DNA from: Paracyclopina nana | Lineage: Eukaryota > Arthropoda > Copepoda > Cyclopoida > Cyclopettidae | Length of the DNA: 64,000 bases | Assembly: GCA_019096065.1 (NCBI GenBank) | Contig: JAGUCH010000003.1 | Span: 9,672,001 to 9,736,000, forward strand | Direction of reading: 5' to 3' | Translations under genes and position numbers: made by a program | Part shown: positions 1 to 64,000 of the stretch, piece by piece | Position numbering within the stretch: the stretch's first letter is position 1 | How the letters are laid out: each line of letters opens with the position of its first letter | Notes under the pieces: model-generated | Told to the model about the DNA's origin: nothing | Seen by the model: the letters and a program-made list of their open reading frames with translations, nothing else | Database searches by the model: none

Positions 1-2699
1 AAAAAATACATAAATGCTTGTTATATAATGGAAAAAAATTGTGAAATAGTACCTAAAATTGCTGAAAGGTTTTTTTCCTCATACAGTTATTTCAAAAAGC
101 AAAATGCCTGAAGCTGCACTGTATTTTTCCTGCACATAAAATGTACTCGTACAGTATTTCTAAGGCCTGAATAATCCTATTGAGAATCAGCTTCGATGCA
201 ATCATGCAAATGTACATTTATGGCTCTTGGGCATAAAATGGTTGGGTTTGCTATTGCAATGAAGTCTTCTCCTTTTTTTCATTTCACCAAATTGAGTCTA
301 TGGAAGTGGAGAAAGTAGGGAGCATTTTTCATATCAGATGCCCACAATTTTTCCATTTCTTCTGACCATTTTCCTCTTGTTTTGTTGAGTGAAGGTGAGA
401 GAGAGCAGCAGCAAAAAAAGGTAGGCAAATTTTAGCCCCAATTAGCTGGAGTTTACAAATTAAATTACTAGCCTGTTTTGACCTGCTCAGTCACCCCAAA
501 AATGCCAAGAGTTCAAAGGCAGCTTTGACATAGATTGAAATCACATTTCTTCAAATTCTTCTGGGGTGAAATTCTATTTTTGACAACTTTACATGAAATG
601 TTTTTGTAAATCCTGATTTCTGAAAAAATGGTCTGAACTGTGCTAAAATAGCTTTAATTGATAATGAGGTGTTTTAAAGAGTTTTACTCTCTCAATTTCC
701 AAAATCTGAAGTTTTGAGCTTTCCCCTTTGGACATATTAATCATAATTCTGCAAGGTGAGGGAAATGGAAGGAATCACCAAGTCCGGATATTTTCACTCT
801 GTGTAAATACAGTGAAATTGATTTAACTCCAGAGAAATTCCGAGGCAATCTTGTAGATAATGCGAAGTGTCCGTCGACTTTCCGAGCTCGAGTTATCTCT
901 CGATGTGTGACTCGAATTCTGCAGCTTTATGTAGTAGTAGAGCTAGGAGCTCTTCTTTTTCACCACTCTGGGTGATTTAATGCCCAGAAAAAAGTGTCAA
1001 TTTTTCATGCCCTCTCTAAACTATTCTAATGACATCATTAGCATCAGGCCTAACTAATCTGGCCATCATCTGCTATTAAACGCCTTGACGATGTATTCAA
1101 TGTAATCCAATACATTTTTCACCCCGAAAATGTATTCATACTAAATCGCGTGGTAAAGAGACAAACGTCTTTCTTATTCGTTTTCAGTTTTCTGAAGGAA
1201 AATTGAATTTTTAATGCATAAATATGTATTTTAAAAAAATCCATTTTGGGGTAAAATTGAAAAATTTCCATGAAAGCTTACATTCTTAATACAGCTTTAC
1301 CCACTGTGGTCTTGATACAATCTCAAGCCCATTTCGCGAGGTAGACTACCCCAGAAATTCTCGGTTTTTTATTGAAATTGTGGAATACTTTTTGGGCCTG
1401 TCAAAGCTCAAGGAAAGATAGGCAAGTGAATCATTGAAAAGCCTGGATTTTATTCCATTTTGACGGCATTCCACACTAAGCAATTTTTTCATTGCTTTTC
1501 AGCTGGCAAAACTGAAATTAGGTAAGGCAAGAAAACGTTGCAATTAGTGTCGATGCTTTCGTTTTGCGACATTAATCCAAAGTGCCTAATATTGCTCTGA
1601 AAAGCTTATTAGGTGGATGAATCACTTCAAAAGCAGAACTAAAATCGTTAGACGTGGAATACCTCACATTTTTGAGTGCATTAGGCCTCGGGTGAACAAT
1701 TTTGCTACCTCATGTAACAGATCCAATACTAGAAAGTTGTCAGTTGTCAGAAGAAGAGAAGTATGTAGATTTTATTACCAAGCCAATTTCGAATGCATGC
1801 ATGTGAAAAAAAAGATATCTATCTCAATCAAGAGTTGAAAAGGGATGAAAAATGCTGGCTTTTTGAGGGCATATTCATCTGCTGATTGTTAATTTTCATG
1901 ACATCCCATTTTGACGACATTTCATGCTATCTATTAAATGCCTTATTCAAACTGTGAAGCTAAAGGACAATTTAATTGATTGTCACTTTTTTTACAATGT
2001 TTAGATGAACAGCCCATAAAATACTTTACTATAGTGACTTGTCATCCTGGCTTAATTGGCTAGTTTATTTCGGCCACACAATTGACCCTTAAAAAGCTTC
2101 AATTTCACATTCCTGCAGTGCACATTTTTCTTCACTTAGCTGCATTTTCCTTAAAGCCACATTTTCCACTCAGCTGAGGTTGCCATTGATTTTTCCCTGC
2201 CTGATTAATGCCAATCAAATTTGACAACGCATTCAAAAAGTTGAAGCTCCATTTTCCTATTTTGCAGCTTTGTGAGCTGAGCTTTTCCTCCTTATTTGTG
2301 TATCATTAAAATTAGGCCTGAATAACAGCAAAAATGCTGTTGGCTAGAAACCTTATTAGGAAAAAGTAGGTCAAAAACAAGATGAAAATCTTCCGCAAAA
2401 TGGATTTTGGCAGGCTTCACAATTGCCAACCGAGAAAGACAATGGATCCAATCTTGCATCACCTTCTGCTCTCTCTCTCTGCGGTGAAGGTGGAAACACA
2501 AGCCTAAATTCCATATAACACGCAGGAAAATTGAGGCTCCCCAGCTACCACTACATTGTAGTGCCTCGAATAAAATTGCTTATGCAAAACTATAGAATTT
2601 GGCCCCATAAAATAGGCCCCCTAATACAACTAGACCCAATGCTGCTGCTCTTTGCCATGCAGGCTTTCCTTAATATTACTTGGTATTCGTAAAATACAG

Positions 2700-2845
2700 T
2701 GACGTAAGCAAACGTTTTCTTTCAATCTTCATTTTCGGTCTTGCAAACTGAATGTCAAATTGAAAGAGGCCAAACGAATCTCTTTGGCGAGATATTGTAT
2801 TTTTGGACAATTCTCTGTCAAAAAATTGTATTCTACGTCTACATT
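2700..2845 (-). mobile_element. M1 MITE, degenerate, far upstream
   Basis: TGACGTAAGCAAACG, TTCGGTCTTGCAAACTGAA, ACGAATCTCTTTGG, ending near GTATTCTACGTC. Confidence 0.45.
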
Positions 2846-4919
2846 TTTTGAATACTTTTGTAGAAGTTACTTAGTCAGAAAGTAATAATGTCACTTTGTC
2901 AGCATTAGTTAAGTTGGCCATTCACTAATACTTCTACTACTATATACTAGCTTGGCCATAATAGGCACGAAATGAGGCAAGTGGAAAAAATGTTCACGCC
3001 TCAGTACATCTGAATACTGTGGATACACTGCTGTAATACTTCTTCTACTAGACGATGGGATGTATTAGGGTTATGAAACTCTTCAAGCGTGTCTTACTGC
3101 CCATTTCAACAATTAACTCAGTTTTTTTTCCTTCTGCCAAAATGCGGAGCTTTCTCCTCTCATCAGTAATTTTATTAATCCCTTTATTGTTATTATGATA
3201 TTTTTGTTCACAGTTATTTTTGGGCCTATCATTTGTACCTGAACAAATACTGCATATGCATAATACTTGGCTGCTCTAATGTGGGATATTCAGCGATTCC
3301 ATCATCATATTCGAGAAGTACCCACATTTTTATGACCTCCAAGCTCCTACTATAAAAATACTTTTTCTGGCCTCCTGGTACTTAAGTATTCAGGCATCTA
3401 TACCAACTATTTGGGCCTCCACATATACCACTTTTTACGTAATACATTCAACCGAAAATCAGAAATAGAAAATATCAATTAAACCTCATTTTCAGTGAAA
3501 ACTCCCCCCTCAGCAAATAACGAAAATTGCTATTATGACGCACGTAAAAAAGCAGTGCACTAGTGGTAAATGAGTATTGATTCACACAAAAGTACCCATT
3601 AATAAAGCAGTACGCTAATTTTTCTTACACTCAATCATTTATAATTGTTTTCCAGCCCGAAGGAAATACTGTATGTGCTTGGCTTTCTTGTCCTTAATAA
3701 TGAAAGGGCCTTTTGTGGGTTTCACCCTTAATGAGGTTCTCATCTATATACACTTACCATGGAAAAATTACGACCTTTCTTTGGCTATCGAAAAAGTACG
3801 CTAACAAATGTTTGTTGTATTAATGAGGCTTGATTTTCTGCCTCTGTTTTTATTTTCAGCATATAAAACTGGATTTTGGTTATTAATATGTAAACTGATT
3901 CTCTTATTTTGACGTAAAATTAGTTTATAGGTGAACTGAGCCACTGTAAATCCTGCCCTTGAAAACTGTTTCATTGGAGCCTGCTCCTCAAGGAAAAGTT
4001 ACTGCAAGGTGTGAATTTGGTCTATGCTTGTAAATATTTACAGAGATCTTTCTATCCTGGGATATCTTCAGTGAATGCTGCTGCTCCTGCAAAAAGTTCA
4101 GACTATCCAGACAGATAGAGAGAGAGAAGTTGTCGAAGAAGAAAACAATCTGTTCTCTGTCAACAACAAAGGTGGCTTTGTCAAACATTTGCACCACTCA
4201 TCTTCATCCTGACTTTATTTGATTGTACTGTAGCCTGGGAGCAACTTTTGCAATACTACTTCTGCTGCTTTGTAGCCTAAAAAAGTTCAGACAACTGAAG
4301 GAGCTTTCTAGCTTGCATGCATAATCCTTCGAAGCAGTAAATTCAGGGCCACCTTCCTTCACTGCTGCTACTACAGTAGATCCCCTTTTCAACAAAAGGA
4401 GCTGGCAAGTTTTAGTACATGTCCAATTTGCATCCAGGAGAGAGTGTTACTATAAAGTGAGTATCTCTCAATAAATTACCATCGTGGAACTGAGCCTCTC
4501 CTCATTCTGCGATTTAACCAGGCTCTCGTTATTTGTTTACTATTGACTTTATTTAATTTAAAGAACTTGGTGTCAGAGAATATACAGCAATACAGATTCA
4601 GGAACTGAAAGCTAAATTGTAAGATACAAACCCATTATTGTCATATTACTATTTATATTTGAGAGAATACTTTATTATGTCAAAATCAAAAAATGGTCAA
4701 AACAACAATATATTACACAATAACACTTACATCCACAAAAATCTCGACGTAAGGAAGTATCGTACTTTTTAATGTAATTTCAGTAAAGCAATCTGAAAAT
4801 TAATATAAAAGCTACCAAATAATCATCATTTTTGTCAGCTTGGCGGTGGGTTCACTACATACGGCAGTGAAGCGAAAATCGCTGTATTTTGCTGAGATTT
4901 GGCGTGCGCTCGCATCTAC

Positions 4920-4978
4920 CGTACAATAATGACTTTTTTCGTCACATGTGAAGAAATAATGCTCATTATTGTACAGTT
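4920..4978. repeat. Short inverted repeat next to the tRNA-like sequence
   Basis: GTACAATAATGA at the left and TCATTATTGTAC at the right enclose about 34 bp. It could be the edge of a short element that also includes the tRNA-like part. Confidence 0.5.
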
Positions 4979-5011
4979 GGCAACTTTAGAGTTCTTCTTC
5001 AATTAAAAAAA

Positions 5012-5085
5012 GAGTTGACCGGGATTCGAACCTGGGTCGGCTGGGTGTAAGGTGTGCACTATGCCAGTGTACTATCAGACATCTC
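5012..5085 (-). tRNA. tRNA-like sequence (pseudogene or SINE head)
   Basis: On the minus strand a perfect B-box (GGTTCGAATCC, 5022-5032) sits in a T-arm with a 5-bp stem. A partial A-box (TGGCATAGTGC) lies upstream, the outer 7 bases pair 5 of 7, and a T-run follows immediately, as at Pol III genes. The D and anticodon arms do not fold well, so I read it as a tRNA-derived pseudogene or SINE head rather than a working tRNA. Confidence 0.4.
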
Positions 5086-5576
5086 ATATATTGTGTCACA
5101 TAAAATTAATTACATTCCATTCTGTTTTCAGAAAATCTTCTAAAATAATTTATAATGAACAACAGACCTCCAAAACATTCTAATTTTAAGTATCTCTTAA
5201 ACATCCTCATTCTAGAAAAGTCTGCCAAAACACTATTATTTAAAAATCAATTTTTTATAGCCTTCTTTGTAACAAGCTTTTATCGATCTTGGAAAAAAGT
5301 ATAGAATTACAAGCGACATCTTATTTAAAATTTCAAGCCAAATTCGTCATTTTGGCGTTTTTTCGAAAAATTCTGGCTAAAATTCCTTTAAATATCTAGT
5401 AGCCCTACAAGCGCTGAGCTCTTGCTGGAGATGCGTGCGCGCGCTATTGACCGCAAAGTTATACCTGCAAACGAGCTATCGTTTTTTAGGCCAATTTAAT
5501 TGGTAAATTTATCAATTTTTAGCATTTTAAACAGTGCTATTGGACTTTTAACCGTCATGAAGCTGACAAAAATGTC

Positions 5577-5724
5577 AATACTGTCCAGATGACTCGTCCA
5601 TATAGGGTTTTTCGCTCATTCGTAGTAAAATTCCAGATCACTCGTGGCTTCGCCACTCGATGATCTTTCATTTGACTACTCATGAGCGAAAAACCCTATA
5701 TGGACTCGTCATCAGGACAGTATT
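5577..5724. mobile_element. Short hairpin MITE flanked by TA
   Basis: A nearly continuous inverted repeat of about 70-bp arms: CTGTCCAGATGACTCG and CATATAGGGTTTTTCGCTCA on the left are matched in reverse on the right. The arms meet at GTGGCTTCGCCAC, a tight TTCG loop. TA at 5579-5580 and 5721-5722 suggests a Tc1/mariner-like TA duplication. Confidence 0.75.
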
Positions 5725-8700
5725 GTTACATTTCTTTACCATTTGGTTTGGATGCTTTGCTGCCTGAATAAATAAGCTTTAAGCCCAAAAGCAAACATCG
5801 TCAAAGCATTTGTCTATATGACTTTTTTGCTTCTGCTGTTTGTAAGTCAGTCACCTAGTGTGAAAATGCAGGAAATCAATAGCATAAATGAAACATGAAG
5901 CACTTATGATCCATGCTTCAAATCAATCTTGATCGGTTTCAGCATAATTGTGTCTCAAAGCTCTCACAAAGATTGATGGCCTCTTCGATAGCCTCAAATA
6001 TACTACATTTAGGCTACAAAAAAGGATAGCAATGTATTTGGCTTCTGCTGCAGTACAAGTAATTGTAGTACAGTGGTAGATGTATCCTGAATTGTATGAG
6101 AAGCCTGTCTGTCTCTGTGCTAAACTTGTGCCATTTTTCTTCTTGGTGAGCAAATACAGTCACTGAATCTCCTTTATTTTTTGCCACCCAAAATACCAAA
6201 AAATACAAAACATCACGTAGTCAAGTCAAGTGGTGATCCTACAAAAGCTATTGGAGCTTGAATTAGAGGATCTAGGAGTGAGTGTATAATATAAAAAGTA
6301 TTAAATACAAAGCAGCTGTAGTTTCACTTGTTAAAAATCAATAAATGTATGAGCAAATATTTGAATGCACTTCAAAATGCCTCAGAATTTTAGATATTGA
6401 TTGGTTTCACCTTTGTACAGCATTGTCCTTCAATCAGAAACCATTTTTTCCTTGGCCTCACAAAGAAAATCCAAGTATGTATAGTATATTATTACATGAT
6501 TATTGTGGGAAAAAGGCCTCTGTATTTTCCCTTTTTTTGCTCCCACGATTCACTGTTGCGCTACTTTGGCTATGTGTAGTGCAAGTACAAATTATGGCTT
6601 TGTATTTCTTCAATGCTAGGTTATATATATGGTGAGTGGGTACATTGTAAAATACTTCCAGCTCGCATTATTGATGCTACTTTTGGCTGACTGAGCCTCT
6701 ATAGCAGCTGACTTGTACTACAAGGAAGTTTCCATACAAGTCGTGGCTAATGAGCATGCAGTCATTGCTTTCCTGTGTGACTCTTAAAAGTATCATGGTG
6801 GCTGCACCTTCTTCTACTGTCTCCCATTTTAAGCTACATTAACCATACTTCAATGGCAAAACCCTTCTTATACTATATTTTTCACTCATTTTAGGCCTCA
6901 ATCTGTAATGAGTGTATTGAGCATTGATGTATTCATTTCTAGCGTAAGATACAATTTTTTGATGAAAAAAGTATTCAACTCACAAAGCATTGAGATAACA
7001 TTGAAATATACCTTGTGTACTTTGATATTTATATTTATTTTTTGTGAAGTGTTTGGCTGTTTTTTCCTGTTCAAAAAAGCCAACTTCGTTGCTTTATGTC
7101 CCATGGGAGCTTTGCAAAGAAGGCACATCCAACTATGGAAAAAAGAGTCAATGTTTGAACAACAGTTGACTTTCCAACTCTGAAATTGATCGTTGGGCCT
7201 TTTTTCCAACTAAAACTCTTGCATAGTCTTTAGTCACTATAATATCTACGTAGATATTTTTTGGTGTGTCCAACGACTGGCATGATTACTTTATGAGCTT
7301 TATTGAATATTGGAGCTCATTCCAGCTCATTGCTCCTACGTCAAGGGGTTTTTTAATTAAGGCCATTTTTTATTCAGCCATTTCTGCGAATATTCTATTT
7401 ACACAGCCAAATAATCAACCTCAATTCGATTTGGCACAAAAGTCTACCTACCAAAAATGTGCTTAAATATGACGTAGTCCTGTCATGTCTCAAGTCAGTC
7501 AAGTGTCAAAATCGTGTAATGTCAGCGGCATTTTGCTCCTTTTTATTGTGTTCCAATGTACAACAATTCTGTTAGTACCAAATGCTATTACCATTACCGC
7601 TTACTTTTCAATGCAGCAAAAATACATTTTTCCTCTCTAAAATATTATTCTGTTTTCAGTATCCCAAACTTGAGAAGAAAGGCTGGATCCCAAAACAGAA
7701 ATGTCCTTCTTAATTTTAGAGAAATACGTTAAAATGTATTACTGTATTTAGAATACAGCAAGTGAGTACATCAACAAATATTAGAGTGGTCGATAAACTA
7801 GCATCACCAATAATAAGTGGTTGTAGTTGTTGTGGTATTGGGAGATTTACTTCTGGGGTTGTTGGGAAGTGAAAGCATTGATATGATGGCCACAGGCCAA
7901 TGACAAAGTGGCTGTCGGCAAATAAATGTGCTTACAAGGCGAAATCCCCGGATTTTATGTTATGCTTGCACTCCATACATATGAGCACCAGGATGCAAGT
8001 ATTATTCAAATGTATCCACTGAACTGGAAGCTGTATTAGTAGCATGGGCCCATATCTCTCACACTATCGAAAGCTATCACAAATAGGATTATTTCCTGTG
8101 TGTGTGTTGAACTGATTCAGATTTTGCTCACGTGCTGACATTTTCGCGTTGACATGTGTGTCCATTTTCTGTATTTTACGACCTATTGGAAATTTCGATG
8201 TATCCGCCTCGATGCAGTTCCAGTTTTCAATATAGTGATCTTGCAAAATACATCATTTCCTTGTGTAGCATTTAGGATTAGCATCTTGAGATTAGAACTA
8301 CGGATTATGAAGGCTCTGTATTGCTTCAAGCTGTATCCTACTAAGGATAGAGTACTATATTGACTCTGTAAGATACACACATAGTAGGGATACTACATTT
8401 GTGTAAATGCTGTCTTGGCTGCATACACTCAAGTTTCGACAAATGAGGCTTGAATTCAATATGGATTGTATTTCACCACATCATTGCAGCCTTAGTCAAC
8501 TTCTTGGCTCCCTTGGGGCCTTCTTGGATACATTTAATGCCACAACTTGTATGTATCCATATTACTCATCCTTGTTCAACTAGGAATATGTTTTTTTTTT
8601 TGAAAAAAGCTATAACATCAAGAGTTCCTTTAGCTAAAAAATTACGCTGAGAAAGATGCTACAATTTTAGGAGCTTTCTCTTTTAGTATCCCATTGTGTC

Positions 8701-10984
8701 AGAACGAGTGTGTATCGATGAAACTTGATCCTACTTCAGAGGAAGTAATGTCATCTTGTTGTTCTTCTTCTATGGGGAAAGTTAATGTGAAGGTTGCATA
8801 ATCAAACTGGAATGTTATCATTTCTATTAATTTTATATATAGCTATTTTTAAAGAAATCAAGCTATAATTGACAATCTTTTGTTCCATGCTGTAAGATAA
8901 GTATTTACCACTATTTTTGAGCATTATATTATGGTTTCAGTTTTTGATAAAGAGGGCTTAAATATTTTGGTATTACTCAATCATAATAGGAAAAGTGCTC
9001 AAGTTCGAGATATGAGAGTCGAAAAGTTGGTTATATTGTGCCCCCGAAGGGAAAAGGGGGCCATTTTCTGTCACCATGAGATGTCCTCTTTTTCTTTGTA
9101 TGTCATTGTTGGTATATCATTCCTAAAGGCCTCCTTTTTGCGGTTCTCTTGGCTTTTGCTAGTGTTGTTGTTGTTGAGATGTATCCGGATATGACACCCT
9201 GGTGTGCAATTCAATGTCGAGATTTGTCTGATTTTTTACCATCATCTCTGTATTGCTAGTAATGCTACATATGAGGACAAATTTGCTAGTTTCTCTGTCG
9301 AGTTTTTGCATTCAGAGCTCTGATGCTTGTCTAGTTGCAGCCCATCTATCACAATATTGCTGTAAGGAGAAAAACTCAAGAAATGTATCGAGCCACTTCA
9401 GCATTATATCCCGTGTACATACTGTGGTGTTCATTTGCCGTCTCCTTTTGTATTGACGATATTTTTTTTTGTCGAAAGATAGTACATTTTTGCTGAAGTA
9501 AAGTTTTCTATTCAAATATCAAGTTGATGGTACTTGATATTCTGCCTTCAATTTGGCATTCAGATTTTGATATTGAAAATGTATTCTAATGGAATACAGT
9601 TAGTTACGTCAGCATTTCTTGAGCTGATTTTTAACTCATACCGCAATTTTAGGCTAAAACTGTGCGCATTATTAGATGCACCCGATTGAATACTGCTGCT
9701 CAGTAATTATTGTTATCAAGTGTATTACCATAACAGCTGCACTTTTCTTACTGCTTCTGCAAGACACTTGACATGTTTACTCCTAAATTGACAGCATCAC
9801 TTGGGACCTCAGTTGAGCATACATTTATGTATGCTCTGGAATATCAGTGGCCTATTAGAAGCATCAGCTAGCTGCAACCAATACTCACTTTTCTGGTTGG
9901 CTACATATGAAAATGTGCCTCATTTGGGGGCTCTGCCAAAAAATTATCATCTAGTGTATCTTAATGCTTTCTGCTCATCTGTAATGGCTCAAGGTCAATG
10001 CAAAGATAGAGTGGCATGTCCCAATCATTCTCACTTACTAAACTAATCCCTCAGCACCAGAAATGTATTTGCCATCGAAAGAAATTTGCTTGCACTTGGC
10101 ATGCATGCTTACTACACCTTTGTATTCATGCACACAAGCATGAAATGTATCGAGAAACAGGTGAATCCGATTAATGAAAATCAAGTCAATCAATCAAATG
10201 TATTGGATACAGCAAAGCCACAAGTATTTGTGGCAGCAAGGAAAGTTATGTATTTGGTGGTTTTAGTATATAGCATAGGGAGGGGGATCGAGGAAGTGGC
10301 AGATTTTAGGCTAATTAGTATGTCAGCCATCTCTGGATGTTTTTTCTCTTGTCTCCATGATAAATGTGGAGGGGTGCATAATTAATGAAACAGCCAGATG
10401 GAATTATAAGATTGACCATTTGCATATTGTTTGAGAGCTACTTAAATGTATTGTTGGCACAGTGCAAAATGTGTCAAAGCCACACTTTGTTGTGGTGCAT
10501 TTTACACATTTCTTACTGAGTGCCAAGCATTTTTTTCACTTCTGACTTTGCATGCCATGATGTACTACATCAGCCTGCAACCTTTCAACTTTTTATGCAG
10601 TAGCACCCCTACATATACAACAGCAACTGTGCTTTTTGACCTAAATAATAATATAGTACTGTGCATGCAAAAATCTGTGTATTGTCTTCCTTGAAAAGCC
10701 CAATCAATAAGTTACACTTGAAAGCACAGCAGTGTGAGTGTAAGCCTGTATTGGAAAAATGATTTGCTAGCTTTACTGCTGTTCTTCTTTCACCTTCTTC
10801 CAATCGTGCATACTTGAAAAGCCAACTTGACACATTTCAGCATTTGGCATGTATGTATGCTGGGATCATCAATATATGTAAATACACACCATTACATTTT
10901 TGTAATGATTTGATTTTTGTTCTCAAATCAAATTGCACAAAATATTATCCTTTGATTTTTAGGTGTGGTTTTCTGTTTATCTTA

Positions 10985-11125
10985 ACGACATTTACTTATT
11001 ACTGTAAGATACATATTTTTGACAATGCAACCCGGCCAAATACAATAATTTTATTTTCAGTCCTCAAAACTGAACTCGTTCTCTCAAGATTGACATTTCT
11101 TAACGTCAAGATTTGCAACATGAAC
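10985..11125 (+). mobile_element. M1 MITE upstream of the gene
   Basis: ACTGTAAGATACATATTTTT, CAGTCCTCAAAACTG, AACGTCAAGATTTG, weak end CATGAAC. Confidence 0.6.
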
Positions 11126-13567
11126 TGAGCAATGAAGGTGTGGTTTGCAAAGTCACGTTTTCAATAATTCGAAAGAAACGAGCCAAAACTCACTGAGTAG
11201 CTGCAAATACGAAGAAGAAGTATTTATCGATTATTCTGACTCGTTGAAAGCAAACATTTGGCAATCACACATCCTCCTCAATTGGTTTTATTGGCTCAAT
11301 AATTTCCAAGACTGAATTGACTTGATTTGGCTTTTTCCCACTACTCTCCACAAAAAAGCTTTCCTGCTTACATAAATTACGGCTTTCCAACCTTTTCACC
11401 AGTATAGTACTACTAAGGTCTTGTCCCCTAAATTACAAGGTACTTTACAGCCATCATGAATCATTTTCTTGGTGCTACTGCACTAATTTTGAAGTAAAGG
11501 CTTTTTTACCAGACATTTGATTTTTCCTTTCCATTAAGGCAAGGCTGGGCTTGACTTTTTGAGGTCATACTCTAGGTCTGACCAATGTGCCAAGATGAAT
11601 AAAGACCCTACCTCGACCTTTTCTCCCTCTTTTTTCACTTTTCTCCCCCCTTTGCTCCTTTTTTGCTCGTGCTGTAAACTGTCACAAAACCAAAGATAGT
11701 TTTGTTTTGATGGAGAACAGTAGATAGATAAAGCAGCAGCAGAAAAAGGGGTGGAATTCAGTTGACCTCCCCCTTCATTCTTTTTGGCTACTTTCAAATT
11801 GAATTTTGGACTTGAAAGCCAAAGTTGTCCCATGGGACTTTTGAAACTTGCCTTTTTTGAACAACTGTTTTAAACTTTAGGCTTACAAAAGCCTATAAAG
11901 TGGCCACATAGCTGCTTACTACAGGCATGTTGTGTTAAAAAAGTAGCCTAAAAAATTAGAAAGCCACTTAGTCAAGGCTTTCATTTTTCAATGATGAGTC
12001 CTGCCCTACCATGTACATAGTTTATTTAACACATTTCGTTGGAGAGTGTTGAAAAGAGAACTTGCTTTCTTGTCAAATTGTGACACTTAACTGTCAAAGT
12101 CAAGAGCAATTTGCATAAGTCTTTGTTGAGACCACCTACTGTAGTTTATTCTACCTTCCTGTATTGTTGCAGCCCACTTTTTGCTAAGCTGAAAGTTTGG
12201 GGGTCATTAGCTTTCTTCATGAATTACTGCAACAGCAGCAAAAGTCTCAGCTGAAATTGCTTCATGCTTTGATTGCACCAAATAAATAGGTACATGGCTG
12301 AATATTGGTATTTAATTAACTTTTGAGTATACTTATTAGAAAATAAGAGTACTTTTCAATTTCTTTATTTTGCATGCAGAGAAATGTGTAAAAAGCTGGC
12401 AGAAATAATTTGCTGTCTCATCTGCTTGCACACTGTATTTCCTTGCCTGTATCCGAAAGCTCTTTTGACCTCCGTTTGACGAAACGGCAAAGAGTCCACA
12501 TCCTGGATGTATCCAATACAGTTGTGGCTGTATCTTTCGCACTCTGCTCGTTTCCTGAAACTTGGCTGTAGTTAAGGCCGGCTTCTGTACTAGTACACTT
12601 TTGCTGAGGAAAAACAACATCAAAAGAACCAAGTTTTCTTCCTCCTTCTTCTTCTCTTTGTGGGATGAAAAATCGCACTCTTTTGACCGAGCCAACAGCA
12701 ACAAACAGCTGCACTTCATACAAGCAAAGTACACAATTCTGTATTGTATTCTATTTCTTCACGTGTAATGTCTTTGTTTTTTGCCTCTCTTCATTTCCAC
12801 CTTGCCTCCAACTGTGTGGTAGATGACAACTCATAATAATCAAGAGTTGACATGCAAAAGTAGGCTTTTTTTCATTGGAAGTCAAGCCAAAATATAAAGG
12901 CTGGTAAAATAGGTTGAAAAGTGCTTTCACTTTTACACCTTTCCAATTTTCTTGGCTGCTGGGTAAAAGAAAGGCAGCAAAGTCTTTTATGGGCGGATAT
13001 GGAGCCTTGTGAGCCAACGCTCGTTTCCGGACTGCCTTGCCAGCTCCATAAGTGATCTCCATGATTTTTTAAATTAGAGACAAGAATCCTTCCATATGTA
13101 AAGTTACCACAGTGGTGGTATATGCGAGCTATATGCGCTAGCTCTGGGAGCAAACTTTTTGGCAGTTAGGCTGAATGAATTAAAACCTCGTTTTCTGCCA
13201 TGCTACCACAATTCTCATTTTGACCTCGTTTTTGTAAGGCCCATATTCCTCTCTTTATGAGCTAGCTGGCCTTTGTGTGAATATGAGATTATTTCAGCAT
13301 TTCAAAACAATGGCTTAAATTGCTCTTCTCATCTGCTGAAAAATGTGCTATTCCATTTTCGGAACCATGACGTTGCTGCTCTAACCTGAAATTGTGGGTT
13401 AGCACTAAGTAAATGACTTGAGGAACAGAGCTCTCAACTTCCCCCCAAAGGGTCACATGTCTATGATTACAACCCAGTCAAATTGCTACCCTTGCTTACC
13501 TTAATAGCACTATGTTGATATCATGATTGAACAATGTTTTTCAACACATGTTTTCCTCACTTTGCAG

Positions 13568-13756
13568 GCATGCTTAGCCATGGAGAAAGTTATGGAACAA
13601 GACAATCTGTTCATGCAACCTGCTGCTGCATAACACCACAAAAAGCCCAGTGAAAAAGTACTACATCACCACAGGAACAAATACAGCAAAAAAAGCTCTG
13701 AAGGCAAGAAATGAGTGCTAATACAACAACAAGTGATTTGTGATAAACTGAGCAAA
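13568..13756 (+). promoter_or_regulatory. Candidate 5' UTR part of exon 1, with two upstream ORFs
   Basis: A strong 3' splice site (pyrimidine-rich tract ending TTTGCAG at 13561-13567) sits 189 nt before the chosen start codon, so exon 1 may begin at 13568 behind an upstream non-coding exon. The stretch holds two overlapping short ORFs in different frames: 13570-13653 (27 codons plus stop) and 13580-13633 (17 codons plus stop). Both end before 13757. An in-frame TGA at 13712 closes the main frame upstream. If transcribed, these uORFs could lower translation of the receptor. The transcription start is not visible. Confidence 0.35.
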
Positions 13757-13892
13757 ATGATGATGGAAGTGAAGTGGAAGCAGAAAATGGTATCTTCCTC
13801 AGCTGCAATTTTGCTGAGACTTTTCTTGGCAGCCATTTTGCACAGGCAGTCGTCATCTCAGGCTTCTCAGCTTCAGGAAATGGAGAAACCAG
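13757..13892 (+). CDS. side-like exon 1: signal peptide
   Basis: Encodes residues 1-45. A basic stretch is followed by a hydrophobic core ([13 protein letters not shown]) and a polar SSSQASQ region typical of a signal-peptidase site. Three ATGs run in tandem from 13757; an in-frame ATG at 13787 would give a more compact signal peptide, so the exact start is uncertain. The donor is CCAG|GTAAGA, leaving phase 1. The single G completes a Val codon with the TC at the start of exon 2, which is the main evidence for linking this exon across the 18.9-kb intron. Confidence 0.8.
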
Positions 13893-16800
13893 GTAAGACA
13901 CTACTACGACTACTAGCACATTGAAAAATGAACATGGCCCTTTTTTCAACTGAAACTGTATAGCATATATAACAACTGAGTAGCATGAAAATGATGCACT
14001 CGTGAACAAAACTGCACGAGAGGAAGACAAATGATCTGGAGAAAGATGTGGACCAAATACTGTGAATACTTCTACAATGTGCTTACAAATACTTCTATTC
14101 TGCATCAGCATAAAAAACAAAGCTTAGATTGCTGTAGTGTAGGATCTATTAATTTGTGCTATATGGGTGGCCTTAAAGCTTTCTTTATGTGAGCCAATGA
14201 AGCTTTTTTTGTATGGGGAGAGATCACAAGATTTTTCCCCCTCTAAAGTCAGCTTACAACCATAAAGAACTCAGTTTTAGCTTGATGCAGTAAAAGGTGT
14301 GGTTCCAAAGAATCAATACGATATTTGGTAATACTTTGTTATTGTAAGATACATTTTCTGACTTAATAGCGTATTCAAATCAAATCGCAATCTGATGAGA
14401 CTTGATTGTCTTCTTGTAATGAAATTTTCAGTTTGTCAAACTGAAATTGAACTCAACTAAGAACAGTAAAGGTACGTCAAGGTTTTCCTTGACTTTGCAG
14501 GTAAACTCCCTATTTTTACTTGTTTAGCTGATGTTTGTCTATTGCTACCAGGAGGATCTGCACCAATTAATCAACAAACAGAGGAAAAAGTCCAATTCCT
14601 ACTTCTAAGAATGGAGGCCATTCTTAGTTGTGCAATGAAGAAAAGCTTTACATTTACAACTCTCAGCTGCTGTGGTCTCCTCCCCTGAGGGGACATTTGC
14701 AAATACTTTGTTCTTTTATAACGCATTTTTGCCAGTATCATTTGTCAGTCCATATACGTTATTTCAAACGAGGAGTCATCTATTCTAGAATGTGTATTGT
14801 GCTGTATGCTACTTCAGTGATTACTTTTTACCTCATAATTAGCCTTGACCCAGCCAAAGCTACAAATCTACTAACCAATCAGGCTAACGTCAAATCATAA
14901 TTGCTAGTTGCACGAATATTAATACGATTACAAAGTGTATACAGCATAAGCCTCATCTCATTACATTGCTATGCTTCAATCTGAAAACTTTTGTGCATGA
15001 GTGGTGCAATGGTGCTCAATGCAACTTTCTGCTGTGCTTGTTAATTGCAAAATATCATGCATAAACACCACACAGTGCATTATTCCCTACTTATGCATGC
15101 ACAATGTCATTTGATTAAAGGTAAATTGGAAAATTGCCTTTCGCAATAATCATTTAAGTTTTGCTTGGACGCCATTAGACATTTTCATGATTTGCACTGA
15201 CAGCAAAATTGAAAGATACCAATGAAGGTTCATTACTTTGCGATTTGTTTTGAATACATCTGATGGTCCAAAAATGTATCTTACGACATAAACTAACATC
15301 TCGTCATAACATTGGTTTTCCTAGTCTAAATACAAACTAATTAGCTCAAGTGAGAAAAGCCTTTTTCACTTGGCAAGCAGGAAGTATACCGTATAATACC
15401 GGTATAGTATACCTTTGGTATTTTCTGCAACAATGCTGCTATTCTTCTTCGGCTGGACAGACAAATTGGATTAGCAGTGTAACTTTTGTCAGCATTTTTT
15501 GTTTCCCCCTCCTCTGATACACTCATAGATACAGAGTTGTATCCGTGCAGTAATACAACGTACGCCAATTGCTTCTTGACGCGTTCGCCTTTTTAGCTAA
15601 GCCTGCATTGCAAAATGAAGATCTATTGGGCTGAAAAACTGCCTTTCATCAACCCCAGGGAGCACTCAGAGTAATTTTCTAATTTACCACACCACATTTC
15701 GCAAGAAAAAGCTAAATTGGCCTACAGAAAATAATTATTGGCTTTTTCCCCTGCTTCACTCTGATTTCCTTTTTTTGTGCTTGGTTGATTTCTGCAGCCA
15801 GCAAACATATTGCAGTAGAAAATGGCAGCCCTTCTTTGCTGCTTATGTAATAATAAATGGAAGTATGTAAGAGAAAGCTGCTAGTTATGGCTCGCGTAAA
15901 ATAAATACAAGAAAATGTGACATGAATGGGCCAAGTACCATACAATTTGCTTTAATTGCCCCCTTGTTCTTCAGCTGTTTTAAATTAGGCCACAGTGTTT
16001 CAACTGGCCCTTTAATTGATTTTTTGGCACAATTGCAAATTACTTTCTTTTCATTTATGCAGCCACAAAGAGAACATGACACACATTTGTGGTCAGAGAT
16101 GATGGATGAGTTAGTAAGGTGGGCCAGTGTGCATTACTCTTGATTAAGGGGGGGAAATTATGAGCACCCTGTGTTCAGTGTGCTGTGTTGCCCTTTTGGC
16201 CTCCTAGCAAAGCCATTGACTTTTTCACCACCACCATCTAACCCTCAAGGGTTTGGTAGTAATTGGCAAGACTCCAGAGACCTTGTTTTCTGGCTGGACT
16301 TACTTAGGTCAGTGGTCTGGCTTGTACCTTCCAAATGCCATTTCCCCCCATAATAAATATCAAATGTTCATCGACTAGAAACCTATTGAAGAACATCTGG
16401 ATACATGCTAACATAAAACTCCTGGCATCAATTTCAGTCTTGAAGACTGCAAGCAAATAGCTAATCGTGTCCCATTTAATTTGAATACATTTGATAAGCT
16501 CTGTTAGCCTTAATTAATGTGAAGGCTGATTTTAATTTCTAACCAAAATAGGCAGACATTGCTGAAACTTTGACCTTTTTATGTTCAGTTTTCCAGACTG
16601 AAAATAGGGAGAAAGAAATGACATTACATAGTCATTTGATTTGGATACATTGCGATGCCATGAAATTGTATCTTACGACAAAAGTTACTAGCAAAAAATG
16701 CAATAATTTACAATACTATATCCCATTTTCAGGCTGACCTTGCCACTTTTTCTCTCTCTCTCCTTAGCTCTGTTTGTTCTCAAACTCTCGTTGCTGCGAT

Positions 16801-19800
16801 TAGTTTCGCTCACAGCGTTTGCGTATACATATTTGTCTTGCCCTGGGTAAACTTTTAAAAAGTTGCCCTAATATTTCACAGTTGTTAAAACTGGCTACAT
16901 ACTACCAGCTCTGAAATACAATGTAATCAAATGTGCTGTTTGGTAGTATTGTGTAGTATATCATGTAAAAGGTCGCAAAGGGATAGCCGTGAAATCCGTG
17001 AGTGCTTTCCCTCACAGTGAGAGAGATATAGGAAATGAAAGGCCATAAAAAGGCCTGGATGGATTTTGAAGGCCCCTTTCACTTTCTTCCTTTTCTGTAC
17101 AAACATATGGGAGCAGCAGTAGTACTTTGCCATGTTATTCGATTAGCCAAAAAAAAGGCTGGCTAGCTTTTCTGCTTTGAAGGATGTTGCTCATTCGCAT
17201 TCTGTGGCCCCTTGAAGCTGCTTTCTTTGCATAAAATCCGAATTCTGCACATTGCTTTTTCAAAGAGAGCCTCTTGCGTGGAGGCAAAACGTTTCCATAG
17301 TCTGACCCCCAAAAAATTAAACTGCATTGAATATTAAGCTTTACCCTTAAAATTAGAAAGCTCACGGCCTCTGTAAGGAAGGCTTTCAGTCTTGATTAAA
17401 TAAAATAGGACAAACTGGATTTTATTGAATTTTTGAGGTTTTTTTTGCATAAGACTCTAGCATTCAGTTTGAGAGAGCAAAATGCTGTGTTATCAGATCA
17501 GTGCAGAGTCTCCACTGTCACGCCTCTTTTCTGTTTTGGGGTCAATTGCCCTTTGTTTAAAGTCACAAAAGCCAAAAAAAGAGGGGGGACTTGTAGGATG
17601 GATAATTTGCATTGGAAAAACAGTGAAAATAGATTTATATCCTCAAAGCAACCATCAGCCTGCAACCGTTATCAAATGCTCCAAAAATATCCACATCAAC
17701 TTAAATTGGATGCAATTTGCAGCCATACTTGTTGTAGCTGGGAAATTCCAATAATGCTCCAACAATGTTAAGACCTAGACATGCTGGAGCCAAAATCAGC
17801 TGTTGAAAAGCATGCTTTGCCTCCAATACATTTTTCCTCATTTTTTAGCTTACATTCAGAGTGACATTTTCTGTATAACTTTTGCCATCAAAGCACAATT
17901 GAAAGGTGGGTAACTTTCCGCGAAAGCACTCATGCAATTTTGACTAGATTTCAGCAACAGCTTTTTTTGAGGCTTGTGTGTGATATGTCTCTCTTTTTTG
18001 AGAGGTGCTCTGAGATGCACTTTTTGATCCTGCAAGGCCTTCTTCGACTTTCACATTGCTTTCCAAAGCTCAAATATATACATTTTCCTGGGAGACGACG
18101 ACTTTTTGTGCATCAGTTTGGCCTCTGGTAGTGTAATGTGCAATGATTAGGCCGTTCTCATAGTGCATTTATTTCCAAGATTTTTTTTTTCTACCAAGTC
18201 ACACTTCAGCTTGATTCATCTATGATAAAACGAATGATGATGCATTTTCGTCGAGAACTGTAGCAGTGGCAATTTTGCCTGATAGGCACATATTTACTTG
18301 AGAAATCATTTTGGAAGTGCACCAAAAATCCCTTTTCCATCTAGGCTTCCATAAATCTTTTTATGGAAGGTTTTGGCACCATCTCTGAGCTACGTTAGAA
18401 TGCTAGTTGCCTTTGTTTCGCGCAAAGCTGCATGGAATTTCACAGAAGCCAGCAATGTGAAAACAGTTCATCTACCAAATATAACGCTTCATAAAATTCC
18501 CATTGTAAATTCGTACTTAGATTATTTTATAAATATTCTTTTGCTGTTGACGATATTTCGATGTATTCAAAACAAACGACAAGCTAATGAGACTTGATTG
18601 TTCTCTCTCAATTTTGATTTCAGTTTCCAAAACTGAAATTGACAACAAGAGTAATTCATTGACTTACGTCAAGATTTGTTTTTCATAGATGACCACAGCT
18701 TTAAGAAGGCAGCTAAGGGAACCTGCTATGCATAAGTAGATTTTTTTAGCATAATGTACTGTATAGCACATTTCCTATGTGATTGTGCATTCTCAATGAC
18801 AGTGGCCACATAAGCAAACAAGAGGGTAAAACCAATAATATACCAGCTTGGGTATAAGGAAGCTTTATCCTTGATGACTGACTCGATAAGTGTTGACACA
18901 GCTGATACAGCACCAAGGATGGACCTTCACTGCAAAACGGACCATACATACAATCTATTGAAATAAACTCCATGATAGTAGATGAGGAAATCTACTGAGA
19001 ACCTTAGAGGGGGGATTTTTCTCCACCAGTATTCATAAGAGTGTAAACAATGCTTGTGCCTGATCCGATCCATCATCCTCTAGACGTTTTTGGCCCTATG
19101 GCCATTCTACTTTGTGTATTAGGGTGCTTGAAAAGCAAGTAAGATAGATCTCTGTAATCATTGTGATTTTGCAAAGCTCTCAAACTGATGATATGACTAT
19201 CAAACCAAGGAAGTTCATTTCACTGTTTGGAAAAAATAATTATTTTCATGGAGGAACATGACTTACTGGGGCTTTTGACCTGGATTTACCACAGTGCCTG
19301 GAATGCCAAAAATATGAATAAATTCTTCAAGGGCTGGCAGCAAGGGGGGGAGCCAAAGGAAGAAAAGAGGCAAATCCAGCATATGACTCCAAAGCACTAA
19401 ATATTGATGACATCAAAAAAGATGGGGGGGAAAGTCAACCTTCATTTTAGCCTGCTTTCTTTCTTGAGATGGAAGAAGAAGAGAGTGAGAATGCAACCAA
19501 TTTATAATTTAAAAGCATTTTTCAGCCCTGCCCAAAATTCCTTACTTCAGAAGCCCAACCAGACAAACTGAAAAATAGTACCGAATTAGTACTTATCTAA
19601 TACAGGTATTTATTCCGTTGATTAAGGCATTTCTACCGAGAAAAGTGTAACGCTTTGAGTAAACATATGATTTGCAAAATACTTATTTTTTAAAATAAAT
19701 GCAATCATTTTAAAATCATAAAAAATGCAAAGCCCACATCCCAGTGATGCCATAAGAATGATTAAATTTTTCATTTATTGTGAACTTAAAAAGTTATTTC

Positions 19801-22800
19801 AATTTGAAATTTCATGTTTTGACTTTTTGATAGTATTAATTTCCTAGAAATGCCATTTTGATAGGATTAAGAACCCCTTTTTTTGTCTGTTTTTGTTGTA
19901 TGTATTATTTTGGTATTAAATGTAATAAATACTTTGTTATTATAAATGCAGAGTGAGCAAATAGAGTTCGATTGCTGTAATTGTTCAAATACAACTGTTA
20001 TTATTTGATCTGTCATTTATTACTTTCTTATAGATATTTGTTAATCAATCAAATACTTATATTAATAAATACAATTAGAACATATATAATATGATGGTGA
20101 GTGCCATGTTTGATGAAAAGTACAATCTAAATTTTATTTATTTAATATACACTTTGTTTTATCAGTTAAATACTTTAATGTTTTTATTCGTATTGTGTTG
20201 ATATATATGTATATATTTCCAAGAAATGTCATTTTGAGCTTATTTAATTTACATTATATTACTGAATAAGCACACGGTAAGGAAAATACAGCATGCGGCT
20301 CTGAAACTGCACACAGCGGGCTGCTCTGAAGTAGTAAATAAACCGGACGAATTGGCTGTAGCATGGTTGCATTTTCGGCACTTCACCCTGTATACTAATT
20401 AAGTCATTTACTAAAGCACAAACTTAGGAACTTTTCATGCCTTAGATTTGAGGGCTCAATTCTCTACTTAAGAGAACTGTATCCATTCATCAGACTAGAT
20501 GATTGGTAATCATATATAGTTATGTGAATTATAAGCACTTAAGCCAATATCTTCTTTCCTAACAAATACATTTGATTTTTTATGAAGTTTTACTTATTTT
20601 ATGAGAAATAAGAATGAATATCATTATGAATAGCATATTTAGGTATTTACAGCTAAAAGCTATAAATACTTTTTTTCAAAATCTGTAACAAAATAAAAGT
20701 TATTTACAAGAGAATTTTCACAAAGTAATGATATGTAAGCAGCGCCATCTCTGAATAATTTACTAAATTTAATTTAAGAAAACAGATATTATACTGATTT
20801 ACAACTGACCAATTAAATCAGGCTGGTACTGATTAAAGACTGACTAAGTATGAGCTTCACTATTTCGGATGGAACAGCATTAGTAGAGACTGTGGAAATA
20901 GCATTAGTACAAAAAAAGTACTGACTTTTATTCTTTGCTGTTTTCGAAGCCACTCAGAAAGAGTGCACAGTCAGGTATGGCAATAGTAGTAAAATAGCAT
21001 GCCCACTTTGTAAGCTGCACTATTTCGGATGGAACAGCATTAGTAGAGACTGTGGAAATAGCATTAGTACAAAAAAAGTACTGACTTTTATTCTTTGCTG
21101 TTTTCGAAGCCACTCAGAAAGAGTGCACAGTCAGGTATGGCAATAGTAGTAAAATAGCATGCCCACTTTGTAAGCTGCACTATTTCGGATGGAACAGCAT
21201 TAGTAGAGAATGTGGAAATGGCATTAGTACAAAAAAAGTACTGACTTTTATTCTTTGCTGTTTTCGAAGCCACTCAGAAAGAGTGCACAGTCAGGTATGG
21301 CAATAGTAGTAAAATAGCATGCCCACTTTGTAAGCTGCACTATTTCGGATGGAACAGCATTAGTAGAGAATGTGGAAATGGCATTAGTATGAAAAAAGTA
21401 CTGACTTTTATTCTTTGCTGTTTTCGAAGCCACTCAGAAAGAGTGCACAGTCAGGTATGGCAATAGTAGTAAAATAGCATGCCCACTTTGTAAGCTGCAC
21501 TATTTCGGATGGAACAGCATTAGTAGAGAATGTGGAAATGGCATTAGTATGAAAAAAGTACTGACTTTTATTCTTTGCTGTTTTCGAAGCCACTCAGAAA
21601 GAGTGCACAGTCAGGTATGGCAATACTAGCAAAATAGCATGCCCACTTTGTGAGCTGCACTATTTCGGATGGAACAGCATTAGTAGAGACTGTGGAAATG
21701 GCATTGGAATGCATTTAAACGGGAAAAAGTATACATTTTTATAAATAGTCTTTAAATAAAAGTTCAGAGAGAATAACCAATAATAAATATGATGACTGCT
21801 GACTTCACACTTTGAGATTATTTATTTGAATATTTTTATGAATACTGATTTAAAACTTCTTATTTTATTTTACATAATACAAATAAAATATAGATCATTT
21901 TTGAATTAATTAAAAAAAAAGATATAATACTTATTGAAAAATGTGAAAAATATTGATATAGTACTACTTTCATTTATGGAAATTTTTATTACAAATATAT
22001 AATTATATACCAATTTAAATAAATCAGTATTGATAATATATTTAATGTAAGGAATACTAATTAAATACTAAATAAATACTAATTTTAAAAATAATTATTT
22101 TAATAAAATAATTATGCTTGTCATCTTTATTTTCACTATGTCATCATTAAGGATAATAATTAAGCGTATATTCATTGAAAAATTTAATGTAAGACTATAG
22201 GTCCAAATTGCAAAAAACGGGATATTTAAAAAAATCATATCTCCAATAGTACAAACATTACAAAATTTTTAAAATGCTATTCTTCATACATTAGCTATAA
22301 AGAATATGATTTCATTATTATTTTGTTAAAATTCGTAAATAAATATTACATATCGATAAAATACAGATTAAAACCTGCTAGTTTGTCTGGTTGGGAGTTT
22401 GCTGGGAGCAACTTTGGCAATCTCAAGGGCCAGATGATCCACCCTCAAATTAAGCCTCAACTACCTTTTTTGCACACACATACAAAAAGTAAATAATGCT
22501 AGGCATGAAATTGGATCAGAAGAAAAATTGCCATGCTTACTCTGAGAAAAAGAGAGTCATACTGCTTGGTCCCTTGGGCAAAAAAGAGGGAAACTGTTTG
22601 CTGGTATATATAGGGTATACCAGTGCTTCTATGAAGATGCGACAAAAAGTGATAACCTTGTTGTGTGATTTATAGCAGAAGATGAATTTGTGGAGAAGCT
22701 CCTCCACTTCTTCCATGCATTAGAGATACCAAAGCCAAGATGGAAGACTCTTCTTCCATTCTTGGTGCTTAAGAAAACAAGACAGCTGAAGAAGCAGGAA

Positions 22801-25800
22801 GAAAGCCCCCCAAAAATTGCATCCTGATGCTGCGGTTGTACTTCAACCAGGAGCTGTTCCACCTTGAAAACTCCTACTGACCAAAATTAATGCACTTTTC
22901 GCAGTGGCTAGACATGCAACAGATAACCTGTTCAACCTTGAAAGGCTCGGAAGATTCAGAGAGAACATTTGTTTAAACGAGCTGAAAAAGGACTTTATCT
23001 TCATGACCCGTTCATCTAAGCTTAAGCATTTCAATTTTTGAGGCTTATGTATTAAGATAAGTTTTGTAATATATATTTATCACTCAAGTTGTTAGAGTTT
23101 GAATTTTTTATAGAATACATGAGCATAGTATCTTCCAACTGCCATATGGTGAGGTTATCAATACCCAGACCAGCTCCTTTTATACTCCTTCTGTTGACCT
23201 TCAATTTCATGCAGTGCATGAATTATGCAAATCACTGAGCATGTCACAGAGTGACTGAGACCTGAACTCTTTTCAAGTATGCAGAGGAAATTGATCAGAC
23301 TGAAAAAATACAAGTTTTGCTCATCACTTCCATGTAGTGGCTTTCCATTGCTGAAAATCCTGTTTGCTGCAGTACATATGGGACAATGCTACATAATGAC
23401 AATGCAAGTGAAAATGACACTTCCACAGACAGCTGGTGGCTAAAAAAATGATGACTGGGAGTGATTTACGATGACATCACCACCACAGAAGCTAGCAGCA
23501 GTGCTATACAAGGTGCTTTTGATGCTGCTAAAAATCTGGAAATGAATGGTCTCTGACAGGGGAGGCAAAATCATCCATGATTCATGAACTTCCACTTAAG
23601 TTGCCATACACTATATAACAGACTGATGACTTTTCAGCTCTGAAAGCTACCAGAGTAACTTTTCCAGCCAATGACCCTTGGCAAATAGGCTCACTTTTTT
23701 GTTCTTCCTCTTTGCAAGAAACTTTCATCTATACAGACATATGATGGATACCTTGCTACTACTGCATTGGTGAATTTCCTAAGGAAGTTATCAATACTTT
23801 GCAATTTTGGCCTTTTGTAAGCTCAGGAAGGATACAGAAAAGATACATTGAGCTTACATTTGCAATTTCAGTTCTGAGCACTGAAAACAAAATGGCACTT
23901 GCTCATTTATTTATTCCTTCATTTGAATTCATACTTGGGCCAAAAAAAATTTAACTGAAACATACTACAGTAATTTTTTTCTTTATTCTACCATATCTGA
24001 TTGATTGGAAAAGTCCCATTTTCCCCCAAAACCTGCAAATGAGATATGTCAGGCCCTTTTCCATTGGGGCTTTAAGTAATCTTTTGGCTAGCCCTCTTTC
24101 CAGTTTCAATGTGGGAAAAGTAGTTGGAAGTGTTTTTTGGGAGGGGCTCGAATACAGCATAAAATTATGGGAGAGCTTGATCGGCCTCCCATCTCCGGAT
24201 TTGATTACTTGAGGCCTGGCAAACTCATTACCAATTCTCAGCTCCAAAATAAATGGAGGAAAAATTGAAGAAAGAGAGGAAAATAGCCTTGGAACATTTA
24301 TTTTTGCTCCAGAAGATTAAGGCCATGGAAATGCAGTGGAAAAAGGGCTTCAAAAACTTTTTTTCAATTTGGCCTCTATACATGCTTGCGCGCTCGTCTT
24401 CAAAGGCAAAAAAGGCAAATAGTACTTCCTTGTCAATATAAAAACCCTAAGGGACATTTTTTCACGTTGACCATAAGACAGGAGAGCTGTCAGTCATTTC
24501 TACCATGGAAAGTGGCTTTCATCTATGCTAGAGCTCTTGAGAATGTATTCTTTGCCTAAAGTGTTTACCCAACTCCGTAAAACCTTACAATTTGAATGCT
24601 TGCATTTCAAATGTATTTCCCACATTTTAAATGTACTCCTTACAGTTAGTATGTATCCGTCTCACTTCTCATTTTGAATGTATTCCTTACATTTTTATTT
24701 GCATTCCTTGAATTATGAATGCACGTATTTCAAGGTATTTTGAATGTATTCCTTACATTTTCATTGTATTCCTGAAATATAATGTGTATTTTGCACATTT
24801 GCCACTGTCAAATTTCGCCCATTTTTCTGGGCAGTACTGTGGCCCAATAACCAATAGGCCTTTTTTCCCTGGTGAGCTGGGCCTGCTGACAGCCAGAATA
24901 TTGTCCAGCCCTGTCAGCATTTCTTCTATGGAAGCACGCAAAGCTGAGATCTTTTCAGATCTGTGTGACATGATACTGGCACGAAATGGCCATTTCGAAA
25001 CAATATTTGCCCTTATACAGCAGCAGCCGACGAATTATATGGCCTTGCTTTGAAGTTGACAAACCTTTGAAAAGTATCAGCTAAGCGGCTTAATTGTGCC
25101 CATTTAGCCAATTATGGCTACTCTCTCGTGTGCCCCCTTTTGAAATGCTATGAATTCATGATGAATGGAAAGCGATTCGGCCATTACTTCTGGAATCTGC
25201 TTTCTAAAATGCCAGTAGATTTTGAGCATTTTCCAGTCAATTTGCATGCGTATGTCAAAGCAAGTTTCTGCTCCTTGTCAGCTTGTGTCAGCACCTGAGC
25301 AGCAAAAAACAAGCCAGCTCGAATTACTATCTAAATAATAATAAAAAAAAGATGAGCAGTCGCTTTCGAATGTCCCAAGGGAGCAGTGCTTTCTAAATTC
25401 TTTTATCAAGGTATGCGCACACTCTTCCAATGTCTTTGTCCAGCTGTCAGTGTAATTTCTATGATGGAGTTGGAATGTGGATGATGTCATATTTTCAAGC
25501 AGCAGCCACGCGGGTCATAAAATTGGGGTTAGAATTTAGAAAGCCGACTTCGGTGGACGTCGACCCTCCTTAGGGACCGTTGAGAGCTTTGAAACAAAAC
25601 TTTTACCCGGTGCACTGAGCGAAATCTGACTTAAAACATTCAATTACCATCAGTATGTAATTGCTCTTCAATAGTTGTAATTAAATACATTTTTTTGAAG
25701 CAACAACATATTCAAATCGAATAAAAAAGCAACGAGACTCGATAATCAAGTTTCAATTTGGCTGTCAGTTTGGAGGACTGAAAGTAAAAAGCAAAGTGGA

Positions 25801-28800
25801 ATATTTGCTTACATCAAGATTTGTGCTAGCCTTGCTGCAATAGCTTTTTCACTAATTGCCTCCTCCTGGATGGTTTTGCTGCACGCTTCAGACAAAATGG
25901 TGACTACTTCAAGTCCAAGAGGGCCACTTTCATAAGCTCTATAGTACATTATGGTGCTTTTGCCTCGACTCGTAACTATTAGCAGTTATGACTTTTCTCC
26001 CATTGCATTGGAGAAAAGCTGCTTGAAAAATTATGAGGGAGCAGGAACAATCATCTTTCATTTTTAAATGCACTGGCTTCACACGACAGCCAACTTTCTT
26101 CTCGATCAAATACTGGATATTTTTCACCCTTGCCTACATTTAAATACCAGTTTGATGTGATGTATGCCATAGTTTGGCTTTCTAATGACAAAAATACAAT
26201 TTTTTGGCTTGACGACATTTTAAAATCTAATGCATAAGCAATGAGATTCGATGAGCAAGTTTCAATTTTGCATTCAGTTCACAAAACTGAAAATAAAAAG
26301 CAAAGTGTGATATTTGCTTACACCAAGATTTGTGCATTCCTAATACAACAGTTACCCCAAGGTGGGCTCTCAAATATTAAGCCAGCTCTGAATAATGTCA
26401 AACTTTGCAAACTTATATGATAACCTAGATGATAATTTGGTATCACACCACTAAGCAAAAGAGGTGGAGGAGAACTTCAAAACTTTAATAATCCTGGCTT
26501 AATCTAAAATGAGGCTGAGGCATTATCCTGATGACATGGAGCCAATTTTTTTTGTTTTTTTTCCATGGCTGAAACAGTACTAGGCTTATTTCCTTCTGCT
26601 CCAGGGAAAAAAAGAGGGAAGAAAAAACTTTTGCCATTAAAGGAAAAAACTGGCCCTTTGACCAAAGTATCCCAGACACACACACACACACATCTATGCA
26701 CACTGGGCGAAACGTGACCTGGGATTCTTATTCTGCAATAGCATGCAATTGCAAATTGATGATATTCCTCTGTGGATTTGGAATCATTTTTGTTTCATGA
26801 TTGGAAAGCTCCTCTTCTTTTTTGAAAAACAGGAAAGCCTTTATTAACATCAAAATGCCATCAGCCAAGTTTTCACATGATGCTGAAGGCTTATAGGCAA
26901 GACGAAGGTGTCATTCAGCCTAAAATGCCTGTCGATTTGTACCATATGGCACTTTTTTATCACAACATTGCTAAAAGGGAATTTTTCCCCCACAACAGGT
27001 CTTTTACACTGCAAAGCTGGCTGTCATCTCACCCTTTCAGTTTAATGACATCAAAGGCATATCATTATGCTTGCGTGCAAAGAGCCTAATTATCACTCTT
27101 TACCAGCAACAGCTGCAGCATGATTATGCTGAAAACTACAGACTTTAATTCAGGTCAATTTCTGCTTTTATTCCTCTGCTGGGTGAAATGGGAATCTCAA
27201 TTTGGCAATCTATCAAAGAAAAAGCACACACAAGTTTGTGCAGAAGAGCAACGCTTACCATTGCCAAGAAGACAATTGTCTTCTCTTGGAAAATGGTGCT
27301 AGATCACAGATTGAATCTAGCCTGCCATTCTTTACCCAGCAAAAAAGATTTAAGTACATTGCCTTGCTTCAAGGGATTTCAATGTTGTTTTAACAATGAA
27401 GGCAACATTTTTATTGTAAGATACATTTTAAATGTAAGCTTTTACTTATTCACTAATGAGTCATGATTGCTTAGTTAAATATTTTCAGTTCCTGAATAGA
27501 TAGAAACTGCAAAATGCAATGTCAAGATTTTCCATCATGAAAAGCAAAAATGTACTAGCATACATAGAGTCTGCCTTGATGTTGTAAGATACATTTTATG
27601 GGGTAACGACTTGTTCAACCCAAATTACCTAGTAGTGAGACTCGATTGTAACCATCTCATTTGGCACTCAGTTCTCAAAGCTGAAATCAAATTGGAGAGC
27701 TACACATTTGCATACGTCAAGATTTTTCCCTGCATAATAGGTGTCCCTCGTAAAAAACAGACACTGAGGAGAAATAAAGTGAGATTAATGCAGCAAATGC
27801 TGCAAAAAGCTGCAGAAGAATATAAAAAAGTGCGGCGGCTGTACTATAGCCACCTTGAAAATTTACTAACTTACAAACTTAACACAATTTGATGCTTAAT
27901 CGAAAATTCACACCTTAGCGTGAGTTTGTCAATTATAATTTAGTATTACACAAACTCTGGATAATCAATAAAATGCAAACTTGATCCAACTTGACAGCTC
28001 ACACCTTTGTCACAAATGGGGCAGATAAAATTCTCAATTTGACAGCTGATGTATTTTTTTGTGACTTCTTAAAGGTTCATTGAAAAGGTCCTTCAAAGTA
28101 ATCTATGGCAATTTTTGATATGAAAGCATTGAAAAATAATAATTCGTAATAACAGCATTTTAATGAAACTTCATTAGCCTATTCAACGATCAGATTGGCT
28201 TTCATTTTTGGCTATATTTGGATGATACTTTAATTAGTATTTTTTTTGTTAACTAATAAGCTGGTATGCCATGCCCAAAACTTCTTAAGAAAATAAGCAG
28301 CAGCACATCAACTTTCCTTAAAGACATTTTTTCTATACCTTAATCTGTTATTTTTACATGAACAATACATAAGTGCAATAATTAAAACCAGAAAATACAA
28401 ATTTTCCAATTCTGCCGTTTTTATCATCTCAGTTTGATAAGAAACTATTTTTGAAACCCATTGACATGAGTGAATTCACACTTAGGGGTCAACTGATGTC
28501 AAGTTTGCATTCTATCAATTGATTGACACCACCAAACTGAGTTTGTACTTTATTAATTTTAAAATACAAACTTTCACAAAGGTTTGAATTCGCACCTCAG
28601 GGCCACTTGGGGTCAAGTTTGTATATTTGTAGATTTTCAAGGTAGGTAGATTAGCGCCACCCAAAAAAGTGACCTTAGGTCTCGTCTCATCTTCTTCTCT
28701 TTCGGCTTGCTAAAAAAGAAATAAAATAGGGCTGAGAAAAAAGGGGGGAACGCTTATTTTCATGCTCGACAAAATCATGTCATTGCTGCCGTGGAAAACA

Positions 28801-31800
28801 GATTTTGCAGAGTTCAATTGACTAAGACAGCCGAATCGGCTGTTGTTTCAGATAAATTGCCGACACTAAATGTCATTTCGAGCGGAAAACTACGATGGCA
28901 ACTTTCGGAAATTGAACGTGCTATCGACAAAAGCACATTTGTGTGTTATTGCCAATGCTGAAATTAGCTGCAAACTTCGTAGCTGCCTCATTAATTTCGA
29001 TTGTGTTGACCTTGTGCCCAAGCAAAGCTTATAAAAACTGTCTCTTACTGAAAACTTCTACTGAAAAATGAAAACTGTAAGCAGAATCCTCAGTTTTGCT
29101 TGATGTATTGCCGAATAAAAAAAAATAAAAAAAACTTACCAGTAAAAGCCTAATGCATTGTGTAAAACCATCTTTTAATTAGAGCTGATTTTTGTGTGTA
29201 ATTTTTGCTTCGCAACCCAAAATTCCCAAATTATGTGCAAAAAAGCCAAAATATCCATTAAAATGGGTAAACTAGCAAATACAGCCCTACAAATCTAAAC
29301 CGTTCTGGATACTACCAAATACAGCTAAAAAAGACCCCGAAGGCCAGAAAGCTAAAACAATACAAAAATACCCTTTAGTAAGTAAAAAAAAAGGATTTGC
29401 TTAGTTTGGCCACAACTTGCAAAAGAAAGCCCACGATAGAAACTTAAAAAAATAATGTAGTAGACCTATTATTTGTTGTAGCGAAAAATATTTAGAGTAG
29501 CATACAGAAGCTACTTGCATCTGTTCCCTTCTTGAAAGTTCCTTTTGTGTGTAGTGGCTTGATAGTCTGATTGTGTGACATGGCTACCGGAAACGAGTCT
29601 GACATGTTTGGCCACTCTCTGTAAAAGACTCTGAGGAAATGGCCTTGGCATCTTGTAAGGCCTCCAGAAAATTTGTCAAAAGTGACAAAAGTTCAACTTT
29701 TTTTCGTCTGCTAACTTTCACAAATGAATAATGCCCTCATTTGTTAACAGCAGGTACAATGGGAATTAAAACATTGCTACCTTTTTAATTATACTTTTGA
29801 CTTACGGGAGGCTCGTTTAGGACAGCACTCGCAGGTCTAAAAAAGGGGGCAATAAAACCAATGTATATAAAGGAAAAGGGCGGATCGGGCAATTAATTAT
29901 TTTTATGTCCTGTTTATCACAATTTTGATCAATTTGTTGAAGGCTGAGCGAGCAGTTATAGTGGAATAAATGGCGTAATTACTAGCAAACCTGGCATGGC
30001 AGCATAGAGCATATTGTAGCCTGCAGTAGTAACAGTAAATTAATTAAACAGCAAACTTCTTGTTCTGGAACAAAACATTGTTATGCTGTATACCAGATGC
30101 CAGCTCTAATTTAGTGGCGAAAAAGCACTTAATTGAGTTTATACTATATGTATATGGGCAACTTTGCATTGACCCAGTAACGAAATGCACTTTTCATGTG
30201 TATTCGAAATCTTGACGTAAGGAAATGTGCAACTTTGTTTTCTGCTTTCAGTTTCCAAAACTGAACGCAAAAGCAAAAGTAGACAACCGAGTCTCATGTA
30301 TTGGTTATTTGATGAGAATAAGAAATGTCGTCAAAAAAAGTGTATCAAACAACGAAAAGGAAAACAAGTATTGTCAGACCTAAAACTAAATATTTGCTAT
30401 GATAGTACGATACAAACACACTGATTCAAAAACTTGATAAAATACTGCTTAATAAAATTGTATAAACTTTTAGTGTTCACGAATCTATGAATCTGAGAAT
30501 CTGGCTATGCACGAATACAGATTTAGATGAGCTGGGTTTATGTAAGTGAAACTAACAATGGCACGTGAGACCCTTTTTATGTGAAAATGTAGCCTCATTT
30601 GCACCTTGTTACCTATAGCATAGCAAGCATAGCTCGCAAATCCGTTATTTATGTTTGCCAGAGGCTTCTAATGATGATGAATTGTTCAAACCTCGTGAAA
30701 GCCACTACAACTCGTACTACTTCTAGGGTGGCAGAAAAAAAGTGCCAACTATACAGTGTGTAATATTTCTCATCTACCAGCTCAATTATTGCGAAAGGAA
30801 GTGCTTTTCTTGTCCAATTTCAAAGTCAAACTGAGAGGTGGCAATCGATTCTCATTGCAGAGTGATCACATGATTAAATGTATCCATAGATAAAAATGAG
30901 CAATTTGTCAAAAATCTTACGTTGAATGCCATGAAAACCTAATATTGAGTAATTTTATATTATTGTACCCATTTTCTTTGAACAGCTGCCATTCATAACA
31001 ATCAAATGTCTCGGTTCCTTTTTTAAAAGCCCTTTTTTCGACTCTCATGCAAATAATGGCTTTCACATTCCACTCACGTCTTGTGCAAATTTGTCCCTCG
31101 GCCTTTTGTGTCAGAAGAAAGAGAACTAGTACATTCATGCAATGACTTCTTCTGTAATACAGTGCAAAACTGTTAGTATCATCGTCTTCTTCCCAAAATT
31201 ATTTGGTGAAGGATGGATCGAAAATGGGACGATCAATCAGTCACTGAAGCCGGATTTCCCCACATCTTTTGTGGCTGGTAAAGATTAACTCAGCACGAAT
31301 GCTGGTTAATGATCTGAGCGGTATATGTAGGCAAAAAGTGCAATCCTTTTGCATGTCTACCACCATTTTTGGCAAGGTCATCTCAAATACATCCACGTGG
31401 ATGTATTTTGTAATGAAGAATCATCTGCTATACTGAATACATATTTGTGGCCCTTTTTAACTGGAATTTATGCAGCTACATCTAACACGCCTTGAGTGGC
31501 TTTTCTTGTTTGGAAAAAGGCGCAACTAAAGTCAATAATTCAACGAGTACGCAGACAGCATGGGATTTCAAGGGGAAACCGCTTTGAAGTCTACCAGAAA
31601 AAATCATCTTATATTGCACTACAGCAGATCAAGTTCACTTTGAAACCGGATACTGTTGGACCTAACCTCAATGTATCAGGTTACCTTGTCAAGGCATGTT
31701 ATTATCTTGACCTTCAATAGGCTTATGATGAGGGCATATACGTATTTTTTATACGACATTTATTGCTTTGCAGTTAACTACATTTTTTGGCGGAAGAATG

Positions 31801-34800
31801 TATTTCAATCAAAAAAGAAAGCAATGGGACTCAATTGTGATCTTTCGAATTGAGTTTCAGTTTCCAAAGCTGAAATTGAATGGACTGAGATGGTCGAGAT
31901 TTTCATTAGAATGTAGTACGTGAAAGCAGGTACTCGGTACGTTTATAGATGCTGGTATTTCTGTATTTCTCGTTAATGGTCTGCTATGGGCAAAGTATGC
32001 AAAGTTGTGTCACGCATGATATTCTTGATGCTATTCCCTAGCTTCCATTTCCTGAGCTAGCTTTTTCAAAATCATCATCTTCATCAAATCGTGATTTATC
32101 ACGGCTCATTACACTCACGATTCCCATCAGGGAAAAATTGACAAGCCAAAAAAAGAATGGGAAAATGAATGAAGGTCAGACTGATCATTACTGGCTTTCA
32201 CATAGTATCTAAATGCCCACTCAGGTAAAAAGATAGTACCAAACAAGAAATATGTTATATATGCTCCTTTAGTTTCCCTTGAATACATAAAAGATGAAAC
32301 TTTTTTTCAATTTCAAATTCTTTTTTCCTAATAATTGATTGCATGGGACGTTGAAGGCATTTATTTAAAAGTGAAAGCTCTCAAGTTGCATTGGGAATAG
32401 AGTCTGCCTCAAATTGAGAATGTTGATTGCGAAATAAGTCGTATAGCTTGAAATAAGGTTATACCCCTTTTGAATTTTGTCAAGAGAAAGCCTCAGGGAT
32501 TAGCAGGATGAAAAATTCGAAAGATTCAGTGAGAAGAAAAGAATGGAAAAAAAATCTAGGCCATTGAAGCGTTTTCCTTCCGTCCCCTGAGCCAATTCAA
32601 GAATTAAGGCTCTGATTGGATAACCTCTGTATTTCAGATTAGTCGATTGGAATCGAATAATAGAAGTCCCAAGGGACCTTTTTGCTCCTACGTTTTCCCC
32701 CCCACAATTAGCCAAGTTCCATGGCTGTGTGTAGTATACTGTAAGATTAATCACACTTTGTTCTTTTTTGCTTTGCAGTCCCTGTACGAGATGTTGAAGC
32801 TGTATTGGGAGGAGTGGCTGAACTACCTTGTGACATTTTGCCCGAAGATGTCCACGATGATGTCTACTTGGTTCTCTGGTTCAAGGGCAATGCAACCAAG
32901 CCAATGTACAGGTACAATTAAGCATAAAAAATATGAACTACTATGTTATTTCTATTAAAATGAAGTATCTTGAGCAGCATCTTCTGCAAACATTGACGTA
33001 AATGAATATTTTACTCTAGAGTCTGATTTCAGTTTAGGAAGCTGAACGACAAATGCAAAGATCAGGAATTAGTTACATAACTCTTGAATTTGATTCGAAT
33101 ACATGGATACAGATGAAAAAATGCGCAACATACCATGAAATACTATGTGGTACATCCAAATTTGAAAATTAATTATGAAAACGAATATTGCATGCGCATT
33201 AGAAAATCTATTGAAGTCTTTTCTTATGAAGTGATTCTTCAACTTTCTTTGGTGGGTCTCAAGGCTCATAGTAATAAAGGCAAACTAGGGCAATGCATGT
33301 ATTCATGAAAGACCCTTCGTTATGTCTGCTGAGTATGCGGTGGGTTATTAAGTATGTGGGAAAATATGAGTAGGCATTTCTCATCATCCTGTTTATTTAT
33401 CTTTGCCAATTTCCTTCCAGCTTGGATGTTCGTGGTAAGCCTCTCAACCAGGCCAGCCATTGGGCCGAGTCTTCTTCACTGGGACGAAGAACTTCTTTCC
33501 GAACACAAAGTGTTCCAAACAGTCTTCTTGTGGAAGATCTGACATTGCAGGTACCAGCAAAATACATTTTAAAAGCATTCTCATCTATGAGCTTTAGTCA
33601 TTTTGACGGGAAAAAATATTTCTCTTTGCAATTCGTATTCAGTTTGAATGACTGAATGCGAAATTGAAAGAAAACAATCGATACTCATTAGCTGTCGATT
33701 TGTTTTGAAAACATGGTTAAGTAAAAAATGTAGTTTACGTTGTAAGATACAGATGACCTCGACATTGAGGTTTTTTGATGCCTTTTGTGAAATGCCAAGC
33801 TTATACCAAATAGCATACCATAATGGGTATATACTTCTACTTAAGGAATCCACTGCATTATCTAAGCTCTTATGGCAGAATGAGGAAGTGGGCCATTAAG
33901 ATTGCACATTTTTTACTCTCTCCATTGCTGCTATTCTTGAGGGACCAAGTTCTTCTTCAGCAGAAGTAGCTGGCAAAAAAGTGATGAAGAGAAAAAGGAG
34001 AGCCTTTCTTTCTATTTGGTAGTGGAACTCAATAGCAGATGGCATATGTGCTTCCCGAGCTCGTGATGAGATAAAACTTTGCGTTTTGGGTCGCTTTTTA
34101 ATGACTTTCTTCTATTACGAACGAGCTCAGTGGAACCGAATGCGTGGAAAAGTTTTCCAGTCGTCGAAGAACGATTGGCTTTCCCAAAAAAGCTTTTTAA
34201 AGTCCACGAAATCCAGGCCAAAGCTTTTATTATGATAAGGAGAGCAGCAGCTTTCCAATTTTCAGCCTCTCATAATTTATTGCTGCTAAAAATGATATCA
34301 TTGAAATTTTGCAGGATCGAGGCATCTACAGGTGTCGAGTGGATTACCGCAATTCACCCACAAAAAACGTCAAACTAAACTTGTCAATTATTGGTAAGCC
34401 CCTGACATTCATGACTGAAGGTCAGCCAGTGCTAATTGCTATTTCTATGCTTTAGTACCCCCTAATGAGCCCATTATTCGCAACCAAATCGGGCAAGAAT
34501 TGGCCACTCACGAAATTGGGCCATTTGAGGTTGGCCAGGATTTGGTGCTGGACTGCGAAGTGTCTGGAGGTATGAGTTGAAAATGGGCTTGATTTGCCGA
34601 ATACTCCATGTTCAATTTCAGGCTCTCCACTGCCAAAGGTCACTTGGTGGCAAGAAGGCTCCATGTTCGACTCCACTGACGAGGTCACTCGCACTGGCCT
34701 CGTGGTGAATCAAATGGTTCACAAATCCCTAACACGAGAGGATTTGTTCAAAATTTTCGTCTGTCAGGCTTCCAACACGAACCGAACACATCCAGTGTCA

Positions 34801-37800
34801 AGAAAAGTTAAAATCGTCCTTAACAGTACGTACTTTAATTACTGAAATTGTATCGACATTTTCCTTTCTGTCGTAAGATACATTTTTTGGCCAAGTTCGA
34901 GTTTCAAAACAAATATGAATGTAATGAGACTCGATTGTCTGCATTACATTTGGTTTTCAGTTTGCGAAACTGAAATTGAACCAAAAAGTAGAATATTTCC
35001 TTGCGCCCAAGATTTCATTTTCTTTCTTTGGTAAATAGATGAACACGTCGCAACAGCAAGCTGTGACTTCCTTTTTTTGCTGTGCTTTAAAACGCCTAGA
35101 CTTAGAAGTGCTAGCTTTCTCTTGAGGGCCTCGACATTCGGCAATCAAGCCATATCATTTGTCAACTCAAATGGCAATTTAGGACCCAGAATTGGCTGTG
35201 TGTGTGTCAGTCAAATTGTAAGAAAAACAGCCTTAAACTTAGTCTACCGCAGAAAATGTGCCATTTTTTGCCAAAAATATGCGAATTCTTAATAATTGCT
35301 GCGAAGGTTGCGTGACTTGTCCTGGCAATTTTCCGAAGCTTCTTTACTTTCAAAATAAATGGAAAAGGCTGCTTTTTTGGCCATTTTGCCCTTCATTGGC
35401 GGACTGCAGTGCAGTTTTGCGATTTATGAGCGCAATTGTGATTGCCAAGTCCGCATTACTGTGTAATAGTTGTTGTTCTCAGCTATAGTGGTGTTTATAT
35501 AAATGTTATTCGGTGCAAAAACATTTCTTCCAGACTGTTTGTTTTCTATTCGTGTAACTTTCCTTGTGGCTTGACAGGTCCTTTTTACAAATAGACCACA
35601 AAGCAAGCTGCTTTCTTAGGAAAAGGATCAGCTGGTTCAAATTCCGCCAAAATGAGCAATTTACCACTAAGAAACACACACTAACCACAAAAAAGCTTTT
35701 TAGAACGCAAGTGGAAAAATGAGTTGAGTTGCTTATATAGCTTTGCATTTGCTCAGTTGTAAGTTTGCAAATCTTATATAGTATTTTTGCCTGTAGCTGC
35801 ATTGCTGTGTTATACACAGCAACTCTAGGGCGCAATTTGCCTTTATTTTGCCACGATTTTATGAACCAGCTTTGGTAGTGTATAGTGCAAATAATAGGAT
35901 AGGCTAGTGCAGTGGTGGCGGTGATACATGGTGTAATATACAAAAATACAAATAATACAACAGCTCTTCTGGCTGAAGGTGAAAGCCCCTTACTACAGTA
36001 CTACAGCTGCAACCAATTTGCCATGAAATACTTCCATTGCTACATTGTGGTATTATCAAATTAGGCAATGCAAATTCTCGTTAATCACCTCTGACCTCTT
36101 TTTTACACTCCTTGCAGTGAAGCCAGCATCTGTGGCCATTCTGGAGAAACCTAGTCATGTTTCAGCTGGGCGAGAAATCAAGGTTGTTTGCCAATCCTTG
36201 GGTGGATATCCACCACCCAAATTGACCTGGTGGTTGGGCGCCAAAATGCTCAAATCCAATGAAGAGGTGAATACCAACTTTTCCTCACTTATTCAATTTT
36301 GTGGTCAAACACCAAGTTCCAAGCTGAGTTGTTTCCTCAGCCCTTTCATTTTGAAGATATTTCGCTGTCGGATACATTTTTTTGAAGCTGTAGTGCTTTC
36401 AAGTCAAATCACTCTTCAATGTGAGTGGATTGTCATCTTCCAATTTTGCTTTCAGTAGCTTAAACTGAACGCTAAAGGACAAACGAATCTTTGTGTCAAC
36501 ATTTTGCTTGAACTAGTATGATTTTAGAAAGCACCATGTGGTAAATTTACTGTGTTTATGATTATGAAAATGTTATTTTTCCTTTCAGACTGCGTCAAAT
36601 GGAGTGTCTAAATCCGTTCTTCTATACGAGCCCACCATCGAGGATGACGGTCGGTATTTGACTTGTCGAGCTGAGAATGCCGCCCTGCGAAATACAGCTA
36701 TGGAAGATCAGTGGACCATACAAGTGCACTGTAAGCAACTATCTCGATCCCTATCGAAATTAGCTCATTTCTAGCTGCTCCCAATTTGCTTACTACTTCG
36801 AGGCTGAACGTATTCATTGTAGAAAGCCGGAGAAAATCTGGTCGTCAGTAAATATTTTACCCTTCGCTTCAATTTCAGTTTTGTGTACTGAAAGCCAAAT
36901 TGAACGAGAACAAATGATTCTCATTAATATGCAATTTTTCTAAAATGTCATACTTTGGCAAAAAAAAATGATATTACGTCAAGTAGCAAACTAGGGTTAC
37001 ATGCTTTCAAAATTAATTTTTAAGAGTTGGATGTAGATGAACGGCACATTAGGGAGTGGAAGCAGAAAGCTTTTTTCTCTGTTGTGAGCAAAAACACATG
37101 CCATTTGATGATTGCATTTGGCCTGATTTCAGATTCACCACAAGTCTCCTTGAGGCTTGGTCGGACCTTGGATGCCGACAACATAAGGACTGGACATGAT
37201 GTTTACTTTGAATGTGACGTCAAAGCCAATCCCACTCCTCTGAGGTTGGAATGGCTGAGAAAGGTGAGCTGCTTCGCTTTGGCCTTTTCTTCATGGCCAT
37301 CATGATATGCATCTCTTCTCCAGGGTCGGCTGCTGGAGCAAGATACTTCCAAAGGGATTATTATGAGCACTCAGAGCCTGGTTCTTCAACGGGTTGGAGT
37401 TGAAGCAGTCGGGGACTACACTTGTCGAGCCATCAACTCTGAAGGCAGCGGTGAAAGCAACCCTGTGCCCCTAAAAATCATGTGTAAGTGAACGACTCTC
37501 TAAAAATGTGAAAGCTCTAAATTGTGACTTTCATAAAAGTATCTTAAGTGTATCTTACAAAACTATTTTCAAGGAGGCTGAATTTTGAAATAAGAGCTTT
37601 TCCCATCTTTCAACTTTTTGGTTAGAAAGCCAATTTGGTTAAACTAAACTTTTCCTTATTTTATTTAGAAAAGTTAGCGCTTTCTCAAATACACTCCATT
37701 TGTAGTATTGGAGTTGAGATTTTCCCCCTTTCTTCTGCACTACGTAATTTGGAACCGTTAACGAGCATGCCCTAATTGCTGTGGTGGTGTCCCACAAAAA

Positions 37801-40800
37801 ATTGGCTGATGTGCCCTTGGGACTTTCTGGCTCAGTAATGATCGTCGTCGTCGTCGTCTTTGCGAAAACTCTCTCTTTTTTGCTTGACATCTCTTCAAGC
37901 CAGCTTGCATTGGATGATGCACATTGCTCGAGATTAGCTTTTGCTTAGAATCACTGATCTGTGAGATAACTTTTGTCCCTGATCATTACAATTAGTGGTA
38001 TTTTGTAATTTGTTTATCTGTACAAATCTGGGTGTTAGGATGCATTTTCCTGCAACTTTTTCAGTTTGGGGCACTGAAAGCAAAATTGAAAGATGACAAT
38101 TGAGTCACAATAAAGAGTGAATTTACAGTGGTCAAAAGTTGGAAAAGTATCTTAGGAAAAAAAATGAAATGTCGTGAAAGTAAAAATACCCTAAAATAGT
38201 AATGATGATATCTGCTGAAGTATTCAGGGTTGGGCTTGGAATTCTCCCAGATATGCCTTTATGTACACGTCACCCAAAGAAAAGTTGGGATCAAGGTCAT
38301 TAGAAGTTGGTCTTGGAGGACGTCCTCGAGAGTGACTGACGGCCTCTTCAGTGTCCTCCACGTGGCAGCATCCTTTTCAATCATTAATGCTAGCCCTGGT
38401 CTTCTTTTTCTTCTTCTTCATCACCATCCCTGCTTCTTTTGTCGTTTGCTTTTTCTCTTTGTGGTGGGTTCTCATGAGCAGAATACAGATATGGTTCCCT
38501 AGCTGGTTGGGATTACACCAAACACATTCCTCCCATGGTCAGCTAAGGAGGATAAACCTCCACATATTGCTTGGAAAAGGCTTACAGGTTTTTTTCATGA
38601 ATCAACCACACACCACCTACTGCACTAGGTAGGTCAGCAAAATCATGATTAATGTGGTGTTCATCAATGAGCAAAATGCATAACCTGATATTTGACGGTA
38701 TTCGGTTTTGGATACGCTCTTTTGCAAAATACATCATTTGTAGCAAATTGAATTGTAATGAGACACGATTGTCACATCAACAATTTGGTTTCAGCCTCCA
38801 AGACTGAAATTAGCAAAGAGAGTAAAATGTTTCTACACGCCAAGATTTCTTTGCTAAATACCGAATACATTTTGGAAAGCTGATGCTGAGGAGCTTGTGG
38901 AAAATCCGTTCGCAAATCATTATTGGGTTGTGGTAGTTCTTAGGCAGGCAGGGCAGCAAAGTTTTTCTTCTGCTGCTCGAAAATTGGAAAATTTGCAAGA
39001 AAGAGGGCTAAATTGATGGCGTCAAGTTTGGTCTTGATCGAAAGAGGCCTAAAGTGGAAAACTTTTGGTCTGTGCTAAAAAGGAATAAGAGACTAGCAGA
39101 AGTAGTTGTAGTAACTATATGTAGTATGTGTGCAAAAGCTTGCTGCTTTTTGGCTGTGGCCAGATCATCAAAGGAGCTAAAGTTGAACTGCTGCTGCTGC
39201 TGCACTTCCAAGTCTTCTGCATGCAGAGAACAAACAAACGACGACGTTGGAAACTTATGAGCTAGCAAAGTCATTAGCCTGGTTCACCTGCGATATTATG
39301 ATCAAAATATCGAGCGATATTATGCTGATATTTGCAAATATCAGGTACTTCCAAAAACATTTTTTAGATTTTTTCTTCGGATTCGGTCTTTTGGTACCAA
39401 AATCCATCCTACAACAGCATCTAAATTCTCAGTTTCTCAGCATTTCGCTCCGATATTTTGACAAAATATCAGCCATAATATGCAGGTGAACCATGCCTAA
39501 AGCAATGAAGTGAGTAGTAGTGCATTTGCGCAGCTCAATTGCCCTTTTTTCTCACCAGCTCCATTTGAAAATTGTAGGTATAAGGTTAATGCTGGTTAAG
39601 GCTCTGGATCAATGCACACACCAGGAACTGGTGCACAAATCAAGGTTACTCCAACTAATGTCAACATTGCAGATGGTCTACGTGATGATACTCTCCTGCA
39701 AAACCCCTAGAGTCTTGTTCATCTGATATGTGCATTGATTTGTACTGCCTTCAGCTCTTTTGACGACATTTTTGCTTTTGTCGTAAGATACATTTTTGTA
39801 GCAGAGTCATGAGTTCAAACTGCCAAGTGAGACTCGATTGTCGTCTTTCATTTTGGAATTAAGGCGCGGTTCACCTGGATATTATGACGCGTCATTACGG
39901 CTCGATATTACAAAATATCGGAGCGAAAGAAAAGGAAATATCGAGACTTTAGGGCGTTCTCATATTGGACTTTAGCCCGGTTCCAACATGGTAAATCAGC
40001 ATAGTCAAGAGACGTAACTTGACTTTTTAGCATAGTCAGGTCACAGCTAGCTCGCGCGCTCAGCTCGACCTGACTTAACTGGTTTACCGCACTGCACTAT
40101 GCTGATATCCCGTGTTGGAACCGGGCTAATAGCTTACCAAAACCTGATTTTGGTTAACCAAAAACCAGTTTTCGGTAGGTAGCCACTACATAGAGCTTTA
40201 CAAAAATCAGTTTTTGGTTAACCAAAATCAGGTTTTGGTAAGCTAATGTCCAATATGAGAACGCCCTTTTGGCCTGGTTCACCTGGATATTATGACGCGT
40301 CATTATGGCGCGATATTATGAGGATATTTGGAAATATCGGGTATTTGCAAAATAATTTTACGAATTTTTTCTTCGAATTTGCTCTTTTGTGATCAAAACC
40401 CTTTGCCTAAAATAATAAAGTCTCGATATTTCCTTTTATTTCGATCCGATATTTTGTAATATCGAGCCATAATGACGCGTCATAATATCCAGGTGAACCG
40501 CGCCTTGGGCCTGGTTCACCTGCGATATTATGATCAAAATATCGAGCGATATTATGCTGATATTTGCAAATATCAGGTACTTCCAAAAACATTTTTTCGA
40601 TTTTTTCTTCGGATTCGGTCTTTTGGTACCAAAAGCCATCCTACAACAGTATCTAAATTCTCAGTTTCTCAGTATTTCGCTCCGATATTTTGACGAAATA
40701 TCAGATATTATAAGCAGGTGAACCATGCCTTGATCACAAAAGAGCGAATTCGAAGAAAAAATTCGAAATTTTATTTTGCAAATACCCGATATTTCCAAAT

Positions 40801-43800
40801 ATCCTCATAATATCGCGCCATAATGACGCGTCATAATATCCAGGTGAACCGGGCCTTAGTTTTCAAGACTGGCATTAAAAAGTTAAATATTGCTCATATT
40901 AGCATTGAATTTTTTATCATCTATTTGTAAAGGGCCTGCATTTGTAGTGTTTAGCTATTATTGCTATTCCATGTCTCGACATCTTTTTCTCTGCTAGCTG
41001 AACAAAGTGCATAGTGCTACACAGTCTTTCCAATGAAATGCTCTTCGTAATGAATGTATTTCTGTGTGTGTAAGCAAAATAGAAGCCATTATTCTTTCCC
41101 TGTCTAATTTATTTGAGTACTAAGGGAGCTCTGGTTTTCTTCACTGACATCTTCGGTCGGTTCTCCACTATGCACTGTTTACCTTCAGCCTTTTGGCAGC
41201 AAAAATGTAAGCCACTGTATTATTCATTATTTCAGATGCACCGATTTGCCAAAGTCAGTTGGTGGATCAATTGATCGGGGTGACTGCAGAAGAAAGCATT
41301 TCCATTAATTGCAGGGTAAGTAAGCAGACAATGCTACTTTTTCCACATTGCTCACAATGCACCAAAATGTACCCATGCTCAGCATTTTTTTTTAGAAAGC
41401 TCATTAACCTAATGTGAACTGTATTTATTATTACATTAGAAAGGCAGTTACATTTTCCAGTTAAAATGTTGAAAGTTGACCTTTTATATCTTATAATGGC
41501 ATACAGGCCTGAAATGAAAATGTCTGTCGATTTTGCACCACACAGCTGCTTTTGGTGGTGCTCTCTAAAAGCTTCTGAGAAGCCTGTGCAAGCCTTTTTT
41601 GGTGCAATTTACTGCATTTTTAAAGGATTGCTGGCCTTCGTCTCTCCCTTTTACTAGCCTCCTCATGCTAAATATCATGCAAGCTTGCCATGCCTGAATC
41701 TGCTCAGGGAAAAAGTTAGGTTTCCCTGAGAAATATGTATGTGGCTTGTTCAAACTGGACATGCAACTGTACTATGCAACAAGTAACAAAAAAGTATCCC
41801 AAAACTACCCAGGATCTTGGTTTTTTTTTATGTGGGAACAATTTCTAAACATCCAGAAATTCCATTAAAAAGATAAGATACATATTTTAGACTAAGAAAT
41901 GTATTTAATACATATGAGAATGTAACATGAGTCTCGATACATTTTTGTAATCACTCCTCAAGTCTGAGGTTGATGAGGGAAGTAAAATAGTTTTCCTTGG
42001 CTTAGTAGATGAACACTGCATAAAAGAACCAAATTACTGATCGGTGTACCGTGCATCCGTTGGGACATGACTGAACGATTTGGTTCTGGTTGTACACCAC
42101 GGAAATGATGTCATTTCTCTTGTTTGTCTTCATCCTTTTCCTACAAGTATTTCAAGTGTCCACAATGAAAGGAAGTGGGTACATGTTTTGCTTTTCATTA
42201 ACATACCACAGCTTCCTTGCTGGTCACTTTGATACAGAAAGCAGTAGAACTAAGTACTTGGATGTGCATGTCTTGGCTACTTTTTACTTACACCAAGATA
42301 TGCATCTTGTGCCTAAACATCAACAACTACTACTAGTCTCGAAATTACGTTTCCTTCATCACAAAATCTTCTTGGGAGTTGAGAGAATGCTTGAAATGCC
42401 AAGATTATGTGGGTACCACCTTATGGTAAAAGGTATGAGGTGGCTCCTTCTAATCTCAATTATGTGGTGTGTTCATCTGCTTAATTTGTATTTTGTCAAT
42501 ACAATCCAAATGAAATCACTTCATAAAGATTGTATTTTGATGATACTTTCTTTCTTGATGTATCCTGCAACTCTTTGGCTTTAAGATGTATTCAGACCAA
42601 AATGACTTTGTAATGAGATTCAAATACAACCCTTCAATTATAATTTCAGTTCCCAAGACCGAAATCGAACTCTTTGGGAAAATGCTTTCAACTTCAAGAT
42701 TTTCCTCAATTTTTCAGCTATGTTGAACAAAAGAATTTTACTGAGCAAGGGAAGGAGTGTAGTTTACTGGTGCAAAGCTCAGGATACTTAAGCATGCTTA
42801 CAGTGTAGCACAGTAGGATACGGTGCTTACAATCCTTATTTATGTCTCCTTTTCCACTGAATACAGCGGCAGTGCAGTTCAGAGGGGATCAAGGGGTCAG
42901 AGTTTATCACATATAATTCTAATATGAGGATTGTCCCCTCAAGCAAGCCACTTCTCAGAATATTTATGGCCTCCAAAAAGCTACTTTTAAAAGGGGGGCA
43001 CACTTGGCTTCTTCTTCCTCTCAACCACCACAAATAAGTGTGAAAATGGAAGAACTGTAGTATTCCATTGTATCTATGAAATTGGAGGGCTGAGTCTGTG
43101 AAAGAGAAGAAAATTGCTCTGGATCTAATGATAAAACAGTTTTTTGTGAATCATCTCTTGCACAATATAACCAGTCATCGTGGCAGAGGAATAAAAAAGG
43201 GGAAGAGATAAGAGAGCCTCTCCAAAAGAGGAACTGGTGGCAAAAAGCTGAAAAAGGTTCCATTAACCCCTTCTTCTTTATATTTGGCGAGAGTTGGTTG
43301 AAGAGCTCAACAAATGGATGACTATTTGCAATTTTTTTATTATGTCTGCCAGAAATCATAATGTTGAGTAAGCTGGAGAGCTTAGGCTGTTATTTATGTA
43401 TTTTACCAGTTCATTAACCCCCATGATGAACTCAAAATAGGTGGAGGGGATGTCAGCACTCTCTCACACACAACCAAGAGATCAGAAAAAATGGCTGCCA
43501 TTTGTAGGCTGAACACAAGAGTGGGGATGAGCAGATTCTTCTCCTTGTTCCTGTACTGAACTAAGCCAAGCCCACGCAACTTCTTAATTCAAGGCAATGT
43601 TTTGCCATATGGAAAAACCTCAGCTGGGAGAAATGTCTTACTACTAATCATTGCTCTGTGGTATTTTTCTCGAGCTTGGTACACCGAAGCAAAGTGAAAG
43701 CCCCTTTTTGTTCATGCGAAAATCCGGTTGTTATGGCGGAACTCCTGCCAGAATCGATTTATTCAGTGAGATACGCTTTAATGAGATCGAATCTCCTGCT

Positions 43801-46800
43801 TACGCAATTTGCAAAAAAAGTGACTGAAATCCCTGCCTTTTTGTATTTGGCTCCTCATTTTTTTGCAGAGCTGTATCCCTGATGTGTGCCAAAATATGCT
43901 TTTTCTGAACGTAGTAGGCCGTTCTCATATTGCCGGAAAAAGCTAAGCTAAGGTAAAAATAGCTAAGCTAAGGTGAAAATAGCTAAGCAAACGCTCAACA
44001 TTTCAAGAAAAGTAGCTACTTTTTGTGAATGTTGAGCGGAAAAACCGGTTTTTGTTGCATAATTTCTACCTTAGCTTAGCTAATTTTACCTTAGCTTTTT
44101 CCGGCAATATGAGAACGGCCTGTATCTGAAAAATGAAAAGGAAAATCCAGCCTGTATTTCATTACTTCCAATGTCACAGATTGCTCTTTTGGCTATTAGA
44201 TATGTCTCAGTTGTAAATGTAGGTCTTGCTGTCATGATCATCAGGCGCATTTCACGAACTAGTAGGCATTAGGTACATGTATCCACGTGGATGCATGTCC
44301 TGCAATGCGACTTTTCCCCAATTATTATTTCTTTCTCTTTAGCCAAGGCCAGCAGGGGAAAAAAGCCAGAAAGCTCCAGATTTTAACTGATACACTTTTC
44401 TTTGCAGGTGGATGCATACCCGGCTGCAGTCACATTTAGCTGGTACTTCAACAGCTCTGAGCACAAAGAGGAGCTAAAAGAAGAGAGGTTCACAACAAAC
44501 GGACTCGTTTCCACGCTGAACTTTGCCCCAACAACTAATCAAGATTATGGCACTTTGTATTGTCTGGGAGAAAATGCGGTCGGCCATCAAGCTGAGCCCT
44601 GCACATTTAAAATTGTGCCCACGGGTATGACAACATAGAAACATGTAGTACTGGCTCAAAAGATAATGTGCAGTTCATCTACATGGTTTTTCATTAGCTT
44701 GATTGCAATCGAGCAGTTTTTTGACGACTTTTTCATTTTGGATGTAAGATACATCTTTTTTTGTCCTAGTAATGTTCGCAAATCAAATTGGAGTGGGATG
44801 AGACTCGATTGTCAGTGAACGAATTTACTTTCAGTTTTCAAAACTGAAAGCGTTGGCAAAAGTAAAATATTTCTCAGCGTCAAGATTTGCATAGATGAAC
44901 GTTGCAGGCATTGTGATAAAAAGAAAAGAACTTTTTTGTTTATTTCCCCAAAGAGGGGAATTTTGTGAGCTTCAAAACTTTTTCCTTTTGAGCCTAAACA
45001 TTCAAAAAGCGTTTTCTCTTTTCGTGAAAAAGGCCGGCCAGCGCCCCTCTCAGAATGCAGGGTTTTGAACATGACCCAGCCTTCGATAAAAGTGGGCTGT
45101 CAAGAAGGCTTCGACGGTGGCCTGCCTCAGACTTTCATGCTTGAAGTCTACGAAAACGAACAATTGAAAACGAAGATGACAAACCAGCAGCCCTACTTCG
45201 AAATCTCTCAAGTGGATTACAGCCAACCCGTCAAGTTGTTCGTGTTTGCGCAGAACGCTAAAGGATCCAGTGAACCCTTCATTATTGAAGAAACCTTCGG
45301 GAAAGCTAGAAAGCATGCCGTCGAAGGTACGATACCATTTTTTAATAATTACTCACTCGTCTATGAGCCATATTCATAGCTAGCCGATACTTTCGGTTCT
45401 GACGTAAAATACAATAATTTTTGACCGAGTAATGTTGCAAAATCAAATTGGAAAGCAATGAGACTCGATTGTCAACAGTCGAATTTGCTATCAGTTCTCA
45501 AAACTGAAATTGATGCCAGAAGATAAATGTTTCCTCACATCAAGATTTGAAAAGTACGGTCCAAATTGCAATTATGTTGACCACGAAATCATGGTTTTAT
45601 CAATAATAAGCTAGAGAGGTCATAAAGAATGTAGGAGGAAGTGAAGAAGCCCCATGCAACATAAAAACTTTATTGCTTTATACCATTGCACTAATGTGTC
45701 ACTTGCACCCATGTTTTCGTCGTTCCTGTCTAATTGCTTGCTGACTTTAGCTGAGCCATTTTACTCTCTTCCTGTTGTTGCTACCTTGGCAATATTAGTA
45801 GCGCAGATCGGTAGTGGCCAGGTGTCCAGCGACACAGAAATCGCGAAACTTGTGCCATACAGGCCAGCCCAGAGTAGGCACACAGAATGACTTGAGCCTA
45901 CAATTGGTGGCACAGTGGCTCAGTGGCGCTGGGGTCAATGACCAATAATAAAGTTCGCGCACGCTTGTGGCTTGTGGGCATGTGGATGCCATTTTTTTAT
46001 TTGAAACTTCATGTGGCGCAGTGGCTCAGTGGCGCAGAGGTCAATGGCCATTATTAAAGTCCGCACTCGCTTGTGGGCATGTGGATGCCATTTTTTATTA
46101 GAAACTTCATGTGGCACAGTGGCTCAGTGGCGCAGAGGTCAATGGCCATTATTCAAGTCCGCGCTTGCTTGTGGGCATGTGGATGCCCTTTTTTCTTTGA
46201 AACTTCATGTGGCGCAGTGGCTCAGTGGCACAGGGGTCAATGACCAATAATAAAGTTCGCTCGCGCACGCTTGTGGCTTGTGGGCATTTGGATGCCATTT
46301 TTTATTAGAAACATCATGTGGCGCAGTGGCTCAGTGGCGCAGAGGTAACCGGCCATTAATAAAGTCCACGCACGCACGCGTGTGGCTTGAGGGCATGTGG
46401 ATGCAATTTTTTTATTTGAAACTTCATGTGGCGCAGTGGCTCAGTGGCGCAGAGGTCAATGGCCATTATTAAAGTCCGCGCTTGCTTGTGGGCATGTGGA
46501 TGCCCTTTTTTCTTTGAAACTTCATGTGGCGCAGTGGCTCAGTGGCACAGGGGTCAATGACCAATAATAAAGTTCGCGCACGCTTGTGGCTTGTGGGCAT
46601 TTGGATGCCATTTTTTATTAGAAACTTCATGTGGCGCAGTGGCTCAGTGGCGCAGAGGTAACCGGCCATTAATAAAGTCCACGCACGCACGCGTGTGGCT
46701 TGAGGGCATGTGGATGCAATTTTTTTATTTGAAACTTCATGTGGCGCAGTGGCTCAGTGGCGCAGAGGTCAATGGCCATTATTAAAGTCCGCGCTTGCTT

Positions 46801-49800
46801 GTGGGCATGTGGATGCCCTTTTTTCTTTGAAACTTCATGTGGCGCAGTGGCTCAGTGGCACAGGGGTCAATGACCAATAATAAAGTTCGCGCACGCTTGT
46901 GGCTTGTGGGCATTTGGATGCCATTTTTTATTAGAAACTTCATGTGGCGCAGTGGCTCAGTGGCGCAGAGGTAACCGGCCATTAATAAAGTCCACGCACG
47001 CACGCGTGTGGCTTGAGGGCATGTGGATGCAATTTTTTTATTTGAAACTTCATGTGGCGCAGTGGCTCAGTGGCGCAGAGGTCAATGGCCATTATTAAAG
47101 TCCGCGCTTGCTTGTGGGCATGTGGATGCCCTTTTTTCTTTGAAACTTCATGTGGCGCAGTGGCTCAGTGGCACAGGGGTCAATGACCAATAATAAAGTT
47201 CGCGCACGCTTGTGGCTTGTGGGCATTTGGATGCCAGTTAATAAAGTCCGCTCCACAGTGGCTCAAAAAGCCTTCTGGACGCGTACGGGAAAAAAACTCC
47301 CTCAGCTCAAAAATATAGTTGCCAAAAAATATGCTAGCTTCAGTTAGTTTTTTCACTAGGAGACTAGCCTGGTCAAAACTAGATGAAACAAAGGCCATAG
47401 TTTGGACTTTGTCAAAAAATGCAATTTTGCTCAGGCAATTATTCACGTTACGCGAGTTTCGCTCCTAGCTTAAAAAAATGTTCAAAAAACATGCTAGTTT
47501 CAGTTCTTATTTTGGACTAGGAGACTAGCCTGGTCAAAACTAGATGAAACAAAGGCCAAAGTTTGGCCCTAGTTAAAAAATGCAATTTTGCTCAGGCAAT
47601 TATTCACGTAACGCGAGATTCGCTACTAGCTCAAAAAAAGTTGCCAAAAACATGCTAGCTTCAGTTAGTTTTTTCACTAGGAGACTCGACTGGTCAAAAC
47701 TAAATGAAACAAAGGCCAAAGTTTGGTCTTTGTCAAAAAATGCAATTTTGCTCAGGCAATTATTCACGTTACGCGAGTTTCGCTACTAGCTCAAAAATAG
47801 TTGCCAAAAAATATGCTAGCTTCAGTTAGTTTTGGCACTAGGAGACTAGCCTGGTCAAAACTAGATGAAACAAAGGCCAAAGTTTGGCCTTTGTTAAAAT
47901 ATGCAATTTTGCTCTTGCAATTATTCACGTAACGCGAGTTTCGCTCCTAGCTTAAAAAAATGTTCAAAAAACATGCTAACTTTAGTTAGTTTTTTCACTA
48001 GGAGACTAGCATGGTCAAAACTAGATGAAACAAAGGCCAAAGTTTGGACTTTGTCAAAAAAAATGCAATTTTGCTCAGGCAATTATTCACGTTACGCGAG
48101 TTTCGCTCCTAGCTTAAAAAAATGTTCAAAAAACATGCTAACTTCAGTTAGTTTTTTCACTAGGAGACTAGCCTGGTCAAAACTAGATGAAACAAAGGCC
48201 AAAGTTTGGACTTTGTCAAAAAAATGCAATTTTGCTCAGGCAATTATTCACGTTACGCGAGTTTCGCTACTAGCTCAAAAATAGTTGCCAAAAAATATGC
48301 TAGCTTCAGTTAGTTTTGGCACAAGGAGACTAGCCTGGTCAAAACTAGATGAAACAAAGGCCAAAGTTTGGCCTTTGTTAAAAAATGCAATTTTGCTCTT
48401 GCAATTATTCACGTAACGCGAGTTTCGCTACTAGCTCAAAAAAAGTTGCCAAAAAATATGCTAGCTTCACTTAGTTTTTTCACTAGGAGACTATCCTGGT
48501 CAAAACTAGATGAAACAAAGGCCAAAGATTGGCCTTTGTAAAAAAATACAATTTGGCTCTTGCAATTATTCACGTTACGCGAGATTCGCTCCTAGCTAAA
48601 AAAAATGTTCAAAAAATAATCTAGCTTCAGTTAGTTTTGGCACTAGGAGACTAGCCTGGTCAAAACTAGATGAAAAAAAGGCCAAAGTTTGGCCTTTAAC
48701 AAAAAATGCAATTTTGCTCTTGCAATTATTCACGTTACGCGAGTTTCGCTCCTAGCTAAAAAAAGTTGCAAAAAATATGCTAGTTTCAGTTCTTATTTTG
48801 GACTAGGAGACCAGTCTTGTCAAAACTAGATGAAAAAAAGGCCAAAGTTTGGCCTTTGTCAAAAAATGCAATTTTGCTCTTGCAATTTTTCACGTTACGC
48901 GAGTTTCGCTCCTAGCTTAAAAAAATGTTCAAAAAACATGCTAACTTCAGTTAGTTTTTTCACTAGGAGACTAGCCTGGTCAAAACTAGATGAAACAAAG
49001 GCCAAAGTTTGGCCTTTGTCAAAAAATGCAATTTTGCTCTTGCAATTATTCACGTTACGCGAGTTTCGCTCCTAGCTCAAAAAAATGTTCAAAAAATATG
49101 TTAGCTTCACTTTGTTTTTTCACTAGGAGACTAGCCTGGTCAAAACTTTGGCCTTTGTTTCATCTAGTTTTGACAAGACTAATCTCCTAGTGAAAAAACT
49201 AACTGAAACTAGCATATTCTTTTTTATGCTCTGAATCAAAGCAAAAAAGTCAATAGACCAAGAAGTCAAATTAGTCCAAAAAGTCCAATAGCGCGCGGAC
49301 TTTATTATTGGCCGTTGACCTCTGCGCCACTGAGCCACTGCGCCACATGAAGTTTCAAATAAAAATTGCCATTCACATGCCCGCACCAATAGCGCGCGCG
49401 GACTTTATTATGGGCCGTTAACCTCTGCGCCACTGAGCCACTGCGCCACATGAAGTTTCATATAAAAATTGCCATTCACCTGCCCGCACCAATAGCGCGC
49501 GCGGACTTTATTATAGGCCGTTGACCTCTGCGCCACTGAGCCACTGCGCCACATGAAGTTTCAAAGAAAAAATGGCATTCACATGCCCACCAATAGCGAG
49601 CGCGGACTTTATTATGGGCCGTTGACCTCTGCGCCACTGAGCCACTGCACCACATGAAGTTTCAAAAATAAAAATTGCCATTCACATGCCCGCACCAATA
49701 GCGCGCGCGGACTTTATTATGGGCCGTTAACCTCTGCGCCACTGAGCCACTGCGCCACATGAAGTTTCATATAAAAATTGCCATTCACCTGCCCGCACCA

Positions 49801-52800
49801 ATAGCGCGCGCGGACTTTATTATAGGCCGTTGACCTCTGCGCCACTGAGCCACTGCGCCACATGAAGTTTCAAAGAAAAAATGGCATTCACATGCCCACC
49901 AATAGCGAGCGCGGACTTTATTATGGGCCGTTGACCTCTGCGCCACTGAGCCACTGCACCACATGAAGTTTCAAAAATAAAAATTGGCATTCACATGCCC
50001 ACCAATAGCGAGCGCGGACTTTATTAATGGCTGTTGACCTCTGCGCCACTGAGCCACTGCGCCACATGAAGTTTCAAAGAAAAAATGGCATTCACATGCC
50101 CACCAATAGCGAGCGCGGACTTTATTATGGGCCGTTGACCTCTGCGCCACTGAGCCACTGCGCCACATGAAGTTTCAAATAAAAATTGGCATTCACATGC
50201 CCACCAATAGCGTGCGAACATTATCAATGGCCGTTGACCTCTGCGCCACTGAGCCACTGCGCCACATGAAGTTTCAAATAAAACTCATTCATTTGAGTCC
50301 TATGCCTGACTGATGGCACAAATTTCGCGATTTCTGTGTCGCTGGACACCTGGCCACTGCCCGCAGATCACGACTCCCAAATGACAAGCCAACAACTCTG
50401 AGAGTATAATTGCATATATTGTCTTCTTATGTCAACTTAGCAGTCGTTCCCTGGTGGCAAAACAAGATTGGTCCTACATAGTATATGTGCATTATTATTG
50501 GCTGTCATGATCCATGATGTCCCTTGGGGGTGCAGTTACAAGAAGAAGTAAAAGGGGAGCAACTTGTATGTATGATGATGATCCATGACATGCCTTTTCT
50601 CCTCATACTCCCATCATAAGTGGCCTTATTCCCTGAATGACAGCTGACATGGCCATGCTTTTTGCTATGGATGCATTTTTCAAATGGCTTTCTTTTCCAC
50701 TCAAAATTAAACTCAAGTCGACGACGACGACCATTTTTGCCAGCAAAGCCTCTTACATATTCGGTTTTCAAATCCTGCTCAGCCCTGAATATGTTCATGC
50801 ATATTTTGTGCAGCTTACCTTGGTTCCCCTGGAAAAAAGTCAAAAAATTGGGAAAGTTGATTTTGCATACGTGAAAAATCTTGACGCAGAGAAATATTTT
50901 ACGTTTGACTACTATTTCAGTTTTCCAAACTGAAAGCAAATTGTCATGTTGACAATCGGTGTTCATTTATTTTCAATTTGATTTCAACACATTACTCCGT
51001 CAAAAAAAATCAGTTCACGTCAAAAAGAAGACTGTACAGCTTTCTTGTCGTAGATGAAAATAATGATAATTGTCAGCCCCAAGGGAGAAAGTGGGTCAGT
51101 TATTGGAGGGCTTTCTTCCTTTCACGTCATAAAACGAGAGAGAGAGTTCACTTGATGGTTTGCTTTTTTGAGATCAGACATTGACCAGAATGTAGCAGTG
51201 GTGAGAGCAATCTTGGCGCAGAATATGACACTTTTCACCCGAAAGAAAAGTAAAAAAGAAGCAGCTGCGACATAAAAAGTTGGAAACGATAACGACTGAC
51301 AAAAAGAGAGGAAGAAAGCTCTGACGACGACGGGAGAAAAAGTGAAAAAGTGTTGCTCTGATCATTATTATGTCAACGAAAAAATGTGTGCATGGATTTC
51401 GCGGATTAATAATCCCTTCGTGTATACATTGCAGGCGTGACGGATTCGAAAGCTGTGAAGGGGAGCAGTAAATCCATGCTTGATTGGACAGGAGCATCAG
51501 CATCCACCAGCTCAATTGTCGTCATTGTCACTGGAATTGCAACAGGAATCGTTTTCACAGTCCTCCTCGTCTGTCTTTTTGTAACTTGCAGACAAAAGGT
51601 AAGAGTAGACTAGCGCCTAAAGCCTACGCACCCAAAGAGCTGACACTTTTTATTTTCGATACGATAAAAATTTTTTTTCTATTTTTGCCTTTTAAGAACA
51701 CCTGCTCCGTAGGATGCTCCGTATTTGCCAAAATTTGCTGGTTTTTGATGACTTTTAGTTTACCTGTTTTGGTCAAAATTGGCCCAAAAATGGATAAAAT
51801 TCAATAGAAAAACAGGTATGATTTAATTATTTTTTCAAGGCATTTTGCCAAAGCGTTGCATATCATGTACCAAGTGAAACAAGGCCAAAAATTGAAAATA
51901 CATAAAGAAGCTTTAAACAAAAAAATTAATTTTTTTGGTAGCTAGCTCTGTCAGCTCTTTGTGAGGGTAGGCTTTAATGGCATATGTTGATGGCATGGGG
52001 TCCTAAAAAAGAGACCTTTTTCTCCACAGACTCGACGTTCGAATTTGGCACGTGGAAACAACTCTTCTTCACCGAGTGCATCTTTGAGGCGAAAAATGTC
52101 GAATAATGGCTGCGATGCCATTGTTGACCATGGCTATGAGAAGGAGGAATGTGTGAAACCACGAGGCTCTTCCACAGCCTCTTCCAATGCAACTACAACC
52201 ATTGGAGATGGTAAGAAGTTGCACACACATTATTTCCTTCAACCGTCAAGTGAATGCATCCATTAGTCCTGCTTTCGATGGTCAGATACGTCGCAAAACT
52301 TTCCAAAACTTTCCCAACCGCAATGAAAGCATTCCTTCAGTTTGGAACGGGTTTCTTGGCACAAAAACTGTTTTATTTGGACTATTTACCACCGCCGTTT
52401 TCTTAAGGGAGCCCAAACTTAGTTATGCTCCTTCTTCTTCTTCTCCTTCTGTTTGGGCCTCTTTTTTGGCGCAGTCCCAGATGACCAGCAAAGGCTTTTC
52501 AGCGAAAATAACGCAAATGGGACTCATTCGTACTTTTTCATAAGATGAAGATTCATCTTTTTCCTATATTTTGTGTCAGGAGGTGCTCATCTCATTGGCC
52601 AAAGAAAGCAAGTTTCACAATTATTAATGGCTTTCTAATTTGACTTGGAAATTCTATTCAATGGATACATAATCAAAACTCCTCAACATTGTGTATTTTG
52701 TGAAAAAGTAAACCATCACTTCTAATTAATATGTATAAAAACTAGAAGGAAATGAATGTCAGATTAAGAGAAAATTCCGTTCTTTGGCATTGGATACATT

Positions 52801-53969
52801 TCAAAGTTTTTTAACAAGGCAATCCATCAAATGTATTGTAAAGCAAGTCCAACTTTAAAGATGGACTAACCATTGTAGTAGAAACTTTTCCCCCGAAGAG
52901 GTCTGATATGTGCTTTTTATGCAGCTCAGCAGGGGAGAAAAATATTAGGGTAAAAAAACCGAAGGTGGAGAAGCAGAAAGAATAATGTATCGAGGGAACA
53001 GAAAACTCTTTGACGACAAACCACAGGGAATAGCAATCAAATCACGTACTACATAGCTCACCGCTGAGCCAAAGGCACTGCTACAGTATATACTATATCT
53101 TGAGTGTCATGGTGCTGAAAAAATGAAAAATGTGGACTACTTTTTCACATTATATAAATGTCCCCACAACCATTGGAAGCAGGAGCTGCAAAACCATGTA
53201 TTTGAGTGCAGCTTGTGGTGAAGAGATTTGGTTTGCTGATTAGTACACACGTGGTAAATTCACTGAATTTGCATTTCACATGTACAATTAGTGGGCTGTC
53301 AAAAGCAGAACAGATCCTCCAGAGTTTTGCTTTGGCATGAAAAAGCATTTGATTTCCTTGCAGACTGCTCTTATGGCGAGGGAATGGCTTCAATGGCAGA
53401 TTTGGACAGTTCCAGTCTTCTCAGGTCTTCGAGAAGGACATCAGCCAAGGTCAGTGGTTTTACCCACCAATTTACCCACTGTTGTTGGAGTCTGCCCTGA
53501 TCAATTTCTCAGCTCTGGCAGAAGCTGAGTAAGCTCAAAATCCTTCTATTACTACTTTCAGGGCACTCTTGTCCAAGGCCCATCACCACATCAGTCTTCC
53601 ACCAACTCAGAATGGCCAATTGCGTCAATTTCAAGCAAGCATGAGCGACAGCTGGCGCCACGTGGAGGAAACGGAAATGGTCAGCTGTTGGAGCACCAAT
53701 TGGGTCAGCTGATGCATCATCAGCCTGACTGGCAGCAGCAGAACGACAGCACCCCTCAATATGCTAGTGTTTTGGGGGGCACACTGGGCAGACATCAGCT
53801 GCCCGCCCACAGAGGGAGGCGTGGCTTGTCCAACCCTCCCCCTTTTGCCCCGCCTCAGAACAGTTCCACATTTCGCGGAGGCTACCCGCTGTACCATACG
53901 TGTGAGAGGCCACAGGGGAAGAAACGAGTGACCATAGTTGAAGACAACAACACTGAGAGCTCGGTCTGA
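13757..53969 (+). CDS. side-like: Sidestep-family cell adhesion receptor, 17 coding exons (whole gene)
   Basis: Joining 17 exons (2787 nt, listed separately) gives an uninterrupted 928-residue type I membrane protein. Seen: signal peptide in residues 1-40; Ig1 with Cys63-Cys140 and Trp79; Ig2 Cys193-Cys245; Ig3 Cys290-Cys341; Ig4 Cys390-Cys440; Ig5 Cys485-Cys538; an FN3-like domain 559-650; a hydrophobic helix near 677-700; a tail 702-928 rich in Ser, Gln, Gly and Arg and ending ESSV. Sequons NAT83, NLS155, NRT251, NSS501 and NMT564 suggest N-glycosylation. Five Ig domains plus one FN3, and blocks such as [10 protein letters not shown] and [11 protein letters not shown], match the Sidestep family. 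In Drosophila, Sidestep is displayed on target tissue and binds Beaten-path receptors on motor axons during guidance. That role here is inferred from the family. The paralogue cannot be assigned. All junctions are GT-AG with matching phases; no frameshift or stop was seen. Confidence 0.93.
14341..14500 (+). mobile_element. M1 MITE in intron 1, near exon 1
   Basis: ATTGTAAGATACATTTTCTG, GATGAGACTTGATTGTC, CAGTTTGTCAAACTG, GTACGTCAAGG. Confidence 0.7.
15190..15290 (-). mobile_element. M1 MITE, partial
   Basis: CACTGACAGCAAAATTGAAAG, TTGTTTTGAATACATCTGAT, AAAATGTATCTTACGAC. Confidence 0.5.
16582..16682 (-). mobile_element. M1 MITE, partial
   Basis: CAGTTTTCCAGACTG, AGTCATTTGATTTGGATACA, AAATTGTATCTTACGACA. 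Confidence 0.55.
18148..18170 (+). repeat. Solo Y-family end
   Basis: TTAGGCCGTTCTCATAGTGC matches the left end of the Y family, but no partner end follows. Probably a deletion remnant. Confidence 0.5.
18466..18694 (+). mobile_element. M1 MITE, end to end
   Basis: Starts GTTCATCTAC, ends ATAGATGACC. Has AATGAGACTTGATTGTT, the hairpin CAGTTTCCAAAACTG and TTACGTCAAGATTTG. Confidence 0.8.
19554..22395. mobile_element. AT-rich TIR transposon, 2.84 kb, non-autonomous
   Basis: The 16-mer CCCAACCAGACAAACT at 19554-19569 is repeated exactly in inverted form at 22380-22395. The interior is clearly more AT-rich than its surroundings and contains the 160-bp minisatellite 20854-21705. Both flanks carry AG next to the end, too short to call a duplication. 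No transposase frame is visible. The superfamily is unknown. Confidence 0.7.
20854..21705. repeat. 160-bp minisatellite, about 5.3 copies
   Basis: Units start at 20854, 21014, 21174, 21334, 21494 and 21654 (last one partial), each recognisable by CACTATTTCGGATGGAACAG. Spacing is exactly 160 bp and the copies differ at only a few positions. A 61-residue minus-strand frame recurs once per unit; since 160 is not a multiple of 3 it shifts frame each time and is not a gene. Confidence 0.95.
22674..23040 (+). pseudogene. Possible decayed coding fragment, unrecognised
   Basis: Two frames look protein-like: one with [20 protein letters not shown] ending at TGA near 22826, and one further on with [20 protein letters not shown] ending at TGA near 23041. 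They lie just outside the right end of the AT-rich transposon. No family is recognised and no start or splice sites are convincing; it may be chance. Confidence 0.25.
24590..24790 (+). repeat. Degenerate short tandem repeat
   Basis: Repeated AATGTATTCCTTACATTTT-like units with variable spacing (for instance near 24697 and 24743). Confidence 0.5.
25683..25824 (+). mobile_element. M1 MITE in intron 1 (subfamily pair, copy 1)
   Basis: ACGAGACTCGATAATCAAG, CAGTTTGGAGGACTG, AGTAAAAAGCAAAGTG, ACATCAAGATTTGTGC. Shares a variant AAAAAGCAAAGTG block with the copy at 26190. Confidence 0.65.
26190..26333 (+). mobile_element. M1 MITE in intron 1 (subfamily pair, copy 2)
   Basis: TTGACGACATTTTAAAATC, AATGAGATTCGATGAGCAAG, CAGTTCACAAAACTG, AAAAAGCAAAGTG, ACACCAAGATTTGTGC. 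Confidence 0.65.
26676..26692. repeat. (CA)n microsatellite
   Basis: About eight CA dinucleotides in a row. Confidence 0.85.
27413..27530 (+). mobile_element. M1 MITE, degenerate
   Basis: ATTGTAAGATACATTTT, AATGAGTCATGATTG, a weak CAGTTCCTGAA hairpin arm, TGTCAAGATTTTCC. Confidence 0.5.
27580..27727 (+). mobile_element. M1 MITE in intron 1
   Basis: GTTGTAAGATACATTTTATG, GTGAGACTCGATTGT, CAGTTCTCAAAGCTG, ATACGTCAAGATTTT. Directly precedes the TIR element at 27850. Confidence 0.65.
27850..28645. mobile_element. TIR element, about 0.8 kb
   Basis: The left end (CACCTTGAAAATTTACTAAC followed by TTACAAACTTAACACA) is matched in inverted form at 28610-28645 (AAGTTTGTATATTTGTAGAT, TTTTCAAGGTAGG), about 37 bp with several mismatches. 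Further inverted similarity (CACACC / GTGCG blocks, CAAACT / AGTTTG) continues inward. No coding frame inside. Exact borders and any duplication are unclear. Confidence 0.55.
30208..30300 (-). mobile_element. M1 MITE, partial
   Basis: AATCTTGACGTAAGG, CAGTTTCCAAAACTG, ACAACCGAGTCTCAT. Confidence 0.6.
31385..31408. promoter_or_regulatory. 24-bp perfect palindrome centred on CACGTG
   Basis: The core ATCCACGTGGAT is extended by AAATAC on the left and GTATTT on the right, a perfect palindrome. CACGTG is the canonical E-box for bHLH factors. It lies in intron 1, 1.4 kb before exon 2. A regulatory role is only inferred. Confidence 0.4.
31798..31904 (+). mobile_element. M1 MITE, partial
   Basis: AATGGGACTCAATTGTG, CAGTTTCCAAAGCTG, GGTCGAGATTTTC. 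Confidence 0.55.
32779..32911 (+). CDS. side-like exon 2: first half of Ig1
   Basis: Acceptor TTTGCAG, donor AG|GTACAA. Encodes residues 46-90 of Ig1, including the GGVAELPCD block with the B-strand Cys63 and the YLVLWFK block with the C-strand Trp79. Both are hallmarks of the Sidestep V-type first domain. An NAT sequon lies at residue 83. The exon enters at phase 1 and leaves at phase 2. Confidence 0.92.
32993..33105 (-). mobile_element. M1 MITE in intron 2
   Basis: TTGACGTAAATGAATATTTT, CAGTTTAGGAAGCTG, TTTGATTCGAATACATGG. Confidence 0.55.
33421..33550 (+). CDS. side-like exon 3: middle of Ig1
   Basis: Acceptor TTCCAG, donor CAG|GTACCA. Encodes residues 90-133: the DVRGKP motif, a HWAE stretch, then a region leading into the E-F strands (LLVEDLTLQ). 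Joins exon 2 through a split Ser codon and ends in phase 0. Confidence 0.92.
33598..33755 (-). mobile_element. M1 MITE in intron 3
   Basis: TTTGACGGGAAAAAATATTT, CAGTTTGAATGACTG, ACAATCGATACTCATTAGCT, GTTTTGAAAACATGG. Starts about 48 bp after exon 3. Confidence 0.6.
34315..34393 (+). CDS. side-like exon 4: end of Ig1
   Basis: Acceptor TTTTGCAG, donor G|GTAAGC. Encodes [16 protein letters not shown] and the G strand, residues 134-159. Cys140 closes the Ig1 disulfide. This block is one of the most recognisable in the family. Ends in phase 1. Confidence 0.94.
34456..34569 (+). CDS. side-like exon 5: first part of Ig2
   Basis: Preceded by a very short intron (62 nt). Encodes residues 160-197: the VPPNEP linker, an [16 protein letters not shown] segment with Cys193, and the phase-1 donor GGAG|GTATGA. 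Confidence 0.93.
34622..34825 (+). CDS. side-like exon 6: rest of Ig2
   Basis: Preceded by a 52-nt intron, close to the minimum size for an animal intron. Encodes residues 198-265 with TWW (Trp206-207), LTREDLF, Cys245 in FVCQASNTN, and a sequon at Asn251. Donor AACA|GTACGT, phase 1. Confidence 0.94.
34870..35044 (+). mobile_element. M1 MITE in intron 6
   Basis: GTCGTAAGATACATTTTTTG, AATGAGACTCGATTGTC, CAGTTTGCGAAACTG and the end ATAGATGAAC. Begins about 45 bp after exon 6. Confidence 0.75.
36118..36266 (+). CDS. side-like exon 7: first part of Ig3
   Basis: Acceptor CTTGCAG after a pyrimidine-rich tract. Encodes residues 266-315: a short linker, [12 protein letters not shown] with Cys290, and PPKLTWW with Trp303-304. 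Ends in phase 0 at GAGGAG... wait-free donor GAG|GTGAAT. Confidence 0.93.
36367..36500 (+). mobile_element. M1 MITE, partial, in intron 7
   Basis: GATACATTTTTTTGAAGC, AATGTGAGTGGATTGTC and the hairpin CAGTAGCTTAAACTG. Confidence 0.55.
36589..36730 (+). CDS. side-like exon 8: rest of Ig3
   Basis: Acceptor CTTTCAG. Encodes residues 316-362: a [16 protein letters not shown] segment leading to YLTCRAEN, where Cys341 closes the domain. Donor CACT|GTAAGC, phase 1. Confidence 0.93.
36847..37042 (-). mobile_element. M1 MITE in intron 8
   Basis: AGTAAATATTTTAC, CAGTTTTGTGTACTG and the end GTAGATGAAC, 90 bp before exon 9. Confidence 0.6.
37133..37263 (+). CDS. side-like exon 9: first part of Ig4
   Basis: Acceptor GATTTCAG. 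Encodes residues 363-406: the SPQVSLRLG start of a C2-type domain, [12 protein letters not shown] with Cys390, and LEWLRK with Trp403. The domain then continues after a 60-nt intron. Confidence 0.93.
37324..37483 (+). CDS. side-like exon 10: rest of Ig4
   Basis: Encodes residues 407-459. [21 protein letters not shown] is split here only by description; it holds the Tyr438-x-Cys440 motif typical of an Ig F strand, followed by an NSEGSG turn. Donor ATGT|GTAAGT, phase 1. Confidence 0.93.
38060..38125 (-). mobile_element. M1 fragment in intron 10
   Basis: CAGTTTGGGGCACTG and GACAATTGAGTCACAAT only. Confidence 0.45.
38659..38850 (+). mobile_element. M1 MITE in intron 10
   Basis: Starts GTTCATCAAT; AATGAGACACGATTGTC; hairpin CAGCCTCCAAGACTG; CGCCAAGATTTC. 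Confidence 0.65.
39277..39497. mobile_element. H-family MITE (221 bp)
   Basis: Inverted ends GCCTGGTTCACCTGC and its complement. The body is nearly identical to the copy at 40508-40729 (GATATTATGATCAAAATATC, and a GGTACCAAAA block). TA-containing flanks (TTA left, TAA right). Confidence 0.8.
39925..39949. other. Junction of the H arm with the Y insertion
   Basis: AAATATCGAGACTTT is followed directly by the Y end AGGGCG. The complementary AAAGTCTCGATATTT is found at 40418-40432, which marks where the H arm was cut. Confidence 0.6.
39951..40267. mobile_element. Y-family MITE inside the H element
   Basis: Perfect 20-bp inverted ends AGGGCGTTCTCATATTGGAC at 39951-39970 and 40248-40267. It contains a Z element. 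Confidence 0.82.
39974..40127. mobile_element. Z-family MITE inside the Y element
   Basis: Inverted ends AGCCCGGTTCCAACA and complement, with TA on both sides of the GCCCGG core. This is the innermost layer of the nest. Confidence 0.8.
40508..40729. mobile_element. H-family MITE, second copy in the nest
   Basis: Ends GGCCTGGTTCACCTGC and GCAGGTGAACCATGCC. Nearly identical to 39277-39497, so the two copies are young or one is derived from the other. Confidence 0.8.
41236..41315 (+). CDS. side-like exon 11: start of Ig5
   Basis: Acceptor ATTTCAG, donor AGG|GTAAGT. A short exon encoding residues 460-486, with APIC at its start (Cys464) and ISINCR at its end (Cys485). It lies 3.75 kb beyond exon 10 and 3.1 kb before exon 12; both introns are swollen by mobile elements. 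Confidence 0.88.
41868..42014 (+). mobile_element. M1 MITE, left-truncated
   Basis: AAGATACATATTTT, ATGAGTCTCGAT and the end GTAGATGAAC. The usual hairpin is replaced by CCTCAAGTCTGAGG. Confidence 0.6.
42471..42728 (+). mobile_element. M1 MITE in intron 11
   Basis: Starts GTTCATCTGC and has AATGAGATTC, the imperfect hairpin CAGTTCCCAAGACCG and CTTCAAGATTTTCC. The right end is degenerate (TGTTGAAC). Confidence 0.65.
43916..44121. mobile_element. Y-family MITE in intron 11
   Basis: Inverted ends AGGCCGTTCTCATATTGCCG and complement, continuing through GGAAAAAGCTAAG. The interior has tandem AGCTAAGCTAAGG motifs. No clear duplication. Confidence 0.82.
44275..44298. promoter_or_regulatory. Second near-palindrome with the same ATCCACGTGGAT core
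   Basis: ACATGT + ATCCACGTGGAT + GCATGT, palindromic except for one position, 110 bp before exon 12. Confidence 0.35.
44408..44624 (+). CDS. side-like exon 12: rest of Ig5
   Basis: Acceptor TTTGCAG. Encodes residues 487-558: [12 protein letters not shown] with Trp498, an NSS sequon at 501, [11 protein letters not shown] with Cys538, and Cys551 near the end. Donor ACGG|GTATGA, phase 1. Confidence 0.93.
44673..44900 (+). mobile_element. M1 MITE, end to end (reference copy)
   Basis: Starts GTTCATCTAC, ends ATAGATGAAC; 228 bp. In order: TTGACGACTTTTTCATTTTG, GTAAGATACAT, AAATCAAATTGGA, GATGAGACTCGATTGTC, CAGTTTTCAAAACTG, AGTAAAATATTTC, GTCAAGATTTG. Lies 48 bp after exon 12. Confidence 0.85.
45054..45326 (+). 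CDS. side-like exon 13: FN3-like domain
   Basis: Acceptor CCCCTCTCAG. Encodes residues 559-649. The block [13 protein letters not shown] with Cys574 is highly characteristic of Sidestep proteins, and the rest reads as a fibronectin-III fold (FMLEVYEN, a YFEISQVD stretch, [14 protein letters not shown]). The acceptor was fixed by the phase: G from exon 12 plus AA gives Glu559, and Cys560 follows. An ATG-like candidate acceptor at 45060 breaks the frame. Donor GAAG|GTACGA, phase 1. Confidence 0.92.
45399..45550 (+). mobile_element. M1 MITE in intron 13
   Basis: Close in sequence to the copy at 44673: AGTAATGTTGCAAAATCAAA, AATGAGACTCGATTGTC, CAGTTCTCAAAACTG, CATCAAGATTTG. Starts about 70 bp after exon 13. 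Confidence 0.7.
45907..47250 (+). repeat. Left tandem array of the foldback element
   Basis: About 13 units, each starting GTGGCGCAGTGGCTCAGTGG and running through a TTATTAAAGTCCGCGC segment to a GAAACTTCAT end. Three units form a 313-bp higher-order repeat that recurs almost unchanged at 46278, 46591 and 46904, showing recent amplification. The unit contains TGGCGCAGTGG, matching the RNA polymerase III A-box consensus, but no B-box was found. Confidence 0.88.
47330..49205. repeat. Central tandem array of the foldback element
   Basis: About 12 diverged units of about 160 bp, recognisable by GACTAGCCTGGTCAAAACTA near 47362, 47521, 47841, 48001 and onward, and by ATTCACGTTACGCGAG. The last part (49150-49205) is a fragment of the unit in inverted orientation. 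Small open frames run through some units but shift from unit to unit. Confidence 0.85.
49290..50275 (-). repeat. Right tandem array of the foldback element (inverted)
   Basis: About 10 units, the reverse complement of the left array (CTGCGCCACTGAGCCACTGC in each). A higher-order block of about 308 bp is duplicated (49470-49675 versus 49780-49982). With the left array it can fold into a hairpin with arms of roughly 1 kb. Confidence 0.88.
50870..51058 (-). mobile_element. M1 MITE between the foldback element and exon 14
   Basis: AATCTTGACGCAG, CAGTTTTCCAAACTG, ACAATCGGTG and the end GTAGATGAA. Confidence 0.65.
51435..51598 (+). CDS. side-like exon 14: juxtamembrane and transmembrane segment
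   Basis: Acceptor TTGCAG. Encodes residues 650-704. A Ser/Thr-rich stalk leads into a hydrophobic run of about 23 residues (677-699, [19 protein letters not shown] and on), followed by the stop-transfer residues CRQK. It orients the Ig/FN3 part outside the cell. Intron 13 in front of it carries the foldback transposon. Confidence 0.92.
52030..52210 (+). CDS. side-like exon 15: cytoplasmic tail, first part
   Basis: Acceptor TCCACAG, donor GATG|GTAAGA. Encodes residues 705-764: a basic start (TRRSNLARG), Ser-rich stretches, and [13 protein letters not shown]. No catalytic domain is visible. Phase joins on both sides support it. Confidence 0.85.
53364..53449 (+). CDS. side-like exon 16: cytoplasmic tail, second part
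   Basis: Acceptor CTTGCAG, donor AAG|GTCAGT. Encodes residues 765-793, a Ser/Arg-rich segment ([18 protein letters not shown]). It could hold basophilic kinase sites (RRTS), which is inference. The frame links exon 15 to exon 17. Confidence 0.82.
53562..53969 (+). CDS. side-like exon 17: C-terminal tail and stop
   Basis: Acceptor TTTCAG. Encodes residues 794-928 and ends at TGA 53967-53969. The tail is rich in Gln, His, Gly and Pro. The last residues [16 protein letters not shown] end in S-S-V, a class I PDZ-ligand pattern (S/T-x-hydrophobic). Binding to a PDZ scaffold is inferred from this pattern only. Confidence 0.9.
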   Translation, partial: GTLVQGPSPHQSSTNSEWPIASISSKHERQLAPRGGNGNGQLLEHQLGQLMHHQPDWQQQNDSTPQYASVLGGTLGRHQLPAHRGRRGLSNPPPFAPPQNSSTFRGGYPLYHTCERPQGKKRVTIVEDNNTESSV

Positions 53970-54072
53970 ACTTTTGGCTCGAGCGAGCATTGAATCGAGG
54001 CTGTGATTGCTTTATGAAAAATGTACTAACTAATATATGTTGTCGTAGTGATACCTACTATTAAAAATGAAC

Positions 54073-54078
54073 AATAAA
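54073..54078 (+). terminator. Polyadenylation signal AATAAA
   Basis: A canonical AATAAA lies 104 nt after the stop codon of the side-like gene, giving a short predicted 3' UTR. Another AATAAA at 54733-54738 could serve a longer form. Actual cleavage sites are unknown. Confidence 0.6.
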
Positions 54079-54810
54079 TTCATTATTACCTAAATATACT
54101 AGTTCATGCCCAGAATAGTATGAAAAATCATGGTTCTGCTTTGACTGCGAATGTAAACACTTGAAGTTTGAATTTTATTATTGGAAACTGTAAGCAAAAT
54201 TGGAAGATTTCAACTAGGGCTCATTAGCATTGTTCATTTTGTGATAAAATCTGATGTGTTTTATGAAAGGTTGCATGAAAGTTAATGGTAATTTCCTTCA
54301 GCTTTCCAACTAGGAAGACTAGTTTGCTAACGCAACTAAGGTTGCCCAAATCACCAAACCTAGCTCAATCTTAATGATCTCATGAAAAAGTTTCTCGTTC
54401 CCTTTTTGTGATGTGTGATCCATCTTGACCATGCAATTGATTGAGTGAACCTTTTCTGATCTTGATGATGATGGGGAGTGGTAATGCAAGAAGAGCCTAT
54501 AATAACAAAGTACCACTAGTTTCTTCCTCCTAGTTACCATGATTTTCCAGGCTTTGCAGTCGGGATATGTGAGTGTGATCTGGAAACTTTTTCCCTCAGT
54601 TGCCTAAGCTAAGGCTATTTAGAGCAAGTAGAGACCTCCTCGTAAGTAGGAGAGTGTGTCATAAATTCCATCCTTTTTCATAACTCTTCCTTTATTGATA
54701 GAAGGAGAAGAGATCACAGCTCGTGGGAGAAAAATAAACTGTCAGCTCAAGGGCAGCTGCACTTGAAAAAGAAGTGGAAATTCCCTGGAATTAAAATGGT
54801 CATGGCATTA

Positions 54811-54940
54811 CGTTTTGACGATATTTTTGTTTTAAGATACATTTGTTTGGCACATGCATGGTTTCAAATCAATTTAGAAAGCAATTTCGCAAACCTGATT
54901 TCATGAAACTCTCCAGGAGAGTAAAGTATTTATGTTTAAG
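54811..54940 (+). mobile_element. M1 MITE, degenerate, downstream
   Basis: TTTTGACGATATTTTTG, TTTAAGATACATTTG, GAGTAAAGTATTTATG. The hairpin has decayed. Confidence 0.45.
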
Positions 54941-56160
54941 GTGTATCGGGATACAAAAGCTTTCTTTTTCCACCATATTATAGTTGAGCTCCTTTGAAAA
55001 TGTTTGGCGCCATTTCCTCGGTCATAATTCACGCTTATTTGACAGTTTTGGCAGTTTTAGCCGATTGTGGAAGATTTCACAGCAAAAAAACTGGCCTTGA
55101 GATTTTTTTTTTCAAGTCTCCACAAGCCCAAGATTCAATTATTTTTAATGAAGCCTTCTTCCCTCTTTTCTAGTTTGGAGCCACATACACACACTCAATT
55201 TGGTGAGAATAATAATGCTGCTGCTGTGCATATGATAAAAATTCCATAATTCTCTTTTGACTGATGTCACCATGCCAAAAAGTTCTTCAAGCATGAAAAG
55301 GAAAAAAATAATAAGCGAGCCACACCACCACCATATCAGCCCACTAAAAAAGAGAGGAATACATGCCCAATGTGTATGGCTGGGATGAGCACAGTGGGCC
55401 AAAGTGGGGAGCAAAAACAAAGAAGAAGAAGGTACTCACCAGTCTGGGCTAAACTTGAGAACTGTGGAACTAATTTAAGAAATTAGCCTTTTTAATGGAA
55501 GGGAGACAGACACAAAAGGCTGCACTGTGAATAACCAGTGCACAGTGGACTATTATCCCATACAAATTAACTAGAGAGTTATCAACTGATAATTTTGATT
55601 TAATTTCAATTGCTAAGCATGTATTTTGTGCAGCTGTCAAAGAAGGCAAATCATCCACTGTGCACTGCAATGCTGGCGAGATTCATTAGAAAGAAAGCCC
55701 ATTAGCATCAAAAGCACATTTTAGCTGGCAATGATGACGACTTGGCCTTGAAAAAGAAGGCCATCTTTTGCTAATCTGCTCAAATATATCAAGAAAAGAA
55801 GTATAGTAGTACACACTCTCTAACAATGGCCGAAAAGGGGGCTGTTTTAGAGGAAGGTCCATTAGACTTTTATCTTTTGGCCCATTGTGTGTTGGGTTTG
55901 GCAAAAAAGGGGAGAAAGTGAAAGCAGAGTGGAATTGTTGTTACCAATTTCAACCAAGGCCTAGGCTGGCAATTATGCTTTTGGAAATCCTGAAGCTCCT
56001 GTCAACGTGTGTGTGACTCCCAAGGGACGATTAATCTTGTGTAGAATAGAGCAAACAAGGATTGCTTCTCTTGCGGCTACCTCTTACATACTACACAATA
56101 TATATTTTCAGCTGCAGCTTCATAGCCAAGATTTGAGCTCAACTGTATTTAGAACCTCTC

Positions 56161-56329
56161 GATTTGACGACATTTTCATGCGTCTTATAAGATACATTTT
56201 TTGACGTACTCATGCTTTGGAGCCAAATCAATCTCTAATGATTGTTATCTAACAAATTGGCTTTCAGTTTTTCATACTGAAATTGAATAACAATTAAAAA
56301 AAATATCGTAACTTTTTTGGTAGATGAAC
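56161..56329 (+). mobile_element. M1 MITE downstream of the gene
   Basis: TTGACGACATTTTC, TAAGATACATTTTTTG, CAGTTTTTCATACTG and the end GTAGATGAAC. Confidence 0.65.
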
Positions 56330-56692
56330 CACGCATCACTACAAATAATACTGTCGTTCTTCTTGCAAGAGAAAAGGCTGGAAAATGGAAAAAAGGCCAC
56401 ATCTTGGTCTTGATGTGTGCATAGTACGCGCGAACTTTCATTCAATGTCCACCCACTTAGACATGGAGCAGAAAGAAGCCATCCACCGCCCACAGTGCAA
56501 GGACCAGCGGGGTCGCAGCCTTGAAATGACTCCATGTTCCTTTATTATTCCTTCTTCCCATGCTAAAATTAGAGATTTCCTGCGAAAATGCATACGAGGC
56601 CATATTCGCGGCCATCTTGGATACATGTGATATCTCGGCTACCTCAACTTGCTTCCGGAAAGTATCTTACAACTGTACCAATTTTATATGGT

Positions 56693-56892
56693 GTTCATCT
56701 ACATTTACTCTGGTAATTTCAATGATTTTGACGAAAGATACAATTTTTGGCTCGAGAATACATTCAATACATTCAATCCTGTGATGAGATTCAATTGCTT
56801 CAATGGAATTAATTTTCAGTTTGCAAAACTGAAAATCAACTCCTAAGCTAATTATGTATTCTGGTCAGTATATTCCTTAATTGTAGGTGAAC
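56693..56892 (+). mobile_element. M1 MITE, end to end
   Basis: Starts GTTCATCTAC, ends GTAGGTGAAC; hairpin CAGTTTGCAAAACTG. Confidence 0.8.
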
Positions 56893-57221
56893 AGAATTGC
56901 AGAAGGGGGACTACAACTTTAGCTGGTATTATATGCCAAAGTATGTGCAATTTATCAGTCAAAAGATCCGCCTTGGTCAAGAGGAAGAGCTATTTTTCCA
57001 CAAATGTTGTACTAATGTATACATGTAGCATTTTGTGTATGTATATATTGCAAAAATGAGTAATGGAAATTCCTGAGCTCTTTTCTGCATTTAACCTGAA
57101 TTGCCTTTGCACACTTTAGCAGTCATCGTACTGTGCATATCCTGATTTGTTATGTTGACCAATAATTGTATTTACCCTGCATTTCCCCGACCTAGCACAT
57201 ATCCATGCTATAAGTAATTTA

Positions 57222-57443
57222 GGGCCTGTTCACCTGCTTATTATGGCCGTTATTTTGGCAAAATATTAGAAAGAAATACTGAGAAACTGAGAATTTTATT
57301 TTTGGTGTAGGATGGCTTTTGGTACCAATAGATCGATTCCGAAGTCAAAATCTGAAAAATGATTTTACAAATACCGGATATTTGCAAATATCAGCATAAT
57401 ATCGCGCGTTATTTTGCTGATAATAATGCAGGTGAACAGGGCC
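57222..57443. mobile_element. H-family MITE with TTA duplication (222 bp)
   Basis: Ends GGGCCTGTTCACCTGC and GCAGGTGAACAGGGCC, flanked by TTA on both sides (57219-57221, 57444-57446). A TTA/TAA 3-bp duplication with GG-starting ends fits the PIF/Harbinger superfamily. Non-autonomous. Confidence 0.85.
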
Positions 57444-57720
57444 TTAGTATTTATTCACCGGAGGCATGAATTGCAGATTAACAAAATACATTACAGTGTA
57501 TTTATCTATAAAATGGCCACTTTTATGCAAGAATATTCTACTTTCACTCGAGCATGTCAACGGTTTGCATACAAGAAAGAATATGGCATTCTTTTTAAAA
57601 GCGGTCGATCATTTTTCTTCTGCCAAAAAAGCAGCTTTTGAAAACACTGTAAACGCTATATATGCTATGAATTGAATACCAACTCTAAGAAAAAAATGCT
57701 GACGGTGAAGCGTGTTTTTG

Positions 57721-57832
57721 GCTCAACATTGGATTTCAGTTAACGGAACTGAAAGTCCAATTGATAAATAATAATCATGTCTCATTGAAGAGTGATTTGA
57801 CTTGAAAACATGATTACGTCAAAAAGATTGAC
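57721..57832 (-). mobile_element. M1 MITE, partial, downstream
   Basis: CAGTTAACGGAACTG, CATGTCTCATTGAAGAG, TTGACTTGAAAACATG. Confidence 0.5.
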
Positions 57833-58639
57833 TATCAACAATAACAGTTGTAGTTTTGCTCTAATAAACTGTTGTATTTGGAAGAAAATGCAGCAAAGTT
57901 CACTGTGATATATATAAGAAAATCATTTGCTCGCTTTCACACGAGAACTTGAACGTAGCACACTCTTAAGAGTAGCACTACACATGATTGATAAGAACAA
58001 AAATTGTTCTTGGGTGATTTTTGCTCAAACGAGCCTCGTTTTTTGCACTTCCCTAGCTGCTCTGTACCAAGTTTCCCAAAGGAGGAAAAATTCTGCTTCC
58101 ACTATAATACACCAAGCACCTGCTGCTTTCTAAAAAAAATACCCTTATAAACTGGATGTCAGATCCTGTTCAGGCTCTGCTGTATCAACTACGATGTATC
58201 CATGGGTGAAGGTGTAGTAGTAGTATGTATTTTCAAATGAGTTGAACTGCAATTATTCTGGGTGGATGGAAGAACGCGGATGCATGATGCATCATGGAAA
58301 GTGAAAGCCCTCGCGTATGTAGTTGTACCTGGCATGGACACAATGCACGCCCAAGGAAGTCACCACCATGACGTTATCTATTGTGTGTACTCAGATCGAG
58401 ACGTTGATCAATAAATCTAAAAGTCCCACTTTTGCTCCTTCAAGAAAGGGTGCACATGGGAAAAAGCAGGAGCTAGCCTAGCTGAGCAATCTGTCAAAGT
58501 CACCCTGTGCCATACAGTGTGGATGCTGAAATATGCGTGTGTGTGCCATATATTGATATTCTGGCATGTATTAAGGGTTTATATACCGGGCATTTGTATT
58601 TCCTTGCATGAGAATACAGTTATCGATGTATTTAGCGAT

Positions 58640-58922
58640 TTGATACATTATTTTATATTTTCGAGTCAAATCATTCTTTAATGAGACTCGTTTGTATTAG
58701 CCCGGTTCCAACAATGAAAATCAGTACAGTATGGACACCTTACTTATACTTATAAGTATAGTATGGTGCCTGCTAGCTCGCGCGCTCAGCATGTTCCATA
58801 CTATACTGGTTAATCGTACTTATACTATACTTATTTTGTTGTTGGAACCGGGCTATTGTCTCGGTCCCTCAAACTGAAATTGAGCATTTTGGGATAAGCA
58901 CTTCTGAACGTCAGGATTTTCT
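58640..58922 (+). mobile_element. M1 MITE split by a Z element
   Basis: AATGAGACTCGTTTGT before the Z insertion, TCAAACTGAAATTGAG and ACGTCAGGATTTTC after it. Confidence 0.65.
58699..58854. mobile_element. Z-family MITE inserted in M1
   Basis: Ends AGCCCGGTTCCAACA and TGTTGGAACCGGGCT. TA flanks the GCCCGG core on both sides, and removal of the insert rejoins an M1 copy (GAGACTCGTTTGTATT before, ATTGTCTCGGTCCCTCAAAC after). Confidence 0.83.
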
Positions 58923-59153
58923 TATATATCGATGAGTTCTAAAGGCGACAATTCTCATGAGAAGCAAGGACTCTCGTTTATTTACAGGAAATGGGGTAAA
59001 GGAAAGCATTAGGCAGGTCAGTTTGAGAATGATGCTTCCATTTGACACTTTATAGGTATTGAGTTTGCAATGGGTGCCAAAGCATTTGGACTGACTTGGC
59101 TGTACGAAAAGTAGCGCATCGTTACCTTTTACGAGGCAGCCTTATTATGCACC

Positions 59154-59371
59154 GTTCATCTACTCACGCTGGGAAAATCTTGACGATAATAAATATTCCA
59201 CCTCTCGGAGTCAATTTCAGTTTCGGGCACTGAAAACCAAATTCACAATTCAAAAGACGAGGCTCAACTTATGTATTCTGATTTGAATACGTTCAATGCT
59301 TTATGCACGAAGAAAAAAACAAAAGTGTCGTCATGGGCTAAAGATAAGCTGATAATGTGACGTAGATGAAC
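59154..59371 (-). mobile_element. M1 MITE, end to end, inverted
   Basis: Perfect ends GTTCATCTAC and GTAGATGAAC; 218 bp. AATCTTGACG comes first, then the hairpin CAGTTTCGGGCACTG. Confidence 0.85.
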
Positions 59372-59924
59372 ACTTCATTAGTAGGTAAGAGCAGCTTTAC
59401 AAAAGCCTTGGCTCGAGAAGATCAGGTAGGCATGTACTTATACTTTTTTGAAGCAATTTCCGTGCTGCTGCGACAAAATGGAAACTTTTTGAACAACACA
59501 CAAATAATAATATGTCAAAAGAAAAGTAGCAGAAGCAAGAAATTAATTGTTCCTCAACCTTGATGCAGTCATTGAAGCTTTCTCCTTTCCATGTATGTAT
59601 CTGTGAAAGTTGGCCTCCTTCAATTGAGACTATTGGGGTCAAAAATGGAAAAAACAAGTCACCAAAGCCATTTTTCAATCACGAGCAACTGTTTACACAC
59701 TAAAGTTCCCTTTGGCTTTCTTCAACGGAAATCATTTGAGCTTCATTGGTTCTTCCAAGCAGGAATTGGAGAGTTTACAGCAGCTTTCCAATTTCATTGT
59801 GCAAGATTTGTTCACAGGACTCTATACACAGCTCATATTGAAATAATTAATTTTTATGCGACACTACGTATGTATTTGTATATCAAATGACGTTTATGCA
59901 GTAGTATTCGATGGCTTTCTTTCA

Positions 59925-59990
59925 CTTTTATTTCAGTTCGCCAAACTGAAAGTGAAATCAAAAATCACAACTTCACAAACGTCAAGATTT
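59925..59990 (+). mobile_element. M1 fragment, downstream
   Basis: CAGTTCGCCAAACTG and AAACGTCAAGATTTCC only. Confidence 0.45.
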
Positions 59991-60718
59991 CCCCAGATTT
60001 CTCCACTTGAATAAAAAGGAAGCACAAAACGAGTGGAATCAAATTGCTCAGAGAAGTGGCTCGTTTTTCGCGCGCGAGATGATTTTTGGCCTTATTATAA
60101 TCGTGGTAAAAAAGAAGGGCTTTGGTAAAAGGCAAAAAAGGCTGCTGCTTTTATAGCCGTAGTAACAACGGCCTTTTTCTCTGCCAATCGTGGTTTGAGC
60201 TTTCTCGGACGGCTGAGTACAGCAGCGATAAAAGCCGTCCGAAAATGCGCCAGCGTAGAGAAGAACAAGGCCAACTTCGAGCCTTCGTCCTCAGAGGCAA
60301 AGGTCGAGTGCAACAACTCGGTGCGTGCGGTGTGTGTAAATTGTTGTAATCAGTGCAATAATCATCATTAATCAGCATTTAGGAAGTGCACTAGCTATCA
60401 AATGAGCTTGTGATTGATTGTCCTCCAAATGAGACGCGCGCAGGTAAGAAACGCGAGCTTAATCTGGGCTAACTGGTATAATTGAAAACATCCATTAAAA
60501 CGTGGGAATCCAGGACAATGATCTGGGCCAAACTTTAGTGCTCCAATGTAGTATAATAGGGATTACAGAATTCAGTTCAGGCAACAAATTCACCGGAAAG
60601 TCTAGCTCCAATACATAAGTTTTCTAGCTGCTGCTTCTTGAAAACTTCCAGTTGGACATTGGCGCATTTTTATTAGTACACAACAAATGCGGAGTTCATC
60701 TGGAAAATCCTGGATAAA

Positions 60719-61102
60719 AGCTTGTTCTCATAAAACTCAGTAAGGCAGGCAGTAAGCAAAGCAAGGCACTTTGGAAGCTCATAACTCAGTAAGTATTGAG
60801 CCGATTGGAACCAAATTTGGAGGGATTCATAATAGCGTATTGAAGAATCTTCATGCCAATTTTCATCCGGATCGGAGGTGTCTAAGGGGGTGGCTGATTT
60901 TTCACCCTTGCTTAACTGATTTGTCTCACTTTCAGTAAGGCGGCCTTAGCGTCCTCCGATCCGGATGAAAATTGGCATGAAGATTCTTCAATATGTCCTT
61001 ATAAATTCCTCCAATTTTGGTTCCAATCGGACGAGTAGATGCTGAGAAATAAGCGCGCAAAGTGCCTTGCTTACCGTATAGAAATGTTTATGAGAACAAG
61101 CT
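60719..61102. mobile_element. 384-bp foldback element
   Basis: AGCTTGTTCTCATAAA at 60719-60734 is repeated inverted at 61087-61102. Inner inverted blocks (TGAAGAATCTTCATGCCAAT, CCGATCCGGATGAAAA) extend the arms. It appears to sit inside an M1-related sequence that starts GTTCATCTGG at 60694. Confidence 0.7.
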
Positions 61103-61123
61103 AAATATTCAGCTTTTGATTTT

Positions 61124-61545
61124 GATTTCGTGATGTATTTTTTAATTAAGCAGCGTGGGTTTTTTGGCGCCATTCTGCATTTGAATCAAATTGCTAACTA
61201 ATGAGACATCACTTTTTCCGGCTCAGTTTCAGTTCACCGCACTAGGCCGTTCTCATATTGCCGGAAAAAGCTAAGCTAGGTAAAATTAGCTAAGCTAATT
61301 AAGGTAAAAATTAAGCAACGAAAACCGGTTATTTCGCTCAACATTCACAAAAAGCAGCTACTTTGCTTGAAATGTTGAGCGTTTGCTTAGCTATTTTTAC
61401 CTTAGCTTTGCTTTTTCCGGCAATGTGCGGTGAACTGAAACTGAGCCGGAAAAAAGTGATATCTCATTAGTTAGCAATTTGATTCAAATGCAGAATGGCG
61501 CCAAAAAACCCACGCTGCTTAATTAAAAAATACATCACGAAATCA
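61124..61545. repeat. Young inverted repeat, 120-bp arms, with a Y element in the loop
   Basis: Arms 61124-61242 and 61425-61545 are identical apart from about two differences (a substitution and one T in a T-run). They hold M1-derived sequence up to the CAGTTTCAGTTCACCGCAC point. The loop is a Y-family element (left end AGGCCGTTCTCATATTGCCG at 61245) whose right end is cut at CCGGCAATGTGC. Confidence 0.8.
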
Positions 61546-61574
61546 ACGAGCAAACAGTTAACGGGACCAAACCT

Positions 61575-61712
61575 TCCATTTTCAGTTTGACGAACTGAAT
61601 TCAAAATGCAAAGCCACCAATCGAGTCTCATTAGTTAGCCATTTGAAACGGACACATTTCGCTCCCAAAAAAAATGTATCTTACGACAAAAAGGAAAGAT
61701 ACGTCAGCATTA
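61575..61712 (-). mobile_element. M1 MITE, partial, downstream
   Basis: CAGTTTGACGAACTG, CAATCGAGTCTCATTAG, AAAAAATGTATCTTACGACA. Confidence 0.6.
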
Positions 61713-62408
61713 CATAACATAATAATCAGCAGATGATCAGCCCTTATAATTTTTCGTGTGCTCTGGAGTCCTTGTCAAAAAGTGAGGTAGTTACTGCAGT
61801 AAACTGTACGGTATAACGTAGTGTAGATCGATAAGAGTGGTTCAAGTCCAACGTGTCAGGAGTCCAAAAGCTGCTGTCGATTTTTTGCCAACATTAACCT
61901 TGGAGTCAAGGAAAACGTAGAAATGATGACAGTTGCCAAAGGGATCCCCAGAATGGTCAGCAGCTTGCTTCTGTGGCCAATTTCAGCTGGAAGTAGTGCC
62001 ATATTGGCAGCACTGAGAAGAAGTAATGACAATTGCTAGTAGTCCTCCGCGGCCTTTACACAATATGAAATGGGCCAAAATTAGACAGCTTGAGCAAATG
62101 ATAAAAGTCAGCAATTTTTTTTTCGGATTCCTCCTATATAGTATTTTTTTGTGGGTGCACCACAAATAACACACAGAAAAATAATGGTGGTAGACTTGGC
62201 TTTTCCAATTTTGGCACCATATGTTTTGCAAGCAAACACACAAAAAGTGTAACCTTCCTTGGCGCATGATGATTGGGAAATTGCTTTCTGAATTGTATTT
62301 TTCAATTGTTGGAAGCCGCAAAGCTTTTCTCTGAATATTTCGTGTGAGTTTTGCAGCTTTGTGCACATCAAGACTTTCTGCTTTTCTGCAGCAGGCCACC
62401 ATGTGTGT

Positions 62409-62760
62409 GTTCATCTGCGCAAACTCTCGATATTTTTCCATTTAGGCCCTGTTCACCTGCATTATTATCAGCAAAATAACGTGTGATATTATGATTAAAT
62501 TTGCAAATATCTGGTATTTGTAAAATCATTTTTCAGATTTTGACTTCGGAATCGGTCTATTGGTACCAAAAGCCATCCTACACCAATATAAAAATTCTCA
62601 GTTTCTCAGTATTTCTCTTCAATATTTTGCCAAAATAACGGCCATAATAAGCAGGTGAACAGGCCCTTAGTTTCATCAGTTTCCGGAACTGAAAGTGCAA
62701 TCAAAAGAAAACTACTGCTTATTCGTCTCATCACTTCAATATTTAATTTCAAAGTAAAGC
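62409..62760 (-). mobile_element. M1 MITE split by an H element
   Basis: Starts GTTCATCTGC at 62409, is interrupted by the H element 62445-62666, and resumes with CAGTTTCCGGAACTG and an ATTCGTCTCAT block. Confidence 0.65.
62445..62666. mobile_element. H-family MITE with TTA duplication, inserted in M1
   Basis: Ends GGCCCTGTTCACCTGC and GCAGGTGAACAGGCCC, flanked by TTA at 62442-62444 and 62667-62669. It is exactly as long as the copy at 57222 and splits an M1 copy whose halves lie on either side. Confidence 0.85.
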
Positions 62761-64000
62761 TACACCCAAAACGATTCAAAATACTACATAATGCACAAAT
62801 GCTAATATAGTATGGTTTTCGCAATGTTCGGGCTAGAAAGGTTTGCTCGGGGTTTGTCAATTTAAAACCCTAACGTCCTTTGTTTGCGCTCCCGCTCTAG
62901 ATACAAATAAATATTTACCATAAATAGTACTCAATTGCCAGAATGCTTCTGTATGGGATTGTCTTTGGTTTGGGGCTGTCGCAAGCAGTCAAGTGTACTA
63001 GTACACTAGCAGCGTACTGTATCTGAGTACAAGAAAAGCAAAAACTATTACACATCAAGATCTATCTCTTTTGCAGCAGCTAAGCTTAGAAAAAGCGCCA
63101 TTCCCTATAAATAACGTTAGCTGCGGTTCAAAAGCAGGAAATTGACCCGTTTTCTCAGCTGGTTCAGCTGTCACAGTGAAAAGTCCTTTTGCATCACTTG
63201 GGCTGCTGCTTGGTAACATATATAGATAAAACTAGTACATGGTTTAGCCTGTCTCTGGCACAAGATTGAGCTATTCCAGGAATTTACACTGCATTTTGCA
63301 AGATATGCTCTGCTTTCTACATTCACAGCAGCCATTTGAGTGCTACAAAAGTTTTTATTTATATACCAAGCTGTACAAAGAGAATTTATATGCAATAATT
63401 CGACTTATTCACATATGTTATTACTGAGATGAGAAAACCTTGAAATTGATGTAAATCGTGCAAAATTATCCTCGAATTATCCACCCAAAAGGGCATGTGA
63501 CCTTGTTGTCAGCATTGGAATAAGCCTGGTAATTAATGAGAACAAATTGCTGTATAACCTTTATACCAGTTTGAATGTATACGGCTAAAGTTTCTGGAAG
63601 CAATGTTGTACGGAGATAAAGCGAGGCTTCTGAGCTTTTTTCCTGGTGGTGAGATTCCCTTCACAACTTTTTTCCCAGTCTGAAGAAATTCTCATGTCAC
63701 ACTTGAATACCTCAGCAGTAACTTGGCCTTGAATTGGAAAGCAGCAAAAGCTACATGGTATAACTATATCCCCACCAGCCAGTTTTATGGTTGCTGCTTC
63801 TTCTTCAAATTGAATGAAAGCACACTGGGGACCCTGGCCATAAAAACCCCCTGTATTTATCAACATTTATTATTGTTATGGCATGCATGCACCTGGTGTG
63901 ATATTTCTCCATCGGCCACAATACAGCATAAACATTGGGTATGTATTTCAAAATAAATGGCTGATTTGTAGTATTTTCAAAGTGGCAAAATTACATTTTT

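Follow-up and report, generated by a model that had tools for sequence, protein, structure and literature searches.

The element at positions 45810-50361 of the window, the 64,000-nucleotide stretch of the Paracyclopina nana genome analysed here (C3:9672001-9736000), is a complete, real foldback element and is non-autonomous. We consider it very probable that it is a cut-and-paste DNA transposon mobilised in trans, in family I of a clan that comprises at least three families. The element is a new form of the already known foldback plan, and the interest lies more in the clan than in the single window copy.

Structure of the window element

The element is 4,552 bp long, nearly all of it repeat units, and it is bordered by the target duplication CGCAGATC at 45802..45809 and, in exactly the same form, at 50362..50369. 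The original prediction of an intact foldback transposon at 45810..50361, with inverted ends, opposed arrays and a perfect 8-bp duplication, is upheld. The left unique end (45810..45906, plus strand) begins GGTAGTGGCCAGGTGTCCAGCGACACAGAAATCGCG, and its outermost 49 bp form a terminal inverted repeat with the outer 49 bp of the right unique end (50284..50361, minus strand), the two matching at 96% over 49 bp. The left arm (45907..47236, plus strand) is built of units of about 100 bp (period 98, 12.8 copies) with a higher-order repeat of 313 bp, and is separated by a spacer (47237..47303, plus strand), present at 95-98% in some other copies, from a core array of 160-bp units (47304..49147, plus strand, 11.5 copies). 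The right spacer has, on its inner side, an inverted piece of a core unit (49139..49222, minus strand, 92% match in minus orientation; 3330-3413 of the element) and is followed by the right arm (49291..50283, minus strand), which is inverted relative to the left one and consists of units of about 103 bp (period 103, 9.7 copies; higher-order repeat 309 bp). Array bounds, periods and copy numbers were obtained with Tandem Repeats Finder, which bears out the two opposed arrays of about 100-bp units and the separate 160-bp central array that had been described. In the left arm the strongest lag was 313, and the proposed higher-order repeat of 313 bp stands. In the right arm it was 309, a lag at which 300 bp match exactly, and the proposed 308 bp is one base off.

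Long inverted tandem-repeat arms, a feature of the foldback class, are thus present in the window element. Pairing between the left and right arms reaches 81.6% across 1,111 columns, the longest perfect stem measuring 51 bp, and the duplex of their outer 600 nt scored -887.5 against a mean of -275.3 in 20 mononucleotide shuffles. A degenerate pattern of the terminus (up to three mismatches) matched the window twice, both times exactly at the borders of the element, and in none of 100 shuffles. No coding capacity was detected in the window copy, in which the longest stop-to-stop frame has 128 codons and lies within repeat DNA; this agrees with the earlier statement that the copy contains no transposase. 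Another 160-bp array of the window, at 20853-21705, matches none of the other loci compared.

Family I copies

The genome searched comprises 91,952,342 bases in 10 contigs. Searches with both ends located window-type borders at 14 genomic places, and a 33-base core sequence from the end, with as many as three mismatches allowed, was found at 25 sites, all of them within these 14 places, with no match for the reversed control. Both ends are present at 11 places, including C2:54820, which was counted once although one of its ends is duplicated, and a single recognised end was found at C1:15387965, C7:5519780 and C4:149971. Nine of the 11 two-ended copies have exact 8-bp duplications and the other two match at seven of eight positions. 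Copies without these borders or without 8-bp duplications had been named as evidence that would count against the prediction; the genome-wide check instead recovered the borders at the 14 places, together with 8-bp duplications. The two-ended copies range in length from 3,498 to 26,880 bp, and the arm-core-arm layout is repeated among those listed.

Three long copies (on C8, at C9:2160873 and at C9:4805952) were considered as autonomous elements and rejected, since pieces of their open reading frames match retroelement or viral Pfam domains. Seven of ten such pieces had a Pfam match and three had none; the matches include retroelement domains in two copies and, in the third, a viral fusion glycoprotein. 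Two of the three contain long direct repeats whose members are identical (929 and 195 bp), which are read as LTRs, and no long direct repeats of this LTR-like kind were shown for the C8 copy.

A clan with shared termini

A search with the 22-base terminus (up to three mismatches) gave 129 sites in the genome, 66 forward and 63 reverse, with none for the reversed control. Among the sites listed, the termini group into three main types: that of the window (I), one with ATATCC (II) and one with ATAACC (III). Beyond the first 22 bases or so the ends of the three families diverge. Judged by its terminal sequence, the window element belongs to a group of at least three families that have an end motif in common. 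The family II end, GGCAGTGGCCAGATATCCAGCGCACAGAATCCCCGAAA, is related to that of the window, and arms of about 110 bp accompany it at L048 and L050, two of the four core-repeat places outside family I that were examined (L047-L050). In the piece examined, L047 contains only the core and other arrays, and L049 has no arms of about 110 bp. A family III copy of 6.8 kb at C6:5508269-5515085 (L051) has an exact duplication and arms of a 27-bp repeat at 177-1451 and 5661-6770 of L051; it was tried as an autonomous candidate and set aside, as no stop-to-stop frame outside its arrays exceeds 122 codons. The clan terminus was absent from the viral contigs searched.

Target duplications, nested copies and an empty site

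Target duplications were compared in 29 end pairs (11 of family I, 11 of family II and seven of family III), namely those of a longer list whose sequence was read. The 8-bp duplication is exact in 25 pairs, matches at seven of eight bases in three and is missing in one, C8:1299212/1303967, which apparently lies inside satellite DNA. Duplication of the target at independent copies, another feature of the foldback class, is thus seen at seven or more of eight bases in 28 of the 29 pairs. Within the 25 exact duplications, A or T occupies 83 of the 100 middle-four positions.

Helitrons are not known to leave target duplications or to have terminal inverted repeats. Both are present in the clan and contradict the reading of the window element as Helitron-like with central satellite arrays, which we give next to no chance of being correct, even though Helitrons with central arrays, including several types per element, are known (PMC12628747).

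By their coordinates, two family I copies are nested in family III copies, at C8:2882964-2913100 and C1:15384382-15398217, and both of the enclosing copies have exact duplications of their own. For the nested copy on C8 an empty site was recovered: its flanks, joined with one duplication kept, align uninterrupted to seven stretches at four loci. Taken singly, the flanks align to the same paralogue with an overlap of 8 bases. The evidence is weaker at C2:2641241, where the alignment of the joined flanks spans the junction at two loci but one side contributes no more than 26-34 bases. Cut-and-paste insertion is shown by the inverted ends, the constant 8-bp length of the duplication and the empty site taken together.

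Arm and core repeats

The element is mostly tandem repeat, and its core repeat also occurs where no end is listed, as might be expected if ordinary satellite arrays had come to face each other by chance, without transposition. This explanation is nevertheless highly improbable, being contradicted by the empty site as well as by the borders and duplications; moreover, all 92 genome matches of the family I arm repeat fall within the 14 end-bearing places of that family. The family II arm repeat has 118 matches, of which, by our own count, 109 are inside or adjoin a listed family II end and nine are elsewhere (at two places on C7 and as four short pieces in other parts of the genome). Read in the same orientation, the family I and family II arms show relatedness (score 23 against a maximum of 15 in 300 shuffles), and the 27-bp arm of family III showed no similarity to either. 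The 160-bp core repeat, with 259 genome matches, is common to families I and II and is found in other places too. A hand count of the matches listed gave at least 24 core-repeat places outside family I; facing ends within 15 kb enclose ten of these 24, facing ends at a distance of 30 kb enclose two more, and for 12 no end is listed.

Comparison of 143 arm units, restricted to anchors 85-125 bp apart and with few or no units from two one-ended copies, found the closest unit outside a unit's own array on the same side of another copy in 65 of 72 cases for the left arm and 68 of 71 for the right. Mean identity across copies was 0.80 for left arms and 0.83 for right arms, compared with 0.73 for left against right arm within a single copy. 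Because arm units resemble the same side elsewhere, there is no homogenisation between the two arms, which travel as a unit. Core monomers were compared where the match covered almost the whole monomer, with two copies left out; they share 0.89-0.95 identity within a set of three family II arrays and 0.79-0.88 when family II is compared with family I. The two core subgroups of family I (the window type and the C1:3386868 type) likewise share 0.79-0.88 identity, no closer than either is to family II. On these identities the cores group by subfamily, and the core tree need not follow the end families.

A second, sub-terminal copy of the inner half of the terminal inverted repeat was detected at 15 of 30 ends (p <= 0.02) and at neither end of the window copy. 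The proposal that such copies are binding sites in the window copy was dropped, as neither of its ends passes this threshold.

The arm repeats of the clan are of two kinds, related satellites of about 100 and 110 bp in families I and II and a 27-bp repeat in family III. It is conceivable, although we think the odds are against it, that within one end lineage unrelated repeats gave rise to foldback arms on at least two occasions, with one transposase moving all of the families. If this were so, selection would keep long inverted tandem arrays as such and not their sequence, and the clan would be a dispersal system for satellite DNA, with a private arm satellite for each family and a core satellite that is found elsewhere as well.

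Search for a transposase

An autonomous partner was sought, and no transposase was found between listed facing ends or in the copies examined. Five MULE genes are matched in the genome, none of them between listed facing ends, and the duplications of the clan are 8 bp compared with the usual 9 bp of MULEs. The MULE gene at L039 was rejected as a partner, as the nearby end points away from it. There are 11 matches to P-like genes, none between listed facing ends, and the 7-bp duplication of Galileo is not that of the clan, which has 8 bp. The P-like match at C2:10559259 is 35 kb inward of the unpaired end C2:10524576 and was counted as not enclosed. Merlin (IS1595-type) transposases had no match in the genome, with one control genome positive. 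Neither the hAT dimerisation domain nor the KDZ transposase was matched in the genome, and for both the controls were also silent. The ends of hAT elements carry CAGNG directly at the duplication; in the clan, GG stands before C/TAGTGG. By inference, we would rank a Mutator-type enzyme as the likeliest, followed by a P-type and then a Merlin-type transposase.

Since the ends are shared, we infer a single enzyme for the three families: one DDE-type transposase, acting in trans, would recognise the shared end GGYAGTGGCCAGRTRNCCAGCG and move all of them. Alternatively, each family may have its own transposase, and the similarity of the ends would then reflect common descent with no cross-mobilisation. 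The divergence of the ends past about 22 bases and the unrelated arms of family III speak for this alternative, but all three families leave 8-bp duplications and retain the outer motif, and a transposase was found for none of them; we regard it as unlikely. With mobilisation in trans by a single enzyme, the preferred reading, the arm arrays would lengthen and shorten by unequal exchange or slippage and may provide extra transposase binding sites, as in Galileo, and the core array would move as a passenger.

Known foldback elements

The original prediction recognised no matching family, and this has to be amended, given that Tetris of Drosophila virilis is a close structural precedent (PMC4079207). 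It is the closest known system, likened here by description. Tetris is described as having tandem-repeat TIRs with an outer flank, a variable non-coding middle, 8-10-bp duplications, an arm unit of about 220 bp, repeat numbers that differ among copies and three complete copies, with no autonomous copy found (PMC4079207). The foldback plan, the tandem-repeat TIRs with an outer flank, the variable non-coding middle, the variation of repeat number from copy to copy and the lack of an autonomous copy are common to Tetris and the clan. In contrast to the Tetris arm unit, those of the clan measure about 100/110 bp and 27 bp, and the clan, unlike Tetris as described there, has a 160-bp core array, ends of at least three families and duplications that are strictly 8 bp.

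Galileo, a Drosophila element of the P superfamily with 7-bp duplications (PMC3573991), has arm repeats that contain transposase binding sites (PMC3688188), and resembles the clan in its long TIRs, internal tandem repeats of variable number and arms that change independently. It differs in its 7-bp duplications and its autonomous P-type relatives, whereas the clan has 8 bp and no transposase between listed ends. The Mutator/Foldback element Tm1 of Meloidogyne likewise has composite TIRs in which the number of tandem repeats varies. Its duplications are mostly 9 bp and its repeats 14 bp, and some copies carry a MULE transposase (PMC3169594). The corresponding values in the clan are 8 bp for duplications and about 100/110 bp and 27 bp for repeats. 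The TU elements of the sea urchin resemble the clan in their foldback plan and 8-bp duplications and differ from it in their short outer repeats. They are named among the foldbacks in the Tetris paper (PMC4079207), and a satellite inside a frog MITE is described in another source (PMC12628747). In our literature search, largely confined to journals outside subscription, neither these ends nor a comparable clan turned up in any listed paper.

Foldback elements have been tied to the birth of satellites in isolated examples, Tetris among them. The genome analysed here offers a whole clan, with 129 termini, 8-bp duplications that are sharp, an empty site at a nested copy, an arm satellite confined to its family and a core satellite with further occurrences elsewhere. 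With the same ends joined to different arms, both the formation of foldback arms and the spread of satellites by transposons become testable.

Host intron

The element lies in an intron of 6,108 bp on the plus strand (45327..51434, phase 1), of which it makes up 4,552 bp. The preceding exon ends GTCGAAG/GTACG at 45326 and a transmembrane exon begins at 51435 after TTGCAG/GC, the frames being consistent in phase. Plus-strand exons match immunoglobulin domains in Pfam, two above the curated cut-off and the rest below it; the exon ending at 45326 matched no Pfam family and no solved structure. Of the predicted "sidestep-like intron", the intron is thus supported by splice sites and phase, and the gene name comes from the reading of the exons and not from a database, Pfam giving immunoglobulin domains only. 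The host is a multi-Ig transmembrane gene. The element would leave the pre-mRNA together with the intron, and a long RNA hairpin formed by the intronic arms is possible. Such arm pairs are plausible seeds of inversions and of intronic double-stranded RNA. Elsewhere in the assembly, long TTAGG arrays, which point to an arthropod, occur at two of the six contig-end stretches examined.

Insertions and rearrangements within family I copies

Two of the copies of family I, the end-sequence family to which the window element belongs, contain long insertions. Within the copy at C9:4805952-4819940, identical direct repeats of 195 bp, spaced about 10 kb apart, bracket an open reading frame on the minus strand (L026:3147-5642, corresponding to C9:4808546-4811041), two pieces of which match the Monjiviricetes viral fusion glycoprotein in Pfam (E 6.6e-56 and 4.9e-13). 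With its direct repeats read as LTRs, this insertion is an element of the LTR type whose envelope gene resembles those of negative-strand viruses. The copy at C9:2160873-2187752 (L023-L025) harbors an insertion with identical direct repeats of 929 bp lying about 22 kb apart, and matches to reverse transcriptase, RNase H, and integrase were found among its pieces (Pfam). These repeats, too, are read as LTRs, and the insertion as an LTR retrotransposon of great length and recent origin. The family I copy at C2:54820-66200 (L030-L031) carries a tandem duplication of one of its ends, with a unit of 4,343 bp; the units are 99% alike over 3.5 kb, and both end copies have the same outer flank.

Candidate elements elsewhere in the genome

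Two family II ends face each other 53 kb apart at C3:4075315-4128744, each with the arm repeats of about 110 bp directly inside it; the region may be a single giant element. Two genes with repeats of a similar-looking motif around TGTCGGACATTTTGCAACT on their flanks were found, one at C1:7811400-7815400 (L052), which is P-like with a THAP-like open reading frame, and one at C6:2027300-2037200 (L036), which is a MULE gene. These two loci may represent further foldback families, with transposases of their own.

Further satellite arrays

A second array with a 160-bp period was detected by Tandem Repeats Finder at window positions 20853-21705 (5.3 copies, 98% matches); it has no sequence relation to the 160-bp core repeat and no match in the other loci compared. 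Several satellites can occupy one place, since two of the core-repeat places, L047 and L050, both contain arrays of 169-175-bp units next to the 160-bp array, and L047 additionally has a GC-rich 133-bp array beside it.
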